A stretch of DNA of 64,000 nucleotides from Rhabdothermincola salaria (GTDB taxonomy: Bacteria; Actinomycetota; Acidimicrobiia; Acidimicrobiales; Acidimicrobilacustridaceae): the NCBI RefSeq assembly GCF_021246445.1, contig NZ_JAJQXW010000001.1, positions 682,001 to 746,000 on the forward strand, read 5' to 3'. The notes beneath the pieces were generated by a model. That model worked only from the letters and a program-made list of their open reading frames with translations, searched no databases and was not told where the DNA came from. Of the stretch, positions 1-64,000 are shown in pieces. A program made the position numbers and the translations under genes. How positions within the stretch are numbered: position 1 is the first letter of the stretch; each line of letters begins with the position of its first letter.

Positions 1-1
1 C

Positions 2-1933
2 CAGCTCGCCGAGCGGCTCGACGCCGCCATCGCCGCCCTGGAGCAGGCCTCCGCCTTCGCCAAGGCGAGCCCCGCGCTGCGCGTGGCCGACGTCGCCCAC
101 CGGCTCATGAGCCACCCCGAAGGCCCCGAGCTCATCTACCGGCGGATCCAGCGGATGCAGGACGGCGGGGTGTTCGCCGGCACCGACTGGGACCATCCCG
201 AGACCCTCCAGCCCCGCCTGGCATCCGGCACGCTCGAGCACGGGTCGGCCGAGACCGCCAGCCTCGAGATGTTGAGCGAGCTGCGTCTGCTGGCGGTGGC
301 CCGCGGTGAGGCCTTCCACCTCGCGGTCTCCTCCGAGAGCGCCACGCACTTCCTGGCCCAGCTGCTGGCCTTCGAGCTCGACCACCTCTTCGGGCCCCGA
401 TCCGAAGCCGACCGCGCCGCGGGCAGCCACGGCGACGCGGTGCGCAACCACCTGTCGTTCGTCGCCGACGGCATCGGCTACGACCACGTGCTCGACAGCC
501 TGGTGGCCGAGATCGAGAGGATCCTGGCCCAGCGCCCGATCGCCGTCGACCACGTCAAGGTCATGATCGGCCGCATCGCCGCCAACCTCGACGACCCCGA
601 CCTGTCGGGCACCGGCTCCACGCTCGGTCTCAACCGGCTGGTGAGCGCCCTGTTCGGTCCCACCGCCAACTGCCGCGAGGACCCGGGGGTCGAGACCTAC
701 GCAGAACGGCTGACGTCGCTCGACGAGAGCGCGCTGTGGCAAGAGGCCCGCGAGTTCGCGTTGGCCATGCACTCCACGGGCCTGGTGTCGCCCTACCAGG
801 AAGTCTTCGTCCACCACGTCAACGGCACTCGCGACGACCTCCTCGGCCAGGTGCTGGGGCTGAGCCGCACCGGCATGGAGGCCCTGTCGTGCTACGCCCC
901 CCTCGTTCGTCGCCTCATCGAGGTGGCCATCACCCCGGGCACCACGCAGACCATCTACTCGCTGGCCCAGATGATCGAACGGGCCGTGCTGTTCGACCCC
1001 GCAGTCGCCCCGTCGTTGTGGGCCATGATCGGCCTGGTCCCGTCCCCGAGCGCCGAGCTGGCCCTCGCCGGGATCACCGGGGAAGAGACGGCGTCGACGG
1101 TCCTGCTGGCCGGCGTGATCGACGTGCTCGGCCAACCCCTCGGCATCGGGCAGGGCAACAACCCGACGTGCCAGGCGGCGCGGGCCATCTCCATGTGGTC
1201 GCTGGCCGCGCCCAGCTACGTGCTGCGCCTCGTGACCCGTGCGGCACGCGACGACGAGATCCGCCTGTTCTTCGAGGGCGATGCCATCTCCTCGGCCGAG
1301 GTCCCCGCGGGCACCTTCACCGCTCCGCTGGTGGACGTCGACCCGGTCTCCATGGTGCTGGTGCCCCATCTCGACCGGATCTACATCGAGATGGGCCGAC
1401 GGTGCGCGTCCCGCAGCGGCGATCCGCACGCCTGGATCAACCGCGAGATGCACGGCTGGTGGGTGGGACGGGAGACCGCACTGGCCGTCGACCTGGCCAG
1501 TGGCCATCTCGACGACTACCCGAGCTTCGTGCGCCGCTTCTACGCCCTGTACCACCCGCTGCACAACCGCGATCGGCCTGTGATCCACCCTCAGCCCGCC
1601 GGCATCGCCGTCACCGACGGCCTCGGTCGGTTCATCGGGTGGCATGCCATCTCCATCCTGCGCGTGGGCATGGATCCCTCCGAGGAGATGCGGGTGTACT
1701 TCTTCAACCCCAACAACGACGGCGGTCAGGACTGGGGTCAGGGCGTGGTGGTCTCCACCGAGGGCTGCGGCGAGCGGTTCGGCGAGTCCTCTCTGCCCAT
1801 CGCCGCGTTCACCTCGAGGCTGTACCTGTACCACTACGACCCCCCGGACGTGGGGGAGGTGGCTGCCGTCCCGGCCGAGGTCGCCGACGAGGTCGAGGCT
1901 CTCGCCCGGGCCAGCTGGGCCGCGGACCGCTGA
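2..1933 (+). CDS. Large uncharacterised protein with possible papain-like C-terminal domain, 5' end outside window
   Basis: The frame is open from base 2, so the true start probably lies upstream; the first in-window start candidate is GTG at 83 (616 residues from there). I do not recognise the family. There is no signal peptide or clear membrane segment in the visible part. The C-terminal half has a Cys in the context NNPTCQAARAISMW (Cys codon 1169), a His in GWHAISI (1643) and, about 20 residues later, FFNPNN (Asn codon 1706). That order and spacing resemble papain-like or C39-like cysteine peptidases and transferases, with Cys at the head of a helix, then His on a strand, then Asn/Asp-Pro. 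This is inference from motif layout only. The gene stands alone before a small membrane protein on the same strand. Confidence 0.75.
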   Translation, partial: QLAERLDAAIAALEQASAFAKASPALRVADVAHRLMSHPEGPELIYRRIQRMQDGGVFAGTDWDHPETLQPRLASGTLEHGSAETASLEMLSELRLLAVARGEAFHLAVSSESATHFLAQLLAFELDHLFGPRSEADRAAGSHGDAVRNHLSFVADGIGYDHVLDSLVAEIERILAQRPIAVDHVKVMIGRIAANLDDPDLSGTGSTLGLNRLVSALFGPTANCREDPGVETYAERLTSLDESALWQEAREFALAMHSTGLVSPYQEVFVHHVNGTRDDLLGQVLGLSRTGMEALSCYAPLVRRLIEVAITPGTTQTIYSLAQMIERAVLFDPAVAPSLWAMIGLVPSPSAELALAGITGEETASTVLLAGVIDVLGQPLGIGQGNNPTCQAARAISMWSLAAPSYVLRLVTRAARDDEIRLFFEGDAISSAEVPAGTFTAPLVDVDPVSMVLVPHLDRIYIEMGRRCASRSGDPHAWINREMHGWWVGRETALAVDLASGHLDDYPSFVRRFYALYHPLHNRDRPVIHPQPAGIAVTDGLGRFIGWHAISILRVGMDPSEEMRVYFFNPNNDGGQDWGQGVVVSTEGCGERFGESSLPIAAFTSRLYLYHYDPPDVGEVAAVPAEVADEVEALARASWAADR

Positions 1934-2009
1934 CGGTGCGCCCCCGGCCTGACGGTTCGACCGCTCCGATGCTGGCGCCGGTGACGGACAGCCGGGCCGG
2001 TCGGCCATC

Positions 2010-2279
2010 ATGGACGACGTGACGTCGTCGGACCAACGGACCCGGACCAAGGTCGACAACTACACCGACGACCAGTACGAGCGGAAGCTCGCGGTCGCCC
2101 AAGACGGCCCGCTGCTGGTCGTGGTCTGCCTCGGTATCGGCGCCGCCATGCCCTTGGCGATCGGCGCCCGATGGGTCGCCCTCGTCGTGGTGGTCGTGGC
2201 CGCGCTGGTGCTCGGCGCCGTCGCCTGGGCCTTCCGGCGCCGGGTGCGAGCCAGGACCCTCGAGACCCCTGAGGGCTGA
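2010..2279 (+). CDS. Small two-helix membrane protein
   Basis: An 89-residue protein with a charged N-terminus of about 30 residues, two adjacent hydrophobic segments (about 33-51 and 54-73) joined by a short loop, and a basic tail beginning FRRRVRAR. The tail should face the cytoplasm. The size and layout resemble small uncharacterised actinobacterial inner-membrane proteins; no function can be given. It follows the large gene by 76 bases and could be co-transcribed with it. Codon use matches the neighbours and start ATG 2010 precedes the first hydrophobic segment. Confidence 0.6.
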   Translation: MDDVTSSDQRTRTKVDNYTDDQYERKLAVAQDGPLLVVVCLGIGAAMPLAIGARWVALVVVVVAALVLGAVAWAFRRRVRARTLETPEG

Positions 2280-2339
2280 CAACGACCTGGCCTCGGTGGA
2301 CGCAGCCGACGGTCGCTCGAGCGAGCCGCGAGGTCCCGG

Positions 2340-3197
2340 TCAGCGGTGGGGACGCACCAGGGCCTCCTGGGCCACGGTGGCGACCAGGCGGCCGTCGGGA
2401 TCGTGCACCGAGCCCTGCACGAGAGCCCGCTGACCGGAGATGGTGACGATCGACTGGGTGTACAGGTGCCACCGCTCGAACCGCACCGGCCGATGGAACC
2501 AGACGGCGTGGTCGAGGCTCACCCCGGTGAGGGCGGCCACCCCGGGACCGTCGGGGTGCGACCGGTAGGCCATGTCGAGCAGGAAGTAGTCGCTGGCGTA
2601 GGCGAGGAGCGCCGCGTCGAGCACGGCGTCGTCGACCGGGCGGGCCAGGCGCATCCAGTGGGAACGGGGCCCCTGGCCCACCGGGCCACCGAAGAACGTG
2701 GGTGGCTCCGCCATGCGCATCTCCACCGCGGGGGGCACCTCCACCCAGCGCGACGTCATCGCCTGGTGCTCGGCGGGAGCGCGGCGCGCCCAGTCCTCGA
2801 GCGAGGGCAGCGTCTCGGGTGGGTCGGCCGGCGGGGGAGGGGCGGCCACGTCGACCCCGGGTGGGGTGTCGTGGAACGAGACGAGGGCGGCCAGCAGCTC
2901 CCGGCCGTCCTCGAGCACCGACACCCGACGGGTGGCGAACGAACGGCCGTCCCGCACCCGGTCGACCACCAGCTCGACCGCTGCACCGGGTGATCCGGCG
3001 GCCACGAACGAGGCGTGGATGGACTGGGGCACCTTCCCCGCGACGGTGGCGCCGGCGGCGGCCACCGCCTGGGCCACCAGCTGGCCGCCGAAGGCCCGGT
3101 CGAAGCGGCCCGGCTCTCCGGGCGCCGCGAAGCGGTCCTCGCCGATCGGTTCGAGCGTGAGCGCCCGCACCATGGCATCGAGGACGGCGACGCTCAC
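2340..3197 (-). CDS. Acyl-CoA thioesterase, TesB type
   Basis: Predicted to hydrolyse acyl-CoA to free fatty acid and CoA in the cytoplasm. The 285-residue length is normal for the two-hotdog TesB family. The N-terminal part carries FDRAFGGQLVAQAV, the usual first-hotdog helix region, followed by QSIHASFVAAG; the C-terminal part carries ALLAYASDYFLLD and SLDHAVWFHRP, typical of the second hotdog. I chose GTG 3197 because it overlaps the stop of the upstream LLM oxidoreductase gene (GTGA), implying translational coupling; ATG 3173 is a shorter alternative. The pairing suggests a role in lipid or xenobiotic acid turnover, but the acyl chain preference cannot be read from the sequence. Confidence 0.9.
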   Translation of the reverse strand: MSVAVLDAMVRALTLEPIGEDRFAAPGEPGRFDRAFGGQLVAQAVAAAGATVAGKVPQSIHASFVAAGSPGAAVELVVDRVRDGRSFATRRVSVLEDGRELLAALVSFHDTPPGVDVAAPPPPADPPETLPSLEDWARRAPAEHQAMTSRWVEVPPAVEMRMAEPPTFFGGPVGQGPRSHWMRLARPVDDAVLDAALLAYASDYFLLDMAYRSHPDGPGVAALTGVSLDHAVWFHRPVRFERWHLYTQSIVTISGQRALVQGSVHDPDGRLVATVAQEALVRPHR

Positions 3198-4123
3198 GGT
3201 GCCGGGGCGAGGGCGGCGATGATCTCCTCGCCGTAGCGGGTGAGGTTGTCGATGACCTCGGCGCGGGTGCGTCCCGACGCGTTGCCCGCGATCCACGTCA
3301 CGCCGGCCTCGGCCAGCTCGTGCAGCGCCTCGAGATGCTGCTGCGGGTTCCAGTCCGGCGTCCCGGGGGCCCCGCCCTCGAAGCACATGTACATCACGTC
3401 GACCGGCGCGGTCCGCCCGACGGAGGCGGCGTGGTCGTGGAGGTACGCCAGCATGTCGCGCAGCTGCTCGGTGGTCTCGAGCGGCGGCGACCGGCGTCGC
3501 GCCGCCAGCTCGGCCGGGTTCGGCAACGGCATCCACCCCTGGCCCCACTCGGCGACGCGGCGACGGGTGAGCTTGGAGTTGCCGCCCAGCCACAGGGGCG
3601 GGTGGGGCTGGCGGGCCGGGGTGGGCTGCGAGGTGATGTCGCGGGCGGAGAAGTGCAGACCCTCGTACGTGACGGGCTCGCCGGTCCACGCCATGCGCAT
3701 CACGTCCACCGCTTCGTCGAACAGTGCGTTGCGTTCGTCGAAGTCGACCCCCAACGCGTGGTACTCACCCTTGAGGTAGCCGGTTCCCATGCCCAGGATC
3801 ACGCGCCCGTCCGAGACCCTGTCGAGGGTGGCCACCGCCTTGGCCAGCATGAAGGGGTTGCGGTACGGCACGACGGTGAGGTTCGTCAGCAGCTGCAGCT
3901 GCGAGGTGGCCGCCGCCGCGAACGACAGGGCGACGAACGGGTCGAGGGCGTCGTGGCCGCCGGTCTGACGCCAGCGTTCGGCCGGCGCAGGGTGCTCGGT
4001 GACGTAGACGGCGCCGAAGCCGGCCGCCTCGGCGGACGCGGCGAGCTCCATCAGGGCCTGCGCCGTCAAGAACTCCTCGATGGGCGGACAGGTCGTGAAC
4101 GGGTAGCCCCACGAGAACCTCAT
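3194..4123 (-). CDS. LLM-class F420-dependent oxidoreductase
   Basis: A 309-residue single-domain luciferase-like (bacterial luciferase family) TIM barrel. It shows the family features VYVTEHPAP, LLTNLTVVPYRNPFMLAKAVATLD, and GRVILGMGTGYLKGEYHALG, which place it among the actinobacterial F420-dependent LLM enzymes. These move hydride between F420 and an organic substrate, which is unknown here. Its stop overlaps the start of the TesB thioesterase, so the two form an operon. It diverges from the PAP2 phosphatase gene across a 248-base gap that must hold both promoters. Cofactor assignment rests on family knowledge; FMN use is the alternative. Confidence 0.87.
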   Translation of the reverse strand: MRFSWGYPFTTCPPIEEFLTAQALMELAASAEAAGFGAVYVTEHPAPAERWRQTGGHDALDPFVALSFAAAATSQLQLLTNLTVVPYRNPFMLAKAVATLDRVSDGRVILGMGTGYLKGEYHALGVDFDERNALFDEAVDVMRMAWTGEPVTYEGLHFSARDITSQPTPARQPHPPLWLGGNSKLTRRRVAEWGQGWMPLPNPAELAARRRSPPLETTEQLRDMLAYLHDHAASVGRTAPVDVMYMCFEGGAPGTPDWNPQQHLEALHELAEAGVTWIAGNASGRTRAEVIDNLTRYGEEIIAALAPAP

Positions 4124-4360
4124 GCTCCGCCGTCCTCGGCGCGCTCGGCGATGTCGCTGGGTGTCGGGTCCATTGGCGTGATGCTCCTGGGAGGTGAGCG
4201 GCGGTTCCCGGCGCTCGTCGGATGGCGAGAGGGTGGGCAGGCGGTGACGAGACCGTCGGGTGCGGCGGTCGGCCCGGACGTCGTCGGTGGCCCAATGCTC
4301 TCATCCCTCTCCTCCCAGGTTCGGACACGAGCATCGAGGGAGGGTCTTCGCGTCGGGCCA

Positions 4361-4366
4361 TACTCT
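4361..4366 (+). promoter_or_regulatory. Leaderless -10 box for PAP2 phosphatase gene
   Basis: TACTCT lies 5 bases before ATG 4372, and no Shine-Dalgarno sequence precedes that ATG. This fits the actinobacterial TANNNT -10 element of a leaderless transcript starting at or next to the start codon. No convincing -35 element is visible. Confidence 0.5.
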
Positions 4367-4371
4367 CCGGA

Positions 4372-5418
4372 ATGGCCGACCCGTCGAGCGACTCCGTGTC
4401 GCTGTCACCGCAACGGGACGGCGTGGTGGACGACTCGGGTTCGGTCGATCCCGTCTCTCCGCCCTCGGATGGCGACGAGCGGCGGCTGACGGCCCGATGG
4501 CGGGCGATCCTGCTCCTCGCGTTCGGGCTGCTCTGTGCCGTGGCGTTGGCCGGCCTCTACCTCGGTGCGGTCCGGACCCGCCCCGGTCAACGGGTGGACG
4601 AGGCCGCCATCGTCGGGCGAGGTGGCGGCCAGCTCATCCAGCTGACCTCGACGAGGGCGCTCGACACGATCAGCCTCTCCTCCCTCGCAGTGGCCGCCGC
4701 GGTGCTGCTGGTGTTCGCCGTGACCCGGCGGCGGCCTCGGTTGGCGCTCGGGGTCGCCGTGATGATCGCGGGGGCGAACGTCACGACGCAGGTGCTGAAG
4801 ACGGAGCTGTTGAGTCGGCCGGACCTGTTGGACCGGCCGGGGGCGGCCACCGTGCCGAGCTTCCCCAGCGGTCACGCGACCGTGGCCGTCTCACTCGCGC
4901 TGGCGCTGGTACTGGTGGTGCCGGCGCGCCTCAGGGTCATGGCCGGCCTGATCGGGATGGGCTATGCCGTGGCCGTCGGGGCGGCGACGCTCACGGCGGG
5001 ATGGCATCGCCCCAGCGACGTCATCGCCGCCTATCTGGTCGCCACGGTGTGGGTGACGGCAGTGCTGGCCGGGCTCCTCGCGTGGCGCGGGATCGGAACC
5101 TCCCCCATGCCCGAGATCTTCGGTCGAACCCTCTCGAGCTGGCGTCTGCTCGTGCTCGGGGTCGCGCTCGTCGCCGCCGCCGGCCTCGTGACGGGCACCG
5201 TGGTCGTCGTGCTCGACGGCCGTGACCTGGATGCTGGGCAGCTCGGACCCTCCTACGTGGGCGCCGTCGCGGCCATCGCCGGTGTCGCCATCGTGATCCT
5301 CAGCGTCCTGCTGTGGATCCTGCGCGGGGCGCGCATCGACCCACCGCGCGATCAGACCGACGAGCGCGTCGTGCCGTTCCCCGAGGCGTGGGGCCTGCCC
5401 GAGAGCGACGCTCGCTGA
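4372..5418 (+). CDS. PAP2-family membrane phosphatase
   Basis: A 348-residue integral membrane protein of the type 2 phosphatidic acid phosphatase family, which dephosphorylates lipid or isoprenoid phosphates at the membrane. The catalytic signature is present in order: K followed by SRPDLLDRP, then PSFPSGHATVAVS, then TAGWHRPSDVIAAY with the nucleophile-relay His and Asp. An N-terminal soluble tail of about 40 residues precedes a first membrane helix; around seven hydrophobic segments follow, and the tail is cytoplasmic and charged. The start was set at ATG 4372 because a TACTCT box sits just before it and homologous sequence begins soon after. It could act in undecaprenyl-pyrophosphate recycling or phospholipid turnover; the sequence does not decide. 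Confidence 0.88.
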   Translation: MADPSSDSVSLSPQRDGVVDDSGSVDPVSPPSDGDERRLTARWRAILLLAFGLLCAVALAGLYLGAVRTRPGQRVDEAAIVGRGGGQLIQLTSTRALDTISLSSLAVAAAVLLVFAVTRRRPRLALGVAVMIAGANVTTQVLKTELLSRPDLLDRPGAATVPSFPSGHATVAVSLALALVLVVPARLRVMAGLIGMGYAVAVGAATLTAGWHRPSDVIAAYLVATVWVTAVLAGLLAWRGIGTSPMPEIFGRTLSSWRLLVLGVALVAAAGLVTGTVVVVLDGRDLDAGQLGPSYVGAVAAIAGVAIVILSVLLWILRGARIDPPRDQTDERVVPFPEAWGLPESDAR

Positions 5419-5737
5419 GCGCGCCATCTCGACGCCGACGACGACATGGAAGGGCCTCACCCGCGCTCCCGGCACCGACGCTCGCCCTGGTGGGGAGACC
5501 CCGGCCAGCGCGGCGGACCGCTCCACGGGTGCGAGGGCATCCGTGCCCCCGACGGCGGCTCCGCGCTCCCGCGACGGTGGCACCGGGGTCGTGGCTCGCA
5601 GCACGCGCCCAACTGGAACGGCCCAGGCCCTGAGGAAGCAGCACCCATGTCGACGGTCTCCCCGAGGTGTGCGGTAGCTCTGCGGAGGACCGGCAGATCG
5701 GTTGACACCGGGGGACCGCTCGGGGAGCCTGACGGCC
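5419..5737 (+). other. Intergenic gap without recognised feature
   Basis: These 319 bases separate two co-directed genes. No frame here has a recognisable protein, and no tRNA-like or strong hairpin structure was found. TTGACA at 5702-5707 looks like a -35 element for the oxidoreductase gene, but no good -10 box follows at the right distance. Confidence 0.4.
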
Positions 5738-6787
5738 ATGACGGGGGAACTGAAGGCTGATGCTTGGGTCGCGACGGCGTTGGGGGATCCGACGAAGGTC
5801 CTCGAACGCCAACAGGTGGAGGTTCGCCCACCCGGTCCCAACGAGGTGCGCGTCCAGGTCTCGACCTTCTGCGTCAACTTCAACGACACCGACATCGTTC
5901 GGGGACGATGGTCCATCGTCCCCCTCCAGCCGCCCTTCACCCCGGGCATGGAGGCCATGGGCGTCGTCGAGAGCGCCGGGCCCGGCGCCGAACACCTCGT
6001 CGGGCGGCGCATCGTCGGCATCCCGGCCGGCGCCCACGGCGGGTTCGCCGAGTGGGCGGTCGTCGACGCCACCAGCGCCATGCTGATCCCGGACTGGATG
6101 GACGACGTCGACGGCGCCGCCCTCCACTACCCGTTCCACCTGAGCTGGTTCGCCCTGTTCGAGCGGGCACGGCTGCAGCCAGGAGAGACGGTGCTGGTGC
6201 ACGCCGGTGCGGGTGGCGTGGGCTCCGCCGCCATCCAGCTGGCCAAGCACCGCGGGGCCAAGGTCATCGCCACGGCCGGGTCCCCCGAGAAGCTCGACCT
6301 GTGCCGGGAGCTCGGCGCCGACGAGGTCGTGAACTATCGAGACGGCGGGTTCGCCCAGGCCGTGATGGACGCCACCTACCAGACCGGCGTCGACGTCGCC
6401 CTCGACTCGGTGGGCGGGGCCGTCACCACCGAGACCTTCGGGTCCATGGGGATGAACGGTCGCCACCTGATCGTCGGCTACGCGTCCGACATCACCAACG
6501 ACGGTCAGCCACTTCCCGTGCAACCGGCGATCTACGGCAACTTCTCGCTGTGCGGGGTGTGCCTCGCCTACGCCCCCGACCCGCTCGCCACCCGACTCAG
6601 CACCGGGCTCAACTGGCCGTCACGCTCCGAGGGTCTGGAATCCCATCGGCGCATCATCGAGCTCCTGCGCACAGGCGAGGTGCGTACGGTGGTCACCTCG
6701 ACGGTCGGCTTCGACGACCTCCCGGAGGCGATGGAACGCCAGGAACGACGCGAGACCATGGGCCGTACCGTCGTGCGGCTGCACTGA
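5738..6787 (+). CDS. Zinc-independent quinone oxidoreductase (MDR family)
   Basis: A 349-residue medium-chain dehydrogenase/reductase of the NADPH:quinone reductase group. The N-terminal GroES-like domain contains VNFNDTDIVRGRW and TPGMEAMGVVESAG; the Rossmann domain begins at VLVHAGAGGVGSAAIQLAKHRGA, with the glycine-rich AGGVGS nucleotide site, followed by LGADEVVNY and DVALDSVGG. It lacks the catalytic and structural zinc cysteines of alcohol dehydrogenases, as expected for this branch. Start ATG 5738 is preceded by GGGGAG about 11 bases upstream; the in-frame ATG at 5702 would add an unneeded 12 residues. Likely reduces quinones or activated alkenes; substrate unknown. Confidence 0.9.
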   Translation: MTGELKADAWVATALGDPTKVLERQQVEVRPPGPNEVRVQVSTFCVNFNDTDIVRGRWSIVPLQPPFTPGMEAMGVVESAGPGAEHLVGRRIVGIPAGAHGGFAEWAVVDATSAMLIPDWMDDVDGAALHYPFHLSWFALFERARLQPGETVLVHAGAGGVGSAAIQLAKHRGAKVIATAGSPEKLDLCRELGADEVVNYRDGGFAQAVMDATYQTGVDVALDSVGGAVTTETFGSMGMNGRHLIVGYASDITNDGQPLPVQPAIYGNFSLCGVCLAYAPDPLATRLSTGLNWPSRSEGLESHRRIIELLRTGEVRTVVTSTVGFDDLPEAMERQERRETMGRTVVRLH

Positions 6788-6813
6788 CGAGCCACCCGAC
6801 GGCGGAAGGGACG

Positions 6814-6978
6814 ATGACCGACAGCAACGAGGGCGCAGAGGTGAAGCTGCTCTCCGGCGGGAACCCTCAGATCCCCAAAGGCGACGGCGACGAACCGGTG
6901 CAGGCCTACATCGCGGCGATGCCCGGATGGAAGGGCATCCACCAGGCGGCCGCGCTTCCGGGCGAGGAGACCTTCTGA
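6814..6978 (+). pseudogene. DUF1801 gene reduced by internal deletion
   Basis: A 54-codon frame whose first part (PQIPKGDGDEPVQAYIAAMP, then GWK) matches from memory the N-terminus of DUF1801 (YdhG-like) proteins, which are normally about 110-150 residues. The remaining residues, HQAAALPGEETF, resemble the extreme C-terminus of the same family (commonly W-x-QA-x-LPG). The middle of the domain is missing, with the two ends joined in frame. It is probably a non-functional remnant, although a short peptide could still be made from ATG 6814 with GGAAGGG upstream. It lies 26 bases after the quinone oxidoreductase gene. Confidence 0.6.
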
Positions 6979-6987
6979 GCGCGAGGG

Positions 6988-7905
6988 TCAGCGCTCGACG
7001 GGATCGACCCGCCAGGTCCAGTCCTCGCCGTCGGGCGAGACCGACAGCTCCCAGGTCAGCTCGTCGCCCGCCGACACGGCCCGCCCCTCGGGGAGGGGGA
7101 GGAACCCGTGGGACCAGCTCGACTCCGTCCGCGGTGGCGTGTTGTCGACGGTGACGCCGGGGCACAGCAGCGAGTCGAACCAGCACGCCAGACCGTGGAG
7201 CGTGCCGTCGCGGTCCACCCCCAGCCGGCCCGCGGAGGTGATGGCCTCGTCGGACGCGGTCCTCAGGTCGACGTCTGCGGCCAGCTCGGGTTGGCCGAGC
7301 AGGTTGCCCGGCGTGAGGTCCGCGAACCACAGCATCCGCGCCGCCCGCCGGTGGGCCGCCGTGTAGTCGTAGGGGAGCGCGGTCTCCCACCAATCCGACA
7401 CCAGCGAGTGGTCGTCGAACGACTCGACGGCCGCGACCCACATGCGCAGCCGCTGAGGCACGAGCAGCGCACCGGGGCGGAGCAGCCGCTGCCGGGCATC
7501 GAAGGTCCAGGCCACGATCCCTTCGTCGAACCCCGCGTTGCCGATCGTCTCGGAGATGAGCACGTCCGCCGGTTCCGGGAGGCCGACCTTGATCGACCAG
7601 CCGTCGAGGAACTCGATCCGATCGGCGAAGCCGTTGTCGACGGCCAGCTCCCGGGCGAGCTCGATGACCGGTCCCCCTTCGATGGCGTAGACCTTCCGGG
7701 CGCCCGCCTCGCACGCCATGAACGACAGCACGCCGCTCCCGCAGCCGATGTCGACCACCACGTCGCCGGGCTGCACCGAGGCATCGATGGCCCGCCGGAA
7801 GGCGTCCATCCGTTCGGCGTCGTGCAGCATGCTCAGGTGGTAGTCGAGCACGGTGGCATGGGCGCTGTCGCGTTGCCAGACAGGGCTTCCGGGCAGGTGC
7901 GGCAT
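6988..7905 (-). CDS. PRMT-like SAM-dependent methyltransferase
   Basis: A class I methyltransferase of 305 residues. Motif I is VVDIGCGSGVLSFMA, followed by the acidic residue in YAIEGG, and the motif SETIGNAGFDEG resembles the double-E loop that binds the guanidinium group in protein arginine methyltransferases. The C-terminal part (TPGNLLGQPEL onward) resembles the PRMT beta-barrel. Substrate could be a protein arginine or a small molecule. GTG 7932 is the longest start, but ATG 7905 is preferred because TAGCTT lies 7 bases ahead of it on the minus strand, which fits a leaderless mRNA. It faces the DUF1801 remnant tail to tail. Confidence 0.82.
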   Translation of the reverse strand: MPHLPGSPVWQRDSAHATVLDYHLSMLHDAERMDAFRRAIDASVQPGDVVVDIGCGSGVLSFMACEAGARKVYAIEGGPVIELARELAVDNGFADRIEFLDGWSIKVGLPEPADVLISETIGNAGFDEGIVAWTFDARQRLLRPGALLVPQRLRMWVAAVESFDDHSLVSDWWETALPYDYTAAHRRAARMLWFADLTPGNLLGQPELAADVDLRTASDEAITSAGRLGVDRDGTLHGLACWFDSLLCPGVTVDNTPPRTESSWSHGFLPLPEGRAVSAGDELTWELSVSPDGEDWTWRVDPVER

Positions 7906-7912
7906 GGCGCCG

Positions 7913-7918
7913 AAGCTA
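7913..7918 (-). promoter_or_regulatory. Leaderless -10 box for methyltransferase gene
   Basis: On the minus strand TAGCTT is followed by 7 bases and ATG 7905. No Shine-Dalgarno sequence is present, so a transcript beginning at the start codon is likely. Confidence 0.45.
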
Positions 7919-8042
7919 CGGGACCCCCGCACCAGCCGGTGACGAGGGGATGCAGGGACCGGGTCGGTCGGTCACGGACCATGGCGTCCCCACCACGGGG
8001 CGAGGGTTAGGGTCCTGCGAACCCACGAACGAAGGACAGACG

Positions 8043-8324
8043 TTGAGCGACCAGAACCTCGGCACACCGGCGGGCCAGACGAAGACCAACAGCAAGGCGA
8101 CCTGGTCGCTGGTGCTGGGCATCCTCAGCATCACCATCTGCGGGCTCATCGCCGGCATCCTGGCGATCATCATCGGCAAGCAGGCACAGCGCGAGATCAT
8201 CGCCTCGGGAGGCCTCCAAGGCGGCGAGGTCCGCGCCAAGTGGGGGATCATCCTCGGCTGGATCTCGATCGCGATCGCCGTGCTCGCCGGGATCATCGCC
8301 GCCATCGCCTACGCCGGCAACTAG
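8043..8324 (+). CDS. DUF4190 small membrane protein
   Basis: A 93-residue protein of the DUF4190 type: a polar N-terminus, a first membrane segment about 22-44 (WSLVLGILSITICGLIAGIL), a cytoplasmic loop with GKQAQREI, and a second segment from WGIILGWISIAIAV to the C-terminus. Members are widespread in actinobacteria, often attached to zinc ribbons or other domains; the function is unknown. Start TTG 8043 is chosen because AAGGA sits 7 bases upstream and the protein begins right before the domain. TAGGGT at 8008-8013 is a plausible -10 element, and a 12-bp hairpin follows the stop. Confidence 0.8.
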   Translation: MSDQNLGTPAGQTKTNSKATWSLVLGILSITICGLIAGILAIIIGKQAQREIIASGGLQGGEVRAKWGIILGWISIAIAVLAGIIAAIAYAGN

Positions 8325-8346
8325 CAGCCGAACGACCAACGGGTAC

Positions 8347-8375
8347 CTCCGGCGCGGCTCATGGCCGCGCCGGAG
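8347..8375 (+). terminator. Terminator hairpin after DUF4190 gene
   Basis: CTCCGGCGCGGC (8347-8358) pairs perfectly with GCCGCGCCGGAG (8364-8375) around a 5-base loop, 22 bases after the stop codon. There is no T-run, as is common for actinobacterial terminators. Confidence 0.65.
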
Positions 8376-8535
8376 CCGCGTCTCGGCCGGCTCGGAGCAC
8401 GACAGCGGCCGCCCGCGCCCGAGAGACGAGGCTCGAGAAGTGGAGCCCCGCAGCCGGGTTCCGAGCGGCGGGGGTGCTCACCGGTTGGTCTCCGTCCACT
8501 GTGGGGTGGAGATGCGACTCGCCCCAGCGACGCTG

Positions 8536-8566
8536 ACGAACCCCAGGCCCGAGGCCTGGGGTTCGT
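8536..8566. terminator. Perfect 14-bp hairpin
   Basis: ACGAACCCCAGGCC (8536-8549) pairs perfectly with 8553-8566 around the loop CGA. It is a strong bidirectional terminator candidate, but no gene ends nearby on either strand, so it may end an unrecognised RNA. Confidence 0.55.
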
Positions 8567-8646
8567 CCGTTCGCCGGCCGTGGTCACGACATGGTCAGGC
8601 GCCTCGGCGCCCCGCCTTCTTCTCGGGCGAGCGGCTCAGGCCGCGG

Positions 8647-8685
8647 CGCGCCAGCGAGCGCTTCGTGACGCGTTGGCGCGTCTTT
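8647..8685 (+). terminator. Hairpin followed by T-rich tail
   Basis: CGCGCCAGCG (8647-8656) pairs with CGTTGGCGCG (8671-8680), allowing one G-T pair, and is followed by TCTTT. This is the most classical Rho-independent shape in the gap, again without a protein gene upstream. Confidence 0.45.
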
Positions 8686-8781
8686 CGTCGTGAACGTGAG
8701 TGGGATCGAGCAGTCATTGCCCCCATGGTCCCACTGTCCGAGCCCCCTTGTCGCCCGCGGGGGCAATCGGCAGGTACGGCG

Positions 8782-8787
8782 TAGCCT
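8782..8787 (+). promoter_or_regulatory. Leaderless -10 box
   Basis: TAGCCT is followed by exactly 6 bases and ATG 8794, with no separate ribosome-binding site. This is the expected spacing for a leaderless transcript. Confidence 0.5.
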
Positions 8788-8793
8788 GAGGGT

Positions 8794-9159
8794 ATGGCCG
8801 ACTACGACATCAACTTCTCCGACAAGCGGCCGGACATGACCCGTGACGGGATGATCGTCACGGTCGAGGTGACGAGGGACGGCACCTACCTCGGTCAGAC
8901 GGCGGGGATCGTGGCGGGCAGCGACTACCGCCGCAAGTACAAGGAGGGTCGGCGGCTGACCCTGCTCTTCGACGGGGCGGCCCGGCACCTGGCCGAGCTC
9001 GTCGCCGACGACATCCGCGCCGGCGACTTCCGCGAGACCTGGCAGCTGGAGGCCCCCGTGGTGCCGCTGAGCGCCGAACGGGCCGGCGAGCTGGCCCAGT
9101 TCGACAGCATCCATGCGGCCCTCGCCGAGGGCGACCTGCTGCTTCGCGTCACGACCTGA
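8794..9159 (+). CDS. Uncharacterised 121-residue protein
   Basis: A soluble, mostly charged protein with no signal peptide, membrane segment or cysteine. It starts MADYDINFSDKRPDMTRDGM and alternates predicted strands and helices, including HLAELVADDIRAGDF. I do not recognise the family. GC-rich third positions and a leaderless -10 box immediately upstream support a real gene. It stands between the hairpin-rich gap and a gene on the opposite strand. Confidence 0.65.
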   Translation: MADYDINFSDKRPDMTRDGMIVTVEVTRDGTYLGQTAGIVAGSDYRRKYKEGRRLTLLFDGAARHLAELVADDIRAGDFRETWQLEAPVVPLSAERAGELAQFDSIHAALAEGDLLLRVTT

Positions 9160-9180
9160 GGGGGTCGTGTCCAGAGTCGC

Positions 9181-9573
9181 CTAGTTCCAGAACGGGCTCT
9201 CGGCCATGAAGCGGTTGGCGGGCCCGACGATCGCCACGGCGCCTCGGCACCCGTTCTCCAGGTGGACCCGGAGCGCAGTCCCGATCCGGAAGTCCTGTTC
9301 CGCGAGCAACCGGCCCTGCGGGCGGGGCCTCTGGCAGCCGGAGCTGGGATCGAACCGCACGACGACGCTGGTGCTCCCGGTCGAGGTGTGTGCGATGGCC
9401 GGGTGTCCCTGCAGCTCCGCGGTGGCCTGCTCGCCGCCCTCCGGCTCCGTGCCACCACCCGGCGGCACCGCTTCAGTCGTCGTCATAGCTGTGGATCGAC
9501 CGACTGCGCCGAGGTGGTTCGGGACCAAGGTCACGATCTCGTCGGCGAACGGCACTTCGGCACCCGGTCCCAC
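9181..9573 (-). CDS. Uncharacterised protein with two conserved-looking cysteines
   Basis: Up to 130 residues from GTG 9573; ATG 9486 (MTTTEAVPPGG) would give a 101-residue product and neither start has a good Shine-Dalgarno. The C-terminal 70 residues look like a compact beta-rich unit with a Cys pair (SSGCQRP and ENGCRGA) and the ending MAESPFWN. The N-terminal part is Gly/Glu/Pro-rich and low complexity. No family recognised. It lies 30 bases downstream of the anchored glycosidase-like gene on the same strand and may be its operon partner. Confidence 0.45.
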   Translation of the reverse strand: MGPGAEVPFADEIVTLVPNHLGAVGRSTAMTTTEAVPPGGGTEPEGGEQATAELQGHPAIAHTSTGSTSVVVRFDPSSGCQRPRPQGRLLAEQDFRIGTALRVHLENGCRGAVAIVGPANRFMAESPFWN

Positions 9574-9603
9574 CTGTGGGAGTCGCTCGGACCCGAGCGG
9601 CGC

Positions 9604-10614
9604 TCAGGGGCCGTCGGGGCCCGCGGGGTTGCGGTCGCCCAGCGCGCCGAGCACGGTCCACTGCGGGGGTGACGAGGTGGCCCAGTCGTACAAGCTGGCC
9701 CCGAGCACGCCGTCGCGGGCCTCGATGGCCTCGAGCATGCCCTGCACCTCGGCGACGGTGGCGCCGTCCGCGATGCCGCCGATGACGTGGATGGGGAGGT
9801 CGGGGTCGCCGGTGGCGGCGCGGATGCGGTCGATGTTCTCGCCCACGTACCGGTTCCCGTCCTGCCACTCGGGGAGGCGGATCGACCAGTAGGTCATGGG
9901 CAGGACCACGTCGTAGGTCTCGGCGATGTCGACCCACGGGAAGTCGGGCCAGAAGTCGGGGTTGACCTCCTGGACGTGGACTGCGGACAGGGTGATGCCC
10001 CCGAGGACCTGGTCGGGGAGCGCGGCGCGCAGCCCGTCGTTGAGCTCGGCGAGGCGGGCGTTGCGCTCGACCGGGTCCTCGATGGTCGTCGACTCGATGT
10101 CGACCGCCAGGCCGTCGACATCGAGCTCCGCCGACGCGAGGAGGCGTTCGAGGTCGACGTCGATGTCCTCCAGAGTGGGGAGGTACCAGGCCACGACCGA
10201 CAGGCCGTGCTCGTGGGCGGCGTCGATGAGCCCCTCGACCCGCTCCTGTTCGAGCACGGTCTGGTCGGGAACGCCCAGGTGCGAGGTCTGCAGGTACACG
10301 GTCTGGATGCCGAGGTCGGCCATGGCCGCGAGGTCGTCCTCGCCGACCACGGGCGTCTCGCCCCCCAGCGCCTGGGACCAGTCGAACGCGTCGACCCAGG
10401 CGCCCAGCCCCTGGTAGGGCTCGAGCGTCCACGGCTCGGCCGCCGGCCCCGTGGGACCGGAGTCCCGATCGAGCACCCACGCCACCCCGAACGCGAGCAG
10501 CGCCACGACGAGCAGTCCGGCGAGCACCAGCCCGCTGCGGCGCCTCGGTCGAGGTCCAGGGGTGGGTGCGTCGACTTCGCCGGTTGCGATCGGGGGAGCG
10601 TCATCGGCGGCCAT
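9604..10614 (-). CDS. Membrane-anchored glycoside-hydrolase-like TIM barrel
   Basis: A 336-residue type II membrane protein: a cytoplasmic basic stretch (RPRRRSG), one hydrophobic anchor at about 29-47, then an extracellular domain. The domain reads as a TIM barrel related to glycosidase-like families, with TVYLQTSHLG, GLSVVAWYLPTLED, then DGLAVDIES ending a strand (the Asp and Glu are candidate catalytic acids), DVVLPMTYWS and IHVIGGIADGATVAEVQGM. The substrate is unknown; cell-surface polysaccharide is a guess. Start ATG 10614 places the anchor correctly; longer in-frame starts add only arginine-rich sequence. Confidence 0.68.
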   Translation of the reverse strand: MAADDAPPIATGEVDAPTPGPRPRRRSGLVLAGLLVVALLAFGVAWVLDRDSGPTGPAAEPWTLEPYQGLGAWVDAFDWSQALGGETPVVGEDDLAAMADLGIQTVYLQTSHLGVPDQTVLEQERVEGLIDAAHEHGLSVVAWYLPTLEDIDVDLERLLASAELDVDGLAVDIESTTIEDPVERNARLAELNDGLRAALPDQVLGGITLSAVHVQEVNPDFWPDFPWVDIAETYDVVLPMTYWSIRLPEWQDGNRYVGENIDRIRAATGDPDLPIHVIGGIADGATVAEVQGMLEAIEARDGVLGASLYDWATSSPPQWTVLGALGDRNPAGPDGP

Positions 10615-10890
10615 ACGACCATCTCTACCCCGACTCCGGCCGCGGCCCGGCGTCGTGGGCGAGATCGTCGGGTGGGCGCCCCGACACCACCACCGACCGA
10701 CGCGGTCGGTTCTGCATCCGGGCCCGAGGAGGGTACGTTCCCCGACAGCGGTCCAAGGGGACGGGTTCGACACCGACCTACGGGCCATTCCGTCGGCCCC
10801 TCTCTGTGGCAACCGCCTGCCATGGATCGAGGGGCCGGCGCGACGCCCGCTGGAGTCCTGCGCCGGTCGGGCGGACGGCGGTAGCTGACG

Positions 10891-11733
10891 TCAGTTGGGC
10901 GGCTGGAGCCTGGCTCGCAGGTCGTCGAGGTCGAGGTCAGGATCCGGGTAGGCGAGCCCCATCGACTCGAGGGTCTCGACCAGCAGCGAGGCGATGGCCC
11001 AGTTGCGGTACCACTTGTGGTCCGAGGGGATGATGAACCAGGGCGCGTGATCGGTGCACGTCTGGCCGATGGCATCGCCGTAGGCCGCCTGGAACTCGTT
11101 CCACTGACGGCGGGTGTCCATGTCCGTGGGCGAGAACTTCCACCGCTTGTCGTCGCGCCGGAGGCGCCGCAAGAACCGTTCGCGTTGCTCGTCGAAGGAG
11201 ATGTGCAGCATGCACTTCACCACCACGGTGCCGTCGTCGGCGAGCTCGCGTTCGAAGGCGTTGATGTCGGCGATCCGCCCGGCGATCTCGTCGGGTTGGA
11301 GCGACCTCGTGGCCATGGGGACGATCACGTCCTCGTAGTGGGACCGATCGAACACGCCGAGCCGACCGCGCTCGGGCAGGGCGCGCCGGTGCCGCCAGAG
11401 GAAGTCGTGCTCGAGCTCTTCGTCCGTCGGCTTCGTGAACGATGCGGTCCGCACTCCGACCGGGTTGACTGCGGTGATCACGTGCTTGATCGTCCCGTTC
11501 TTCCCCGAGCAGTCCAACCCCTGGAGGACCAGGAGCACCTGCCGGGTCTCGGATGCGAACAGCAGCTCGTGGGCGTGGAAGAGCCGATCGCGAAGCTCTG
11601 ACTTCAGCTGGTCCTTCGCCGTCGACTTGGAGTCGACGAGAGGCGTCGAGCCGGCGTCGTAGCCGGCGAGGTTGACGGTCCCGTCGGCGGGGCGGGCGCG
11701 GAACTCCTGGTGGATCTGGCGTGGGTCGGGCAT
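10891..11733 (-). CDS. Polyphosphate kinase 2 family protein
   Basis: A 280-residue PPK2 kinase, which moves phosphate between inorganic polyphosphate and nucleotides. Walker A is present as LQGLDCSGKNGTIKH, the lid and substrate region as KPTDEELEHDFLWRHRRALP, and Walker B as GVFDRSHYEDVIVP; the C-terminal RWKFSPTDMDTRRQW and PWFIIPSDHKWYRNW motifs complete the family pattern. Length is normal for single-domain PPK2. Start ATG 11733 has the strong ribosome site GAGGAGG. Whether it uses AMP, ADP or NMPs and NDPs alike cannot be settled from sequence alone. Confidence 0.93.
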   Translation of the reverse strand: MPDPRQIHQEFRARPADGTVNLAGYDAGSTPLVDSKSTAKDQLKSELRDRLFHAHELLFASETRQVLLVLQGLDCSGKNGTIKHVITAVNPVGVRTASFTKPTDEELEHDFLWRHRRALPERGRLGVFDRSHYEDVIVPMATRSLQPDEIAGRIADINAFERELADDGTVVVKCMLHISFDEQRERFLRRLRRDDKRWKFSPTDMDTRRQWNEFQAAYGDAIGQTCTDHAPWFIIPSDHKWYRNWAIASLLVETLESMGLAYPDPDLDLDDLRARLQPPN

Positions 11734-11887
11734 CTGACCTCCTCGGAGCCCCGACCTACCCGCCCGGTGCACCCCAGTCCCCTGCGCCGACGCGCCGGGC
11801 GTCTCACCGCGCCGACGGATCGGCATGGGTCCCCGACGGTGGCGCCCTCCTGCATGGGACCGCCCGTACGCGGGTAGGCGCCGCCCC

Positions 11888-14506
11888 ATGACGGCACGTG
11901 CCCTGGTCCGAACCGTGCTCCTGCTGGGCCTGGTCGCCCTCGTGGGCTGGTCCCGCCCCGCGGCGGCTCAGACCAGCGGTCTGCCCGACTTCACGGCCGA
12001 CGAGTTCGTCGCCTTCTACGACCAGCTCGACCTGCCGGGCACCCGACCGCTGACGGCGGCGCCGCGCATCACGGGCGTGCCTGGGGCCGACGATCGCATC
12101 GTGGACCTCGCCCGCCTCGCCGGCTACCAGCTGCGACCCGTCGCGTCGGTGCCCCTCACCGCCACCGGTGGCGTTTTGGTGCAGCCGGCGGCCGCCGCCC
12201 CCTTCGATCGCCTGGCCGCCGCCGCCTGGGCCGCCGGCAACCCGTTGGTGGCCGTCTCCGAGTTCCGCAGCGTCGACGAGCAACGGGAGATCTTCCTCGC
12301 CGAGCTGCGCGCGGAGGGGCGACAGCGGATCGGCCGGCCCTACACCACGTCCGAGATCGCCATCGGGTCCGCCGATGCGGCCATCCGTGAGGTGCTCCGA
12401 CTCCACTCGGTGCCCGGCTTCTCCCACCACCACTCGGGCCACGCCGTGGACGTCACGGTGCCGGGAAGCGGGCTCGGCGCCTTCGAGGGCAGCGCTGCCC
12501 AGGCCTGGCTCGCCGCCGACAACCACGCCAACGCCAAGATCCACGGGTTCATCCCGAGCTACCCCGAGGGGGCCACGGACATCGGACCCGTGCCCGAGCC
12601 GTGGCAGTACGTGTACGTCGGTGTGGACCGGCTCCGGTGCGCCCAGGACGTCATCGACCTGCAGGATCCCGACGCCCCGAGCCGCTGCCCCGTGGGCTTC
12701 CTCGACCGCGTGAGCGTGGACGGGACACGCGTCACGGTGGCGGGCTGGGCCGCCGATCCCGACGTCCCCACCGGGCCGATCGACGTGCACCTCTACGTCG
12801 ACGGCCAGGGGGCCGCCATCGTGCGGGCGGACGACCACCGCCCCGACGTGGCCGAGCAGACGCCGTTCGGACCCAACCACGGATTCCGCGCCACCCTCGT
12901 GCTCGGGCAGGGGACCCACGAGGTCTGCGCCTACGCCATCAACGACCGCCCCGGCGACGCCAACCGCCTCCTGGGCTGTCGCACCGTGGAGGTCTCCACC
13001 GCCGAGCCGGTCGGCAGCCTCGACGAGGTTCGCCCCCAGGGCACCGCGCTCCGGATCCGGGGCTGGGCCGCGGACCCCGACCTGCCTGAACGCGCCCTCG
13101 ACGTCCACGTCTACGTCGACGGTGTCGGATACGCCGTGCGCGCCGACGAGTACCGCTCCGACCTCCAGGCGGGCACCCCGTTCGGAGGCTTCCACGGGTT
13201 CAGCCTGACCGTCGACGTGCCCGCCGGGGGCCACACAGCCTGCGCCTACGCCATCGCCGCGCAGAGGGGCGAGAGCAACCAGCTGCTGGGCTGCGCCAGC
13301 GCCGCGGTGCTCGGCGACGAGCCCACCGGTGCCCTCGACGTCGTACGCACCGTCGGCGACGAGACCGTCCGGGTCCAGGGTTGGGCGGTGGACGCCGAGG
13401 TGCCCGACGAGGCCCTGCCGGTCCACGTCTACGCCAACGGTCGTGGCGTCGCCGTCACCACCGCCGACCGGGCTCGGTCGGACGTCGACCGGGCCTACGG
13501 CGTCGGCCGTGACCATGGGTTCGACGCTCGGTTCGGTCTCGATGTCGGACGCCACGACGTGTGCGCCTACGCCATCGCCGTGCAGCCCGGTGAGCCGAAC
13601 GTCCTCCTCGGGTGCCGCACCGTCACCGTCGTGGGCGAGCGCCCCGTGGGCGTGCTCGACGTCCTGCGCCTCGACGGCGACGCTGTCCTCGTCGCGGGGT
13701 GGGCCGCCGACCCGGACTGGCCCACCACGCCGATCGAGGTGCAGGTGAGCATCGACGGCGTCCCCGAGAGGTTGCTCGCCGACGGCTACCGTCCCGACGT
13801 GGCCTCCGCCACGATGTTCGGCCCCAACCACGGGTTCGGAGTTCGCCGTGGCCTCGCTCCCGGACCCCACGAGATCTGCGTCACGGCGCTACCCGCCGAC
13901 GCCGGCGAGGTGCCCACCGCCTTCGGCTGCGCCACCCTGACGGTCGCGTCGGCGCCGGGCGTCATCCACCTGACGTTCGACGACGGGCCCCATCCCACCT
14001 GGACGCCCGAGGTCCTCGACGTGCTCGACCGGTACGGCGCCGCCGCCACCTTCTTCCCGATCGGCAGCGCCGCGGAGCAGCAGCCGGGGCTCGTCGACGA
14101 GATCGCGGCCCTGGGCCACACCCTCGGCAACCAGACCTACGACCACGTGCGGCTGACGGAGGTCGACCTCGAGGAGTTCACCTACCAGGTCGAAACCGCC
14201 GAGGCAGCCATCAGCCCGCACGGCACCCAGTGCCTTCGCCCGCCCTACGGAGCGGTGGACGACACCGTTCGCGACCGGGCGGCCGCACTCGGGTACGAGG
14301 TGGTGCTCTGGTCCGTCGACACCGAGGACTGGAGGCTGCCGGGCGCCGACGTGATCGCCGATCGCATCGTCGCCGGCGCCGAGGACGGCGCGGTCGTCCT
14401 GCTGCACGACGGCGGCGATGAGCTCCGCAGCCAGACCGTCTCCGGCCTCGACGCCGCGCTCGACCGGCTCACCGACGAGGGTTGGCGCTTCGAGCCCGTC
14501 TGCTGA
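11888..14506 (+). CDS. Secreted VanY-like peptidase / 4-repeat / NodB deacetylase fusion
   Basis: An 872-residue exported protein. A signal peptide (about 1-26, ending AAAQT) is followed by an M15 VanY-like D-Ala-D-Ala carboxypeptidase domain with SHHHSGHAVDV near residue 178 and EPWQYVYVG near 237. Four repeats of about 105 residues follow (starting near 268, 374, 479 and 584), each with a form of LDxVxxxGxxVxVxGWAxDPD, VHVYVDG and YAI. A NodB polysaccharide deacetylase domain (692-872) has LTFDDGPHPTW, GNQTYDH, LRPPYG and DTEDW. Both catalytic domains show Gln where zinc-binding His is usual (Q240 in the ExWH position, Q749 in the H(S/T)xxxH position). The protein probably acts on the cell wall or is a catalytically altered binder. 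Confidence 0.88.
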   Translation: MTARALVRTVLLLGLVALVGWSRPAAAQTSGLPDFTADEFVAFYDQLDLPGTRPLTAAPRITGVPGADDRIVDLARLAGYQLRPVASVPLTATGGVLVQPAAAAPFDRLAAAAWAAGNPLVAVSEFRSVDEQREIFLAELRAEGRQRIGRPYTTSEIAIGSADAAIREVLRLHSVPGFSHHHSGHAVDVTVPGSGLGAFEGSAAQAWLAADNHANAKIHGFIPSYPEGATDIGPVPEPWQYVYVGVDRLRCAQDVIDLQDPDAPSRCPVGFLDRVSVDGTRVTVAGWAADPDVPTGPIDVHLYVDGQGAAIVRADDHRPDVAEQTPFGPNHGFRATLVLGQGTHEVCAYAINDRPGDANRLLGCRTVEVSTAEPVGSLDEVRPQGTALRIRGWAADPDLPERALDVHVYVDGVGYAVRADEYRSDLQAGTPFGGFHGFSLTVDVPAGGHTACAYAIAAQRGESNQLLGCASAAVLGDEPTGALDVVRTVGDETVRVQGWAVDAEVPDEALPVHVYANGRGVAVTTADRARSDVDRAYGVGRDHGFDARFGLDVGRHDVCAYAIAVQPGEPNVLLGCRTVTVVGERPVGVLDVLRLDGDAVLVAGWAADPDWPTTPIEVQVSIDGVPERLLADGYRPDVASATMFGPNHGFGVRRGLAPGPHEICVTALPADAGEVPTAFGCATLTVASAPGVIHLTFDDGPHPTWTPEVLDVLDRYGAAATFFPIGSAAEQQPGLVDEIAALGHTLGNQTYDHVRLTEVDLEEFTYQVETAEAAISPHGTQCLRPPYGAVDDTVRDRAAALGYEVVLWSVDTEDWRLPGADVIADRIVAGAEDGAVVLLHDGGDELRSQTVSGLDAALDRLTDEGWRFEPVC

Positions 14507-14585
14507 GCGGCCCGTTCCCTCGGTGCGGCGGGTGGGCCGACTAGCTTGTCCTCGGCCACCGCAGCTCCGACGACGGGAGTGGTCC

Positions 14586-15536
14586 ATGAGCGAGGAGCAG
14601 GGCGCAGCCGGCGTGGCCATCGAGGTGGAGAACCTCACCAAGCGCTACGGCGACGCGAGCGTGGTCGACGACCTGACGTTCAGCGTGCGACCCGGGCGGG
14701 TCACCGGGTTCCTCGGGCCGAACGGTGCCGGCAAGTCCACGGCGATGCGCATGATCCTCGGACTGGCCGCACCGACCCGAGGTCGGGCCACGATCGGCGG
14801 TCGTCGCTACGCCGACCTCGACGCACCGGTGCGCACCGTGGGCGCCCTCCTCGAAGCCAACGCCTTCCACCCGGGCCGCAGCGGCCGCAACCACCTCCGG
14901 GTCCTCTGCGACGCCGCCGGGCTCCCGGCCTCGCGGGTGCACGAGGTCCTCGAGACGGTCGAGCTCACCGCCGCGGCCGACAAGCGGGTCGGCGCCTACT
15001 CGCTCGGCATGCGCCAACGCCTCGGCGTGGCCGGCGCCCTGCTCGGCGATCCGGCGGTCCTGGTCCTGGACGAGCCCGCCAACGGACTCGACCCACAGGG
15101 GATCCACACGATGCGCGACCTCCTGCGCGGCTACGCCGACCGAGGACGGACGGTGCTCGTCTCGAGCCACCTGCTCGCCGAGATGGAGCTCCTCGCCGAC
15201 GACCTCGTCGTCATCGCGGCGGGACGGCTGGTCGCCAGCGCCTCGCTCGCCGAGCTGCAACACGCGGAGATCGTCGTGCGGACCCCGTCGACGGAGATCC
15301 TGGCCGCTGCGCTGCGCCGGGTCGGCCCCGACGTGATGGTCGAGGAGACCCTCGAGGCCTCGGATCGCCTGCTCGTGCGAGGGCTGTCGATCGATGCGGT
15401 CGGCGAGTGCGCCCACCGGTGCGGGGTGGTCCTCCACGAGCTGTCGACGCACGTCGGATCGCTCGAGGAGCGCTTCCTCGCCTGGACCACCACGACGCCC
15501 ACCAGCGAGCCGGGCGACCCGAGCCGACCGGCATGA
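14586..15536 (+). CDS. ABC transporter ATP-binding protein
   Basis: A 316-residue ABC-2 type ATPase. Walker A GFLGPNGAGKST, the signature YSLGMRQRLGVAGALL, Walker B VLVLDEPANGLDPQG and the switch His in SSHLLAEME are intact. The C-terminal 80 residues form the usual accessory domain of drug or bacitracin-type exporters. Start ATG 14586 follows GGGAGTGG. Its stop overlaps the next gene's start (ATGA), so it couples with the permease to form a half-size exporter; the cargo is unknown. Confidence 0.92.
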   Translation: MSEEQGAAGVAIEVENLTKRYGDASVVDDLTFSVRPGRVTGFLGPNGAGKSTAMRMILGLAAPTRGRATIGGRRYADLDAPVRTVGALLEANAFHPGRSGRNHLRVLCDAAGLPASRVHEVLETVELTAAADKRVGAYSLGMRQRLGVAGALLGDPAVLVLDEPANGLDPQGIHTMRDLLRGYADRGRTVLVSSHLLAEMELLADDLVVIAAGRLVASASLAELQHAEIVVRTPSTEILAAALRRVGPDVMVEETLEASDRLLVRGLSIDAVGECAHRCGVVLHELSTHVGSLEERFLAWTTTTPTSEPGDPSRPA

Positions 15537-16279
15537 CGATGACCGGCCTGTTCCGATCGGAGCTGCGCAAGCTCACCACGACGGCGATGCCACTCGCCTT
15601 CGTCGCCGTGCTCGTCGTCCTCGCCGGCATCAACGCGGTGGCGGTCGCCTTCGGCACCGACGCCGACGGCTCCAAGGCGTTCGTCTCGACGGCGGCCGAC
15701 CAACGCTCCCTGGTCGCCTTCGCGGCCAACGCCACCATGCTCGCCGGCCTCTTCGGAGCCATCGCCGTCGCCCGGGAGTACGGCCACGGCACGGTGATCC
15801 ACACCTTCCTCGCCGCTCCCCGCCGCCACCGCGCCGTGCTCGCCCAGTTCGCCGCCGTCGGCCTCGGTGGGGCCCTGCTCGGGCTGCTCGGTGCCGCCCT
15901 GACGATCCTCGGCATGACGCTCGCCCTGCCCACCACCGACTTCGGGTTCCTCATCCCCGCCGACGGGGTGGCCCAGGTGCTCGCCGCGTCGACGCTGTGC
16001 GGTGCGGCCGGGGCCGTCCTCGGCGCCGGGATCGGGACCCTGGTGCGCAACACCGGCGGCGCCGTCACCGGTGCCGTGCTCGTCCTGCTGGTGGCGCCGC
16101 CGCTCGTCGTGCAGCTCGCCAGCGGCACGGCGTCGTGGATGCCGGCCACGCTCGCGTCGGTCCTGTCCGGCGTCACGACCGAGGTCGGCATCGCCTCGGC
16201 CGCGGCCGCCATCTGTGGCTGGGCCGCCGTGCCGGCCGCGCTGGCGATCCTGGCGGTCCGCCGGCGCGACGTGGTCTGA
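15533..16279 (+). CDS. ABC-2 type permease
   Basis: A 248-residue protein with six hydrophobic segments, a typical ABC-2 permease size. It starts with FRSELRKLTTTAMPL, a common first amphipathic stretch of this family, and shows AIAVAREYGHGTVIHTFLAAPRR between helices 2 and 3. It overlaps the ATPase by 4 bases and should supply the membrane channel of that exporter. No duplicated permease is present, so a homodimer is expected. Confidence 0.88.
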   Translation: MTMTGLFRSELRKLTTTAMPLAFVAVLVVLAGINAVAVAFGTDADGSKAFVSTAADQRSLVAFAANATMLAGLFGAIAVAREYGHGTVIHTFLAAPRRHRAVLAQFAAVGLGGALLGLLGAALTILGMTLALPTTDFGFLIPADGVAQVLAASTLCGAAGAVLGAGIGTLVRNTGGAVTGAVLVLLVAPPLVVQLASGTASWMPATLASVLSGVTTEVGIASAAAAICGWAAVPAALAILAVRRRDVV

Positions 16280-16431
16280 GCGCACCCGCCCCCTCTCGGT
16301 GCGAGGGTCGCGGCGACCCACCGGCACGGATCGCCGTCGGGAGGGGTTGGCCCCGACGCGGGGGTCGAGTCCGGTGAGAGGGCCTGGCCCCGGGGGGACC
16401 GACGGCCCTGTCGGGCCCGCGCCGGGATCCC

Positions 16432-16437
16432 TACCGT
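16432..16437 (+). promoter_or_regulatory. Possible -10 box before PLDc_N-ABC gene
   Basis: TACCGT is followed 8 bases later by GTG 16446 and overlaps the region of the alternative GTG 16440. This would fit a leaderless transcript using GTG 16446. Confidence 0.35.
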
Positions 16438-16439
16438 GA

Positions 16440-17621
16440 GTGACTGTGTCGGACGTGCTGTGGGTCGTCGTCGCCGTCTTCGTGGTGCTCGTCGGGGTGT
16501 GCCTCGTCGATCTGGCCCGCCACGACGCCCGCTACCTGCCCAAGTGGGCCTGGGCGCTGATCATCGTGCTCGTCTCGTTCCCGGTCGGCCCGATCGCCTG
16601 GTTCCTGGTCGGGCGGGTGCCGGCGGGGGAGGAGGCCGGACCGCAGACCGTGCCGCCACCGCCGTCCGCGACGGCGGCCCGCCCGATCCGTGCGGCAGCC
16701 TCCCAGCGCCCGGCACCAGGAGCAGGCCTCGACCCCACCCGCCCGGCGATGGTGCGCACGGAGGGACTGAGCAAGATCTATGGCGACACGGCCGCCCTGG
16801 ACCGCGTCGACCTCTGCGTTCCCACCGGCAGCACCTACGGTCTGATCGGCCCCAACGGGTCCGGCAAGACGACCATGCTCTCGGTGCTCGCCGGGCTCCG
16901 TCGCCCCACCTCGGGAGAGGTGGAGCTCGCCACCACCCGTCAGCGCATGGGGCTGCTGGTCGACACCCCCCTCTTCGAACCGTGGCTCACCGCCCGCGAG
17001 GTCGTCGACCTCGCCCGCCACCTCACCGCCCCGGAGGCACCCGCGGAGCGGGTGGACCAGGTGCTCGGCGATGTCGGGCTCGGCGATGCCGTGGACCGGC
17101 GTTGCGGCGGCTTCTCCCGGGGCATGCTGCAGCGCCTGGGTCTGGCCGGCTGCCTGGTCGGCGACCCGGATCTGGTCGTGCTCGACGAGCCGTCCTCGGC
17201 CCTCGACCCCGCCGGTCGTCGCGAGGTGCTCGACCTGGTCGGCCGCCTGGCCCACACCAAGACCGTGCTGCTGTCGACGCACATCCTCTCCGACGTGCAG
17301 CAGGTGTGCGACACGGTCGGGGTCATCGACCGGGGCCGCCTGCTCTTCCAGGGGCCGCTCTCCGACCTCCTCGCCCGCACGTCCACCTCCTACCTCCTGC
17401 AGGTCCGACCACCGGCGGATGACCTCGCCACGATGCTGGGCGCCCAGGAGTGGGCCGAGGAGGTCCACGAGTACGCGCCGGGGCGGATCCGCATGGTGGT
17501 CAGCGATGCCATCACCGCCGAGAAGGACGTCCCCGGGTTGCTGGCCGCCTGTCGGGCTCCGCTCGTCTCGTTCACACCGGCCACCGACCTGGAGAGCGCG
17601 TTCCTGGAGCTCACGTCATGA
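16440..17621 (+). CDS. ABC ATPase with N-terminal PLDc_N membrane domain
   Basis: A 393-residue fusion. Residues about 5-60 form a two-helix PLDc_N-type module (ARYLPKWAWALIIVLVSFPV, then GPIAWFLVGR), normally the membrane head of phospholipase D nuclease-like or sensor-type proteins. A Pro/Ala-rich linker leads to a complete ABC ATPase from about residue 105: Walker A GLIGPNGSGKTT, signature FSRGMLQRLGLA, Walker B LVVLDEPSSALDP, switch His in STHILSD. The ATPase would be held at the membrane beside its permease. Start GTG 16440 is used; GTG 16446 is equally likely. Its stop overlaps the permease start by 4 bases. Confidence 0.87.
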   Translation: MTVSDVLWVVVAVFVVLVGVCLVDLARHDARYLPKWAWALIIVLVSFPVGPIAWFLVGRVPAGEEAGPQTVPPPPSATAARPIRAAASQRPAPGAGLDPTRPAMVRTEGLSKIYGDTAALDRVDLCVPTGSTYGLIGPNGSGKTTMLSVLAGLRRPTSGEVELATTRQRMGLLVDTPLFEPWLTAREVVDLARHLTAPEAPAERVDQVLGDVGLGDAVDRRCGGFSRGMLQRLGLAGCLVGDPDLVVLDEPSSALDPAGRREVLDLVGRLAHTKTVLLSTHILSDVQQVCDTVGVIDRGRLLFQGPLSDLLARTSTSYLLQVRPPADDLATMLGAQEWAEEVHEYAPGRIRMVVSDAITAEKDVPGLLAACRAPLVSFTPATDLESAFLELTS

Positions 17622-18415
17622 CCACCGCCGGGCGCCCCGTCGCCGAGCCCCGTCGCCCCCGTCCCATGACCCTGTGGCGACTGGAGGTGCTGCGCACGCT
17701 CCGGACCCACCGTTGGATGCTCGTGGTCGGCGTCTACGCCTTCTTCGGCGTCACCGGGCCGCTGCTGGCGCGGTACCTCGAGGAGATCATCTCCAACTTC
17801 GGTGGGAGCGAGGTCGCGGTCACCGCCGGCGACCCCCGACCGGTCGACGGCATCATGCAGTTCGTCAGCAACGGCGGCCAGATCGGGCTGTTGGCCGTGA
17901 TCGTGCTGTCGGCCAGTGCGCTGGCGCTCGACGCCCACCGGGAGTTCGCCGCCTTCCTGCGCACCAAGGTCGCCCGCGTCGGAACCCTGCTCGTGCCCCG
18001 CTACGTGGTCGCCACCGTGACGTCGGTGGCGGCGCTGTGGGTGGGCACGGGCCTCGCCTGGGCGATGACGGTGCCGCTCCTGGGGGGCCTGCCGGTCGGG
18101 GCCATGGTGCTCGGCACCCTGCTCGGATCGCTCTACCTCGCGTTCGCGGTGGGCGTCGTGGCGGCGATGGCCGGCTTCGTCCGCAGCATCGCCGGCACCG
18201 TGTTCGCCAGCCTCGCCGTGCTGTTGGTGCTCCCCATCGTGTCGCTCGTGCCGGCGGTCTCGAGGTGGCTGCCCAGCGAGCTGCTGGCGGCCATCGGCGA
18301 CCTCCTCGAAGGGGCACCGGCGTCGGACTACATCGGGTCCGCCGTCGTCACGGTCCTGTTGACGGTCCTGCTGGTCCGTGTGGCCGCCTGGAGGGCCGAG
18401 CACCGCGAGCAGTAG
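17618..18415 (+). CDS. ABC transporter permease
   Basis: A 265-residue membrane protein with a basic N-terminus (RRPRPMTLWRLEVLRTLRTH) and about six hydrophobic segments, the last near VVTVLLTVLLVRVAAW. The layout fits ABC-2 type permeases. It is translationally coupled to the PLDc_N-ABC ATPase (ATGA overlap), so the two genes form one exporter unit. Cargo unknown. Sequence conservation of such permeases is low, and the assignment rests on topology and context. Confidence 0.8.
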   Translation: MTTAGRPVAEPRRPRPMTLWRLEVLRTLRTHRWMLVVGVYAFFGVTGPLLARYLEEIISNFGGSEVAVTAGDPRPVDGIMQFVSNGGQIGLLAVIVLSASALALDAHREFAAFLRTKVARVGTLLVPRYVVATVTSVAALWVGTGLAWAMTVPLLGGLPVGAMVLGTLLGSLYLAFAVGVVAAMAGFVRSIAGTVFASLAVLLVLPIVSLVPAVSRWLPSELLAAIGDLLEGAPASDYIGSAVVTVLLTVLLVRVAAWRAEHREQ

Positions 18416-18425
18416 GTGCGAGGGC

Positions 18426-18470
18426 AGGCCATGCGAGCTCAGGCCATGCGAGCTCAGGCCGGGCGGGCTC
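18426..18470. repeat. Three tandem 15-bp units
   Basis: AGGCCATGCGAGCTC occurs twice in a row (18426-18440, 18441-18455), followed by a copy with three changes (18456-18470). It fills the short space between convergent stop codons and probably reflects slippage. Confidence 0.7.
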
Positions 18471-18900
18471 AGGCCGTGGCGGCCAGACGGAAGCGCGGGA
18501 AGGTGAACGTGGTGCCGTCGGCGAGCTCGTGGTCCTCGAACCAGCACTCGACCGGCGCGCCGATGGCCACGTGGTCGACGTCGTCGGGTGGGAGGTCGGT
18601 GACCATCCGCACGCCTTCCTCGAGCTCGATCGTGACGACGGCGAAGGGCACCCGGTCGGCCCACGCCGGATGGAACGCCTGGTGGGTCACCGTGAACGTG
18701 TAGATCGTCCCGCGGCCCGACAGCGGCGTCCACGTCCACGAGTCGTCATGACACTCGGGGCACATCGGCTGGGGATAGTGCCGCAGCAGGCCGCAACCGT
18801 CGCAACGCTGCACGACGAGGCGATGCTGGCGGGCGGCCGCCCAGAAGCCCTCGGAGAAGACGCTGGGCGTCGGTCGGGGCCTGGCCGTCAGCTGGTCCAT
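18469..18900 (-). CDS. DUF35 OB-fold acyl-CoA-associated protein
   Basis: A 143-residue DUF35 protein: an N-terminal helix, a rubredoxin-like zinc ribbon (QRCDGCG and PMCPECHDD, four cysteines), then an OB fold with GRGTIYTFTVTHQAF and PFAVVTIELEEGVRM. Such proteins pair with thiolase-like lipid-transfer enzymes and help hold acyl-CoA substrates, as known for the steroid side-chain aldolase and hydratase complexes. Start ATG 18900 has a perfect GGAGGTGA site; an upstream GTG at 18912 overlaps the thiolase stop. The thiolase gene lies immediately upstream, consistent with a complex. Confidence 0.9.
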   Translation of the reverse strand: MDQLTARPRPTPSVFSEGFWAAARQHRLVVQRCDGCGLLRHYPQPMCPECHDDSWTWTPLSGRGTIYTFTVTHQAFHPAWADRVPFAVVTIELEEGVRMVTDLPPDDVDHVAIGAPVECWFEDHELADGTTFTFPRFRLAATA

Positions 18901-18908
18901 GGGTTCGC

Positions 18909-20069
18909 TCACCTCCGCAGCACCAGGGTCGAGCCCTCGAAGAAGTTGCCCTCCACCACCACACCGACGTGGCGGCACTCGGCCACCTGGCGAGCCGGCT
19001 CCACCGTGCCCCGCAGCTGGCGCACGGCCTCGATCACGTGGTTGATGCCTGATGCGTGGGCCTCCGACAGCGACCCGCCGTGGGTGTTCACCGGCAGCCG
19101 CCCCCCGAGGGCGATGTGGCCCTCTTCGACGAACGGACCGGCCTCGCCGGGCCCGACCGCGCCAATGGCCTCGAGCGCGGCGAGCACGTACCAGGTGAAC
19201 CCCTCGTGGATCTGCAGGCAGTCGAGCTCGTCGACGGTGATCCCCGCCATGGTGAAGGCCCGGGCCGACGCCTCGGTGAGGCTGCCCACCCGGGCCAGGT
19301 CCGGCTTCTGGGTCAACGACGTCGACGGGTACGAGTGCGCCTCGCCCACCCCGCCGATGAGCACCGCCACGGCATCGAGATCCCGGGCCCGTTCGACGCT
19401 GGTGACGACCACGGCGCCGGCGCCGTCGGACTCGAGCGAGCAGTCGAAGAGACGGAACGGCGTCGAGATCATCCGCGACGACTGGTGGTCGGCCATCGTC
19501 ATGGGCCGACCGTGCATGAGCGCCTGCGGGTTCAGGTTGGCGTTGGCCCGGCTGTTCACCGCCACATGTCCCAGCTGCTCGCTGGTCGAGCCGAACTCGT
19601 GCATGTGGCGCATGGCCGCCTGGGCGAACCACTGCACGGCGGCCACGTTTCCGTAGGGGCGTTCGAACTCGGTGGTGGAGTCCATCACGCCTTCGGGGAC
19701 CGACCGGCCCGTCGAGACGCGCTCACCCGAGTAGCCGCGCCGCCCGGCCGGGATGAGCACGCACGAGGCGACGCCGGAGGTGATGGCCATGCAGGCGTTC
19801 TGGACCGACGCGATCAGGCTGGCTCCGCCCATGTGCACCGTCGTGGAGAAGCGCAGGTTCCGCAGGCCGAGGTTCATGGCGAACTCCTCGGCGTGGCGCC
19901 CGGCCGTGGCGCTGGGCAGGACGGCGTCGACGTCGTCGGTCGACAGCCCGGCGTCGGCGAGGGCCCGCAGCGAGGCCTCGAGGTGCAGCTCGAGCGTCGA
20001 CCGGTCGGTGCCCCGGGTGTAGGCGGTGTTGCCCACGCCGACGATCGCGCACCGATCAGCCAGGCTCAC
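18909..20069 (-). CDS. SCP2-type thiolase / lipid-transfer protein
   Basis: A 386-residue thiolase-superfamily protein. Recognisable parts are CAIVGVGNTAYTRG at the N-terminus, HMGGASLIASVQNACMAITS around the position of the nucleophile Cys, LDCLQIHEGFTWYVLAALE with the HxG-like His, and NTHGGSLSEAHASGINHVIEAV. Actinobacterial members act on CoA thioesters in sterol and fatty acid breakdown, some as retro-aldolases together with DUF35 partners. Start GTG 20069 is preceded by GGGGAGGA. It forms an operon with the DUF35 gene, and the two proteins probably form one enzyme complex. Confidence 0.88.
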   Translation of the reverse strand: MSLADRCAIVGVGNTAYTRGTDRSTLELHLEASLRALADAGLSTDDVDAVLPSATAGRHAEEFAMNLGLRNLRFSTTVHMGGASLIASVQNACMAITSGVASCVLIPAGRRGYSGERVSTGRSVPEGVMDSTTEFERPYGNVAAVQWFAQAAMRHMHEFGSTSEQLGHVAVNSRANANLNPQALMHGRPMTMADHQSSRMISTPFRLFDCSLESDGAGAVVVTSVERARDLDAVAVLIGGVGEAHSYPSTSLTQKPDLARVGSLTEASARAFTMAGITVDELDCLQIHEGFTWYVLAALEAIGAVGPGEAGPFVEEGHIALGGRLPVNTHGGSLSEAHASGINHVIEAVRQLRGTVEPARQVAECRHVGVVVEGNFFEGSTLVLRR

Positions 20070-20160
20070 GGTCGTCCTCCCCACACGACGGCGGTGGGTC
20101 CCACCGTCTCGATCCCCGGTCATCTGAACCCAACGAGGCTGCAGTCGACAACTCGCGAGG

Positions 20161-21648
20161 TCAACCGGGTCGCGACAGGTCGGCGACGTCGGTGACGGTC
20201 CTGGTCGAGCCGGCCTCGGTCAGCTCCAGCGCCACCGTGCCGGTGCGCAGGTCGATCGTGGCCACGACCGAGTCGTCACCTCGCCACGCCAGGATCAGCT
20301 CGTGGTCGGCGCCCGGCTCCACCGAGAAGGCGCCCTGTTCGAACAGGGCGGCGGCCCCGCGCCGCCAGCGCAGCAGGGCGAGGAGGCGCTGCACCACCGG
20401 GCGCTCGACCGCGGCGGTGATCTCGGCGTCGGTGTAGTGGTGGCGGTTGATGTCGCGTCCCACGCCGGTGTGGGCCAGCAGCTCCATGTCGTTGGTCCCG
20501 GCCAGGGCGCCGACGTAGTAGATCTGCGGCACCCCGGGCACGAGCACCTGGATCAGCCGGGCGGCCAGGTAGCGGGCGTCGTCGCGACCCAAGGCGTCGT
20601 AGAAGCTGCAGTTGACCTGGTACACGTCGAGGTTGTCGGCTGCCTCGCCGGTGGCCAGCCGGCTGGCTCCACCGCTGCGCCGGTGGATCTCCTCCACGAG
20701 CCCGTCGATCTGCTCCTGGGTCAACAGGCCGGGGCGGGAGTGGTCGGACTGGTCACGACCGACGTCGATGACCCCGATCCCGTCGTGGGTGTCAAGCACC
20801 GTCACGGCGTTGGTGGGACGAACGGAGAGCCATCGCACGAGCCCTTCGTTGCTGCCACGGAACAGCGCGTCGAGCACCAGCGGGGGGAGGGCGAAGTCGT
20901 AGACCCAGTCGACGTGGCCGGCGATGTCGATCTGGGTCCGGTGGTGGCCGTGGACCTCGACGAGCATCTCGAGGCCACGAGCGCGGCACGCGTCGGCCAG
21001 CTGGTCGATGAAGACGAACGTCTCGGGGATCATGAACGACGAGGTTCCGGGGCCCTTGACGGCATAGCCCACGGCGTCGAGGCGGACCAGGCCCACCCCG
21101 CAGGCCGCGAAGCGGTCGAGGATGGCGTGGAGGTACTCACGGGTGGCCGGGTGCCCGACGTCGACGTCGACCTGCTCGGACGTGAAGGTCGTCCAGACCA
21201 GGCGACGCTCGCCGGCGACCCCCTTGACCGAGAAGCTCATGCCCGGGCGGGGCCGGTAGGTGGCCAGCAGGTCGGCCTCGGTGGCCCCCTCGGGGTACAC
21301 CGACTCGTACGTCAGGAACATGCCGTCGTAGGGCGACGACTCCCCCCGGGCGGCCCAGTCGAGGAACTGGGGGGAGCGGGCCGACACGTGGTTGACGATC
21401 AGGTCGGCCACCAGCTCACGGTCGGCACCGAGGGCGGCCACGTCGTCCCAGGTGCCCAGACGGGCATCGACCGTGGTGTGGTCGATCGGGTCGAACCCGG
21501 CGTCGGCCCCGTCGATCGGGTGGAAGAAGGGCAGGACGTGCACACCCCCGAACGCGCCCGCCAGCGGCCCGTCGAGCAACGACCCCAGCCCGGCGAGGTC
21601 CCCACCGAAGCGGTCCGCATAGGCGATCAGCTGTGGTTCGTTCCGCAT
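20161..21648 (-). CDS. sucP: Sucrose phosphorylase (GH13_18)
   Basis: A 495-residue GH13 subfamily 18 enzyme, close in length and pattern to bifidobacterial sucrose phosphorylase, which converts sucrose and phosphate to glucose-1-phosphate and fructose. It shows VHVLPFFHPIDGADAGFDPI, ADLIVNHVSA, the nucleophile Asp in VRLDAVGY, the acid/base Glu in MLVEVHGHH, the stabiliser Asp in VLDTHDGIGV, and YYVGALAGTNDMELL with GRDINRH. Related enzymes use glucosylglycerate or sucrose phosphate, so substrate is likely but not certain. Start ATG 21648 fits the family N-terminus (MRNEPQLIAYADR), with TAGCGT on the minus strand 10 bases upstream. Confidence 0.9.
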   Translation of the reverse strand: MRNEPQLIAYADRFGGDLAGLGSLLDGPLAGAFGGVHVLPFFHPIDGADAGFDPIDHTTVDARLGTWDDVAALGADRELVADLIVNHVSARSPQFLDWAARGESSPYDGMFLTYESVYPEGATEADLLATYRPRPGMSFSVKGVAGERRLVWTTFTSEQVDVDVGHPATREYLHAILDRFAACGVGLVRLDAVGYAVKGPGTSSFMIPETFVFIDQLADACRARGLEMLVEVHGHHRTQIDIAGHVDWVYDFALPPLVLDALFRGSNEGLVRWLSVRPTNAVTVLDTHDGIGVIDVGRDQSDHSRPGLLTQEQIDGLVEEIHRRSGGASRLATGEAADNLDVYQVNCSFYDALGRDDARYLAARLIQVLVPGVPQIYYVGALAGTNDMELLAHTGVGRDINRHHYTDAEITAAVERPVVQRLLALLRWRRGAAALFEQGAFSVEPGADHELILAWRGDDSVVATIDLRTGTVALELTEAGSTRTVTDVADLSRPG

Positions 21649-21753
21649 CTCGTCGGCGACGCTACCGCCGGGCGCGCCGCCTCGGAGGGCTCGACCGGGT
21701 GCGGGGGGGAGGGGAACATGATGCACGGCCCGCTGGGTAGCAGCCGTTCGTAG

Positions 21754-22062
21754 CGGACCACCAGGAGGACCCGGCATGCGGGAACCGACGTCCCGGCGCG
21801 AGCGCTCCTCGCCGTCGGCGACATCGTGGGTGGCAACACCTTCGACATCTTGTTCGTCGCCGTCGCCGACGTCCTCTACCGCGGCGGCAGCGTGTACCAC
21901 GCCATCGACGCCCAGACCGCCTTCCTGCTGGCGCTGACCGTGCTGCTCACCGCCGTCCTCGGGGCCGGCCTGGTCCATCGGGGCAAGCGCGGCATCGGCT
22001 TCGAAGGCATCGGCATCCTCGTGCTGTACGCCCTCGGCGTGGTGAGCCTGCTGCTGCGGTGA
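21754..22062 (+). pseudogene. C-terminal remnant of a Ca2+/cation exchanger (CaCA)
   Basis: From the stop at 21751 the frame reads into LLAVGDIVGGNTFDILFVAV and VLYRGGSVYHAID, the hallmark of the second alpha-repeat of Na+/Ca2+ exchanger family proteins, then two further membrane segments to a natural C-terminus. A full protein has ten or so helices and about 320 residues; only about the last 95 codons survive and no ATG starts the frame. GTG 21826 could start a 78-residue piece, but it would lack the first ion-binding repeat. This is most likely a truncated relic. Confidence 0.65.
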
Positions 22063-22111
22063 CGCCACGCCTACCCTGACCCCCAGCGGACAGCGGATCT
22101 CGGGGGCAGCC

Positions 22112-23359
22112 ATGGACGACAGCAGGGGTGGGGGACCGGCGACGCAGCGTCTGGACCTGATCGATCCGGGTCTCTACCTCGACGGTGTGCCCCGGGACTA
22201 CCTCCGATGGTTGCGCGACCACGAACCGGTCGCCTGGCACGACGAGGTCGACGGGCCCGGGTACTGGGTGCTCAGCCGGTACGACGATGTGGTGGACGCC
22301 AACCGGGACTGGCGTCGCTATTCCAACGCGGCCAAGGGCTCGTCCATCGAGGAGGCCCGCAGCGACGACGAGTTGGCGCTGCGCCGACTCATCTTCGTGA
22401 ACCAGGACCCACCCGAGCACACGCGGTACCGCAAGCTGGTGAGTTCGGCGTTCACGCCCGGGCACGTCCGGCGGCTCACCCCGCTCATCGAGGCGACGTG
22501 TGCCCGGCTCGTCGACGAGCTGTGCGACGGTCGACCCCACGACTTCGTCGCGACTGCCGAGGCGCTCTCGTTCCAGATGGTCGCCACCCTCTTCGGGGTG
22601 CCCGAGGCCGACTGGCCCTCGTTGCTGGAGATCACCCGGGCACTCGCCGACTTCCAGGACCCGGAGGTGAACCCGGACCTGGCCCCCCGTCCCGAGGTCC
22701 AGCAGGCCATGTTCGCCTACGCGGCCGACCTGATCGCCAGGGTCCGGTCCGACCCGGAGGCGCACACGGGGGTCGTCGTCGATCTGGTGAACGCCGAGAT
22801 CGAGGAGGACGGCGAGCGCCACCGCCTCGACGACCTGGGCCTGGCGGCGTTCTTCCCGGCGGTGCTGGTCGGGGGTCTCAGCACCACAGCTCATGTCATG
22901 ACCGAGGCGGTCAACAGCTGGATCGAGGACCCGTCCCTCTTCGACGAGTGGGCCGGCGCCGACTGTCCCGCCTCCGTCGTGGAGGAGCTCCTGCGATGGC
23001 GGGGGCCGGTGATGTCGTTCCGCCGGACCGCCACCGAGGACCACGAGCGCCACGGACGCACGATCCGCGCCGGTGACAAGGTGCTGTTGTCATACGCGTC
23101 GGCCAACCGCGACGAACGCCGCTTCGATGACCCGGACCGCTTCGACGGCCACCGGAACCCCAACGACCACGTGGCCTTCGGAGGCGGTGGCCCTCACTTC
23201 TGCATCGGCGCCCAGCTGGCCCGCCTCGACCTGCGCCTGGTCCTCGGAGAGCTGTTTCGCACCGTGGACCACTTCGAAGCGGCAGGCGAGCCGGTCCGTC
23301 TCCGTTCGAACCAGTTCGCCGGGTGGCTGCACTACCCGGTGGTGGCGGTCGCCCGCTGA
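22112..23359 (+). CDS. Cytochrome P450
   Basis: A 415-residue soluble bacterial P450. The heme-binding loop is VAFGGGGPHFCIGAQLARLD with the axial Cys, the ExxR motif is VVEELLRWR, and the K-helix/meander region RRFDDPDRFDGHRNPNDHVAFG is typical. The I-helix oxygen-activation motif, usually AGxE/DTT, reads VGGLSTTAH, with Ser in place of the acid. Redox partners (ferredoxin, reductase) are not encoded nearby. Function is probably hydroxylation of a lipid, terpene or steroid; the substrate is unknown. Start ATG 22112 is preceded by GGGGGCAGCC. Confidence 0.93.
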   Translation: MDDSRGGGPATQRLDLIDPGLYLDGVPRDYLRWLRDHEPVAWHDEVDGPGYWVLSRYDDVVDANRDWRRYSNAAKGSSIEEARSDDELALRRLIFVNQDPPEHTRYRKLVSSAFTPGHVRRLTPLIEATCARLVDELCDGRPHDFVATAEALSFQMVATLFGVPEADWPSLLEITRALADFQDPEVNPDLAPRPEVQQAMFAYAADLIARVRSDPEAHTGVVVDLVNAEIEEDGERHRLDDLGLAAFFPAVLVGGLSTTAHVMTEAVNSWIEDPSLFDEWAGADCPASVVEELLRWRGPVMSFRRTATEDHERHGRTIRAGDKVLLSYASANRDERRFDDPDRFDGHRNPNDHVAFGGGGPHFCIGAQLARLDLRLVLGELFRTVDHFEAAGEPVRLRSNQFAGWLHYPVVAVAR

Positions 23360-23447
23360 GCGTGGGCCCCCGAGCGTGTGCTCGCCCAACGGTTCGCGCC
23401 CAGGCTGGCCAGGGCGGAACCGCCCGCCCCACCATGCGGGGAAACTA

Positions 23448-23477
23448 TTGACATCGAGCGTGCCAACTGTTTAGCGT
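23448..23477 (+). promoter_or_regulatory. Promoter of secreted RTX-like gene
   Basis: TTGACA (23448-23453) and TAGCGT (23472-23477) are separated by 18 bases, in an unusually AT-rich patch for this window. The start GTG 23528 lies about 45 bases past the expected transcription start, with GAGGAGAGG before it. Confidence 0.6.
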
Positions 23478-23527
23478 CCGCCCTGCTGTTCGGCAGGACA
23501 GGCGTGGGCGACAGGTGAGGAGAGGTT

Positions 23528-25651
23528 GTGCGATCAAGAGCGCTGGCTGCGGTGTTCGGAGTGGTCCTGCTCGTGGTGCCGGTGGCCTCCGTCCCCATCC
23601 GCTCCGCTGATGCGTCGGCGGACACGGTCAGTGCGGACCCCACCGAAGAGCCTGCGACGAAGACGGTCCGTCGCTCATCGACACTGGCCACCACCGATCA
23701 ACCGATGTGGGGCGGTGCCTCCGTGCCGACGCGGACGATCGAGTGGTTCGACCTGGAATGGGACGAGAGCGAGGGGTTCGGCGGCACCACGCGGGAATGC
23801 GTGGGAGTCGACGGCATCGGGCGGGAGTGCGGCCGCTTCGGGCTGGAGGTCGACGCGTCGGTGCAGGGCGAGATGGGCATGGGCCTCGAGCTCGGGAGCT
23901 TCGGCGCGGAGGGCACCATCGACGTCACGTACCCGGTGACCGTCGAGTTCACGGCTCCCGCCGACAACTCCTTCGACCCGGGCGACACCGTGGAGATCGC
24001 GACGGCGATGACCGTCGACGAGGACGACGCGCGCATCAGCGGCCAGTTCCCGGACCTCGGCAGCATCGCCTGGACCGGGGACTTCCAGGCGAGCGCCGCG
24101 GCCGATGCCCGTCTGTGCTTCATCGATTGCGACAACCGCGAGCTGTTCGAGCTCCAAGGCGGTGACGGCGGCCACATCGTGCGACTGGAGGGCGACCAGC
24201 TGCGGGTCGGATGTTTCGACACCCTCCTCGGCGTCGCCACCATGATCACGCTGGGCATGGACCAGTACGACAGCGGTCGCTGCGACGGCGCGCCGTACCT
24301 GATGAACCCGACCGTCGACCTGACCACCCAGCTCGGCGCCGACGGGACGCTGTCCGCCAGCGGCACCGATCTGTACGCAGTGATCCCGGTGAGCGGGGTC
24401 ACCTGGGCCTTCCGCGGGGTGGGCGCCCCGCTCTGGGCGGTACCCAACCTGAACACCGTCAGCTATCGCGGCGCGAGCATCGGCTGGACCACCTTCAACG
24501 CCATCGTCACGGCGTTGGAGACCATGCGCCAGGACCTCGTCCTCGACCCCGACGTCGAGGTCACCCTGACCTGGGGGGACCAGCTCGACTACGAGGTCGT
24601 CGCGCCCGAGACCGGCGACGTCCTCGAGCAGGGCACGGGCACGTCGGCCACGCTCGCCGTCGGCGACACGCTGAGGTTGGTCACCCCTCAGGTCGGCAGC
24701 AAGGTGCTCTCGCTCCATCCGACGGTGGCGATGGCGTCGGCGAGCATGTCGAACCACACGCACAGCGTCACCTCCGGCAACATGGAGCTCAAGGCGCTGT
24801 CGTTCACGCTCGGGACCGATCGGCGGCGGGTGTGCTTCGCCGGCGAGTGCTTGACGCTGTGGCCGGGCACCAGCACCAATGTGGGTCCCGTCTACCAGCA
24901 GGGCTTCCCGTTGGGCTCGGGCGGCCCCACCACGCTGTTCGACGGATCGTTCCAGCTCGATGGCTTCGCCTCCATCGAGGTCGAACCGTTCGACCTGGTA
25001 CCCCGGCCGGTCATCGAGATCCGCAAGGCCGTGGTGCCGAGCATCGCCCCCGGCGTCTTCGATCTCCAGATCGACGGTGAGACGCTGGCCGCCGACGTCG
25101 GCGACGGCGGCACCACGGGTCGTCACGTGGTCGACCCCGGCACACGCCTGATCGGCGAGGTCGAGGGCAGCGACGCCGACCTGCGCTACTACGAGATCTC
25201 GATCACCTGCCGTGACCACGACACCGGTGCCATCCACACGGCGAGCGCCGGCCACGCCCTCGGTGCCGGTTCCAGCACGAGCCTGGACCTCAGCGGTGGT
25301 GAGGACCTGATCTGCACGGTCCAGAACCGGTTGCCGGTGCCGGCCGAATGCGACTCGATGACGTTCGACAACGTCATCCTCGGCACACCTGGCGCAGCCA
25401 CCGCTGATCGCCTCATCGGCACAAGAGACCGCGACCTCATCGTCGGCTACGACGGCGATGACCTCCTCATCGGGGGCGCGGGCGACGATTGCCTCGCCGG
25501 CGTCAGCGGCAACAACATCATCAACGGTGGGGGAGGGAACGACGTCATCGACGGCGGCACCGGTTCGAGCATCTGCACCGCAGGCGTCGTCATGCGCAAC
25601 TGCGTGGTCACCGGAGGACCCCAGCAGGACCGGAGCGGGCCGCAAGAGTAG
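23528..25651 (+). CDS. Large secreted protein with C-terminal RTX-like calcium repeats
   Basis: A 707-residue exported protein. The signal peptide covers about 1-30 (AAVFGVVLLVVPVASVP). The large middle part is beta-rich, with paired cysteines (ECVGVDGIGREC, CFIDC, RVCFAGEC), and I recognise no family. From about residue 630 there are RTX-like nonapeptide repeats: GTRDRDLIVGYDGDDLLIGG, AGDDCLAG, GGGGNDVIDGG. These bind calcium and fold after export. Unlike type I-secreted RTX proteins, this one carries a Sec signal, as is usual in actinobacteria. Start GTG 23528 has GAGGAGAGG. Likely a surface or extracellular structural or adhesive protein; function unknown. Confidence 0.8.
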   Translation: MRSRALAAVFGVVLLVVPVASVPIRSADASADTVSADPTEEPATKTVRRSSTLATTDQPMWGGASVPTRTIEWFDLEWDESEGFGGTTRECVGVDGIGRECGRFGLEVDASVQGEMGMGLELGSFGAEGTIDVTYPVTVEFTAPADNSFDPGDTVEIATAMTVDEDDARISGQFPDLGSIAWTGDFQASAAADARLCFIDCDNRELFELQGGDGGHIVRLEGDQLRVGCFDTLLGVATMITLGMDQYDSGRCDGAPYLMNPTVDLTTQLGADGTLSASGTDLYAVIPVSGVTWAFRGVGAPLWAVPNLNTVSYRGASIGWTTFNAIVTALETMRQDLVLDPDVEVTLTWGDQLDYEVVAPETGDVLEQGTGTSATLAVGDTLRLVTPQVGSKVLSLHPTVAMASASMSNHTHSVTSGNMELKALSFTLGTDRRRVCFAGECLTLWPGTSTNVGPVYQQGFPLGSGGPTTLFDGSFQLDGFASIEVEPFDLVPRPVIEIRKAVVPSIAPGVFDLQIDGETLAADVGDGGTTGRHVVDPGTRLIGEVEGSDADLRYYEISITCRDHDTGAIHTASAGHALGAGSSTSLDLSGGEDLICTVQNRLPVPAECDSMTFDNVILGTPGAATADRLIGTRDRDLIVGYDGDDLLIGGAGDDCLAGVSGNNIINGGGGNDVIDGGTGSSICTAGVVMRNCVVTGGPQQDRSGPQE

Positions 25652-25705
25652 GCCTCCCTGTAGCGTCGGGTTCGTCCCGTCCGGCCACCGAGCGACCTGA
25701 CGCCG

Positions 25706-26344
25706 ATGTCGACCACTCCAACGGGCCCGATCCCGTCAGATGAGGAACCGGCATCCGTCGACGGTCGTCGGGCGCGTCGGGCGGCGAACCGCCGAGCCGT
25801 CGTGGACGCCATGATGTCGCTGTACTCCGACGGCCAGTACACCCCCACCGCAGCCGCGATCGCCGAGCGGGCCGGGGTCTCGGTGCGCTCGCTGTTTCGA
25901 TACTTCGACGACGTCGAGGACCTGGCCGCGGCCGTCATCGAACGGCAAGCGTCGCTCGTGTACCCCTTGCTCGCCGTCGACGTCGCGGCCGACGATCCCG
26001 TCGAGGTCCGGGTCGCCCAGCTCGTGGACGGCCGGGTACGCCAGTACGAGCTGCTGGCGCCGGCCGCCCGGGCTGCCCGTGCCGTGGCCCACCGCCGACC
26101 CCTGGTGGCGGCCAAGCTCGCCGAGATCAACGCCGCACGACGTGAGCAGATCCGCACACTGTTCTCCGAAGAGCTCGAGGCGATGGGCCCGCACGACGCC
26201 CGTCGGGTGCTCGGCGCAGCCGACGTTCTCTGCTCGTTCGAGACCTATCACCTCCTTCGCGAGGAGCATGGCCTCGAACCAGACGTGCTGGTGGCTGACC
26301 TCGCCCGCACGCTGCTCGTCCTGTTGCGCCGGGACCGCGACTGA
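25706..26344 (+). CDS. TetR family transcriptional regulator
   Basis: A 212-residue regulator. The N-terminal helix-turn-helix is clear: RRAVVDAMMSLYSDGQYTPT, then AAIAERAGVSVRSLFRYFDD, the standard TetR recognition pattern. The all-helical C-terminal ligand domain ends LARTLLVLLRRDRD. The likely target is its own promoter and perhaps neighbouring genes; the thioesterase gene converges on it and the RTX-like gene lies 54 bases upstream. Start ATG 25706. Ligand unknown. Confidence 0.9.
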   Translation: MSTTPTGPIPSDEEPASVDGRRARRAANRRAVVDAMMSLYSDGQYTPTAAAIAERAGVSVRSLFRYFDDVEDLAAAVIERQASLVYPLLAVDVAADDPVEVRVAQLVDGRVRQYELLAPAARAARAVAHRRPLVAAKLAEINAARREQIRTLFSEELEAMGPHDARRVLGAADVLCSFETYHLLREEHGLEPDVLVADLARTLLVLLRRDRD

Positions 26345-26388
26345 TCCGACTTCACTCCCCGCCCGCCGGTGGTCGGCTGGGAGGTCGC

Positions 26389-27183
26389 TCAGCTCGGGTC
26401 GTTGTAGGGGGCGGCGACCTCGTCCACCAGCAGGGCGGCGGTGCACGTGCCCACGAACCCGTCGCGGTCGAACAGGTCGGCGCGGGAGAGACCGATGCCG
26501 TCGGTGCCGTACCAGGAGCGGGTGGCCACCCCGGTCCACTCGCCCCGCGGCGCGCGGGCCAGGCTGATGGTCAGATCGGCGTTGATGGCCGACCAACGGG
26601 CGAGATCGAGGTGGTTGGCGCTGTTGGCGGTGAAGTCCGATGCCCAGGCCAGGCGCACCGTCGGTGAGGCCTCCTCCCCGGCGATCACCGGTCGGGTGGC
26701 GCGGTACCAACTGGTGCCCGGGCTCCGGTCGCCGGCCTCTCTCACCTCGAGCGCACCGGTGAAGCCGTTGCGGCCCTCGAACTGCACCCGCTGGGGTCGC
26801 ACCGCCCCGAACGGCGGAGCGGTGATGGGGGCCTGGTCCGGGTCACTCCAGGTGTCGGGACCGGGGCCGGTGCGAAAGCGCAGCGCGGTGGCCCGGGCCA
26901 CCTCGGCTCCGTCGGCGGTGATGGTGGCCACCACGATCTGGAGGCGCTTGCCCTCGCGCACGATCTCGGTGCCGACGCCGAGGCGACCGAGGGGCACCGG
27001 ACGGTGCATGTCGACGGTGAGGCGGGCGATGCGCATAGGAACCAGCGTCGGGACCCGCTCGACCGCCCACGTGAGCAGGGCGGCGGGTGTGCCGCCGTAC
27101 TGGGCGTTGGGGTCCCACGGACCCTGGGTGAGCACGGTGGCGACGACTGCGTCGTCGCCGTCGGGGATGAACATGGCCTCCAC
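26389..27183 (-). CDS. Thioesterase-like hotdog-fold protein
   Basis: A 264-residue member of the double-hotdog acyl-CoA thioesterase-like family (4HBT_3/TesB-like). The N-terminal hotdog contains WDPNAQYGGTPAALLTWAVE and ARLTVDMHRPVPLG, the usual helix and strand of this family; the second half contains WASDFTANSANHLDLARWSAIN and the ending VGTCTAALLVDEV. It probably cleaves acyl-CoA, with unknown chain preference. GTG 27183 has AGGAAGG close upstream; ATG 27174 is the alternative. It converges on the TetR gene. Confidence 0.8.
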   Translation of the reverse strand: MEAMFIPDGDDAVVATVLTQGPWDPNAQYGGTPAALLTWAVERVPTLVPMRIARLTVDMHRPVPLGRLGVGTEIVREGKRLQIVVATITADGAEVARATALRFRTGPGPDTWSDPDQAPITAPPFGAVRPQRVQFEGRNGFTGALEVREAGDRSPGTSWYRATRPVIAGEEASPTVRLAWASDFTANSANHLDLARWSAINADLTISLARAPRGEWTGVATRSWYGTDGIGLSRADLFDRDGFVGTCTAALLVDEVAAPYNDPS

Positions 27184-27384
27184 CCCGCCTTCCTACTCGT
27201 CGGCCCGGGCACCCCGCCATGTGGCGTGGCGAGCGACGTCGACGACCCCGGACGACCACCCCGTGAGCGGCGCCCCGCCACTCCGTTGGGACACCTCAGC
27301 GGGGACGGCAGATGGCAGGGTCACGGTCGTCCGCAGCGCGCAGACCGTGCGAGGCCTGTCGCGCCCCGCTCGGCCTCGACCAGC

Positions 27385-28206
27385 TCAGATGGTGAAGGCC
27401 AGGTTGGTGGCCAGTCGCCGGGCCAGCTCGTCGTCACCCGACAGCACGATCTCTCGGCCCACGTGGGGACCGGCGTCACGGCGACCGGCGGTGAGCCGGA
27501 GGAAGAGCGGCGATGGCATCGTCAGCCCCACGGTCGCCTCGCCGTCGAAGCCGTCGACGAGGCGAGCCCGGTCGGTGACCTCCACCGAGTAGGTGCGAGC
27601 GGCGGGCCCGGTGAGCTCGATCCGCACCCGCTGGCCCTCGGGGATCCCCGCCCGGCGGCCGACCACGAAGCCGAGGGCGGTGGCCGTCTCGTCGAGGCAG
27701 GAGGCGACCGCAGCAGGGTCATCCCTGTCCGCTGCGCCCACCGCCTCGCGGGTGTCGTGCTCGTGGGTGAAGCTGTCGTAGTGGCGGATGCGCATGAACC
27801 GCCCGTAGGTCTCGTCGGGGCCGGCCGGCGTCCACGAGGGAGCGTCGAAGTCGGCCTGGGTCATTCCCTTCAGGGTCTCGAGCCGCTGGGCGGTCGCCCG
27901 CCGGAACACGTCGAGGACCTCACCGCCCGACAGGGCCCGCATCGACGCCACCCACCGCTCGTTCATCCCCCCGATCTCGTTGCGGACGTGCGCCACGCCG
28001 CCCACATCGACCTCGGGCACCGCTTCACCGGACAGGCTGAGCTCGGTGGCGGCGATGTGGGCCAACTGGTCGCGCACCGTCCACCCCGGGCAGCACGTGG
28101 GCCGGTCGTAGTCGACGTCGTCGAGGCCCGTGTAGAGCTCGTCGATGGCGGCCCAGGTGCTCTCGAGCAGGGCGACGATGGCGTCGTGGTCGACGATGGT
28201 GGGCAT
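27385..28206 (-). CDS. Mycothiol-dependent maleylpyruvate isomerase-like (MDMPI) protein
   Basis: A 273-residue protein of the DinB/MDMPI superfamily. The N-terminal metal-binding four-helix bundle shows RPTCCPGWTVRDQLAHIAAT, the classic CPGWTVRDVVAH-like motif, and the second metal histidines in SFTHEHDTREAV; an MDMPI C-terminal domain follows from about 175. Family members use mycothiol as a thiol cofactor for isomerisation or transfer reactions. Its ATG shares one base with the stop of the upstream DsbA-like gene (TGATG), so the two are co-translated and may both be thiol-linked. Substrate unknown. Confidence 0.87.
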   Translation of the reverse strand: MPTIVDHDAIVALLESTWAAIDELYTGLDDVDYDRPTCCPGWTVRDQLAHIAATELSLSGEAVPEVDVGGVAHVRNEIGGMNERWVASMRALSGGEVLDVFRRATAQRLETLKGMTQADFDAPSWTPAGPDETYGRFMRIRHYDSFTHEHDTREAVGAADRDDPAAVASCLDETATALGFVVGRRAGIPEGQRVRIELTGPAARTYSVEVTDRARLVDGFDGEATVGLTMPSPLFLRLTAGRRDAGPHVGREIVLSGDDELARRLATNLAFTI

Positions 28207-28901
28207 CAGGGCGTCTCGTTTCGGATGGTGACCCAGTCACGGGCCTCGAGGTAGGGACGGAAGGCGGCGCCGATGGCGGCGATGTCGTCGGGCCCCTTGG
28301 GGCGCTGCAACTCGTACACGTGGGGGAACTCGATCCAGGCGGTCACGCTGTGCCAGAGGCGTACCGCCGCGTCGCCCGTAGGCGGGTCGATCAGCACCGG
28401 ACCGAACAGGGCCTGGTCCCTGCCGAACACGAGGGTGGGCACCCCCCACCCTCCGAGGGCCACGACGGCCTCGTGCTCGCGACGCACCTCGTCACCGGTC
28501 GTGGGGTCCGCGATCGCGGCGGCCACCCACGAGGGGTCGAGGCCCATCTCGGTGAGCAGCGCCTCGGCCACCTCGGGCCGGTGGGGCTTGCGGCCCTCGA
28601 CGTGCAGTGCCCGGCCGGCGGTGGCGTACCAGCGGTCGAGCAGGTCGGGATCGATGCGGCGCAGGTGGGCGCCGATGCGCATCATCGACCACCCGTAGGA
28701 CCACGGCCGCTCCCACGGGTGCTTCTTGCCCTCGACCCGGTTGACCTCCTCCAGGCTGAAGAACCGCCAGCGGACCTCGACCCCCGCCCGGTCGCGCACC
28801 TCGCGCATCCAGAGCGACGTCTGGTAGGCGTACGGGCACATCACGTCGAAGTGGAAGTCGACCGACGTGGGGGCGGCGGGTTCGGGCTCGGAGTCGGCCA
28901 C
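28206..28901 (-). CDS. DsbA-like thioredoxin-fold oxidoreductase (mycothiol-dependent reductase type)
   Basis: A 231-residue DsbA-family protein. [17 protein letters not shown] at the start of the fold carries the single active-site Cys-Pro; the cis-Pro loop is [19 protein letters not shown]. The pattern resembles the Rv2466c-type mycothiol-dependent nitroreductases and 2-hydroxychromene-isomerase-like enzymes. Only one active-site cysteine is present, consistent with a mixed disulfide to mycothiol. GTG 28901 (MADSEPEP) is the start I favour, since longer forms add arginine-rich sequence with no domain. Coupling with the MDMPI gene supports a mycothiol role. Confidence 0.82.
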
Positions 28902-29056
28902 CGCGCGACCGTACCGCCCTGCCGTCCGACGAGCAGCGGGCATCCGGGTGGTGGACACCGGGTGCCGCCGCGACCAGCTGCGACCGGTGCGCCGTGGTGG
29001 CCCGGGCTCGGTGGGTCAGGTCGATGGACCACGCCAGGTCGGGGTAGGTCTGCACC

Positions 29057-29278
29057 ATGGACGATCCAAGCGACGACGAGACGGCTCGCGACCTCGACCG
29101 GGTGGTCGAGAGGTCCCACCTGCTCCCCGAGGAGGAGCGCGCCGGCAGCGACGACCCCGAGGCGCAGGCGGCGGCGATCCTGGCCGAGGGCGACGAGCGA
29201 ACAGAGGACCGAGACGCCGCCCCGGGCACGCGGGTCGAGCACCGCACCTCCGAGGAGACGACCCCACCCCCGGACTGA
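29057..29278 (+). CDS. Small acidic hydrophilic protein
   Basis: A 73-residue protein rich in Asp, Glu and Arg with no hydrophobic core, probably disordered. The stretch DPEAQAAAILAEGDERTEDR followed by EHRTSEE resembles short conserved proteins seen in other actinobacteria, from memory. Start ATG 29057 is preceded by TAGGTCTGCACC, so TAGGTC may serve as a weak -10 box. Function unknown. Confidence 0.55.
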   Translation: MDDPSDDETARDLDRVVERSHLLPEEERAGSDDPEAQAAAILAEGDERTEDRDAAPGTRVEHRTSEETTPPPD

Positions 29279-29401
29279 CGCCCTGGCCGATCCGGACCGA
29301 TGTCACAGGCCTCCGGGGGGTGGGGCGACCCGTGACCGGGTAGACGCAGATCGAGGAGATGTTCCTCGGCGCTTCGTCGCGATGGCGCAGGAGGTGGCCC
29401 G

Positions 29402-30529
29402 ATGCGCGAGACCGTGAGTTTCGGCCGGCTCGCCGGCATCCGTGTGGGGGCCAACTGGAGCGTCTTGATCATCGGGTGGATCCTGGCCTTCGGTCTGGCG
29501 GCGGGGGTGCTCCCCGAGGCGGCGCCGGGTCACGCCACCGGGCTCTACTGGGTGGCCGGACTCCTGGCCACGGCCGTGTTCCTGGGCTCGCTGCTGGCCC
29601 ACGAGATGGCCCACGCCCTCGTGGCCCGAGCCAAGGGCCTCCCCGTGGAGGGCATCACCCTGTGGGCGCTCGGCGGCGTGTCGAAGCTGGGGGGCGACGC
29701 CTCCCGCGCTCGCGACGAGCTACGCATCGCCATCGCCGGCCCGGCCACCAGCCTGGTGCTCGGCGTCGCCTTCTTCGCCACCGCCGCCGGCCTGGCCGCG
29801 CTGGGCGCCGGCGACCTGGTGGTCACCACCGTCGTGTGGCTGGCCACCATCAACGTCGTGCTGGGGTTGTTCAACCTGGCCCCGGCGTTCCCCCTCGACG
29901 GCGGGAGGGTGGTGCGGGCCCTGCTCTGGGCCCGCCACGGCGACCGGCTCCAGGCCACCCGCTCGGCGGCGGCGGTGGGTCGGGCCTTCGGTTTCGGCCT
30001 CGTCGGGCTCGGGGTCATGGTCGTGTTCCTCGGCGCGGTGTTCCAAGGGGTCTGGTTCATGCTCCTCGGGTGGTTCGTGGTGAGCATGGGGCAGGCGGAG
30101 GCCACCGGGGTGGAACAACGCCGGCTGCTCGAGGACGTGACCGTGGACGAGGTCATGTCCGCGCCGGTGGCGTGCGTACCGGCGGACCTCACGGTCGACC
30201 GCCTGGTGGACGAGCACGTGCTGACCCACCGCTGGTCGGCCTATCCCGTCGTCGACGACGACGACCGCCTGCTCGGACTGGCCACCCTCGACACCGTGCG
30301 TCGTGTCCCGGCCGAGGAGCGGAGCAGCACGCGGGTCCTCGATGCCGGCTTCCCCGCCGCAGAGGTGCCCCAGGCCCCTCCGGGCGCATCCCTCGCCGAC
30401 CAGCTGGCCACGCTGTCGGCCTCCCCGGTGGGCCGACTGGTGGTCGTGGACCAGGGCCGCGTGGTCGGGCTGGTGTCACGCACCGACGTGGTGTCGTGCC
30501 TGCAGCGCCGCTCGCTCATGTCGAGCTGA
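29402..30529 (+). CDS. Site-2 protease family metalloprotease with CBS domains
   Basis: A 375-residue membrane zinc protease of the S2P/Rip family. The zinc motif HEMAHA sits in the second membrane helix (about 66), and the second ligand is the Asp of NLAPAFPLDGGR (about 160). About six membrane segments are followed by a cytoplasmic pair of CBS motifs (VMSAPVACVPADLTVDRLV and GRLVVVDQGRVVGLVSRTDV) that probably sense adenosine nucleotides. Such proteases cut membrane-bound anti-sigma factors or other helices. Start ATG 29402; the canonical GANWSVLIIGW N-terminus follows at once. Substrate not evident in the window. Confidence 0.92.
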   Translation: MRETVSFGRLAGIRVGANWSVLIIGWILAFGLAAGVLPEAAPGHATGLYWVAGLLATAVFLGSLLAHEMAHALVARAKGLPVEGITLWALGGVSKLGGDASRARDELRIAIAGPATSLVLGVAFFATAAGLAALGAGDLVVTTVVWLATINVVLGLFNLAPAFPLDGGRVVRALLWARHGDRLQATRSAAAVGRAFGFGLVGLGVMVVFLGAVFQGVWFMLLGWFVVSMGQAEATGVEQRRLLEDVTVDEVMSAPVACVPADLTVDRLVDEHVLTHRWSAYPVVDDDDRLLGLATLDTVRRVPAEERSSTRVLDAGFPAAEVPQAPPGASLADQLATLSASPVGRLVVVDQGRVVGLVSRTDVVSCLQRRSLMSS

Positions 30530-30636
30530 CAGCCCATCCCCGTCCCTGACGGGCTGTCGACGTCGGTCGGGACCGCTCCGAGCCGTCGCTGGTTAGGGTG
30601 GCCGGGCCGGGTCTCACCGCACGACACGGCGGATCG

Positions 30637-31386
30637 GTGATCGTGGACCTCCTCCTGCTGTCGAACTCCACGAACCACGGCGGGCAGATGTACGCCCACG
30701 CGGCAGAGGCGATGCGTGCCCTGGTGCGCGACCGCGCCGTCACCTTCGTCCCCTTCGCTCTCGCCGACTGGGACGACTACGCCTCGAGGGCACTCGGCGC
30801 GCTGCGGTCGATGGGACTGCGGGCCGACTCGGCCCATCGTGCCGAGGACCCGGCCCGGGCCATCCTCGACGCGGACGTGGTGATGATGGGAGGCGGCAAC
30901 TCCTTCCGCCTGCTCGACACGCTGTACGGCCTGGGCGTCGTCGACGCCCTGGCGGACCGGGTCCGCCGCGGTGCCGCCGGGTACATGGGCGCCTCCGCCG
31001 GGACCAACGTCGCCGCCCCCACGATCGCCACGACCAACGACATGCCCATCTGCCAGCCCCCGTCGTTCACCGCCCTGGGCCTGCTGCCGTTCCAGATCAA
31101 CCTGCACTACGTCGACCCGGACCCCGAGTCGACGTTCATGGGCGAGACCCGCGACGAGCGCATCGAGGAGTTCCTCGAGGAGAACGACTGCCCGGTGCTG
31201 GCCATGTACGAGGGGTCCTGGCTCCGGGTGGCCGGCGACGGGGCCTGGGTCGAGGGGCCCGCCAGGTTGTTCCGGCGCCAGGGGTGCGACCACTTCGCCG
31301 ATGGCCTCGACGTCTCGCACCTGCTCGATCTGACGCCCGTCTTCGGTGGCGGACGGCGGCCATGGGCCGATCCTGCGGTATCGTGA
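30637..31386 (+). CDS. pepE: Peptidase E (alpha-aspartyl dipeptidase, S51)
   Basis: A 249-residue cytoplasmic serine peptidase that cleaves dipeptides with N-terminal aspartate. The pattern agrees closely with E. coli PepE: LLLLSNSTNHG at the N-terminus, VVMMGGGNSFRLL, the nucleophile Ser in YMGASAGTNVAAPTIATTND, the His in FQINLHYVDP, and GETRDERIEEFLEE. GTG 30637 is chosen because the family begins just there; GTG 30598 lies inside a TAGGGT -10 box (30594-30599) and cannot be used if that box is real. DUF1611 and racemase genes follow on the same strand. Confidence 0.92.
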   Translation: MIVDLLLLSNSTNHGGQMYAHAAEAMRALVRDRAVTFVPFALADWDDYASRALGALRSMGLRADSAHRAEDPARAILDADVVMMGGGNSFRLLDTLYGLGVVDALADRVRRGAAGYMGASAGTNVAAPTIATTNDMPICQPPSFTALGLLPFQINLHYVDPDPESTFMGETRDERIEEFLEENDCPVLAMYEGSWLRVAGDGAWVEGPARLFRRQGCDHFADGLDVSHLLDLTPVFGGGRRPWADPAVS

Positions 31387-31483
31387 GCCGTCCAACCGAC
31401 TCATTTGGGACCTCTCGCTGACACCCGGCCACACCGCCGGACCCGAGCCCGTCGCCTCCTCTGAGCCCGCCTCGAGGAGCTGC

Positions 31484-32587
31484 ATGTCCACCAGTGCGTC
31501 CGCACGACCGTCCGCCATCGTCTACTGCGAAGCCAACTTCGCCGAGATCGACGGCAAGACCGCCAACGGGCTGGTGCGCCACTCCGAGCGCTACCGGATC
31601 GCGTCCGTCATCGACAGCCGCCACGCCGGCGAGGACGCGGGCACGGTCCTCGACGACCGACCCAACGGCATCGCCATCCACCGCGACCTCGACGAGGCCC
31701 TGGCTGCGGTGACGCCGTCCGCCGAGGTCTTCATCTTCGGGATGGCGCCCTCCAGCGGGATGTTGTCGCCAGAGGAACGCCGGCTCGTGCTGCGAGCGAT
31801 GAGCCATGGACTCAACATCGTGAACGGCCTGCACGAGTTCTTGAACGACGACCCCGAACTCGCCTCAGCCGCCGCCACCCACGGCGTGACCATCGACGAC
31901 GTGCGCCGCCCTCGAGCCAAGAAGGACCTCCGCATGTTCAGCGGCCGCATCGCCGAGGTCACCTGCCCGGTGGTCGCGGTGCTCGGCACCGACGGGGCGA
32001 TCGGCAAGCGGACGACGGCCACCATCTTGACCCGGGCGCTGAACGAAGCCGGGCTGCGGGCGGTGATGATCGGCACCGGGCAGACCGGGCTGATCCAGGG
32101 CGCCCGCTACGGCATCGCCCTCGACGCCATCCCCTCCCAGTTCTGCTCGGGAGAGATGGAGTCGACGGTCCTCGAGGCGTTCGAGGCCGAACAGCCCGAC
32201 GTGATCATCGTGGAGGGCCAAGGCGCCCTCAGCCACCCGGCCTACCTGACGTCGACGTTCATCCTCCGCGGTGCCCGACCCGACGGGGTGGTGCTGCAGC
32301 ACGCTCCGGGCCGCACCCGGTTGGGCGACTTCGGCGACGTGACCATGCCGACCCCGGCGAGCGAGATCGAGCTGATCGAGACCTTCGCCGACACCAAGGT
32401 CATCGGCCTCACCCTCAACCACGAGAACATGACCGACGCCGAGGTCAGCGCCGCCATCACGCTCTACGAGGCGGCCCTCGGGATCCCCGCCACCGATGCC
32501 CTCACCCGTCCGACCGACCGACTGGTCGACATGGTGCTCACCGCGTTCCCCGGCCTCATGGAGCAGCGCACCGCGGCTGCGGGGTGA
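31484..32587 (+). CDS. DUF1611 P-loop protein, DgcN-like
   Basis: A 367-residue DUF1611 protein. The N-terminal Rossmann-like domain (YCEANFAEIDGKTANGLV, VFIFGMAPSSG) is followed by a P-loop domain with VLGTDGAIGKRTTAT and a Walker-B-like VIIVEGQGALSHPAY. A marine bacterial relative, DgcN, has been reported as a D-glutamate N-acetyltransferase acting ahead of a partner; I recall that from the literature. Here the downstream partner is a racemase, coupled by GTGA overlap, and pepE lies 97 bases upstream, so a role in D-amino-acid or peptide recycling is plausible. Start ATG 31484 has GAGGAG. Confidence 0.83.
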   Translation: MSTSASARPSAIVYCEANFAEIDGKTANGLVRHSERYRIASVIDSRHAGEDAGTVLDDRPNGIAIHRDLDEALAAVTPSAEVFIFGMAPSSGMLSPEERRLVLRAMSHGLNIVNGLHEFLNDDPELASAAATHGVTIDDVRRPRAKKDLRMFSGRIAEVTCPVVAVLGTDGAIGKRTTATILTRALNEAGLRAVMIGTGQTGLIQGARYGIALDAIPSQFCSGEMESTVLEAFEAEQPDVIIVEGQGALSHPAYLTSTFILRGARPDGVVLQHAPGRTRLGDFGDVTMPTPASEIELIETFADTKVIGLTLNHENMTDAEVSAAITLYEAALGIPATDALTRPTDRLVDMVLTAFPGLMEQRTAAAG

Positions 32588-33681
32588 GCGCGCCTCGCCT
32601 CGAGTTGGACCTGGCTGCGATCCACCACAACGCCGGGGTGCTGGTCTCCACCCTGGCGCCGCTCGGCATCGCCGTCACGGGGGTGACCAAGGCGGTCCTG
32701 GGGTCGCCGGCCGTGGCCGGCGCCATGCTCGACGCCGGGGTCGCCCGGCTGGGTGAGTCGCGCGTCGAGAACCTGGAACGCCTGCGGGGTGCCGGCATCA
32801 CGGCCGAGACCATGCTCATCCGCTCGCCGATGCGGTCGCAGGTGGACCGCGTCGTGGCGGTCGCCGACATCTCCTGCGTCACCGAGGCCAGCGTCGTGGA
32901 GGCCCTGTCGGCGGCGGCGATGGCCGCCGGGACGGTGCACCGGCTGGTCGTGATGGTCGACCTCGGCGACCGTCGCGAGGGCGTCCTCCCGGACGATCTC
33001 GTCGATGCCGCCCGACGGGTGCTGGAGCTGCCCGGCGTCCGCCTCCACGGGATCGGCACCAACCTGGCGTGCCAGAACGGGGTGTGCCCGGACCTGACGA
33101 ACATGGCCCAGCTGTCCGATCTCGCCGACCGCGTCGAGGCCGCGCTCGGGGTGGAGCTCGTGCTCGTCTCGGGCGGCAACTCCGCCAACCTCGAGTGGGC
33201 CCTGTCCGATCCGGCGGTCGGCGTGGGCCGCATCAACGATCTGCGCCTGGGCGAGTCCATCCTGCTCGGACGCGAGACGTTGCACCGCCACCCGGTGCCA
33301 GGCCTGCGAGTCGATGCCGCGTCGCTGTTCGCCGAGGTGATCGAGTCGAAGGTCAAACCCTCGACCCCGGTGGGCCGAATCGCCCAGACCGCGTTCGGCT
33401 GGGCGCCCCCGGGCCCGCTCGACGAGGCAGGGACGGCGAGGACGATCGTGGCGATCGGTCATCAGGACACGGACCCCGCCGGTCTGGACCCGCCGCTCGG
33501 CACCCGGATCGTCGGCGCCAGCAGCGACCACCTGGTCGTCTCGTCGCCGACGCCCCTCGAAGCAGGGGCCGAGATCCGCTTCGGCGTCGACTACTCGGCG
33601 CTCCTGCGGGCCATGACGTCGCCCTTCGTGGAGCACCTCGTCGAACCGAGAGCGGACGTCAGGGCCCCTGCGGCCGGCTGA
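32584..33681 (+). CDS. PLP-dependent alanine/ornithine racemase family protein
   Basis: A 365-residue fold-type III PLP enzyme. LELDLAAIHHNAGVL opens the barrel, and the PLP lysine lies in VTGVTKAVLGSPAVA; GESRVENLERL, IGTNLACQNGV and ESILLGRET match the ornithine-racemase-like branch more than classical alanine racemase. It racemises a small amino acid, identity unknown. GTG 32584 overlaps the DUF1611 stop (GTGA), implying that the two proteins act on the same substrate. The order pepE, DUF1611, racemase suggests release of an amino acid from a dipeptide and then epimerisation or modification. Confidence 0.86.
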   Translation: MSAPRLELDLAAIHHNAGVLVSTLAPLGIAVTGVTKAVLGSPAVAGAMLDAGVARLGESRVENLERLRGAGITAETMLIRSPMRSQVDRVVAVADISCVTEASVVEALSAAAMAAGTVHRLVVMVDLGDRREGVLPDDLVDAARRVLELPGVRLHGIGTNLACQNGVCPDLTNMAQLSDLADRVEAALGVELVLVSGGNSANLEWALSDPAVGVGRINDLRLGESILLGRETLHRHPVPGLRVDAASLFAEVIESKVKPSTPVGRIAQTAFGWAPPGPLDEAGTARTIVAIGHQDTDPAGLDPPLGTRIVGASSDHLVVSSPTPLEAGAEIRFGVDYSALLRAMTSPFVEHLVEPRADVRAPAAG

Positions 33682-33743
33682 GCGCACCGCGCCTGCTGCG
33701 CGCGCCGTCCCGGTGGCCACCGCCGGTCGGCGGGGCCGAGCAG

Positions 33744-34082
33744 TCAGTCGGGGTCGGGGTGGTCCTCCGCCGAGAGGGCGGCCACCGTGTCGAGGTCCTC
33801 GGGGGAGGCGGTGGGCCCGAATCCGAGGTTCATCGACCCCTTCGCCCCGCAGTTGTCGCACGACACCTCGACGACGAGGAGCATGTCGTCGGGGTCCGAG
33901 GCACCCTCGGTGCGATTGTCGCCCTCGGCGGTGGCCTCGCTGGCGGGCACCCGGGAGTCGCAGGTCAGGCACCGGATGAAGCCGCCGAGCTCGGCTCGGA
34001 ACTGGTGCTCACGGTCACCCGGGAGGTCGGAGGCCACGTTGGTCGGCCGGCGGTCGACGGGGTTCACGGGATCGTTGCTCAT
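33744..34082 (-). CDS. Small zinc-ribbon protein
   Basis: A 112-residue acidic protein with two CxxC knuckles (RCLTCDSRV and VSCDNCGAKG) about 40 residues apart, which should bind one zinc. The rest is polar and likely flexible. No family recognised. ATG 34082 has GGGAAGGTGA at ideal distance. It lies downstream of the crotonase on the same strand, separated by 140 bases, and converges on the racemase gene. Confidence 0.7.
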   Translation of the reverse strand: MSNDPVNPVDRRPTNVASDLPGDREHQFRAELGGFIRCLTCDSRVPASEATAEGDNRTEGASDPDDMLLVVEVSCDNCGAKGSMNLGFGPTASPEDLDTVAALSAEDHPDPD

Positions 34083-34222
34083 GACGGTCACCTTCCCAAT
34101 CCGGCGCCTCGCCAACCGTCGCCGCCCATCGTGGCCGCGGGCCACGAGGACGCGATCGGCGACGACCCCGATGGAGTGCCACCCGCAGCCCTCCCCGAGC
34201 GTGGGGAGGGCCCGGGCGTGGC

Positions 34223-35026
34223 TCAGGTGCCGGTGAACTTCGGCTCGCGCTTCTCGAGGAAGGCGCGGGGCCCCTCGGCGGCGTCCTTCGACGACATGAC
34301 CCGTCCGCCCTCGGCCATCTCGATCGTGAAGGCCTCCTCCTCCGGCATGGCCTCGGTCTGGCGGAGCGTGGCGAGGATGCCCTTCACGGCCAGAGGGCCG
34401 TTGCGGCCGATCCGGTCGGCGATCTCGAGGGCCTTGGTGAGGGCCTGGCCGTCGGGGACGACGTGGTTCACGAGCCCGAGCTCGTAGGCCCGCTGGGCGC
34501 TGATGTCGTCGCCGGCCAGCAGCATCTCGGCGGCGATGGCGTAGCTCACCTGGCGGCGCAGCCGCACGGCGGAGCCCGCCATCGGGAACAGGCCCCGCTG
34601 CACCTCGGTCACCCCGAACACGGCGGACTCGCCGGCCACGCGGATGTCGGTGCCCTGGAGGATCTCGGTGCCGCCGGCCCGGGCGAAGCCCTCGGCGGCG
34701 AGGATGACCGGCTTGGTGGGCCGGTAGGTCTTGAGCCAGCCGCCGAGGATGACCTCGGGCTGGTCCTTGAAGCGCTGCAGCCACTCGTTGTCGACGACGC
34801 CCTCGCGCAGGCGACCGATCTCGGCGAGGTCCATGCCGGCGCAGAACGTGTCGCCCTTGCCAGTGAGCACGGCGACACGCAGGTCGTCGTCGGTGTCGAG
34901 GCGCACCCACGCGTCGTAGAGGCGGCACAGCACCTCGGCGTTGGCGGCGTTCTTCTTCTCGGGTCGGTTGATGGTGACCACGAGGATCGGGCCGTCGGCC
35001 TCCACCAGCACCAGCGGTTCGGACAT
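34223..35026 (-). CDS. Enoyl-CoA hydratase/isomerase family protein
   Basis: A 267-residue crotonase. The oxyanion-hole regions are AVLTGKGDTFCAGMDLAEI and AAEGFARAGGTEILQGTDIR; the position of the first catalytic Glu reads GTE in ARAGGTEILQ, and the second in VFGVTEVQRGLFPMAG. It acts on CoA thioesters in fatty or aromatic acid breakdown. ATG 35026 is preceded by GAGGGGGA. It diverges from the amidohydrolase at 35277; the 250-base gap between them contains TACGCT (35217-35222), a possible -10 for the amidohydrolase. Confidence 0.9.
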   Translation of the reverse strand: MSEPLVLVEADGPILVVTINRPEKKNAANAEVLCRLYDAWVRLDTDDDLRVAVLTGKGDTFCAGMDLAEIGRLREGVVDNEWLQRFKDQPEVILGGWLKTYRPTKPVILAAEGFARAGGTEILQGTDIRVAGESAVFGVTEVQRGLFPMAGSAVRLRRQVSYAIAAEMLLAGDDISAQRAYELGLVNHVVPDGQALTKALEIADRIGRNGPLAVKGILATLRQTEAMPEEEAFTIEMAEGGRVMSSKDAAEGPRAFLEKREPKFTGT

Positions 35027-35276
35027 CTGCGGTTCCCCCTCGGAGTTCGTCAGGACGCGACGACCGTACCGGGCCCACGCCGGGCCGGCGGACACGGGTC
35101 CCGGTCCGTCGAACGCCGGGCGCCGGGGACACGCCCCCACCAGGATGCCCGGGCGCCCGCCGAGGTGATCTGTGACACAACGTCGCCGGATTGTGGCGAA
35201 GTGACGCACGTGGGCCTACGCTGTGGCCACCGAGTGCCGTACCCGCGGCCGATCACGTCACCCCTGGGGGACAAAG

Positions 35277-36482
35277 ATGAGCGAAGACGCCACCCGCGAG
35301 CTGGGCTACCGGCCTTTCGACTGCGACAACCACTACTACGAGGCCGAGGACGCCTTCACCCGCCACCTCGACCCCAAGCTCGGCCCACGCGTCTACGAGT
35401 GGTGCCAGATCGGCAAGCGCAAGTACCCCGTCATCGGCGGCAAGGTGAACCGGGCCGTCACCAACCCCACCTTCGATCCGGTGTCACCGGCCGGCGCCAT
35501 GGCCGAGTACTTCCGGGGCAATCCGTCGGGCAAGACCCCGATGGAGTACCTCGGCAAGCCCGAGCCCATCCGCCCCTGCTACCGCGACCGCGACGCCCGC
35601 ATCGCCCAGCTCGACGAGCACGGCCTGCAGAAGATCTGGCTGTTCCCGACGCTCGGCATGATCTACGAAGAGCCGCTCAAGGACGACCCCGAGGCCGTCA
35701 CCCACCTCTTCACCGCGTTCAACCGGTGGCTGCTCGAGGACTGGGGCTTCAACTACCAGGACCGCATCTTCGCCGGTCCCTACATCTCCCTCGCCGACGT
35801 CGACTGGGCCGTCTCCGAGCTCGAGTGGGCGCTCGACAACGACGCCCGCACCATCGTGATGCGCCCGGCGCCCATCCACACCGCCGACGGTGTGCTCCCG
35901 CCGGCCGACCCCGCCTTCGATCCCTTCTGGGCCCGGGTCAACGAGTCGGGTGTCACTGTCGTCGTCCACGCCGGCGACACCGGCTACTCCCTGCAGGGCT
36001 ACGCCCCCGAGAAGGGCTTCTCGGCCAGCTTCTCCGGCGGCTTCCGTCCCAACCTCGGTGCGCTGCACATCGGCATCGAGCGGGCCATCTACGACTTCCT
36101 CGGCTCGATCATGGTCGACAAGATCTTCGAGCGGTTCCCCAACATCCGCCTGGCCTCGGTCGAGAACGGGTCCGGGTTCCTCGGCGACCTGTTCAAGAAG
36201 ATGCGCGGCGCCTCCAACAAGATGCCCGGCTACTTCGGCACCGACCCGGTCGAGCTGTTCCGCGAGAACGTCTGGATCAACCCCTTCTGGGAGGACGACG
36301 TGCGCGAGACCGTCGACCACATGGGCGCCGATCGCGTGATCTTCGGCTCGGACTGGCCCCACATCGAGGGCATGGAGAACCCCCTCGACTACCTCCCCGA
36401 GCTCAAGGTGTTCAGCGACGAGGACCGCAAGCGGATCCTCCTCGACAACGTCTCCGAGCTCAACGTGCGTCGCCCCGCCTGA
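35277..36482 (+). CDS. Amidohydrolase-2 family protein
   Basis: A 401-residue metal-dependent hydrolase of the Amidohydro_2 (ACMSD-like) family. The N-terminal metal-like motif is FDCDNHYYEAEDAF, the middle strand has VVVHAGDTGYS, and the catalytic Asp is in VIFGSDWPHIEGMENP. Members hydrolyse or decarboxylate ring compounds; actinobacteria carry many uncharacterised copies (another is at 62035). GGGGGAC precedes ATG 35277. A strong terminator hairpin follows the stop, and the secreted paralogue block begins after it. Confidence 0.88.
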   Translation: MSEDATRELGYRPFDCDNHYYEAEDAFTRHLDPKLGPRVYEWCQIGKRKYPVIGGKVNRAVTNPTFDPVSPAGAMAEYFRGNPSGKTPMEYLGKPEPIRPCYRDRDARIAQLDEHGLQKIWLFPTLGMIYEEPLKDDPEAVTHLFTAFNRWLLEDWGFNYQDRIFAGPYISLADVDWAVSELEWALDNDARTIVMRPAPIHTADGVLPPADPAFDPFWARVNESGVTVVVHAGDTGYSLQGYAPEKGFSASFSGGFRPNLGALHIGIERAIYDFLGSIMVDKIFERFPNIRLASVENGSGFLGDLFKKMRGASNKMPGYFGTDPVELFRENVWINPFWEDDVRETVDHMGADRVIFGSDWPHIEGMENPLDYLPELKVFSDEDRKRILLDNVSELNVRRPA

Positions 36483-36508
36483 CCCGGGCACGCACCAGCA
36501 ACATCGCT

Positions 36509-36537
36509 CTCGGCCCCGGCCCTCCGCCGGGGCCGAG
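36509..36537 (+). terminator. Terminator after amidohydrolase gene
   Basis: CTCGGCCCCGGC (36509-36520) pairs perfectly with GCCGGGGCCGAG (36526-36537) around CCTCC, 27 bases after the stop. The same 12-bp stem recurs after the first secreted paralogue at 37384. Confidence 0.75.
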
Positions 36538-36559
36538 CCGCGTCCGGCCTTCCCTCCCG

Positions 36560-36609
36560 CTTCTTGCATGGGTTCGACGTCCTGGGGGACGTCGAACCCA
36601 TGCAAGAAG
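36560..36609. repeat. TTCTTGCATGG hairpin, copy 1
   Basis: The arms 36560-36581 and 36588-36609 are perfect reverse complements over 22 bases with a 6-base loop CTGGGG. Each arm begins from the outside CTTCTTGCATGGG and ends in GACGTC. Related hairpins lie at 37436 and 38398. Function unknown. Confidence 0.9.
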
Positions 36610-36653
36610 CCAGGGGTTAGGGGAGGCTGGACACCACCGGCCCGACCCTTTCG

Positions 36654-36707
36654 CGTACCTGTCGGCAACGTGCGCTGGAGGGGTGGCACGTCTTCCCGAC
36701 AGGTACG
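36654..36707. repeat. Nested inverted repeat
   Basis: CGTACCTGTCGG (36654-36665) and CCGACAGGTACG (36696-36707) are perfect reverse complements; inside them ACGTGC (36668-36673) pairs with GCACGT (36686-36691). This could be an operator or RNA structure upstream of the secreted paralogue gene. Confidence 0.7.
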
Positions 36708-36773
36708 TGGCCGGGAAGGGATTCGTCCGTCGGGACCGGGGCAGAAGTTCTCCGCCTCATGATCGGCGCCTGT

Positions 36774-36779
36774 TACGCT
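36774..36779 (+). promoter_or_regulatory. Possible extended -10 for first secreted paralogue
   Basis: TGTTACGCT ends at 36779, giving a TACGCT -10 box with an upstream TG. The matching place before the second paralogue has TGCTAATCT. No -35 element is clear. Confidence 0.35.
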
Positions 36780-36859
36780 CCGCCCGACCCACCGCGGTCA
36801 GCAGGGCCGTCTCGAGCAGGCGGCTCCCCGAACCCAGGACGCGCGAAAGGCAAGAGCCG

Positions 36860-37363
36860 ATGAACACGACGAAGAAGGTCCGCCGAGGGGCGATGGCGGT
36901 CGTTGCCGCCGTCACGATGGCGGCGGGCGCGCTGGCCCTGACCCTGCCGGCCTCGGCTGGCGAGCCCTGGCCCGGCGAGGTCGTCGTCGAGGCCGGCTGC
37001 GTCGAGGGACAGGGCGTGGTCTACGTCGACATCTTCGACGACTTCAGCGCGGAGTACGACGTGGCCCTCCTCCTCGGCTCCGACATCATCGACCTCGTGG
37101 AGGCGACGACCGACACCGACGAGGGTGAGAACACGATCGAGTTCGGTCCGCTCGAGGACGGCACCTACACGGTCATCGTCGACTGGATCCAGGAGCAGAG
37201 CGACATCGGTTTCTTGCAGATCTTCGACGGTGACGTCACCGTCGACTGCGTGCCCGACGACACGACGACCACCAGCACCACCGCGGTGTCGCCGTCGTCC
37301 ACCAGCACCGCTGCCCCGGCCGCGGCGGCCGCCGCCGCGGCCACCCCGCGCTTCACCGGCTGA
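36860..37363 (+). CDS. Small secreted protein A with ATPRFTG C-terminus
   Basis: A 167-residue exported protein. A signal peptide (about 1-34) starts KKVRRGAMAV and ends PASAGE. The mature part, about 95 residues, reads as a beta-sandwich with two cysteines (EAGCVEGQ and TVDCVPDD) that could form a disulfide, and includes YVDIFDDF and DGTYTVIVDWI. It ends with a Thr/Ser stretch, a run of eight alanines and TPRFTG. The second paralogue 454 bases downstream shares signal, core and an identical AAAAAAAATPRFTG tail. Family unknown. ATG 36860 has AAAGG 13 bases upstream. The tail looks like a linker plus a targeting or processing tag. Confidence 0.82.
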   Translation: MNTTKKVRRGAMAVVAAVTMAAGALALTLPASAGEPWPGEVVVEAGCVEGQGVVYVDIFDDFSAEYDVALLLGSDIIDLVEATTDTDEGENTIEFGPLEDGTYTVIVDWIQEQSDIGFLQIFDGDVTVDCVPDDTTTTSTTAVSPSSTSTAAPAAAAAAAATPRFTG

Positions 37364-37383
37364 TCTTCACCACATCTGCCACG

Positions 37384-37412
37384 CTCGGCCCCGGCGTCCT
37401 GCCGGGGCCGAG
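37384..37412 (+). terminator. Terminator after secreted paralogue A
   Basis: CTCGGCCCCGGC (37384-37395) pairs with GCCGGGGCCGAG (37401-37412) around GTCCT, 20 bases after the stop. The stem is identical to that at 36509. Confidence 0.75.
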
Positions 37413-37435
37413 TCGCGTCCGGCGCACCCACTCCG

Positions 37436-37485
37436 CTTCTTGCATGGTTTCGACGTCGCCCAGGACGTCAAAACCATGCAAGAAG
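37436..37485. repeat. TTCTTGCATGG hairpin, copy 2
   Basis: The arms 37436-37457 and 37464-37485 pair at 21 of 22 positions with a 6-base loop GCCCAG. Outer arm CTTCTTGCATGG is the same as copy 1. It lies 23 bases after a terminator, at the same distance as in copy 1 (22 bases), so the whole terminator-hairpin cassette is duplicated. Confidence 0.9.
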
Positions 37486-37535
37486 GCCGGGAGGGGAGGG
37501 AGGTCGGTCTTCGCTGGACGACCACCGGGGCGTCG

Positions 37536-37715
37536 TCAGGTGCCGGCCGCCCAGTGGCGGAGGACGTCGTGGGCCCCCAGGACCCGGTTGTAGACGGCCA
37601 CCTCGTCGATCGTGCCGGTGAAGGTGGTCGAGGCCGAGTCGCGCTCGAGGGGCCGGCGCCAGATTGCAGCCGGCGGCGCACTCCGGTGGCCGCCGTCCTG
37701 GTGGTGCTCGCCCCA
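37536..37715 (-). pseudogene. Remnant of a LamG/concanavalin-like domain gene
   Basis: On the minus strand, a frame of 59 codons between stops at 37716 and 37536 ends FTGTIDEVAVYNRVLGAHDV, then LRHWAAGT and TGA. FxGxIDEVAVYNRxLxxxEV is the standard C-terminal strand pair of LamG/concanavalin-like lectin domains. There is no start codon and the rest of the domain (150 or so residues) is gone. It is a 3'-end relic that lies between the two secreted paralogues. Confidence 0.65.
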
Positions 37716-37730
37716 TCATGAGCCGGCTGC

Positions 37731-37736
37731 TAATCT
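37731..37736 (+). promoter_or_regulatory. Possible -10 for second secreted paralogue
   Basis: TGCTAATCT ends at 37736 (TAATCT box with upstream TG), 81 bases before ATG 37817. It corresponds in place to TGTTACGCT before paralogue A. No -35 is clear. Confidence 0.4.
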
Positions 37737-37816
37737 CCGGCCGACCTGTCGGGTCACCGCGAGCCGCCTCCGTCGGTCGGTTCGAGGGTCCAGGAACGTG
37801 CGAAAGGCAAGGGTCG

Positions 37817-38287
37817 ATGACGACGATGAAGGTTCGCCGCGGAGCGATGGCAGTGCTGGCCGTAGGTACGCTCGGGCTGGGCGCGATCGGGATGATGTCA
37901 CCGGTCTCCGCAGGCGAGACCTGGCCGGGTGAGGTCACCGTCAGTGCGGCGTGCGTCGACGGCGACGGTGTCGTGCTGGTCGACATCTTCGACGACTTCG
38001 GCGCCGGCTACAACGTGTTCCTCTTCCTCGGCGAGCAACTCGATCCCGTCGAGAGCGCCCTCGGGGTCGACGAGGGCGTCACCGATTTCGGCCCGCTGGT
38101 GGACGGCACCTACACCGTGGTCGTCGACTGGATCAACGAGGAGATCCAGGTCTTCGAGGGCGACGTGACCGTCGACTGCGTCCCCGACGACACGACCACC
38201 ACCACGGCCGCTCCGTCCTCCTCCACCACCACTGCGGCACCCGCGGCGGCCGCCGCCGCGGCTGCCACCCCCCGTTTCACCGGCTGA
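37817..38287 (+). CDS. Small secreted protein B with ATPRFTG C-terminus
   Basis: A 156-residue paralogue of the protein at 36860. The signal peptide (about 1-33) begins MKVRRGAMAV and ends SPVSAGE; the mature core has SAACVDGDG, LVDIFDDFGAGYNVFLFLGE, DGTYTVVVDWI and TVDCVPDDTTTT, retaining both cysteines. The Thr/Ser/Ala tail ends AAAAAAAATPRFTG, identical to paralogue A. No membrane helix or basic tail follows the motif, so it is not a standard sortase signal. ATG 37817 has GAAAGGCAAGGG upstream, nearly the same leader as A. Function unknown; probably secreted or surface-held. Confidence 0.82.
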   Translation: MTTMKVRRGAMAVLAVGTLGLGAIGMMSPVSAGETWPGEVTVSAACVDGDGVVLVDIFDDFGAGYNVFLFLGEQLDPVESALGVDEGVTDFGPLVDGTYTVVVDWINEEIQVFEGDVTVDCVPDDTTTTTAAPSSSTTTAAPAAAAAAAATPRFTG

Positions 38288-38297
38288 TCGCGTCGGG

Positions 38298-38346
38298 CGG
38301 CGGTTCGGATGCCTCTCCGGGCATCCTCGCCTCGGAGCCACCGCCG
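38298..38346 (+). terminator. Branched hairpin after secreted paralogue B
   Basis: CGGCGGT (38298-38304) pairs with ACCGCCG (38340-38346), enclosing GGATGCC (38307-38313) paired with GGCATCC (38320-38326). It begins 11 bases after the stop and probably terminates transcription. Confidence 0.5.
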
Positions 38347-38397
38347 TCTGACCCGTCGCCGTGGTGCGCGGCGAGAGCGCCGAGACGCTCCGTCTTC

Positions 38398-38447
38398 GTT
38401 CTTGCATGGTTTCGTCGCACTCCACCGCGCCGAAACCATGCAAGAAC
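38398..38447. repeat. TTCTTGCATGG hairpin, copy 3
   Basis: GTTCTTGCATGGTTTCG (38398-38414) pairs perfectly with 38431-38447 around a 16-base loop. It shares TTCTTGCATGGTTTCG with copy 2 but has a different loop. It lies 13 bases before the stop of the convergent SDR gene. Confidence 0.9.
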
Positions 38448-38459
38448 CGCGTGTGTCGG

Positions 38460-39281
38460 TCAGGCGCGCAGGATGGTGCCGCCGTCGACGCAGAGGACCT
38501 GGCCGTTGATCCACTCGGCGTCGTCGGAGAGCAGGAAGGTCACCGCGGAGGCGATGTCGTCGGCCGTGCCGAGACGATGCGAACGCGACGCGCGCCGCAT
38601 GCGACGTTCGTTCTCCTCGCTGAGGCCGGCGAGCATCTCGGGGCCGGGCACCATGCCCGGCGCCACGGCGTTGGCCCGCACCCCGTCGCGACCCCAGCGG
38701 GAGGCGATGTGGCGCACGATGGCCGTCATCCCGGTCTTGGCCGAGGCGTAGGCGACCCTGACCGGCTCGCCGGCGTAGACGGCCCCCGACACCGTGACCA
38801 CGATCGACCCGCCGCCCCGCTCGAGCATCGACGGCAGGGCGTGGCGCGCCGCCAGCAAGAAGCCGGTCATCCCCACGTCCATGGTGCGCTGCCAGGCGTC
38901 GACAGGAAGCGTGAGCAGGTCGTGCTCGGAGTCGGTGCCGATGGCCCGCGCCGACATGTCCATGGCGTTGAAGTGCAGGCCGTCGATGCCCCCGTAGGTG
39001 TCGACTGCCTTGGCCATGAGCGCCGCCACCTGGTCGTCCTCGGCGGCGTCGAAGACGTGGGCCACCGCCTGCCCGCCGGCGGCCTCGATGACGTCCACGG
39101 TGCGCTGGGCGGCGGCACCGTCGATGTCGCCCACCACCACCTTGGCGCCCTCCTCGGCCAACCGGCGACAGGTGGCGCCTCCGATCGACGCCCTGTTGCT
39201 GCTCGCCGTCTCGGTGCCCCCACTGCTGGCACCGATGCCCCCGGCGGCCACCACGATCACGTTGTCCTGGAGTCCTCGCAT
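38460..39281 (-). CDS. SDR family oxidoreductase with enlarged nucleotide loop
   Basis: A 273-residue short-chain dehydrogenase. The catalytic Ser and YxxxK are in VTVSGAVYAGEP and VAYASAKTGM, and the C-terminus shows FLLSDDAEWINGQVLCVDGG. The glycine-rich motif after the first strand is unusual: VVAAGGIGASSGGTETASSN is followed by RASIGGATCRRLAEEGA, so about 15 extra residues stand where TGGxxGIG would be. Cofactor binding may be altered. ATG 39281 has no ribosome site but TACCGT lies 8 bases upstream. Substrate unknown. Confidence 0.85.
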   Translation of the reverse strand: MRGLQDNVIVVAAGGIGASSGGTETASSNRASIGGATCRRLAEEGAKVVVGDIDGAAAQRTVDVIEAAGGQAVAHVFDAAEDDQVAALMAKAVDTYGGIDGLHFNAMDMSARAIGTDSEHDLLTLPVDAWQRTMDVGMTGFLLAARHALPSMLERGGGSIVVTVSGAVYAGEPVRVAYASAKTGMTAIVRHIASRWGRDGVRANAVAPGMVPGPEMLAGLSEENERRMRRASRSHRLGTADDIASAVTFLLSDDAEWINGQVLCVDGGTILRA

Positions 39282-39289
39282 GGCCGGGC

Positions 39290-39295
39290 ACGGTA
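39290..39295 (-). promoter_or_regulatory. Leaderless -10 box for SDR gene
   Basis: TACCGT on the minus strand, 8 bases before ATG 39281, without a Shine-Dalgarno sequence. It fits a transcript starting at or near the start codon. Confidence 0.4.
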
Positions 39296-39336
39296 GTGCC
39301 CACCCGGACGCCGGGTCGCGACGGAGGGCGGGCTCG

Positions 39337-39762
39337 TCAGCGTCGCTGCAGCTCGAGGACGGGGATGGTGCGGTCGGTGGACTCCTCGTAGCCGCCGAAC
39401 TGCGGCCAGTCCGCCTTCTGGGCCTCCCAGACGCGGTCGCGGTCGGCGCCCTCGAGCTCCACCACGCGCACCGAGACGTCGGGGTCGGACCCGAACTCGA
39501 TGGTGGTCTCGGGGTGGGCCCTGAGGTTGTGGTACCAGTCGGGGTTGTCGGGGGCACCGGCCTTGGAGGCGAACACGTAGAGCTTGTCGCCGTCGACGCG
39601 GGCCATGAGCGGGGTGACGCGCTCGGTGCCGGTCTTGGCTCCCTTGTGGTGCAGCAGCACCATCGGTGCGCCTTCGAAGGCGCCGCCGACCTTGCCGTCG
39701 TTGGCCCGGAACTCGGCGATGACCTGCTCGTTCCAGTCGTTGGGATCGGGGGCGTCGCTCAT
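39337..39762 (-). CDS. Deazaflavin-dependent nitroreductase family protein
   Basis: A 141-residue split-barrel protein of the F420-dependent DDN type. WNEQVIAEFRANDGKVGGAF and MVLLHHKGAKTGTERVTPLM are the standard N-terminal features, and FASKAGAPDNPDWYHNLRAH is the family hallmark. Members reduce quinones or nitro compounds with F420H2. GGAGGTCACC precedes ATG 39762. It lies upstream of the SDR gene on the same strand, with a 55-base gap. Substrate unknown. Confidence 0.92.
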   Translation of the reverse strand: MSDAPDPNDWNEQVIAEFRANDGKVGGAFEGAPMVLLHHKGAKTGTERVTPLMARVDGDKLYVFASKAGAPDNPDWYHNLRAHPETTIEFGSDPDVSVRVVELEGADRDRVWEAQKADWPQFGGYEESTDRTIPVLELQRR

Positions 39763-39837
39763 GGTGACCTCCACGTGGTGTCGCGCACCTGTCGGGGTCA
39801 TGGTGGCGCAACGGCGCCCGCGGCGCTGGGGTGGCGG

Positions 39838-41502
39838 TCAGCTCCCGTCCAGGTCCCGGCGGCGGAAGCCGGTGAGCCCGAGCAGCATCGAGGCGGCGGC
39901 GACGGCCGAGAGGCCGATGGTCGGGGCCCACGCGAACGGCTCGAGGGGCAGTCGGGCGGCATGCTCGAAGGGAGAGAGCTCGACCACGACCGAGGGGAGG
40001 TCGAGGAGGGCGCCGAAGGTCCCGACGACCACCCCGAACACGATCAGCCCCCACACCGCGGGCACCGCACGCGGGAGCCAGCCGAAGCACGCCACCGCCA
40101 GGCCGAGCACCACCAGCACCCCGGGCACCTGGACGAGGTGGGCGACGGTCATCTCACCGACCGACGACCACTCGCCGGTGACGAGCGCAGCTCCGAACCC
40201 GGTGGCCACGCCGGTGGCGACCATGGCCAGCACCACCCCTGCCGCGGTGACCAGCAGGTTCGCGCCCAGCCAGGACCACCGGCTCACCGGCGTCGCCAGG
40301 ACCGGGGTCACCCGCCCGCCGGTCTCCTCGCCCCGCCAGGCGTGCACGGCCGCCACCGCGTACACGGCCGCGAGGTACGCCATGAACACGGCCATGTAGG
40401 CGAGGTAGCCGTCGATCATCTCGTCGCTGCCGAAGACGTCGCGGAAGACCTCGGGCATGTCCCCGGCCGTCTCACCCATGGCATCGGTGAAGGCCCCGAA
40501 GAGCGCTCCGCTCACCGCCAGGGCGGCCGTCCACCCCAGGATCGCTGCTCGTTGGAGCCGGACGGCGAGACCCAGCGAGCCCGTGAGGGCCCGGCTCGCG
40601 GTCGGCGGGCCCGGCCGGCCGGCGAGCAGCCCCGACCCGAGGTCGCGGTGTGCCGACAGGGTGACGCCGGCGATCGTCGTCGCCGCACCGAAGGCGAGGG
40701 GTAGGGCGAGGGGCCACCAGCGGTCGAGGACGAACGGTGCGCTCTGTTGCCCCCACCCGAGCGGCGAGAGCCACGACAGGGTCCCCCCGCCCGCCCGGCC
40801 CATGTCCCCGACGGCGCGCAGCACGAACGACGCCCCGAGTACGATGCCGGCGAGGCCGGAGGCGGTCCGGGCATACCGGGTCACCTGGGCGGTCATCGAG
40901 GCGACCCCGGTGAAGGCCAGTCCGACCGCGGCCACCGATGCCCCGGTGAGCGTGGAGCCCGCGAGACCGAAGCCAGCGGCGGCGACCAGCGTGGCGGCGA
41001 TGGCGAGGCCGGCCACGAGGTTGGCGCCGGCAGTCACGACCAGCGTGGCGGCGAGCGGCGCATGACGACCCACGACCGCGCTGCGGACCAGCTCGTAGCG
41101 CCCGGTCTGCTCCTCGAGGCGGGTGTGGCGGGTCACCGACAGGATGCTCATGATCGCGGCCATCAACATCAGGTAGAGGCCGTAGCCGTTGGCGACCACG
41201 CGCTCGTAGGACACGTCGTCGAAGCCGTAGCCCGGGCCCGTGAGCAGGCGGCCCATGGGGTCGGCGAGGAGCCCCAAAGCGCTCTGCAGATCGGTCTCGG
41301 TGGGATAGGCCACGGGCACGGCGACGCCGACGTAGAGGGCGAAGAGGGCGAAGCCGGCGATCCAGCCCGGGAGCTTCACCCGGTCCTGGCGCAAGGTGGC
41401 CCGGACCATCGCCCAGGTCCCCACCAGGGTGTGGCCCGGTGCCGTCGCCGCCGGCCCCGGACGCGCCGCGGTGGTGCGGGTATCGACATCGGCCACCGTC
41501 AT
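39838..41502 (-). CDS. ABC transporter permease, 12-helix exporter type
   Basis: A 554-residue membrane protein with two halves of about six helices each, of the type paired with a drug or ionophore exporter ATPase in actinobacteria. Parts such as LYLMLMAAIMSILSVTRHTR, RYELVRSAVVGRHAPL and AVHAWRGEETGGRVTPVLAT are characteristic, and it ends GLTGFRRRDLDGS. No ATPase gene is adjacent; the nearest is the DrrA-type gene at 43644, which has its own permease. ATG 41502 has no clear ribosome site. It may share an ATPase from elsewhere or be separated from it by rearrangement. Confidence 0.8.
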   Translation of the reverse strand: MTVADVDTRTTAARPGPAATAPGHTLVGTWAMVRATLRQDRVKLPGWIAGFALFALYVGVAVPVAYPTETDLQSALGLLADPMGRLLTGPGYGFDDVSYERVVANGYGLYLMLMAAIMSILSVTRHTRLEEQTGRYELVRSAVVGRHAPLAATLVVTAGANLVAGLAIAATLVAAAGFGLAGSTLTGASVAAVGLAFTGVASMTAQVTRYARTASGLAGIVLGASFVLRAVGDMGRAGGGTLSWLSPLGWGQQSAPFVLDRWWPLALPLAFGAATTIAGVTLSAHRDLGSGLLAGRPGPPTASRALTGSLGLAVRLQRAAILGWTAALAVSGALFGAFTDAMGETAGDMPEVFRDVFGSDEMIDGYLAYMAVFMAYLAAVYAVAAVHAWRGEETGGRVTPVLATPVSRWSWLGANLLVTAAGVVLAMVATGVATGFGAALVTGEWSSVGEMTVAHLVQVPGVLVVLGLAVACFGWLPRAVPAVWGLIVFGVVVGTFGALLDLPSVVVELSPFEHAARLPLEPFAWAPTIGLSAVAAASMLLGLTGFRRRDLDGS

Positions 41503-41621
41503 CGTGACCGCCGTGGGTCGCAGGGCACCATGGCGCGAGCATGTCGCCCTCGGTTGGCGGGCGCCACGGTCGGAGGTCCCGGCCGGAGGTGCCGGACGCG
41601 TCGCGGTGAGGAGCTGGAGGC

Positions 41622-41858
41622 GTGGACCAGGGTGTGCGGCGCCGTCGGGTGCGCGAGGACGTCGAGCGGGTGTGCCGGGCGGGGCTCGGCGTGACCACGT
41701 TCGCCGAACGCCTTCAGCACACCGTGGCCCGAGCGGTGCCCCACGACGCGGCGGGCGTGGTCACGCTCGACCCGGCGACCGGGTTGCTGACCGGCACCTA
41801 CGAGTTCGCTGGCGTCGTGGACCCCTCCGGCTGGTTCTCCGCCCCCTCGGCGTCCTGA
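41622..41858 (+). pseudogene. N-terminal fragment of a GAF/LuxR-type regulator
   Basis: A 78-codon frame from GTG 41622. VREDVERVCRAGLGVTTFAE and VARAVPHDAAGVVTLDPATG resemble the N-terminus of actinobacterial LuxR-family regulators with an N-terminal GAF-like domain, normally about 350 residues. The frame then loses similarity and stops at 41858 in VDPSGWFSAPSAS; the rest of the sensor domain and the helix-turn-helix are missing. It is probably a decayed gene between two transporter genes. Confidence 0.45.
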
Positions 41859-41915
41859 GCAGCACGTCACGGGTGGCGTCGCCGCCCGGCACGCGCCGCG
41901 GCGCAGCTGGTGACC

Positions 41916-43463
41916 TCAGCGTCCGCCGTGGTGGCCGCCGGCAGCGTCGGGCTCGAAGGCCGGGATGATGAGGTTGTCGGGGTCGGCCACCGGGATGGCG
42001 TGGGGTCGGCCGGCGGTGTGGCGGGGGAGCAGGGGGTAGAGCACGAACTGGACCACGCACAGCCCGGCGGTCAGCCACATGGTGGCGCCCAGGCCGTCGA
42101 GGTAGGAGGCCTCGGTGTCGACGTCGCCGACCACCCCGAAGAAGACGATCCCGTAGACCGCGATGCCGACGGCACTGGCCAACTGCAACACGGTGGACTG
42201 CACCCCCGACGCGCTGCCGGCGCTCACCTCGGGCACGTCGGCGAGGGTGATGGCGACGGTGGCGGAGATCGAGATGCCCAGGGCGAAGCCCAACAGCACC
42301 AGCCCCGGGACCAGGTGGAACGGTTCGAGGACGTCCGAGCCGAAGCTGAGGGTGACGAGCACCACCACGGCGGCCACCGCCGTGAGCACCGCCCCGACGG
42401 CGATGGTGGTGCGGCCCATGGTGCGCAGGAGGGGAGCGGCGGCCAGGGAGCCGAACATGTTGGCGAAGGGGATGGGGGCGGTGAGGGCGGCGGCCTCGAG
42501 GGCGCTGCGATCGAAGCCGTACTGGATGGTGAGGGTCACGAACACGACCACGGCGAACGACAGCAGCCCGGTCACCACGCCGATGACGTTGCCCACCCGG
42601 AAGCTGCGCAGACCGAACAGCGCCGGGTCGACCAACGGTTCGGCCCCCCGGCGCACGAGCCGTCGCTCGACGGCGACGAAGGCGGCCAGCGCCGGCAGCG
42701 CGGCGACGAGCAGGCCGAGGAGCCAGAGCGGCCACCCGGCCGACTGGCCCTGGATGAGGGGGAACAGCACCAGGAGGCTGGCGACCGCCAGCACGACGGA
42801 TCCGACGACGTCGACCCGACCGCCGACGCGGACGGGGTCCGGCGGCAGCAACCGGCTGGCCAACGGCCAGGTGACGAACCCGAGGGGCAGGAAGGCGAGG
42901 AACGCCCACCGCCAGCCCCAGCCCAGGACGTCGCTGCTGATCAGGGCGCCGGAGACCAGTTGGCCGACCATGAACGCGCTGGCGGCCACGGTCATGAACA
43001 CGGCGAAGGCGCGCGTCCTCGTGTCGCCCACGAAGGTGCGCTGGATCACGGCGAGGAGCTGCGGGGAGGCGATGCCCCCGGCGATCCCCTGGACGAGCCG
43101 TGCGAGCAGGACCACCGCGATGTTGGGGGCGACGGCCCCGAGCACGGTGGCGCCGACGAAGAGCCCGAAGCCGATCAACAGCAGGCGCCTGGTGCCGAAG
43201 AGGTCGCCGAGGCGGCCACCGAGCACCAGGACCAGAGCGAACCCGAGCTGGAACAGTGCGGCGAACCACTGGATCTCGCCATCGGAGGCGTCCAGACCCT
43301 CCTGCACGGCCGGCAGGGCGATGCCCGCCGCGCCCATGGCGATGATCAGGGCGAACTGCAAGGCCACGACCACGAGGAAGGCTCGATGGCGCAAGGAGCT
43401 TCCGGTGTCCGTGGGTGCCGGCGGCACGACGATCGGATCGGTTGTCACCGTGGCATCCCCCAT
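41916..43463 (-). CDS. MFS transporter, DHA2 (14-helix) type
   Basis: A 515-residue drug:proton antiporter-like protein. Motif A between helices 2 and 3 reads LGGRLGDLFGTRR, motif C-like sequence is present near AVFMTVAASAFMVGQLVSGA, and ARLVQGIAGGIASPQLLAVI is the usual helix-4 motif B. About fourteen hydrophobic segments fit the EmrB/QacA group. Histidine-rich C-terminus (AGGHHGGR). Start ATG 43463 precedes VVVALQFALIIAM. It diverges from a DrrAB-type exporter, so the region is an efflux cluster. Substrates unknown. Confidence 0.88.
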   Translation of the reverse strand: MGDATVTTDPIVVPPAPTDTGSSLRHRAFLVVVALQFALIIAMGAAGIALPAVQEGLDASDGEIQWFAALFQLGFALVLVLGGRLGDLFGTRRLLLIGFGLFVGATVLGAVAPNIAVVLLARLVQGIAGGIASPQLLAVIQRTFVGDTRTRAFAVFMTVAASAFMVGQLVSGALISSDVLGWGWRWAFLAFLPLGFVTWPLASRLLPPDPVRVGGRVDVVGSVVLAVASLLVLFPLIQGQSAGWPLWLLGLLVAALPALAAFVAVERRLVRRGAEPLVDPALFGLRSFRVGNVIGVVTGLLSFAVVVFVTLTIQYGFDRSALEAAALTAPIPFANMFGSLAAAPLLRTMGRTTIAVGAVLTAVAAVVVLVTLSFGSDVLEPFHLVPGLVLLGFALGISISATVAITLADVPEVSAGSASGVQSTVLQLASAVGIAVYGIVFFGVVGDVDTEASYLDGLGATMWLTAGLCVVQFVLYPLLPRHTAGRPHAIPVADPDNLIIPAFEPDAAGGHHGGR

Positions 43464-43643
43464 GAGCCGCACCCCGCTCCCGGAGCACCGCACTCTCTCT
43501 AGCGCCTCCCCGCGTGCGGCGTCGAACGGAGGAGCCGCGACCCCGGGCGGGAGCCACGCCGCGGGAGGTACCGTCTCGATCCGGAGCGCCGCCCCGCCGG
43601 CGCGACGGACCATGGACCACGAGACGGCGGACGGGTCGGTGAC

Positions 43644-44615
43644 GTGACCGAGACGATGATCAGGACCCGGGGTCTGCGCAAGACCTACGGCGACGTCGTG
43701 GCCCTCGACGGCCTCGACCTCGACGTGCCCAAGGGCACGGTGCTCGGTCTGCTCGGACCGAACGGGGCCGGCAAGACGACGTGCGTCCGGGTCCTCGCCA
43801 CGCTGTTGACGCCCGACGGGGGCACCGCCGAGATGGCGGGGATCGACGTGGTCGCCCATCCCGACGCGGTGCGGGCCCGGCTCGGTCTGTCCGGCCAGTA
43901 CGCCGCCGTCGACGAGTACCTGACCGGCTTCGAGAACCTGGTGATGGTGGGCCGCCTCTACGGCTTCCCGAGGGCCCGGGCCCGGAGCCGGGCCCGCGAG
44001 CTGCTCCAGCGGTTCGCCCTCAGCGACGCCGCCGACCGACCGTCGAAGACCTACTCGGGGGGTATGCGCCGCCGCCTCGACCTGGCCGGCGCCCTGGTGG
44101 CCGAGCCCGACGTTTTGATCCTCGACGAGCCCACCACCGGCCTCGACCCCCGCTCCCGCCTCGAGATGTGGGACGTGATCCGCGAACTGGTCGCCGGTGG
44201 GGCCACGTTGCTGTTGACCACCCAGTACCTCGAGGAGGCTGACCTGCTGGCCGACGAGATCGTGGTGATCGACCACGGCCACGCCATCGCCCGGGGGACG
44301 GCCGACGAGCTCAAGCGCCAGATCGGGGGTGAGCGCGTCGAGCTCGTCGTCCGCGACCAGGCCCGGCTGGCCGAGGCGAGTGCCGTGCTCGCCACCGTCG
44401 GCGACAGCGACGTGCAGACCGACACGGTCACCCGCACGCTCACCGCACCCGCGCCCGACGGCGCCCAGACGTTGATGGAGGTGCTGCGCCGACTCGACGC
44501 CCTCCAGATCGTCCTCGACGACGTCGGGCTGCGCCGACCCAGCCTCGACGACGTGTTCCTGACCCTCACCGGGCACGACACCCAGGACCCGAGCAGCACG
44601 GAGGTCGCCCCGTGA
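43644..44615 (+). CDS. DrrA-type ABC exporter ATPase
   Basis: A 323-residue ATPase of the daunorubicin-resistance type. Walker A LGLLGPNGAGKTTCVRVLAT, GQYAAVDEYLTGFENLVMVG, signature YSGGMRRRLDLAGALV, Walker B LILDEPTTGLDPRSR and LLTTQYLEEADLLAD are all typical, followed by the DrrA C-terminal assembly domain ending SLDDVFLTLTG. It energises export by the coupled permease (GTGA overlap at 44612). GTG 43644 is the first start. Exports an unknown lipophilic compound. Confidence 0.93.
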   Translation: MTETMIRTRGLRKTYGDVVALDGLDLDVPKGTVLGLLGPNGAGKTTCVRVLATLLTPDGGTAEMAGIDVVAHPDAVRARLGLSGQYAAVDEYLTGFENLVMVGRLYGFPRARARSRARELLQRFALSDAADRPSKTYSGGMRRRLDLAGALVAEPDVLILDEPTTGLDPRSRLEMWDVIRELVAGGATLLLTTQYLEEADLLADEIVVIDHGHAIARGTADELKRQIGGERVELVVRDQARLAEASAVLATVGDSDVQTDTVTRTLTAPAPDGAQTLMEVLRRLDALQIVLDDVGLRRPSLDDVFLTLTGHDTQDPSSTEVAP

Positions 44616-45415
44616 GCTCGGCCCGCCGCGTCCTGGTCGACGGGTCGATCATCGCCAACCGCAACCTGATCAAGCTGAAGCGGGTCCCCGAGGTCCTCGT
44701 CTTCGTCCTGATCTCGCCGATCATGTTCGTGCTGCTCTTCGCCTACGTCTTCGGCGGGGCGATCGATCCCGGCGGCGAGGTGAGCTACCGGGAGTTCCTC
44801 ATCGGCGGGATCTTCGCCCAGACCGTCGTGTTCGGGGCCACCTTCACCGGGGCCGGCCTGGCCGAGGACATGCAGAAGGGGATCATCGACCGCTTCCGAT
44901 CGTTGCCGATGTCGCGATCCGCCGTCCTGGTCGGGCGCACCGCGTCGGACATCGCCTACAACCTGCTGTCCATCATCATCATGTCTCTCACCGGCCTCAT
45001 CATCGGCTGGCGCATCCACAACTCCCTGCTCGAAGCCCTGGGGGCGTTCGTGCTGCTCCTGGTGTTCGCCTACGCCTTCAGCTGGATCATGGCCTACGTC
45101 GGCCTCCTCGTCCCCAGCGTCGAGGTCATCAACAACGCCAGCTTCATCGTGATCATGCCGCTGACGTTCATCTCCAACGCCTTCGTCCCCATCGAGACCT
45201 TCCCGACGCCCCTGCAGTACTTCGCCGACTGGAACCCCGTCTCGGCGGTCACCCAGGCCACCCGGGAGCTCTTCGGCAACACCGACCCGTCGGTACCGAT
45301 CTCCGACGCCTGGTCCATGCAGAACCCGGTCGCCTACACCCTGATCTGGGTGGCCATCATCCTGGCGGTCTTCGTGCCGCTCTCGATCCGCCAGTTCCAG
45401 CGCACGTCACGCTGA
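44612..45415 (+). CDS. DrrB-type ABC-2 permease
   Basis: A 267-residue permease with six helices, start GTG overlapping the DrrA stop. RNLIKLKRVPEVLVFVLISP is the typical amphipathic start, followed by FVLLFAYVFGGAI, the conserved GAGLAEDMQKGIIDRFRSLP loop and the final NTDPSVPISDAWSMQNPVAY region with a last helix. It forms the channel of the DrrAB exporter, probably as a dimer. Confidence 0.93.
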   Translation: MSSARRVLVDGSIIANRNLIKLKRVPEVLVFVLISPIMFVLLFAYVFGGAIDPGGEVSYREFLIGGIFAQTVVFGATFTGAGLAEDMQKGIIDRFRSLPMSRSAVLVGRTASDIAYNLLSIIIMSLTGLIIGWRIHNSLLEALGAFVLLLVFAYAFSWIMAYVGLLVPSVEVINNASFIVIMPLTFISNAFVPIETFPTPLQYFADWNPVSAVTQATRELFGNTDPSVPISDAWSMQNPVAYTLIWVAIILAVFVPLSIRQFQRTSR

Positions 45416-45533
45416 GGGCCCTGGCGTCGGCGCCGCCGAGCACCACGATCCGCGTCCCGTCGGGCGCCGCGGGACCGGGCGGCGCGCCGGAGTCCGTGTG
45501 GCGAAGGGCCGGGCCTGGCAACATCGAACACCG

Positions 45534-47984
45534 ATGAACGCTGCCGCTCCCGACGCCGACGGGCACGTCGACGCATGGGTCGTCACCTTCTCGGGGCACC
45601 GACCGGACGACGTCGGGCTCCGAGAGGCCCTGTGCACCCTCGGCAACGGGTACTTCGCCACCAGAGGGGCCCTGCCGGAGTCCGCCTCCGACGGCACCCA
45701 CCACCCCGGCACCTACGTGGCCGGGGTGTACAACCGGCTGGTCACCGAGGTCGAGGGCCATCGGGTCGAGAACGAGAGCCTCGTCAACGTCCCCAACTGG
45801 CTGGCGCTGCGGTTCCGGGCCGCCGACGGACCCTGGTTCGGCTGCGACACCTGTGACGTCCTCGATCACCACCTCGAGCTCGAGCTCGACCGCGGGGCGC
45901 TGATCCGGCGGAGCCGGTTGCGAGACGACCAGGGGCGGATCGTCAGCGTCACCCAGCGGCGCTTCGTGAGCATGCGCCACCCGCACCTCGCCGGGCTCGA
46001 GACCACCCTCGTCGCCGAGAACTGGTCCGGTGCGCTCGAGGTGGTCTCGGCCCTCGACGGCACCGTTCGCAACGACGGCGTGGACCGCTACGCGGGGCTC
46101 GACGACCGCCACCTCGTCCCCGTCGGGGAGCACCACCACCCGCCCGACGTGATCTGCCTGGTGGCCGAGACCAGCCAGTCCCGGGTGCGCATCGGCGAGG
46201 CCGCCCGCACGAGGATGCGGCTGGACGGCCAGCGGATCGAGCCCCAGATCCGGTTCCGTTCCCGACCGGGCCACGCCGCGTCGGAGACGACGGTGGCGCT
46301 CGAGGAGGGCCAGGAGCTCACCATCGAGAAGATGGTGGCGTTGTTCACCTCGCGCGACAAGGGCATCACCGAGCCGGCCGAGGAGGCGTGCGACTGGGTC
46401 ACGCACATCGCGGGCGACTTCGACGAGGCCTTCGCCCGCCACCTGGTGAGCTGGCAGCACGTCTGGGGCCGGTTCCGCACCGACCTCGGCGTCGACGGGG
46501 GGCTGGCCCGGGCGCTGCACCTCAACCAGTTCCACATCGCCCAGACGGCGTCGAACAACACCGTCGACCTCGACGTCGGCGTGCCGGCCCGCGGCCTGCA
46601 CGGCGAGGCCTACCGGGGGCACATCTTCTGGGACGAGCTGTTCATCCTGCCCTACCTCAACGTCCGCCTCCCGCAGGTGTCGAGGTCGTTGCTGCGCTAT
46701 CGCTACCGGCGCCTCGAACAGGCCCGCCGGGCCGCTCGCGACGCGGGGTACGCCGGCGCCATGTACCCGTGGCAGAGCGCCAGCAACGGCCGCGAGGAGA
46801 CCCAGACCCGGCACCTCAACCCGGAGTCCGGGAGGTGGCTGCCCGACGCCAGCCATCTGCAACGCCACGTCAACGCCGCCGTCGCCTACAACGTGTGGAA
46901 CTACGTCCAGGCCACCGGCGACGACCAGTTCCTCCGCTTGTACGGCGGGGAGATGATCCTCGAGATCGCCCGGTTCTGGTCGAGCATCGCCACCTACGAC
47001 CACGCGCTCGACCGCTACGAGATCCTCGGGGTGATGGGCCCCGACGAGTACCACGAGGGCTATCCCGACCGCGAAGAACCCGGTCTCGACAACAACGCCT
47101 ACACGAACGTCATGGCGGTGTGGTGCCTGTGCCGGGCCCTCGACGTGTTGGACGCACTCCCGCCGGTCTCGGCGACCGAGCTCCGCGAGCGCCTCCGACT
47201 CACCGGCGAGGAGGTGGCCCGCTGGACCGATCTCACCCGCAAGATGAAGGTCTGCTTCCACGACGGGGTCATCAGCCAGTTCGAGGGCTTCGGCGAGCTC
47301 GAGGAGCTGGACTGGGCCGACTACTGGGACCGCTACGGCGACATCCACCGCCTCGACCGCATCCTCGAAGCCGAGGGCGACACCGCGGACCGCTACAAGC
47401 TCACCAAGCAGGCGGACGTGATGATGCTCTTCTACCTGCTGTCGCCGAACGAGGTCCGCGACCTGCTGGCCCGGCTCGGCTACGACACCGACCCCGGGTT
47501 GCTGGCCCGCTGCCACGCCTACTACGAGGCCCGCACCGCCCACGGCTCCACCCTGAGCCGGGTGGTGAGCGCGTGGAGCAGCGCCCGCCTCGACAGCCAA
47601 CGATCGTGGGGGCTGTTCTGCGAGGCCCTGCACAGCGATCTTGACGACGTACAGGGCGGCACCACGGCCGAAGGCATCCACCTAGGCGCCATGGCCGGTG
47701 CCGTCGACCTGCTCCAGCGGTGCTACACGGGCCTCGAGACGACGGGCGACGCCCTCCGGCTCGCCCCGGCGATCCCGGCGGCGCTGGGGTCCCTCGCGTT
47801 CCCGGTGCGCTACCGCGGCCACCTGGTCCACCTGCACTGCACCCCGACGAGCGCCTCGGTGCGGGTCGATCCCGACGAAGGGGGCCCCATGACCGTCGAG
47901 GTCGCCGGCGAGACCCACGTGCTCGAGCCGGGCCAGGCGGTCGACGTCGAGCTCGACGGGGGCCACCTGCGGCCGATGGCCTGA
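45534..47984 (+). CDS. Glycoside hydrolase family 65 protein (disaccharide phosphorylase or hydrolase)
   Basis: An 816-residue GH65 protein. The N-terminal super-sandwich begins SGHRPDDVGLREALCTLGNG, the catalytic barrel has GHIFWDELFILPYLN, YRYRRLEQARRAARDAGYAG, YPWQSASNGREE, and the general acid Glu in LGVMGPDEYHEGY; RYKLTKQADVMMLFYLL and the phosphate-loop region SVVS-like SRVVSAWSSARLDSQRSWGL follow. Members cleave maltose, trehalose, kojibiose or related sugars with phosphate to give beta-glucose-1-phosphate. The exact sugar is not decidable. ATG 45534 lacks a ribosome site. It stands alone between the DrrAB exporter and the CopB gene. Confidence 0.9.
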   Translation: MNAAAPDADGHVDAWVVTFSGHRPDDVGLREALCTLGNGYFATRGALPESASDGTHHPGTYVAGVYNRLVTEVEGHRVENESLVNVPNWLALRFRAADGPWFGCDTCDVLDHHLELELDRGALIRRSRLRDDQGRIVSVTQRRFVSMRHPHLAGLETTLVAENWSGALEVVSALDGTVRNDGVDRYAGLDDRHLVPVGEHHHPPDVICLVAETSQSRVRIGEAARTRMRLDGQRIEPQIRFRSRPGHAASETTVALEEGQELTIEKMVALFTSRDKGITEPAEEACDWVTHIAGDFDEAFARHLVSWQHVWGRFRTDLGVDGGLARALHLNQFHIAQTASNNTVDLDVGVPARGLHGEAYRGHIFWDELFILPYLNVRLPQVSRSLLRYRYRRLEQARRAARDAGYAGAMYPWQSASNGREETQTRHLNPESGRWLPDASHLQRHVNAAVAYNVWNYVQATGDDQFLRLYGGEMILEIARFWSSIATYDHALDRYEILGVMGPDEYHEGYPDREEPGLDNNAYTNVMAVWCLCRALDVLDALPPVSATELRERLRLTGEEVARWTDLTRKMKVCFHDGVISQFEGFGELEELDWADYWDRYGDIHRLDRILEAEGDTADRYKLTKQADVMMLFYLLSPNEVRDLLARLGYDTDPGLLARCHAYYEARTAHGSTLSRVVSAWSSARLDSQRSWGLFCEALHSDLDDVQGGTTAEGIHLGAMAGAVDLLQRCYTGLETTGDALRLAPAIPAALGSLAFPVRYRGHLVHLHCTPTSASVRVDPDEGGPMTVEVAGETHVLEPGQAVDVELDGGHLRPMA

Positions 47985-48005
47985 TCCCGGCCCCTCGGTT
48001 CGCGC

Positions 48006-48048
48006 CGGCGAGCCCGGCCCTGTCGCGCTGACCGCCCCCGGCTCGCCG
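48006..48048. terminator. Convergent terminator candidate
   Basis: CGGCGAGCC (48006-48014) pairs with GGCTCGCCG (48040-48048) around a 25-base, C-rich loop. It lies between the GH65 stop and the CopB stop, which face each other. Confidence 0.4.
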
Positions 48049-48071
48049 TCCGGGGCCGCCGACCCGGTGGG

Positions 48072-50165
48072 TCACAGCGAGGTCTGGACCCGACGCAGCA
48101 GCTGGGCGTTCAGGGCGACGACGATGGTGGACAGGCTCATGAGGATGGCGCCGACGGCGGGGGAGAGCGTCACCCCCACCCCGGCCAGCACCCCCGCCGC
48201 GAGGGGCAGGGCGACGATGTTGTAGCCGGCCGCCCAGGCCAGGTTCTGCACCATCTTGCGGTACGTCGCCCGGGACAGGCGGATCACGCCCGACACACCC
48301 CGGGGGTCGCTCGAGGCGAGCACGACCCCGGCGGACTCGATCGCCACGTCGGTGCCGGCTCCGATGGCCAGGCCCACGTCGGCCCGGGCCAGCGCCGGGG
48401 CGTCGTTGACCCCGTCGCCCACCATGGCCACCGAGAGGCCTTGGCCCTGCAGTTCGACGACGGCGCCGTCCTTGTCCTCGGGGAGCACCTCGGCGTAGAC
48501 GCGATCGACGCCGAGGTCGGCGGCGACGGCATCGGCCACCTGTTGCGCGTCACCCGTGATCATCACCACCTCCAGACCCTGCTGGCGGAGCTCGGCGACC
48601 GCCTCGCGGGCCTCGGGCCGAACCTCGTCCTCGAGGGCGAAGACCCCGAGGACCTCGTCGCCCGCCAACAGGTGCAGCACGGCCGCACCGCGTGCGGTCC
48701 ACTCGGCCACCGTGGCGTCCAGATCATCGGGGACCTCGGCCCCGGCCTCGCGCAGCAGGGTGGGCCCGCCCACGGCGTAGCGGGTGCCGTCGACGGTCGC
48801 CTCCACGCCCCGTCCGGCGTGGGACCGGAAGTCGGAGGCCTCGGGCACCGACCCGACCTCGGCGGCGCGCTCGGTGATGGCCCGGGCCAGAGGATGCTCG
48901 CTGTCGCGCTCCACCGCCCCGGCGAGGGCCAGCACCTCGTCCTCGGTGCGGCCCCTGGCGGCCGCCACCCCGGTGACGACGTGGGCGCCCTTGGTGAGGG
49001 TGCCGGTCTTGTCGAAGAGGACCGCGTCGATCGAGCGCATGCGCTCGAGGGCCAGGCGGTCCTTGATCAAGATCCCGGAGCGGGCCGAGACCGCGGTGGA
49101 GATGGCGATCACCAGGGGGATCGCCAGCCCGAGGGCGTGAGGGCAGGCGATCACCAGCACGGTGACGGTGCGCACCACGGCGTCGTCGGCGTCGCCCAGC
49201 GCCCACCAGGTGAGGAAGGTGACGACCGCGGTGCCGGTGGCCACGTAGAAGAGGAGGGCGGCGAAGCGGTCGGCCAACACCTGGGCCCGGCTGCTGGAGG
49301 TCTGCGCCTCGGAGACCATGCGTTCGATGCCGGCCAGGGCGGTGTCGTCGCCGACGGCGGTGACGCGCACCCGGAGGGCGGCACCGGTGGCGATGGTGCC
49401 GGCCACCACCCGATCGCCGGGCGCCTTGGTGACGGGTCGGGACTCGCCGGTGATCATCGACTCGTCGACCTCGGCCTCGCCGTCGACGATCTCACCGTCG
49501 ACCGGCACCCGTGCGCCGGAGCGTACGAGCACGACGTCGTCGAGGCGCAGCTCGTCCAGCACCACCGTCTCGGTGCCGCCGTCGTCGAGAAGGCGTTCGG
49601 CGTCGTCGGGGAGCAGCTCGGCCAGGGCGGTGAGGGCGCCGCGAGCCTGGCCGATGGCCTTCATCTCCTGCCAGTGGCCCAGCAACATGATGGTGACGAG
49701 GGCGGCCAGCTCCCACCAGAAGTCGAGGTCGAAGAGCCCGACGCTGGTGGCCATCGAGGCCACGTAGGCGACGGTGATGGCCATGCCGATGAGCAGCATC
49801 ATGCCGGGCTGTCGGTCGCGGATCTCGCGCCCGGCGCCCACCAGGAACGGCCAGCCGCCCCAGAAGAACACCACCGAGCCGAGCGTCGGCCCCACCCACG
49901 ACAGGCCGGGGAAGGACAGCTCGTAGCCGAACCAGTCCATCACCATCTGGCTGGTCACCACGAGGGGTGCGGTGAGCACCAGCGAGACCCAGAACCGTCG
50001 GCGGAACATCTCCGGGTCGTGCCCGGCGTGCTTGTCGTGCCCGCCGTGCTGGTCGTGGCCGCCGTGCCCGCGCTGCTCGTCCTGCGAGCGGTGAGCGGCG
50101 GACGGCGCCTCGTCGGCGTGCCCGGTCTCGTCGACGGCGTCCCCGACCTCTGCGCTGTGGTCCAT
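48072..50165 (-). CDS. copB: Copper-type P1B ATPase, CopB-like
   Basis: A 697-residue P-type ATPase. The N-terminal 50 residues are histidine-rich (HGGHDQHGGHDKHAGH) with no HMA domain. Membrane helices follow, with the ion motif CPH (VLVIACPHALGLAIPL) of the CopB branch, the phosphorylation site VLFDKTGTLTKG, phosphatase motif ITGES, and AMVGDGVNDAPALARAD. It pumps copper or possibly silver out of the cell. ATG 50165 is preceded by GGGAGGGGA. The divergent neighbour is a GDT1-type metal transporter. Confidence 0.92.
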   Translation of the reverse strand: MDHSAEVGDAVDETGHADEAPSAAHRSQDEQRGHGGHDQHGGHDKHAGHDPEMFRRRFWVSLVLTAPLVVTSQMVMDWFGYELSFPGLSWVGPTLGSVVFFWGGWPFLVGAGREIRDRQPGMMLLIGMAITVAYVASMATSVGLFDLDFWWELAALVTIMLLGHWQEMKAIGQARGALTALAELLPDDAERLLDDGGTETVVLDELRLDDVVLVRSGARVPVDGEIVDGEAEVDESMITGESRPVTKAPGDRVVAGTIATGAALRVRVTAVGDDTALAGIERMVSEAQTSSSRAQVLADRFAALLFYVATGTAVVTFLTWWALGDADDAVVRTVTVLVIACPHALGLAIPLVIAISTAVSARSGILIKDRLALERMRSIDAVLFDKTGTLTKGAHVVTGVAAARGRTEDEVLALAGAVERDSEHPLARAITERAAEVGSVPEASDFRSHAGRGVEATVDGTRYAVGGPTLLREAGAEVPDDLDATVAEWTARGAAVLHLLAGDEVLGVFALEDEVRPEAREAVAELRQQGLEVVMITGDAQQVADAVAADLGVDRVYAEVLPEDKDGAVVELQGQGLSVAMVGDGVNDAPALARADVGLAIGAGTDVAIESAGVVLASSDPRGVSGVIRLSRATYRKMVQNLAWAAGYNIVALPLAAGVLAGVGVTLSPAVGAILMSLSTIVVALNAQLLRRVQTSL

Positions 50166-50321
50166 CGTGGGTCCCCTCCCGGACGGTGGTCCGCCGCACC
50201 CGACCGTAGAGCAGTGCTGCGGCCGCCGTTCGGCCATCGCCGAACCCGGACCCGGCGGGGCGATCGACGGCGTCGGCGGCGTTCGGGGGGCTCGTCTCGG
50301 GAGCACTACCGTCACCCGGCG

Positions 50322-50882
50322 ATGGGACCGATGTGGGCCGCCCTGGGGCTGGTGTTCGTGGCCGAGCTGGGCGACAAGACCCAGCTGGTCGCCATGGGCC
50401 TGGGGGCACGTCACCGGCTGGCTCCCGTGCTCGTCGGGGTGGCCCTGGCCTACGCCGTCACCAACCTGTTGTCGGTCGTCGTCGGCGGGGTCCTCGGCGT
50501 GGCCCTGCCCACCCGCGCCCTCGGCATCGGGGGCGGCGTGCTGTTCCTCGGCTTCGCGGCGTGGAACCTGCGCGACGGCGGTGACGACGACGAGGCCGAG
50601 GCGCTCGCCCGGCCCGGCCACCACGTGGTGGCCTCGGTGGCGCTGGCCATGTTCGTCGCCGAGCTGGGCGACAAGACCATGCTCGCCACCGCCACCCTGG
50701 CGGCCCAGGGCGACCCGGCGCTGGTGTGGATCGGCGCCACCGTCGGCATCATCCTCAGCGGCTTCGTCGGGGTGCTGGTCGGCCGGGCCACGGGCGCGAG
50801 GCTCCCGCAGCGCGCCATCCGCATCGGCTCCTCCGTGCTCTTCGCCGTCTTCGGCGTGGGGCTGATCGCCACCAGCCTCTGA
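50322..50882 (+). CDS. TMEM165/GDT1 family cation transporter
   Basis: A 186-residue membrane protein with two homologous halves, each with the family signature ExGDK(T/S): FVAELGDKTQLVAMGL and FVAELGDKTMLATATL. Six helices are expected. Bacterial relatives export Mn2+ or exchange Ca2+/Mn2+ for protons. The acidic loop GGDDDEAEA lies between the halves. ATG 50322 starts the first helix; a second ATG lies at 50331. It is divergent to copB, with 156 bases between the starts, so both may respond to metal stress. Confidence 0.92.
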   Translation: MGPMWAALGLVFVAELGDKTQLVAMGLGARHRLAPVLVGVALAYAVTNLLSVVVGGVLGVALPTRALGIGGGVLFLGFAAWNLRDGGDDDEAEALARPGHHVVASVALAMFVAELGDKTMLATATLAAQGDPALVWIGATVGIILSGFVGVLVGRATGARLPQRAIRIGSSVLFAVFGVGLIATSL

Positions 50883-50940
50883 ACCCACGGAGCTCTCGGC
50901 GACGCACGTGACGGGGCCCGCCCCGGCGGACGAGACCACC

Positions 50941-50946
50941 TAAGGT
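50941..50946 (+). promoter_or_regulatory. Leaderless -10 box
   Basis: TAAGGT is followed 8 bases later by ATG 50955, with no ribosome-binding site between. This is the same pattern seen before several other genes in the window. Confidence 0.45.
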
Positions 50947-50954
50947 CGGCGACC

Positions 50955-52073
50955 ATGCTGAGCCGATTCGACGAGTTCCCGATCCACCAGGTCCCCCAGC
51001 CGTTGGCCGTACCGGCCACCTCGGACCGCAACGCCTACGACCGCTACTGGATGGGCGCCTCCCATCGTGAGGGCCGCTTCCAGGTCGAGATCGCCTTCGG
51101 GCGCTACCCCAACCTGGCCGTGCAGGACACGTCGCTGTCGATCTCGGTCGACGGGGCCCAGCACTCCTTCCACGGCTCGCGTCGCGCCCCCGGCGACCCG
51201 TCGGACATGACCGTGGGCCCGCTGCGCCTCGAGATCGTCGAGCCCTTCCGCCAGCTGCGGGTGGTGCTCGACGACAACGACACCGGCATCTCGGCCGACC
51301 TGCGGTGGCGGGCCCGCACCGGGGCGCTGCTCGAGGACCACACGGTGATGCAGGACGGCATCCACGTCATGGTCGACATGTCCCGCTTCGTGCAGTTCGG
51401 CACGTGGGAGGGCACCGTCACGGTCGACGGCACCACACACGAGCTGCGCCACGACGAGGTCGTCGGCGTGCGGGACCGCTCGTGGGGGGTGCGGCCCGTG
51501 GGGGCGTCGGCCCCGGGCAAGCCGTCGTCCGCGCCACCTCGGGCCTGGCTGTGGGCCCCGACCCACTTCGACGACGGGTGCGTCGTCGCCGGCTGGTTCC
51601 AGGTGCCCGGCGGGGAGTTCTGGCGCCCGGACGGCCACCGCATCGAGGTCAGCGACCCGGTGCCCGAGACCGTCTCGCTGCAGGACGACGCCGTGTCGCG
51701 CCTCGACCCGGTGGGCCAACGCCTCGAGTTCCAGAAGGGCACCCGCTGGGTGACGGGAGCCGAGATCGACCTCGTCGACGGCGACGGGGGCACCCACACC
51801 ATGGTGCTCGAGCCGCTGATGCGCTTCGACATGCGGGGCCTGGGCTACATGCATCCCGAGTGGGGCCACGGCATGTGGCACGGCGAGCTCGAGATCGCTC
51901 GCGAGGACTGGCGCTTCGACGAGGTGTCGGCGCAGGACTACACGCACCAGCACGTCCACCACGTGACCCGGGTCCGGATGGGCGATCGGGTGGGGGTCGG
52001 GGTGTTCGAGCAGATCATCTTCGGTCCCCACACCCAGTTCGGGTTCTCGGACATCCTCGACGGTGCCCGGTGA
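50955..52073 (+). CDS. CrtC/tocopherol-cyclase-like beta-barrel protein (DUF7064/DUF7065-like)
   Basis: A 372-residue soluble protein, rich in predicted beta strands. The N-terminus RFDEFPIHQVPQPLAVPATS and the central motif GVRDRSWGVRPVG match, from memory, proteins annotated as DUF7064/DUF7065, distantly related to hydroxyneurosporene synthase and tocopherol-cyclase-like barrels. The second half repeats the strand pattern and has several His/Asp-rich turns (GYMHPEWGHGMWHGE). Lipid or steroid binding or hydration is possible. It is unlike its metal-transport neighbours and may be a single gene with its own leaderless promoter. Confidence 0.7.
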   Translation: MLSRFDEFPIHQVPQPLAVPATSDRNAYDRYWMGASHREGRFQVEIAFGRYPNLAVQDTSLSISVDGAQHSFHGSRRAPGDPSDMTVGPLRLEIVEPFRQLRVVLDDNDTGISADLRWRARTGALLEDHTVMQDGIHVMVDMSRFVQFGTWEGTVTVDGTTHELRHDEVVGVRDRSWGVRPVGASAPGKPSSAPPRAWLWAPTHFDDGCVVAGWFQVPGGEFWRPDGHRIEVSDPVPETVSLQDDAVSRLDPVGQRLEFQKGTRWVTGAEIDLVDGDGGTHTMVLEPLMRFDMRGLGYMHPEWGHGMWHGELEIAREDWRFDEVSAQDYTHQHVHHVTRVRMGDRVGVGVFEQIIFGPHTQFGFSDILDGAR

Positions 52074-52105
52074 CCTGAGGCACCACCTCGGCGGGGATCA
52101 GTAGT

Positions 52106-52132
52106 GGGAATCGTTCCCGGTTCTGGTATGGT
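52106..52132 (+). promoter_or_regulatory. Probable Zur operator over leaderless znuA promoter
   Basis: GGGAATCGTTCCC (52106-52118) is a perfect inverted repeat, GGGAA-TCG-TTCCC, similar in shape to Fur/Zur-family boxes. Eight bases later comes TATGGT (52127-52132), and 6 bases after that ATG 52139. The operator therefore covers the -35 area, and zinc-loaded repressor would block RNA polymerase. No zur gene is in the window. Confidence 0.6.
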
Positions 52133-52138
52133 GCCGGC

Positions 52139-53371
52139 ATGCGCTTCTCGCCGACGCCACGCAGCCGCCCCACGACCCACGCCTCCCCCTCCCGGAAGGG
52201 GGGCCGCCGGCGTGCCCTCATCGGGCTGGGCGCCGCCACCGCACTGTTGGCCGCGGCCTGTGGGTCCGACGACGGCGGGGCGGCCGGCGCTGCCGACGGG
52301 GCCGGCGGCGGGGGCGGGGGCGTGACGGTCGTGGCGACCACGACGATGCTGGGCGACGTCACGGGCGCCATCGTCGAGTGCGCGGGCGGCCAGGTGACCA
52401 CGCTGATGAGCCCGGGCGTCGACCCCCACGACTTCGCGGCGTCGTCGGCCCAGGTGGCGGAGCTGGTGCGGGCCGACCTGGTGGTGGCCAACGGCCTCGG
52501 CCTGGAAGGGGCCCTGCAGAACGCCATGGAAGGGGCCGAGGCCGACGGCGCGACGGTCTTCGAGGTGGCCCCGCTCGTCGACCCCATCGCCTACGACGAC
52601 CACGATGATCACGCCGACGACCACTCCGACGACCACTCCGACGAGGTCGCGGCGGGCGACGAGCACGATGATCACGCCGACGACCACGCCGACGAGCACG
52701 CCGACGAGGTCGCGGCGGGCGACGAGCACGATGATCACGCCGACGACCACGCCGAAGGGGTCGCGGGCGACGACCACGGCGAGGAGGTGCCGGTGGCCGA
52801 CGACGACCACGGGGACGAGGGCGACCACGACCACGGGGACGAGGATCCCCACTTCTGGCAGGACGTGGCCCGCATGGCCACCGCGGTCGAGCTCATCGGG
52901 GCCGAGCTGGCCGAGGTCAGCAACGACCCGGAGGCCTTCGTGGCCTGCGGCGAGCAGGTGGCCGAGGACCTCCGGGCGCTCGACGCCGAGGTGAGGGCGC
53001 TGCTCGAGACGGTCCCCGAGGATCAGCGGGTGCTCATCACCGACCACGACGCGTTCGGCTACCTGGCGGACGCCTACGGCTTCGAGATCGCCGGCGTGGT
53101 GGTCCCCGGTGGCTCCACGCAGGCCGCAGCCTCCTCCCAGGAGCTGGCCGATCTGGTCGAGGTGGTCTCGGCCGAGGGTGTCTCGGCCATCTTCTCCAAC
53201 GCCACGCTCTCGTCGAGCCTGGTCGACGCGCTCAGCGCCGAGGTGGGTGACGACGTGGATGTGGTGGAGCTCTACGTCGACTCGCTGGGGCCCGAGGGTT
53301 CCGGCGCGGACACGTATGCGGGCATGATGCGCACCAACGCCGAGCGCATCGCTGCGGCCCTCGGAGGCTGA
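52139..53371 (+). CDS. znuA: Zinc/manganese ABC transporter substrate-binding lipoprotein
   Basis: A 410-residue cluster-9 solute-binding protein (ZnuA/TroA type). Unusually long basic N-terminus, then a lipoprotein signal (ALIGLGAATALLAAACGSDD, lipid Cys about 41). Metal-binding residues appear in PGVDPHDFAAS, the region EDPHFWQDVARM, and VLITDHDAFGYLADAYGFEI plus the C-terminal Asp/Glu. Between strands is a His/Asp-rich loop (about 150-235) with two perfect 21-residue repeats, longer than in most ZnuA. It captures zinc outside the membrane and hands it to the permease. It heads a znuA-znuB-znuC operon behind a Zur-type box. Confidence 0.93.
   Translation: MRFSPTPRSRPTTHASPSRKGGRRRALIGLGAATALLAAACGSDDGGAAGAADGAGGGGGGVTVVATTTMLGDVTGAIVECAGGQVTTLMSPGVDPHDFAASSAQVAELVRADLVVANGLGLEGALQNAMEGAEADGATVFEVAPLVDPIAYDDHDDHADDHSDDHSDEVAAGDEHDDHADDHADEHADEVAAGDEHDDHADDHAEGVAGDDHGEEVPVADDDHGDEGDHDHGDEDPHFWQDVARMATAVELIGAELAEVSNDPEAFVACGEQVAEDLRALDAEVRALLETVPEDQRVLITDHDAFGYLADAYGFEIAGVVVPGGSTQAAASSQELADLVEVVSAEGVSAIFSNATLSSSLVDALSAEVGDDVDVVELYVDSLGPEGSGADTYAGMMRTNAERIAAALGG
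52639..52753 (+). repeat. 63-bp tandem repeat in znuA His-rich loop
   Basis: The sequence 52639-52690 recurs exactly at 52702-52753, a period of 63 bases or 21 codons. It encodes DEVAAGDEHDDHADDHADEH and the next residues. Recent duplication within the metal-sensing loop is likely. Confidence 0.85.
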
Positions 53372-53393
53372 CGCCCGTGACCCCGCCCCACCC

Positions 53394-54236
53394 ATGATCG
53401 ACTGGCTGATCGAACCGTTCGAGCTCGGCTTCCAGCAGCGCGCCCTCATGGGGGGCGCGCTGGCGGGGGTCATCTCGGCGGTCGTGGGTACGTGGCTGGT
53501 GCTGCGGGGCATGAGCTTCTTCGGGGACGCGTTCGTCCACGGGGTCGTGCCCGGGATCGCGGCGGCCGTGGTGCTCGATGTGAACCCGGTGCTGGGTGCC
53601 GTGGTCGCGGCGGCCGTGATGGTGGCCGGCATCGAGCTGGTCAACCGCCAGACCGCCCTACGGGAGGACACCGCCATCGGGCTGTTGTTCGTGGGGATGC
53701 TGGCGCTCGGCGTGGTCATCATCTCCAGCTCCAACGCCTACACGGGCGACCTCACCGCCATCCTCTTCGGTGATGCGCTCGGGGTCACCACGGGCGACCT
53801 GGTGGGCCAGGCCATCGCCGGCGTGGTGGTGCTCGCCGTGTCGCTGGTCCTCTATCGGCCGTTGCTGGCGCTGTGCTTCGACGGCCGCAAGGCCGAGTTG
53901 CTGGGGCTGCATCCCCGACGCGCTCACGGCGTGCTGCTGGTCATGATCGCCGCCGCGGTGATCGCCAGCTACCAGTCGGTCGGCACGCTGCTGGTGTTCG
54001 GCCTGTTGATCGGCCCACCGGCCACCGCCGCCCTCGTGGCTCGCACCGTGCGGTCGATGATGGCGTTGGCCACCGCCATCGCCCTCGTCTCCGTCTGGTT
54101 CGGGCTGGTCCTCAGCTACCACCTGGGCACCGCCGGATCGGCGACGATGGCGCTCGTGCCGATCGTGGTCTTCTTCGTCACCCTCTTCGTCACCCGGGTG
54201 CGGGCGGCGTGGCAGCGCCGGTCGGTGCGGGCATGA
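53394..54236 (+). CDS. znuB: Zinc ABC transporter permease
   Basis: A 280-residue permease with about eight helices of the ABC-3 family. GTWLVLRGMSFFGDAFVHGV and PGIAA at the second helix, YTGDLTAILFGDALGV, ASYQSVGTLLVFGLLIGPPA (typical of the family), and LSYHLGTAGSATMALVPIVV. It forms the zinc channel. The 22-base gap after znuA and overlap with the ATPase (ATGA) show a single operon. Confidence 0.93.
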   Translation: MIDWLIEPFELGFQQRALMGGALAGVISAVVGTWLVLRGMSFFGDAFVHGVVPGIAAAVVLDVNPVLGAVVAAAVMVAGIELVNRQTALREDTAIGLLFVGMLALGVVIISSSNAYTGDLTAILFGDALGVTTGDLVGQAIAGVVVLAVSLVLYRPLLALCFDGRKAELLGLHPRRAHGVLLVMIAAAVIASYQSVGTLLVFGLLIGPPATAALVARTVRSMMALATAIALVSVWFGLVLSYHLGTAGSATMALVPIVVFFVTLFVTRVRAAWQRRSVRA

Positions 54237-55000
54237 GCGAGGCGGTGGCGAGAGCCCACGAGCTGGTCGTCGCTTTCGGGGCGACCCGGGTGGTGGAGCC
54301 CTCCAGCTTCGAGATCCCCGTCGGTGGGGTGACCGCGGTGATCGGTCCCAACGGCTCGGGGAAGTCCACGCTGCTGGGGGCCATGGTCGGGCTCGTCGAG
54401 CCGGCCGGGGGCACCCTCGAGGTGCTGGGCACTTCGCCGCACCGCGCCCGACGGCGGATCAGCTACGTGCTGCAGTCCACCGAGGTGGCCCCCGGCAACC
54501 CCATCACCGTCCTCGACACCGTGCGCATGGCCCGCTACCCGGGGCTGGGCCTGCTGGGACGGCTCTCCCGGCACGACCACGAGCGGGTGGCCCAGGCCAT
54601 GGAGCTGCTCGACATCACCCACCTGGCGCGCCGCCACCTCACCGAGCTGTCCGGTGGCCAGCGCCAACGGGTGTTCGTGGCCCAGGGCATCGCCCAGGAC
54701 CACGACGCGTTGTTGCTCGACGAGCCGCTCGTCGGGCTCGACCTGGTGTCAGCGCGCACCATCGACGGCATCATCCACTCGGCGCGCGACCGGGGCGCGT
54801 CGGTCGTCATCACCACCCACGACCTCGACGAGGCCCGCGCCGCCGACCACGTCGTGCTCATGAGCGGTCGCGTCGTGGCCTCCGGCCCTCCGGCCGAGGT
54901 CTGCACCCGACGCAACCTCGAGGTCGCCTACGGGCTGGGTGCGCTGCACCCCTCGGGCGACTTCCTCGACGACCACGCCCACGGGCCCCACGAGCACTGA
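54233..55000 (+). CDS. znuC: Zinc ABC transporter ATP-binding protein
   Basis: A 255-residue ATPase. Walker A VIGPNGSGKSTLLGAMVG, Q-loop VLQSTEV, signature LSGGQRQRVFVAQGIAQ, Walker B ALLLDEPLVGLD, switch His ITTHDLDEAR. The C-terminus is histidine-rich (DDHAHGPHEH), as in other zinc-uptake ATPases and possibly regulatory. It energises uptake with ZnuA and ZnuB. The start overlaps the permease stop by 4 bases. Confidence 0.93.
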   Translation: MSEAVARAHELVVAFGATRVVEPSSFEIPVGGVTAVIGPNGSGKSTLLGAMVGLVEPAGGTLEVLGTSPHRARRRISYVLQSTEVAPGNPITVLDTVRMARYPGLGLLGRLSRHDHERVAQAMELLDITHLARRHLTELSGGQRQRVFVAQGIAQDHDALLLDEPLVGLDLVSARTIDGIIHSARDRGASVVITTHDLDEARAADHVVLMSGRVVASGPPAEVCTRRNLEVAYGLGALHPSGDFLDDHAHGPHEH

Positions 55001-55045
55001 GGCCTCGGCCACCGGCCGACAGCGTCGCCGCCGGGGTCACGTCGG

Positions 55046-55438
55046 TCACTCGGCGAAGGTCACGACCGCCTCGCCGGCCCGGATGGTGAGCATGGTGAGG
55101 CCCTCTGGGCCGCAGGTGATGCCGTAGCGGGTGTCGGCCGAGATCGAGACGCTGTCGCGAGGGCCCATCTCGGTGGGGGCGGCGCCCTCGGCGCCGTCGA
55201 CCGTGCAGGACCCGCCCAGCACCACGATGACCTCGCCGTGGGAGTGGGTGTGGGGCTCGATGCGGTAGTCGGCCGGCAGATCGCTGTACTGCACGAACAG
55301 GCCGGTCTCGCCCTCGGCGAGCATCTTGCGTCGGGCGCCGGCGGCCATGGCGGCCAGGGCCACCTCCCGGTCGACCTTGGCCCGGGCCAACTCGTCGATC
55401 CAGTCGGTGCTCTCGAAGTGGTGGTGCAGGAGCGTCAT
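55046..55438 (-). CDS. Cupin-domain protein
   Basis: A 130-residue cupin. Conserved metal motifs: EPHTHSHGEVIVVLGGSCTV (cupin motif 1, with three histidines and a Glu) and the second motif near ISADTRYGITCGPEGLTMLT, which lacks one usual His. The N-terminal helix is charged. Role unknown; small cupins often act as isomerases, dioxygenases or sensors. ATG 55438 has GGAGGAACC. It lies downstream of a MarR gene on the same strand with a 41-base gap, so they may be co-transcribed. Confidence 0.8.
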   Translation of the reverse strand: MTLLHHHFESTDWIDELARAKVDREVALAAMAAGARRKMLAEGETGLFVQYSDLPADYRIEPHTHSHGEVIVVLGGSCTVDGAEGAAPTEMGPRDSVSISADTRYGITCGPEGLTMLTIRAGEAVVTFAE

Positions 55439-55479
55439 GGTTCCTCCGGGGAATCGGGGCGGCGGGCGCCTCGGTGGGC

Positions 55480-55995
55480 TCAGGTGCGGTCGCGCCGGTC
55501 CTGTTCGAAGACGGCGACCAGGTGGCGCAAGGCGGTGTCGATACGTTCGATCTCGTCGTCGTCGAGGCCGGCCAGGATGCGTTGGCGACCGACGGCGTAG
55601 GCGTCGGACGCCCGCTGGCACAGGCGGCGGCCTCGGGGGGTGAGGCGCACCAGCACGCCTCGACGGTCGGTGGGGTCGGGCCCACGGGACACCACGCCGC
55701 GCCGTTCGAGGCGGTCGATGGTCTTGGTCATCCCTCCGGTCGTGCGCACCAGGATGTCGGCCAGGCGCGTGGGGGTGAGCGCCGCCTTCGGCCCTTCGTA
55801 CTCCAGGACCCGCAACACCGAGTAGTCGGCGAACGTGATGGCGAGCGGGGCCAGGCACTCCTCTTGCAGGGCATCGAGGAAGAGCGCGCTGCGGGTGAGA
55901 TGGGTGAAAAGGCCCATCGGTCCCGCGCCCCACATCTCGGTCACCTCGGTGGCGGACGGGGGGGCGGTCTCAGCCGGAACGGGGTCGGTCGACAC
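55480..55995 (-). CDS. MarR family transcriptional regulator
   Basis: A 171-residue winged-helix regulator. TRSALFLDALQEECLAPLAI, FADYSVLRVLEYEG, LTPTRLADILVRTTGGMTKT, IDRLERRGVVSRGPDPTDRRGVLVRLTPRG (recognition helix, then wing) fit MarR. It starts GTG 55995 and diverges from the D-aminoacylase-like gene at 56073, across 77 bases that include TAATGT (56038-56043). Likely controls the divergent operon, its own gene or both. Ligand unknown. Confidence 0.9.
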   Translation of the reverse strand: MSTDPVPAETAPPSATEVTEMWGAGPMGLFTHLTRSALFLDALQEECLAPLAITFADYSVLRVLEYEGPKAALTPTRLADILVRTTGGMTKTIDRLERRGVVSRGPDPTDRRGVLVRLTPRGRRLCQRASDAYAVGRQRILAGLDDDEIERIDTALRHLVAVFEQDRRDRT

Positions 55996-56072
55996 AACGC
56001 CGAGGGTAGTCGCGTGGCCAGATGGCTGCCCGGGAAGTAATGTTCGGGGAAGCAGAACCGGGGGGACGACCG

Positions 56073-57812
56073 ATGGCCGAGGAAGAGTTCGATCTGATCG
56101 TGCGGGGAGGGATGCTGGTCGACGGCACCGGCACCTCCCGTCGCCGCGTCGACGTGGGCGTCCGGCACGGGAAGGTGGCCGAGATCGGCCGTCTCGACGG
56201 GCGCTCGGCTCGCGAGGAGATCGATGCCGAGGGGCTGGTGGTGGCGCCGGGCATCGTCGACGCCCACACCCACTACGACCCCCAGGTCACCTTCGATCCC
56301 GTGGCCGCCATGTCCTCCTACCACGGGGTCACCACCGTGCTCGCCGGCAACTGCGGCTTCTCGGTGGCCCCCACGCGGACGTCCGACCGGGCCTACGTCC
56401 AGGCCCTGTTCGCCAAGGTCGAGCAGATGCACCCGAGCGCCATGGACGCCATCGACTGGGACTTCGAGACCTTCGGCGAGTACCTGGCCGCCCGTGAGGG
56501 GCGCCTCGGGGTGAACCTGGCCTGCTACATCGGCCACTCCAACGTGCGCCGGTGGGTGATGGGCGACGACGGCTCGAGTCGGCCGGCCACCCCCGCCGAG
56601 GTCGAGGCCATGGCCCAGGTCGTGGCCGACGCCATGGCGGCCGGCGCCGCCGGGCTCTCCTCCTCGCACGCGCCCAGCCACCTCGACGGCGACGACCGGC
56701 CGGTCGCCTCCCGGCTGGCGGACCACGACGAGCTGCTGGCCCTGGCCGGGGCCGCCGGTCGGGCCGGCCCCGGCACCATCGCCTACCTGCCCGAGAGCGC
56801 GATCGGGGGGATCACGCCCGACGACGAGGACCTCCTCATCGAGCTCGGTCGGCGCAGCGGGCTGCCGGTGGTCATCCAGGGGCTCGGCGGCCGCAACAAG
56901 GTCGACGCGCCCACGGCCACCTGGGATCGGGCCCAGGCCTTCCTCCAGCGGGCCCGTGCCGCCGGCGCACCGGTGTACTCCATCCTCATCGCCCGGCCTC
57001 CCGACCGTCCCCTGCGCATCGACGAGAACTGCTTCCACTACCTCTCGGTGCCCTCGTGGGGGGCCATGCTGGCCCTGCCCCACGACGAACGGGTGGCCCT
57101 GCTGCGCGACCCTGCCGCCCGCGACGAGCTGCGCCACGCGGTCGAGAACTACAACCGCGACCCCGACCAGGGCACCACCACCCCGCCGCCGCTGTGGACC
57201 ACGGTCACCGTGGCCCACGTCGCCCTCCCCGAACACGAGAAGCTCGTCGGCCGCACCATCGCCGACCTGGCCGCCGAGTCGGGCGAGGCGCCCGCCGACG
57301 TCATGCTCGACCTGGCCCTGGCGGAAGACCTGGCCACGGAGTTCCGCTGGAGCTGGGAGACCGACGAGTGGGCGGCGGCGGTGGCCGAGGCCCAGCTCGA
57401 CCCCCACATGCTCATCGGCACCTCCGACGGCGGCGCCCACCTCGCCCGCGACGACGGCGCCGACTGGAGCTCGTGGTTCCTGCGCCACTGGGTGCTCGAC
57501 CGTGGGGTGTGGTCGCTCGAGGAGGGGATCCGCCAGATCACCGGCTACCCCGCCGCCCTGCTGGGCCTCGCCGACCGGGGCACGGTGGAGGTGGGCAAGT
57601 GGGCCGACCTGTTCCTCTTCGATCCCGACACCATCGACGCCGGTCGCAAGGAGTTCGTGCGCGACCTGCCCGGCGGCGCCGGCCGGTTCAAGGCCTGGCC
57701 AATCGGCGTGCGGGCCACCATCGTCAACGGGGTGCCGGTCATCGTCGACGACGTGCCCACCGGCGCCACGCCCGGGCAGGTGGCCCGGCCGTCACGGGAG
57801 GTGCCGGCATGA
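56073..57812 (+). CDS. D-aminoacylase-like amidohydrolase
   Basis: A 579-residue amidohydrolase of the N-acyl-D-amino-acid deacylase (D-aminoacylase) branch. The metal-binding HxH is in DAHTHYDPQ, further His in CYIGHSNVRRW, HAPSHLDG, and Asp in LIGTSDGGAHLARDDGADWS. It hydrolyses N-acyl amino acids or cyclic amides. ATG 56073 has GGGGGACGACC. The stop overlaps a TauD-type dioxygenase start by 4 bases, so the two act in one pathway, under a divergent MarR. Confidence 0.9.
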   Translation: MAEEEFDLIVRGGMLVDGTGTSRRRVDVGVRHGKVAEIGRLDGRSAREEIDAEGLVVAPGIVDAHTHYDPQVTFDPVAAMSSYHGVTTVLAGNCGFSVAPTRTSDRAYVQALFAKVEQMHPSAMDAIDWDFETFGEYLAAREGRLGVNLACYIGHSNVRRWVMGDDGSSRPATPAEVEAMAQVVADAMAAGAAGLSSSHAPSHLDGDDRPVASRLADHDELLALAGAAGRAGPGTIAYLPESAIGGITPDDEDLLIELGRRSGLPVVIQGLGGRNKVDAPTATWDRAQAFLQRARAAGAPVYSILIARPPDRPLRIDENCFHYLSVPSWGAMLALPHDERVALLRDPAARDELRHAVENYNRDPDQGTTTPPPLWTTVTVAHVALPEHEKLVGRTIADLAAESGEAPADVMLDLALAEDLATEFRWSWETDEWAAAVAEAQLDPHMLIGTSDGGAHLARDDGADWSSWFLRHWVLDRGVWSLEEGIRQITGYPAALLGLADRGTVEVGKWADLFLFDPDTIDAGRKEFVRDLPGGAGRFKAWPIGVRATIVNGVPVIVDDVPTGATPGQVARPSREVPA

Positions 57813-58636
57813 CCGAGCTCGAGGTGCGACCCCTCACCACCGCCATCGGCGCCGAGATCGGCGGCGTCGACCTCCGTGACGTCGACGACGCCACCGCGGC
57901 GGCCATCCGCACCGCCCTCGACGAGCACCTGGTCGTGTTCTTCCGCGACCAGCGCCTCGAGCCCGCCGACCACCTCCGCTTCGCCCAGCGCATGGGCACC
58001 ATCGACGTCGCCCCGTTCGGGCCCAAGCACCCCGACCACCCGGAGATCACCGTCCTCGACCAGGACGCCCCCCGAGGCCAAGGCGCCGACAGCTGGCACA
58101 CCGACAACACCTACCTGCCCGCGCCACCGCTCGGTTCCATCCTGCGGGCGGTGCAGCTCCCCGACCACGGTGGCGACACCCTCTGGGCCAGCATGTACGC
58201 CGCCTACGAAGGCCTCTCCCCACCCGTGCAGCAGCTGCTCGACGGGCTCACCGGCGTGCACGACCTCACCCGCATGCTGCGCATCGCCCACAGCAACGGC
58301 CAGGCGAGCGAGGCGCTCGACGCCATGCAGGCGCAGTACCCGCCCCAACGTCACCCGGTCGTGCGCACCAACCCCGTCACCGGCCGCAAGGCCCTCTTCG
58401 TGAGCCGCAACTGGGTGAGCCGCATCGAGGGCCTCACCGAGCGCGAGAACGAGGTGCTGTTGCCGTTCCTCTTCGAGCACGTGCGCGACCCGGCGTTCCA
58501 GGTCCGCTTCTCGTGGCGCCCCGGGTCGATGGCCATGTGGGACAACCGGTGGGTCCAGCACTACGCCGTGGCCGACTACACGGGCACGCGTCGCATCATG
58601 CACCGCATCACCCTCACCGGCGACGTGCCCGTCTGA
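57809..58636 (+). CDS. TauD/TfdA family dioxygenase
   Basis: A 275-residue Fe(II)/2-oxoglutarate dioxygenase. The iron motif HxD is in DSWHTDNTYL, the distal His in DNRWVQHYAVADYTG and the 2-OG Arg in TGTRRIMHRITLTG. N-terminus EVRPLTTAIGAEIGGVDLRD is classic. It oxidises an organic compound, perhaps a sulfonate or acyl derivative fed from the aminoacylase step. It is translationally coupled to that gene (ATGA). Substrate unknown. Confidence 0.93.
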   Translation: MTELEVRPLTTAIGAEIGGVDLRDVDDATAAAIRTALDEHLVVFFRDQRLEPADHLRFAQRMGTIDVAPFGPKHPDHPEITVLDQDAPRGQGADSWHTDNTYLPAPPLGSILRAVQLPDHGGDTLWASMYAAYEGLSPPVQQLLDGLTGVHDLTRMLRIAHSNGQASEALDAMQAQYPPQRHPVVRTNPVTGRKALFVSRNWVSRIEGLTERENEVLLPFLFEHVRDPAFQVRFSWRPGSMAMWDNRWVQHYAVADYTGTRRIMHRITLTGDVPV

Positions 58637-58652
58637 CCACGCGCCGACGGCG

Positions 58653-59324
58653 TCAGACGTCGAGGGCCGACAGCTCCGTGCGTATGAAGATGCCCTCGCC
58701 ACGGGCGGTGACCTGCCCGGCGTGGCTGATCGTGCCCACGGTGAACACCTTGCGGCCCTCCACCCGGTCGATCCAGCCCTCGAGCTCCAGCTCGGTGCCG
58801 AGAGGCGTGGGGCGCTCGTAGCGGACGCTGAGGGTGCCGGTGAAGGCGCCGAGGCCGTTGATCACGTTGGTGACCCCGAGCAGCTCGTCGAAGATCAGGG
58901 CGATGTTGCCCCCGTGGACCATGTCGGGCGGACCGACGTAGGGCGCCCCGAGCACGGCGGTGCCCGTCGTGCGCTCGCCGTCGGAGGTCAGCACGATCGG
59001 CGGCGACAAGGGGTTCAACGGGCCCACCACGGGGCTGTACGGGAAGAAGCCGGCCGGGTCGCGCCCTGCTGGTCCGCCGCCGCCGAGCATGACCTCCGGA
59101 TAGAGGGCGCCCTGCATCCGCATGGCCTCCACCCGGTGGGGGGCGAGCAGGGCGGCGGCCTCGGCGGCCAGGCCGGCCACCTGCTCGAGCACCTCGGCCG
59201 GCGCGTCGGCCACCCGCAGGCCCTCGATGAGCGAGCGCACGGCCTGCGCCGCCCCCGCCGTGGCCTCGTGCTCGCCGACCTGGCCCGTGGCCGACCCGGC
59301 GTCGCGCCGCTCACCCGACGTCAT
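58653..59324 (-). CDS. Hotdog-fold (PaaI-type) thioesterase
   Basis: A 223-residue protein. The N-terminal 80 residues form a helical region, followed by a single hotdog domain with PPDMVHGGNIALIFDELLGVTN (the HGG helix) and LSVRYERPTPLG. It should hydrolyse acyl-CoA esters as a homotetramer. ATG 59324 has GAGGGGGAT. It faces the TauD gene tail to tail and the helicase gene start to start. Confidence 0.87.
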   Translation of the reverse strand: MTSGERRDAGSATGQVGEHEATAGAAQAVRSLIEGLRVADAPAEVLEQVAGLAAEAAALLAPHRVEAMRMQGALYPEVMLGGGGPAGRDPAGFFPYSPVVGPLNPLSPPIVLTSDGERTTGTAVLGAPYVGPPDMVHGGNIALIFDELLGVTNVINGLGAFTGTLSVRYERPTPLGTELELEGWIDRVEGRKVFTVGTISHAGQVTARGEGIFIRTELSALDV

Positions 59325-59439
59325 GATCCATCCCCCTCGCGTCGGCACCGCTCCCACGGCAGGTGCCGGCGGCGAGCCTAGGTGGTGGCGCAGGGGGCTC
59401 GGGACGGGCCCGTCGGCGGCTCTGCGTACCCTGGGCCCG

Positions 59440-59466
59440 ATGCCGCACCGTCGATGTCGACCATGA
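59440..59466 (+). other. Possible leader ORF before helicase gene
   Basis: TACCCT (59427-59432) is followed by 7 bases and ATG 59440, which opens an eight-codon frame (MPHRRCRP) ending TGA 59464-59466. That stop overlaps ATG 59463, an in-frame start of the helicase. The arrangement could let a leaderless mini-ORF couple to helicase translation. It may be chance. Confidence 0.25.
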
Positions 59467-62024
59467 CCGGGGCCACGCTCGGCGAGCGGGTGCCCGCCCG
59501 CGACGACCCCGACGAGATCCTCGACGCCTTCACCGGCTGGGTGGCCGACCGCGGCCTGAGCCTGTACCCCGCCCAGGAGGAGGCGCTGCTGGAGATCCTC
59601 GGCGGCGCCCACGTGATCGTGAACACCCCCACCGGCTCGGGCAAGAGCCTGGTGGCCATCGCCGCCCACTTCGCCACCCTGGCCCGGCCCGGGGCCCGCA
59701 GCTTCTACACCGCCCCCATCAAGGCGCTGGTCTCGGAGAAGTTCTTCGACCTCTCCCACGTGTTCGGCGCCCGCAACGTGGGCATGCTCACCGGCGACGC
59801 GGCGGTGAACCACGACGCCCCGATCATCTGCTGCACCGCCGAGGTGCTGGCCAACATGGCCCTGCGCCACGGGCGCGACGCCCCCGTCGACCAGGTGGTG
59901 ATGGACGAGTTCCACTACTTCGCCGACCCCGACCGCGGCTGGGCCTGGCAGGTGCCGTTGCTCGAGCTCGTCGACGCCCAGCAGGTGCTGATGTCGGCCA
60001 CCCTCGGCGACGTCTCGGCCTTCGAGACCGACCTGCAACGGCGCACCGGGCGCCCCGTGGCCGTGGTGCGCTCCGCCACCCGGCCGGTGCCCCTCGTGCA
60101 CCACTACCGGGTCACCCCGCTCACCGAGACCATCACCGAGCTGCTCGAGACCCACCAGGCGCCCGTGTACCTCGTGCACTTCACCCAGGCGGGCGCGGTG
60201 GAGCAGGCGCAGTCGCTGATGAGCCTCAAGCTGTGCTCCCGCGAGGAGAAGGACGCCATCGCGGCGGCGATCGGGAGCTTCCGCTTCGCGGCCGGATTCG
60301 GTCGCACCCTGTCGAAGTACGTGCGCAACGGCATCGGGGTGCACCACGCCGGGATGCTCCCGAAGTACCGCCGGTTGGTGGAGCGCCTGGCCCAGGAGGG
60401 CCTGCTCAAGGTGATCTGCGGCACCGACACCCTCGGGGTGGGCATCAACGTCCCCATCCGCACCGTGGTCTTCACGTCGTTGTCCAAGTACGACGGCATC
60501 GACGTCCGCCTGCTGAGCGCCCGGGAGTTCCACCAGATCGGCGGCCGGGCCGGCCGCGCCGGGTACGACACCATGGGCACGGTGGTGGTCCAGGCCCCCG
60601 AGCACGCCATCGCCAACGCCAAGATGGTGGCCAAGGCCGCCGGCGATCCCCAGAAGCTGAAGCGGATGGTGAAGAAGAAGCCGCCGCCGGGCATGGTCTC
60701 GTGGGGTGAGCCCACGTTCACCCGGCTGGTCGACGCCGAGCCAGAGCCCCTCACGTCGAGCTTCGCGGTGAGTCACACCATGGTCCTCGACGTGCTCGAC
60801 CGGCCCGGCGACGGCCGGACCGCCCTCCACACCCTGCTGACCGACAACTACGAGCGCGACCGCGACCGCCAGGCCCACCTCGACCGGGCCGCCGAGATCG
60901 AGGCGTCACTGCTCGCCGGCGGGGTGATCGAGGAGCTCGCCGAGCCCGACGAGGACGGACGCACGGTGCGCGTCACCGTCGAGCTCCAGGACGACTTCGC
61001 CCTCAACCAGCCGCTGGCCCCGTTCGCCCTCGCCGCGCTCGAGCTGCTCGACCCCGACGACGTGGCCCACCCCCTCGACGTGGTGTCGGTGATCGAGTCG
61101 GTGCTCGACGACCCCCGCCAGGTGATCGCCGCCCAGCTCGACAAGGCCAGGGGCGAGGCGGTCGCCCGCATGAAGGCCGAGGGCATGGAGTACGACGAGC
61201 GCATGGCCGAGCTCGACCTCATCACGCATCCCCGGCCCCTCGCCGACCTCCTCGAACCGGCCTTCGACACCTACCGCGAGGCCCACCCGTGGGTGGCGGA
61301 CTCGCCCCTGCGCCCCAAGTCGGTGGTCCGCGACATGTACGAGCGGGCCATGGGCTTCGGCGACTATGTGGCCTTCTACCGTCTGGGACGGTCCGAGGGC
61401 ACCTTGCTGCGCTACCTCACCGACGCCTACCGCACCCTGGTCAAGACCGTGCCCGAGGATCTCAAGACCGAGGGGCTGGTGGACCTCACCGAATGGCTGG
61501 GGGAGCTGGTCCGCCAGGTCGACTCCAGCCTCCTCGACGAGTGGGAGGCCCTGCGCGACCCCGACCCGGAGCACGTCGTCGACGAGCTCGAGGTGCGCCG
61601 CGACGCCGAGCCTCCTCGGTTCAGCGAGAACCGGCGGGCGTTCACGGTCGCCGTCCGCAACGCCATGTTCCGCCGGGTGGAGCTGGCGTCGCGGCGCCAC
61701 TGGCAGCAGCTGGCCGGGCTCGGCCTCGAGGACGGGGAGGTCAACCGGGGCTGGCGGGCGGCCGACTGGGAGGAGGCCTTCGCTCCGTACTGGGCCGAGC
61801 ACGACGCCATCGTCACCGACGCCGATGCCCGCAACCCGACCTGGCTGGAGATCGCCGAGAGCCCCACCGAGTGGCGGGTGCGTCAGGTGCTGGCCGACCC
61901 AGAGGAGGACCGCGAGTGGGGCATCGACGCGACGGTCGACCTCGAGGCCTCCGACGAGGCGGGCGAGGTGGTCGTGCGGCCCGTCGGCGTCACCCGCCGG
62001 GGCGCACCGACGCCCCACGGGTGA
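59454..62024 (+). CDS. Ski2-like DEAD/DEAH helicase with DUF3516
   Basis: An 856-residue superfamily 2 helicase. Motif I NTPTGSGKSLVAIA, II VVMDEFHYFAD, III LMSATLGD, VI HQIGGRAGRAGYDT are present; the linker contains GVHHAGMLPKYRRLVERLAQ. The C-terminal third matches the DUF3516 domain of actinobacterial helicases, ending near GVTRRGAPTPHG. It likely acts on RNA, in surveillance or decay, as Ski2-like proteins do; direct proof is lacking. ATG 59454 (MSTMTGATL) is used; ATG 59463 is a shorter form. Confidence 0.9.
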   Translation: MSTMTGATLGERVPARDDPDEILDAFTGWVADRGLSLYPAQEEALLEILGGAHVIVNTPTGSGKSLVAIAAHFATLARPGARSFYTAPIKALVSEKFFDLSHVFGARNVGMLTGDAAVNHDAPIICCTAEVLANMALRHGRDAPVDQVVMDEFHYFADPDRGWAWQVPLLELVDAQQVLMSATLGDVSAFETDLQRRTGRPVAVVRSATRPVPLVHHYRVTPLTETITELLETHQAPVYLVHFTQAGAVEQAQSLMSLKLCSREEKDAIAAAIGSFRFAAGFGRTLSKYVRNGIGVHHAGMLPKYRRLVERLAQEGLLKVICGTDTLGVGINVPIRTVVFTSLSKYDGIDVRLLSAREFHQIGGRAGRAGYDTMGTVVVQAPEHAIANAKMVAKAAGDPQKLKRMVKKKPPPGMVSWGEPTFTRLVDAEPEPLTSSFAVSHTMVLDVLDRPGDGRTALHTLLTDNYERDRDRQAHLDRAAEIEASLLAGGVIEELAEPDEDGRTVRVTVELQDDFALNQPLAPFALAALELLDPDDVAHPLDVVSVIESVLDDPRQVIAAQLDKARGEAVARMKAEGMEYDERMAELDLITHPRPLADLLEPAFDTYREAHPWVADSPLRPKSVVRDMYERAMGFGDYVAFYRLGRSEGTLLRYLTDAYRTLVKTVPEDLKTEGLVDLTEWLGELVRQVDSSLLDEWEALRDPDPEHVVDELEVRRDAEPPRFSENRRAFTVAVRNAMFRRVELASRRHWQQLAGLGLEDGEVNRGWRAADWEEAFAPYWAEHDAIVTDADARNPTWLEIAESPTEWRVRQVLADPEEDREWGIDATVDLEASDEAGEVVVRPVGVTRRGAPTPHG

Positions 62025-62034
62025 CCGGGGCCGG

Positions 62035-63282
62035 TCAGGCCCAGGGGCCCACCGTGCGGAAGGCGAAGGGGCTGGCACCGGCCGGGACGGCCTCGAGGGG
62101 CCGGGTCAACTCGTCGTGGGTCGGGGCGCCGATGGCCGAGGCGACGCCGGCCAGGGCGCTGGCGTCGAGCCCGTACACCTCGATGGCGGTGCCCCCCACC
62201 ATGGCCCGCACGACGTCCTCGGGGAGGTCGGCGAAGGTGTGGCGCAGCGACAGCAGGCTGTAGGGGGTGTCGCCCACCTGGAACGTGCTCTCCATGTGCG
62301 GGTAGTCCGAGCCCCACATGACCCGATCGGCGTAGCCGTCACGCACCGCCCCGTGGGCCTCGGCCCGGGACAGGAAGCTGGCACCGATGAACACGTTGCG
62401 GTGCAGGTACTCCGACGGCCGCTTCGGGACCTGGCGGGCCAGGGCCCCTCCGTAGCTGGTGTTGGCCATGTGCACGGTGTCGAGCTCGGTGACCAGGTAG
62501 GGCCACCACTCCCCGGGCTGCTCGGTGAGCACCAGCTTGAGATCGGGATGGCGCTCGAAGACGCCGGCGAACACGAGCAGGTGGGCGGCGCGGCGGCTGA
62601 ACCACCCGCCGCTCTCGATGGACATGAGCGCCACCAGCTCGGGGCCCTGGAACACCGCCGGGTCGCCGGCCCCCGAATGGGTGGTCAGCGGCATCGACAG
62701 CTCCTCGGCCGCCTCCCACAGAGGCTCCCAGGCCCGATCGTTGTAGGGACGCAGCCAGGTTCGAGGGGCAGGGAAGTTGATCCCCCGCAACCCGGCCTCG
62801 GCGGCCCAACGCACCTCGGCGACGGCGGCGTCGACGTCCCACATCGGCAGGTGGGCCAGGCCGATGTGGCGAGGGGCGCCGGCGGCGCACATCTCGGCCA
62901 GCCAGGTGTTGTAGATGCGGATGCCGACGGCGGCCAGCTCGGGATCGTCGGGGGGCCCGAGCATCGAGGTCTGGAACGGGATGGGCTGGTTGTTCTGGCT
63001 CCCGTGGAAGACCACCTCGGCGGCGATGCCCTCGAAGTCGAGGTCGCGCCGGCGGGCGTCGGGGTCGTGGTGACCCGGTGTCCACTGGTTGCGCCACGGC
63101 GACAACGGGTCGTCGTTGCTGGGGTCGTGCTCGACGTAGCGGCCCCGGCTGCGCTCGCCGTCGGCCACGTAGGCGTCGAAGGCGGCGAGGTGCTCGGGTG
63201 GGCACAGTGGGCGCAGGTCCTCTTCGAGTCTCGGGCCGATGTGGCAGTCGGCCGAGACGATCACCACCGGGTCGTCGCTCAT
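62035..63282 (-). CDS. Amidohydrolase-2 family protein
   Basis: A 415-residue Amidohydro_2 enzyme. VSADCHIGPRLEEDLRPL opens the barrel, followed by FEGIAAEVVFHGSQNNQPIP, LRGINFPAPRTWLRPYNDR, TTHSGAGDPAVFQGPEL, and the catalytic Asp in VMWGSDYPHMESTF. It is a paralogue in type of the gene at 35277 but belongs to a different subgroup. ATG 63282 has GGAGGGGGAACC. Substrate unknown; ring cleavage or decarboxylation is typical for the family. Confidence 0.88.
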   Translation of the reverse strand: MSDDPVVIVSADCHIGPRLEEDLRPLCPPEHLAAFDAYVADGERSRGRYVEHDPSNDDPLSPWRNQWTPGHHDPDARRRDLDFEGIAAEVVFHGSQNNQPIPFQTSMLGPPDDPELAAVGIRIYNTWLAEMCAAGAPRHIGLAHLPMWDVDAAVAEVRWAAEAGLRGINFPAPRTWLRPYNDRAWEPLWEAAEELSMPLTTHSGAGDPAVFQGPELVALMSIESGGWFSRRAAHLLVFAGVFERHPDLKLVLTEQPGEWWPYLVTELDTVHMANTSYGGALARQVPKRPSEYLHRNVFIGASFLSRAEAHGAVRDGYADRVMWGSDYPHMESTFQVGDTPYSLLSLRHTFADLPEDVVRAMVGGTAIEVYGLDASALAGVASAIGAPTHDELTRPLEAVPAGASPFAFRTVGPWA

Positions 63283-63347
63283 GGTTCCCCCTCCAAGGTC
63301 TCGCCGCACCTTAGTGAGCCGGGTCGCCCGGGCTCGGGCGCCGGAGC

Positions 63348-64000
63348 TCAGTCCAGGGCGTCGGGGTCGCGTCGGGGGCGCCACCCCTGCAGCAGCCGGG
63401 TGTAGTTGACCCGCTCGAAGGCGTGGGGGTCGGCCACGTTGTCGAACGCAGTGGCCCCACGCGCTTCGTCGACCGTGCGGTAGCCACCCTCGTCGAGCCA
63501 GGCGACCAGCTCGTCGCGGATCGAGGCCAGGCCCGGCGCCCCGCCGACCAACAGCGCGGACGCCACCTGTACGGCGGAGGCGCCGCACAGGATGGCCTTG
63601 GCCGCGTCGTGGCCACGGTGCACCCCGCCGGTGGAGCCGAGGGAGAGGTCCACCCGCCCGTGCAGCAGGGCCAGGGCGTGGAGGCGCAGGGGCAGCTCGT
63701 CGGGAGAGGACAGGGTGAGGTGGCGATCGACGTCGAGGGTGTCGAGGTCGATGCCCGGTTGGTAGAAGCGGTTGAAGACGGTGACACCGGCGGCGCCGGC
63801 CGCGGCCAGACGGACCACGAACGCCGGCAGCGCGGTGTAGAAGGGCGAGAGCTTCACGGCCACCGGCACGTCGACGGCGGCGACCACTTCCTCCACCACG
63901 GTGATCTGGCGGCCCTCCACCTCGGCGCTCGACTCGTCGGTGGCGGTCACCACGTCGTAGAGGTTGAGTTCGATGGCGTCGGCGCCGGCGTCGGCCATCT
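63348..64000 (-). CDS. Dihydroorotate dehydrogenase-like protein, 5' end outside window
   Basis: The visible C-terminal 217 residues form part of a flavin TIM barrel. DAGADAIELNLYDVVTATDE, VDVPVAVKLSPFYTALPAFV, GVTVFNRFYQPGIDLDTLDV, LGSTGGVHRGHDAAKAILCG and GASAVQVASALLVGG resemble class 1 dihydroorotate dehydrogenase-like proteins; FMN binding is expected near the Gly-rich repeats. The gene continues beyond base 64000. It may be a true DHOD-like oxidoreductase of unknown substrate, not the pyrimidine enzyme, since it lacks neighbouring pyr genes. Confidence 0.85.
   Translation of the reverse strand, partial: MADAGADAIELNLYDVVTATDESSAEVEGRQITVVEEVVAAVDVPVAVKLSPFYTALPAFVVRLAAAGAAGVTVFNRFYQPGIDLDTLDVDRHLTLSSPDELPLRLHALALLHGRVDLSLGSTGGVHRGHDAAKAILCGASAVQVASALLVGGAPGLASIRDELVAWLDEGGYRTVDEARGATAFDNVADPHAFERVNYTRLLQGWRPRRDPDALD

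Follow-up and report, generated by a model that had tools for sequence, protein, structure and literature searches.

A Rhabdothermincola salaria protein joining VanY and NodB domains through FN3-like repeats, with glutamine at a metal-ligand position of each domain

An intact gene of Rhabdothermincola salaria was found to encode a VanY domain and a NodB domain joined through four repeats, with glutamine at a metal-ligand position in each domain. The VanY and CE4/NodB folds are known; what appears from our comparisons to be new is the glutamine at ligand positions of both folds and the fusion itself, which was not found elsewhere. Alignments indicate that the prior state was glutamate in the VanY domain and histidine in the NodB domain, and that the other catalytic residues have been retained.

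Gene structure and FN3-like repeats

The open reading frame lies at 11888-14506 (+) of the window, which is the whole stretch of 64,000 nucleotides analyzed (682001-746000) from a 3.9 Mb genome in 7 contigs. It is intact and complete, and its 872 codons (GC3, 0.93) contain neither a frameshift nor a stop. The encoded protein of 872 amino acids begins with MTARALVRTVLLLGLVALVGWSRPAAAQ, which looked like a signal peptide when read by eye; the signal-peptide-like segment MTARALVRTVLLLGLVALVGWSRPAAA is encoded at 11888-11968 (+). The protein is probably secreted and is probably a peptidoglycan-directed wall protein. Pfam searches placed a VanY domain at residues 98-245 (12179-12622, +; E 1.2e-18, 67.7 bits against a cut-off of 25) and a Polysacc_deac_1 domain at residues 690-806 (E 9.5e-30, 103.6 bits against a cut-off of 23.1), the latter within a NodB/CE4 polysaccharide deacetylase domain of residues 690-872 (13955-14503, +). 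Several CE4 and VanY models of NCBIfam also matched the protein, all below their cut-offs.

Between the two domains are four repeats of about 105 residues, at residues 268-373 (12689-13006, +), 374-478 (13007-13321, +), 479-585 (13322-13642, +) and 586-688 (13643-13951, +). These GW repeats share the signature GWA-DPD ... HGF ... C ... GC, with two conserved cysteines. For three of the copies no Pfam match was obtained even when E values up to 10 were allowed, in a search whose HMMER filters hide weak matches. The repeat was modelled as a seven-stranded beta-sandwich (pLDDT 95.5), and its closest structural match was the bacterial FN3 of CbhA (3pe9; Z 10.9, rmsd 2.2 over 85 residues); a Foldseek search with the same model returned no match with E below 0.001. 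The model thus places the GW repeats as FN3-like: the predicted beta-sandwich is common to both, whereas the two conserved cysteines, the GWA-DPD/HGF signature and the apparent lack of a matching Pfam model set the repeat apart from FN3 modules. It most likely serves as a spacer or a wall-contact module. Among the fetched loci, further copies of this repeat are present in several additional secreted proteins of the genome, and it was found in 13 of the 296 sampled genomes of the phylum. The repeat-bearing loci besides 12689-13951 of the window are L002, L003, L005, L006, L008 and L076. The last of these holds, in the same genome, a second VanY protein (L076:353-2806, +) with two copies of the repeat and a canonical EPWH motif, which makes it a natural comparison partner.

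An earlier note on this DNA had pointed to the joining of VanY and NodB folds through four repeats as unusual. The Pfam domains and the repeats between them bear out the joining. Its rarity was likewise upheld: among all fetched loci, many of them cut by their flanks and with NodB relatives drawn from the class only, no second open reading frame contained both VanY and NodB, and we found no description of a VanY-NodB fusion in the open-access literature. Some of the VanY relatives consist of VanY only, and others carry C-terminal extensions, including the same FN3-like repeat. The genome encodes three other VanY proteins with a normal ExWH motif and one other PF01522 protein. A PPK2 polyphosphate kinase gene lies upstream on the opposite strand and ABC transporter genes lie downstream, so the neighborhood gives no functional hint. 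Beside the PPK2 gene is an open reading frame of 402 amino acids (9604-10812, -) that had no Pfam match at E 0.001 and looked, by eye, like a membrane-anchored extracellular protein.

Gln240 and the ExWE branch of VanY proteins

The VanY domain was modelled with AlphaFold2 over residues 27-267 (pLDDT 93.7). Its best structural match was VanYB (Z 14.7, rmsd 3.1 over 162 residues), and LdcB matched with Z 13.8; the model indicates that the LAS/M15 fold is intact. With the known VanY/LdcB proteins (PF02557, MEROPS M15B; VanYB 5hnm/5zhf, BaLdcB 4mph, BsLdcB 4ox3) the domain shares, besides the fold, the SxHxxGxAxD motif, the catalytic Glu of ExW (Glu237) and the conserved Arg127. SxHxxGxAxD is present as SHHHSGHAVD, in which the first zinc ligand, His181 (12428-12430, +), and the second, Asp188 (12449-12451, +), are kept; both are invariant in 88 relatives, and the role of His181 was taken from LdcB (PMC4087270). 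The third zinc ligand of VanY/LdcB proteins is a histidine; here ExWH reads EPWQ, with Gln240 (CAG; 12605-12607, +) at the third ligand position. This residue aligns with the ExWH histidine of the solved LdcB, YodJ and VanYB structures, which binds zinc in LdcB (as His207 in SpLdcB; PMC4087270).

Relatives of the VanY domain came from searches of genomes at the family, class and order levels and from scanning the genomes of 84,980 species; the scan patterns did not contain the EPW motif, so they carry no bias towards Glu. Position 240 was Glu in 111 of 112 loci, some of which are the same gene repeated, and Lys in one. Among the 92 distinct relatives, which form what we call the ExWE branch, 91 had Glu (EPWE), one had Lys and none had His. 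The Lys belongs to a Parcubacteria relative (L154:2659-3639, +; EPWK) and possibly reflects a true loss of the metal site. L142 seemed to be an exception (R/E), but its end (MNPRAEE) looks misaligned or divergent. The lone additional His sequence, in the Saccharibacteria contig L106, is a separate canonical VanY: an EPWH open reading frame at 2706-3497 (-) lies near the EPWE open reading frame (+).

In the tree, the R. salaria domain grouped with L018, L080 and L170, all EPWE, with 99% SH-aLRT. The codon at position 240 is GAG in the nearest relatives and CAG in R. salaria, one G-to-C step. Since 91 of the 92 relatives carry Glu, none carries His and the R. salaria domain falls inside a Glu-bearing clade, Gln240 is not a lost histidine, and the loss of a His ligand proposed for it by the earlier note was not borne out. 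The alignments, tree and codons indicate that Gln240 arose from Glu on the protein's own branch.

ExWE is a minority type among VanY proteins: a class sample drawn by the Pfam model, not by our sequence, contained 22 ExWH, 3 ExWE and no Gln proteins. The ExWE branch is also marked by a second His directly after the first ligand (SxHH), unlike known VanY/LdcB proteins; this was found in 84 of 88 members, the remainder having Gln, and in none of the 22 ExWH proteins of the class sample. Glu may act as the zinc ligand in this branch, or the added His may help. Members, which include L080, L017, L018, L081, L119 and about 85 further loci, are distributed over Acidimicrobiia, Patescibacteria/Saccharibacteria and Spirochaetota, and the nearest named relatives of the R. 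salaria domain belong to Acidimicrobiia. Neither a description nor a solved structure of ExWE VanY proteins was found in the open-access literature.

Gln749 and the distribution of changes over both domains

The closest relatives of the NodB domain, sampled within the class only, are CE4 proteins up to 55% identical to it (40-55% for acidimicrobial CE4 proteins). In CE4 enzymes, motif 1 supplies the catalytic base and the metal-binding Asp, and motif 2 supplies two metal-binding His residues (PMC4505593). With the CE4/NodB family (PF01522; Bc1960, PdaC, PgdA) the domain shares TFDD, the second His of motif 2, RPPYG, DxxDW and LLHD. The catalytic base Asp698, Arg784 of motif 3, Asp814 of motif 4 and His840 of motif 5 are all present, as are the metal-binding Asp699 of TFDD (13982-13984, +; role from PMC4505593) and, by alignment, His753, the second metal-binding His of motif 2 (14144-14146, +). 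The Asp-His-His metal triad is nevertheless incomplete: the first His of motif 2, found in the CE4/NodB family, is replaced by Gln749 (CAG; 14132-14134, +). All 29 distinct NodB relatives have His at this position, encoded by CAC or CAT. Given this invariance, Gln749 is a genuine His-to-Gln ligand substitution, so far seen only in the R. salaria protein.

The glutamines of EPWQ and NQTYDH had been reported in the earlier note, and this stands: both codons are CAG in an intact frame, both fall on metal-ligand columns, and no relative that we found shares either. Its view of two losses of metal ligands holds for Gln749 only, and its remark that a single base separates either CAG from a His codon is literally true of both but misses the Glu codon (GAG) that the nearest relatives have at position 240. 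Either the changed catalytic scheme or the wall-binding role that it suggested may apply.

Conservation of the glutamines in orthologues was also checked, and none had Gln; VanY relatives had Glu, or Lys in one case, and NodB relatives had His. No Gln orthologue was present in 37 genomes of the family, 395 of the class and 397 of the order (overlapping sets, read for the matches returned as loci) or among the 80 loci that came from scanning 84,980 species, so conservation offers no argument for a function of the Gln form. The one same-genus genome has no ExWE VanY form, and the other genomes of the family either have none or have Glu.

Near-invariant columns were compared over both domains. 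The protein departs from them at 2 of 31 columns in VanY (R78A, E240Q) and at 3 of 42 in NodB (V724P, H749Q, G844D), that is, at 5 of 73 overall, and two of the five departures fall on the six ligand columns. The hypergeometric P for this clustering is about 0.05, in a case that was picked because of the clustering; it is borderline and suggestive only. The end branch in the tree was 0.50, no longer than that of the clade mate L018 (0.50), and the mean distance of the protein was within the family range. By these measures the protein is not evolving faster than its kin and gives no sign of decay.

Possible functions of the two-glutamine protein

We tentatively favor a metal-holding wall protein, attenuated or shifted in its metal, with Gln as third ligand at both sites; metal binding via Gln, residual activity and substrate are all putative. 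In this reading an N-terminal domain of the Glu-bearing (ExWE) VanY/LdcB branch and a C-terminal domain of CE4 fold would be held apart by the four FN3-like repeats, and one metal-ligand position in each would have turned to Gln on the lineage of the protein (Glu240 to Gln, His749 to Gln). The carboxamide oxygen of Gln would complete a His/Asp/Gln site in VanY and an Asp/Gln/His site in NodB with a weaker hold on the metal, leaving an attenuated or metal-shifted peptidase/deacetylase that could still grip stem peptide and glycan. Gln is a working zinc ligand in the active class B3 metallo-beta-lactamases LRA-12 and GOB, where it naturally occupies a zinc position that is His in relatives (PMC5531557), although these enzymes differ in having an unrelated fold and a dizinc site. 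The metal-binding Asp is missing from MurNAc deacetylases, PdaA among them, and yet these CE4 enzymes are active (PMC5855634). Counting against the reading, the reviewed CE4 proteins without the motif-2 His residues have been classed as inactive (PMC5855634).

It is also quite conceivable, at somewhat lower probability, that both domains have lost catalysis and act within a wall scaffold or regulator as modules that bind peptide and glycan. The substitutions fall on metal-ligand positions in both domains, and the genome holds the other VanY and PF01522 proteins mentioned above. The FN3-NodB proteins BA0330 and BA0331 of Bacillus anthracis, in which no deacetylase activity was detected, bind peptidoglycan and stabilize the wall (PMC4505593), and BA0150 is without metal (PMC5855634). 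Within the same LAS superfamily, catalytically inactive LytM proteins are described as regulators of wall hydrolases (PMC8416486). BA0330 and BA0331, however, keep the full Asp-His-His triad and so are no direct parallel; they are also lipoproteins without a VanY domain. Because both domains retain every other catalytic residue and the branch shows no acceleration, Gln-liganded or attenuated sites seem a slightly better explanation than two decayed enzymes. The mutations might instead be recent or strain-specific, without a settled function, in a gene starting to be lost. The confinement of the Gln form to one genome, together with its relatives in genus and family that lack the VanY form or have Glu, is consistent with this, but the frame and its GC3 remain undisturbed despite two ligand substitutions, and we regard it as improbable. 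That both codons stem from errors in sequencing or assembly is very improbable: each codon is indeed one base away from that of the relatives, but two independent base errors, separate G/C transversions, would have had to strike the ligand codons of one otherwise undisrupted gene.

A broader proposal, which we consider doubtful, combines an undescribed ExWE branch, distributed over Acidimicrobiia, Patescibacteria and Spirochaetota, where Glu took the place of the third zinc His and a His was gained next to the first ligand, with a later appearance of Gln in both sites of the R. salaria protein, which would then be a bifunctional Gln-liganded wall enzyme. If true, a zinc ligand would have been swapped naturally from His to Glu throughout an entire branch of wall peptidases, and a single protein would carry Gln at the metal in two unrelated metalloenzyme folds. 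The analysis also brings to light an FN3-like repeat, apparently absent from Pfam, that the bacterium attaches to several of its secreted proteins.
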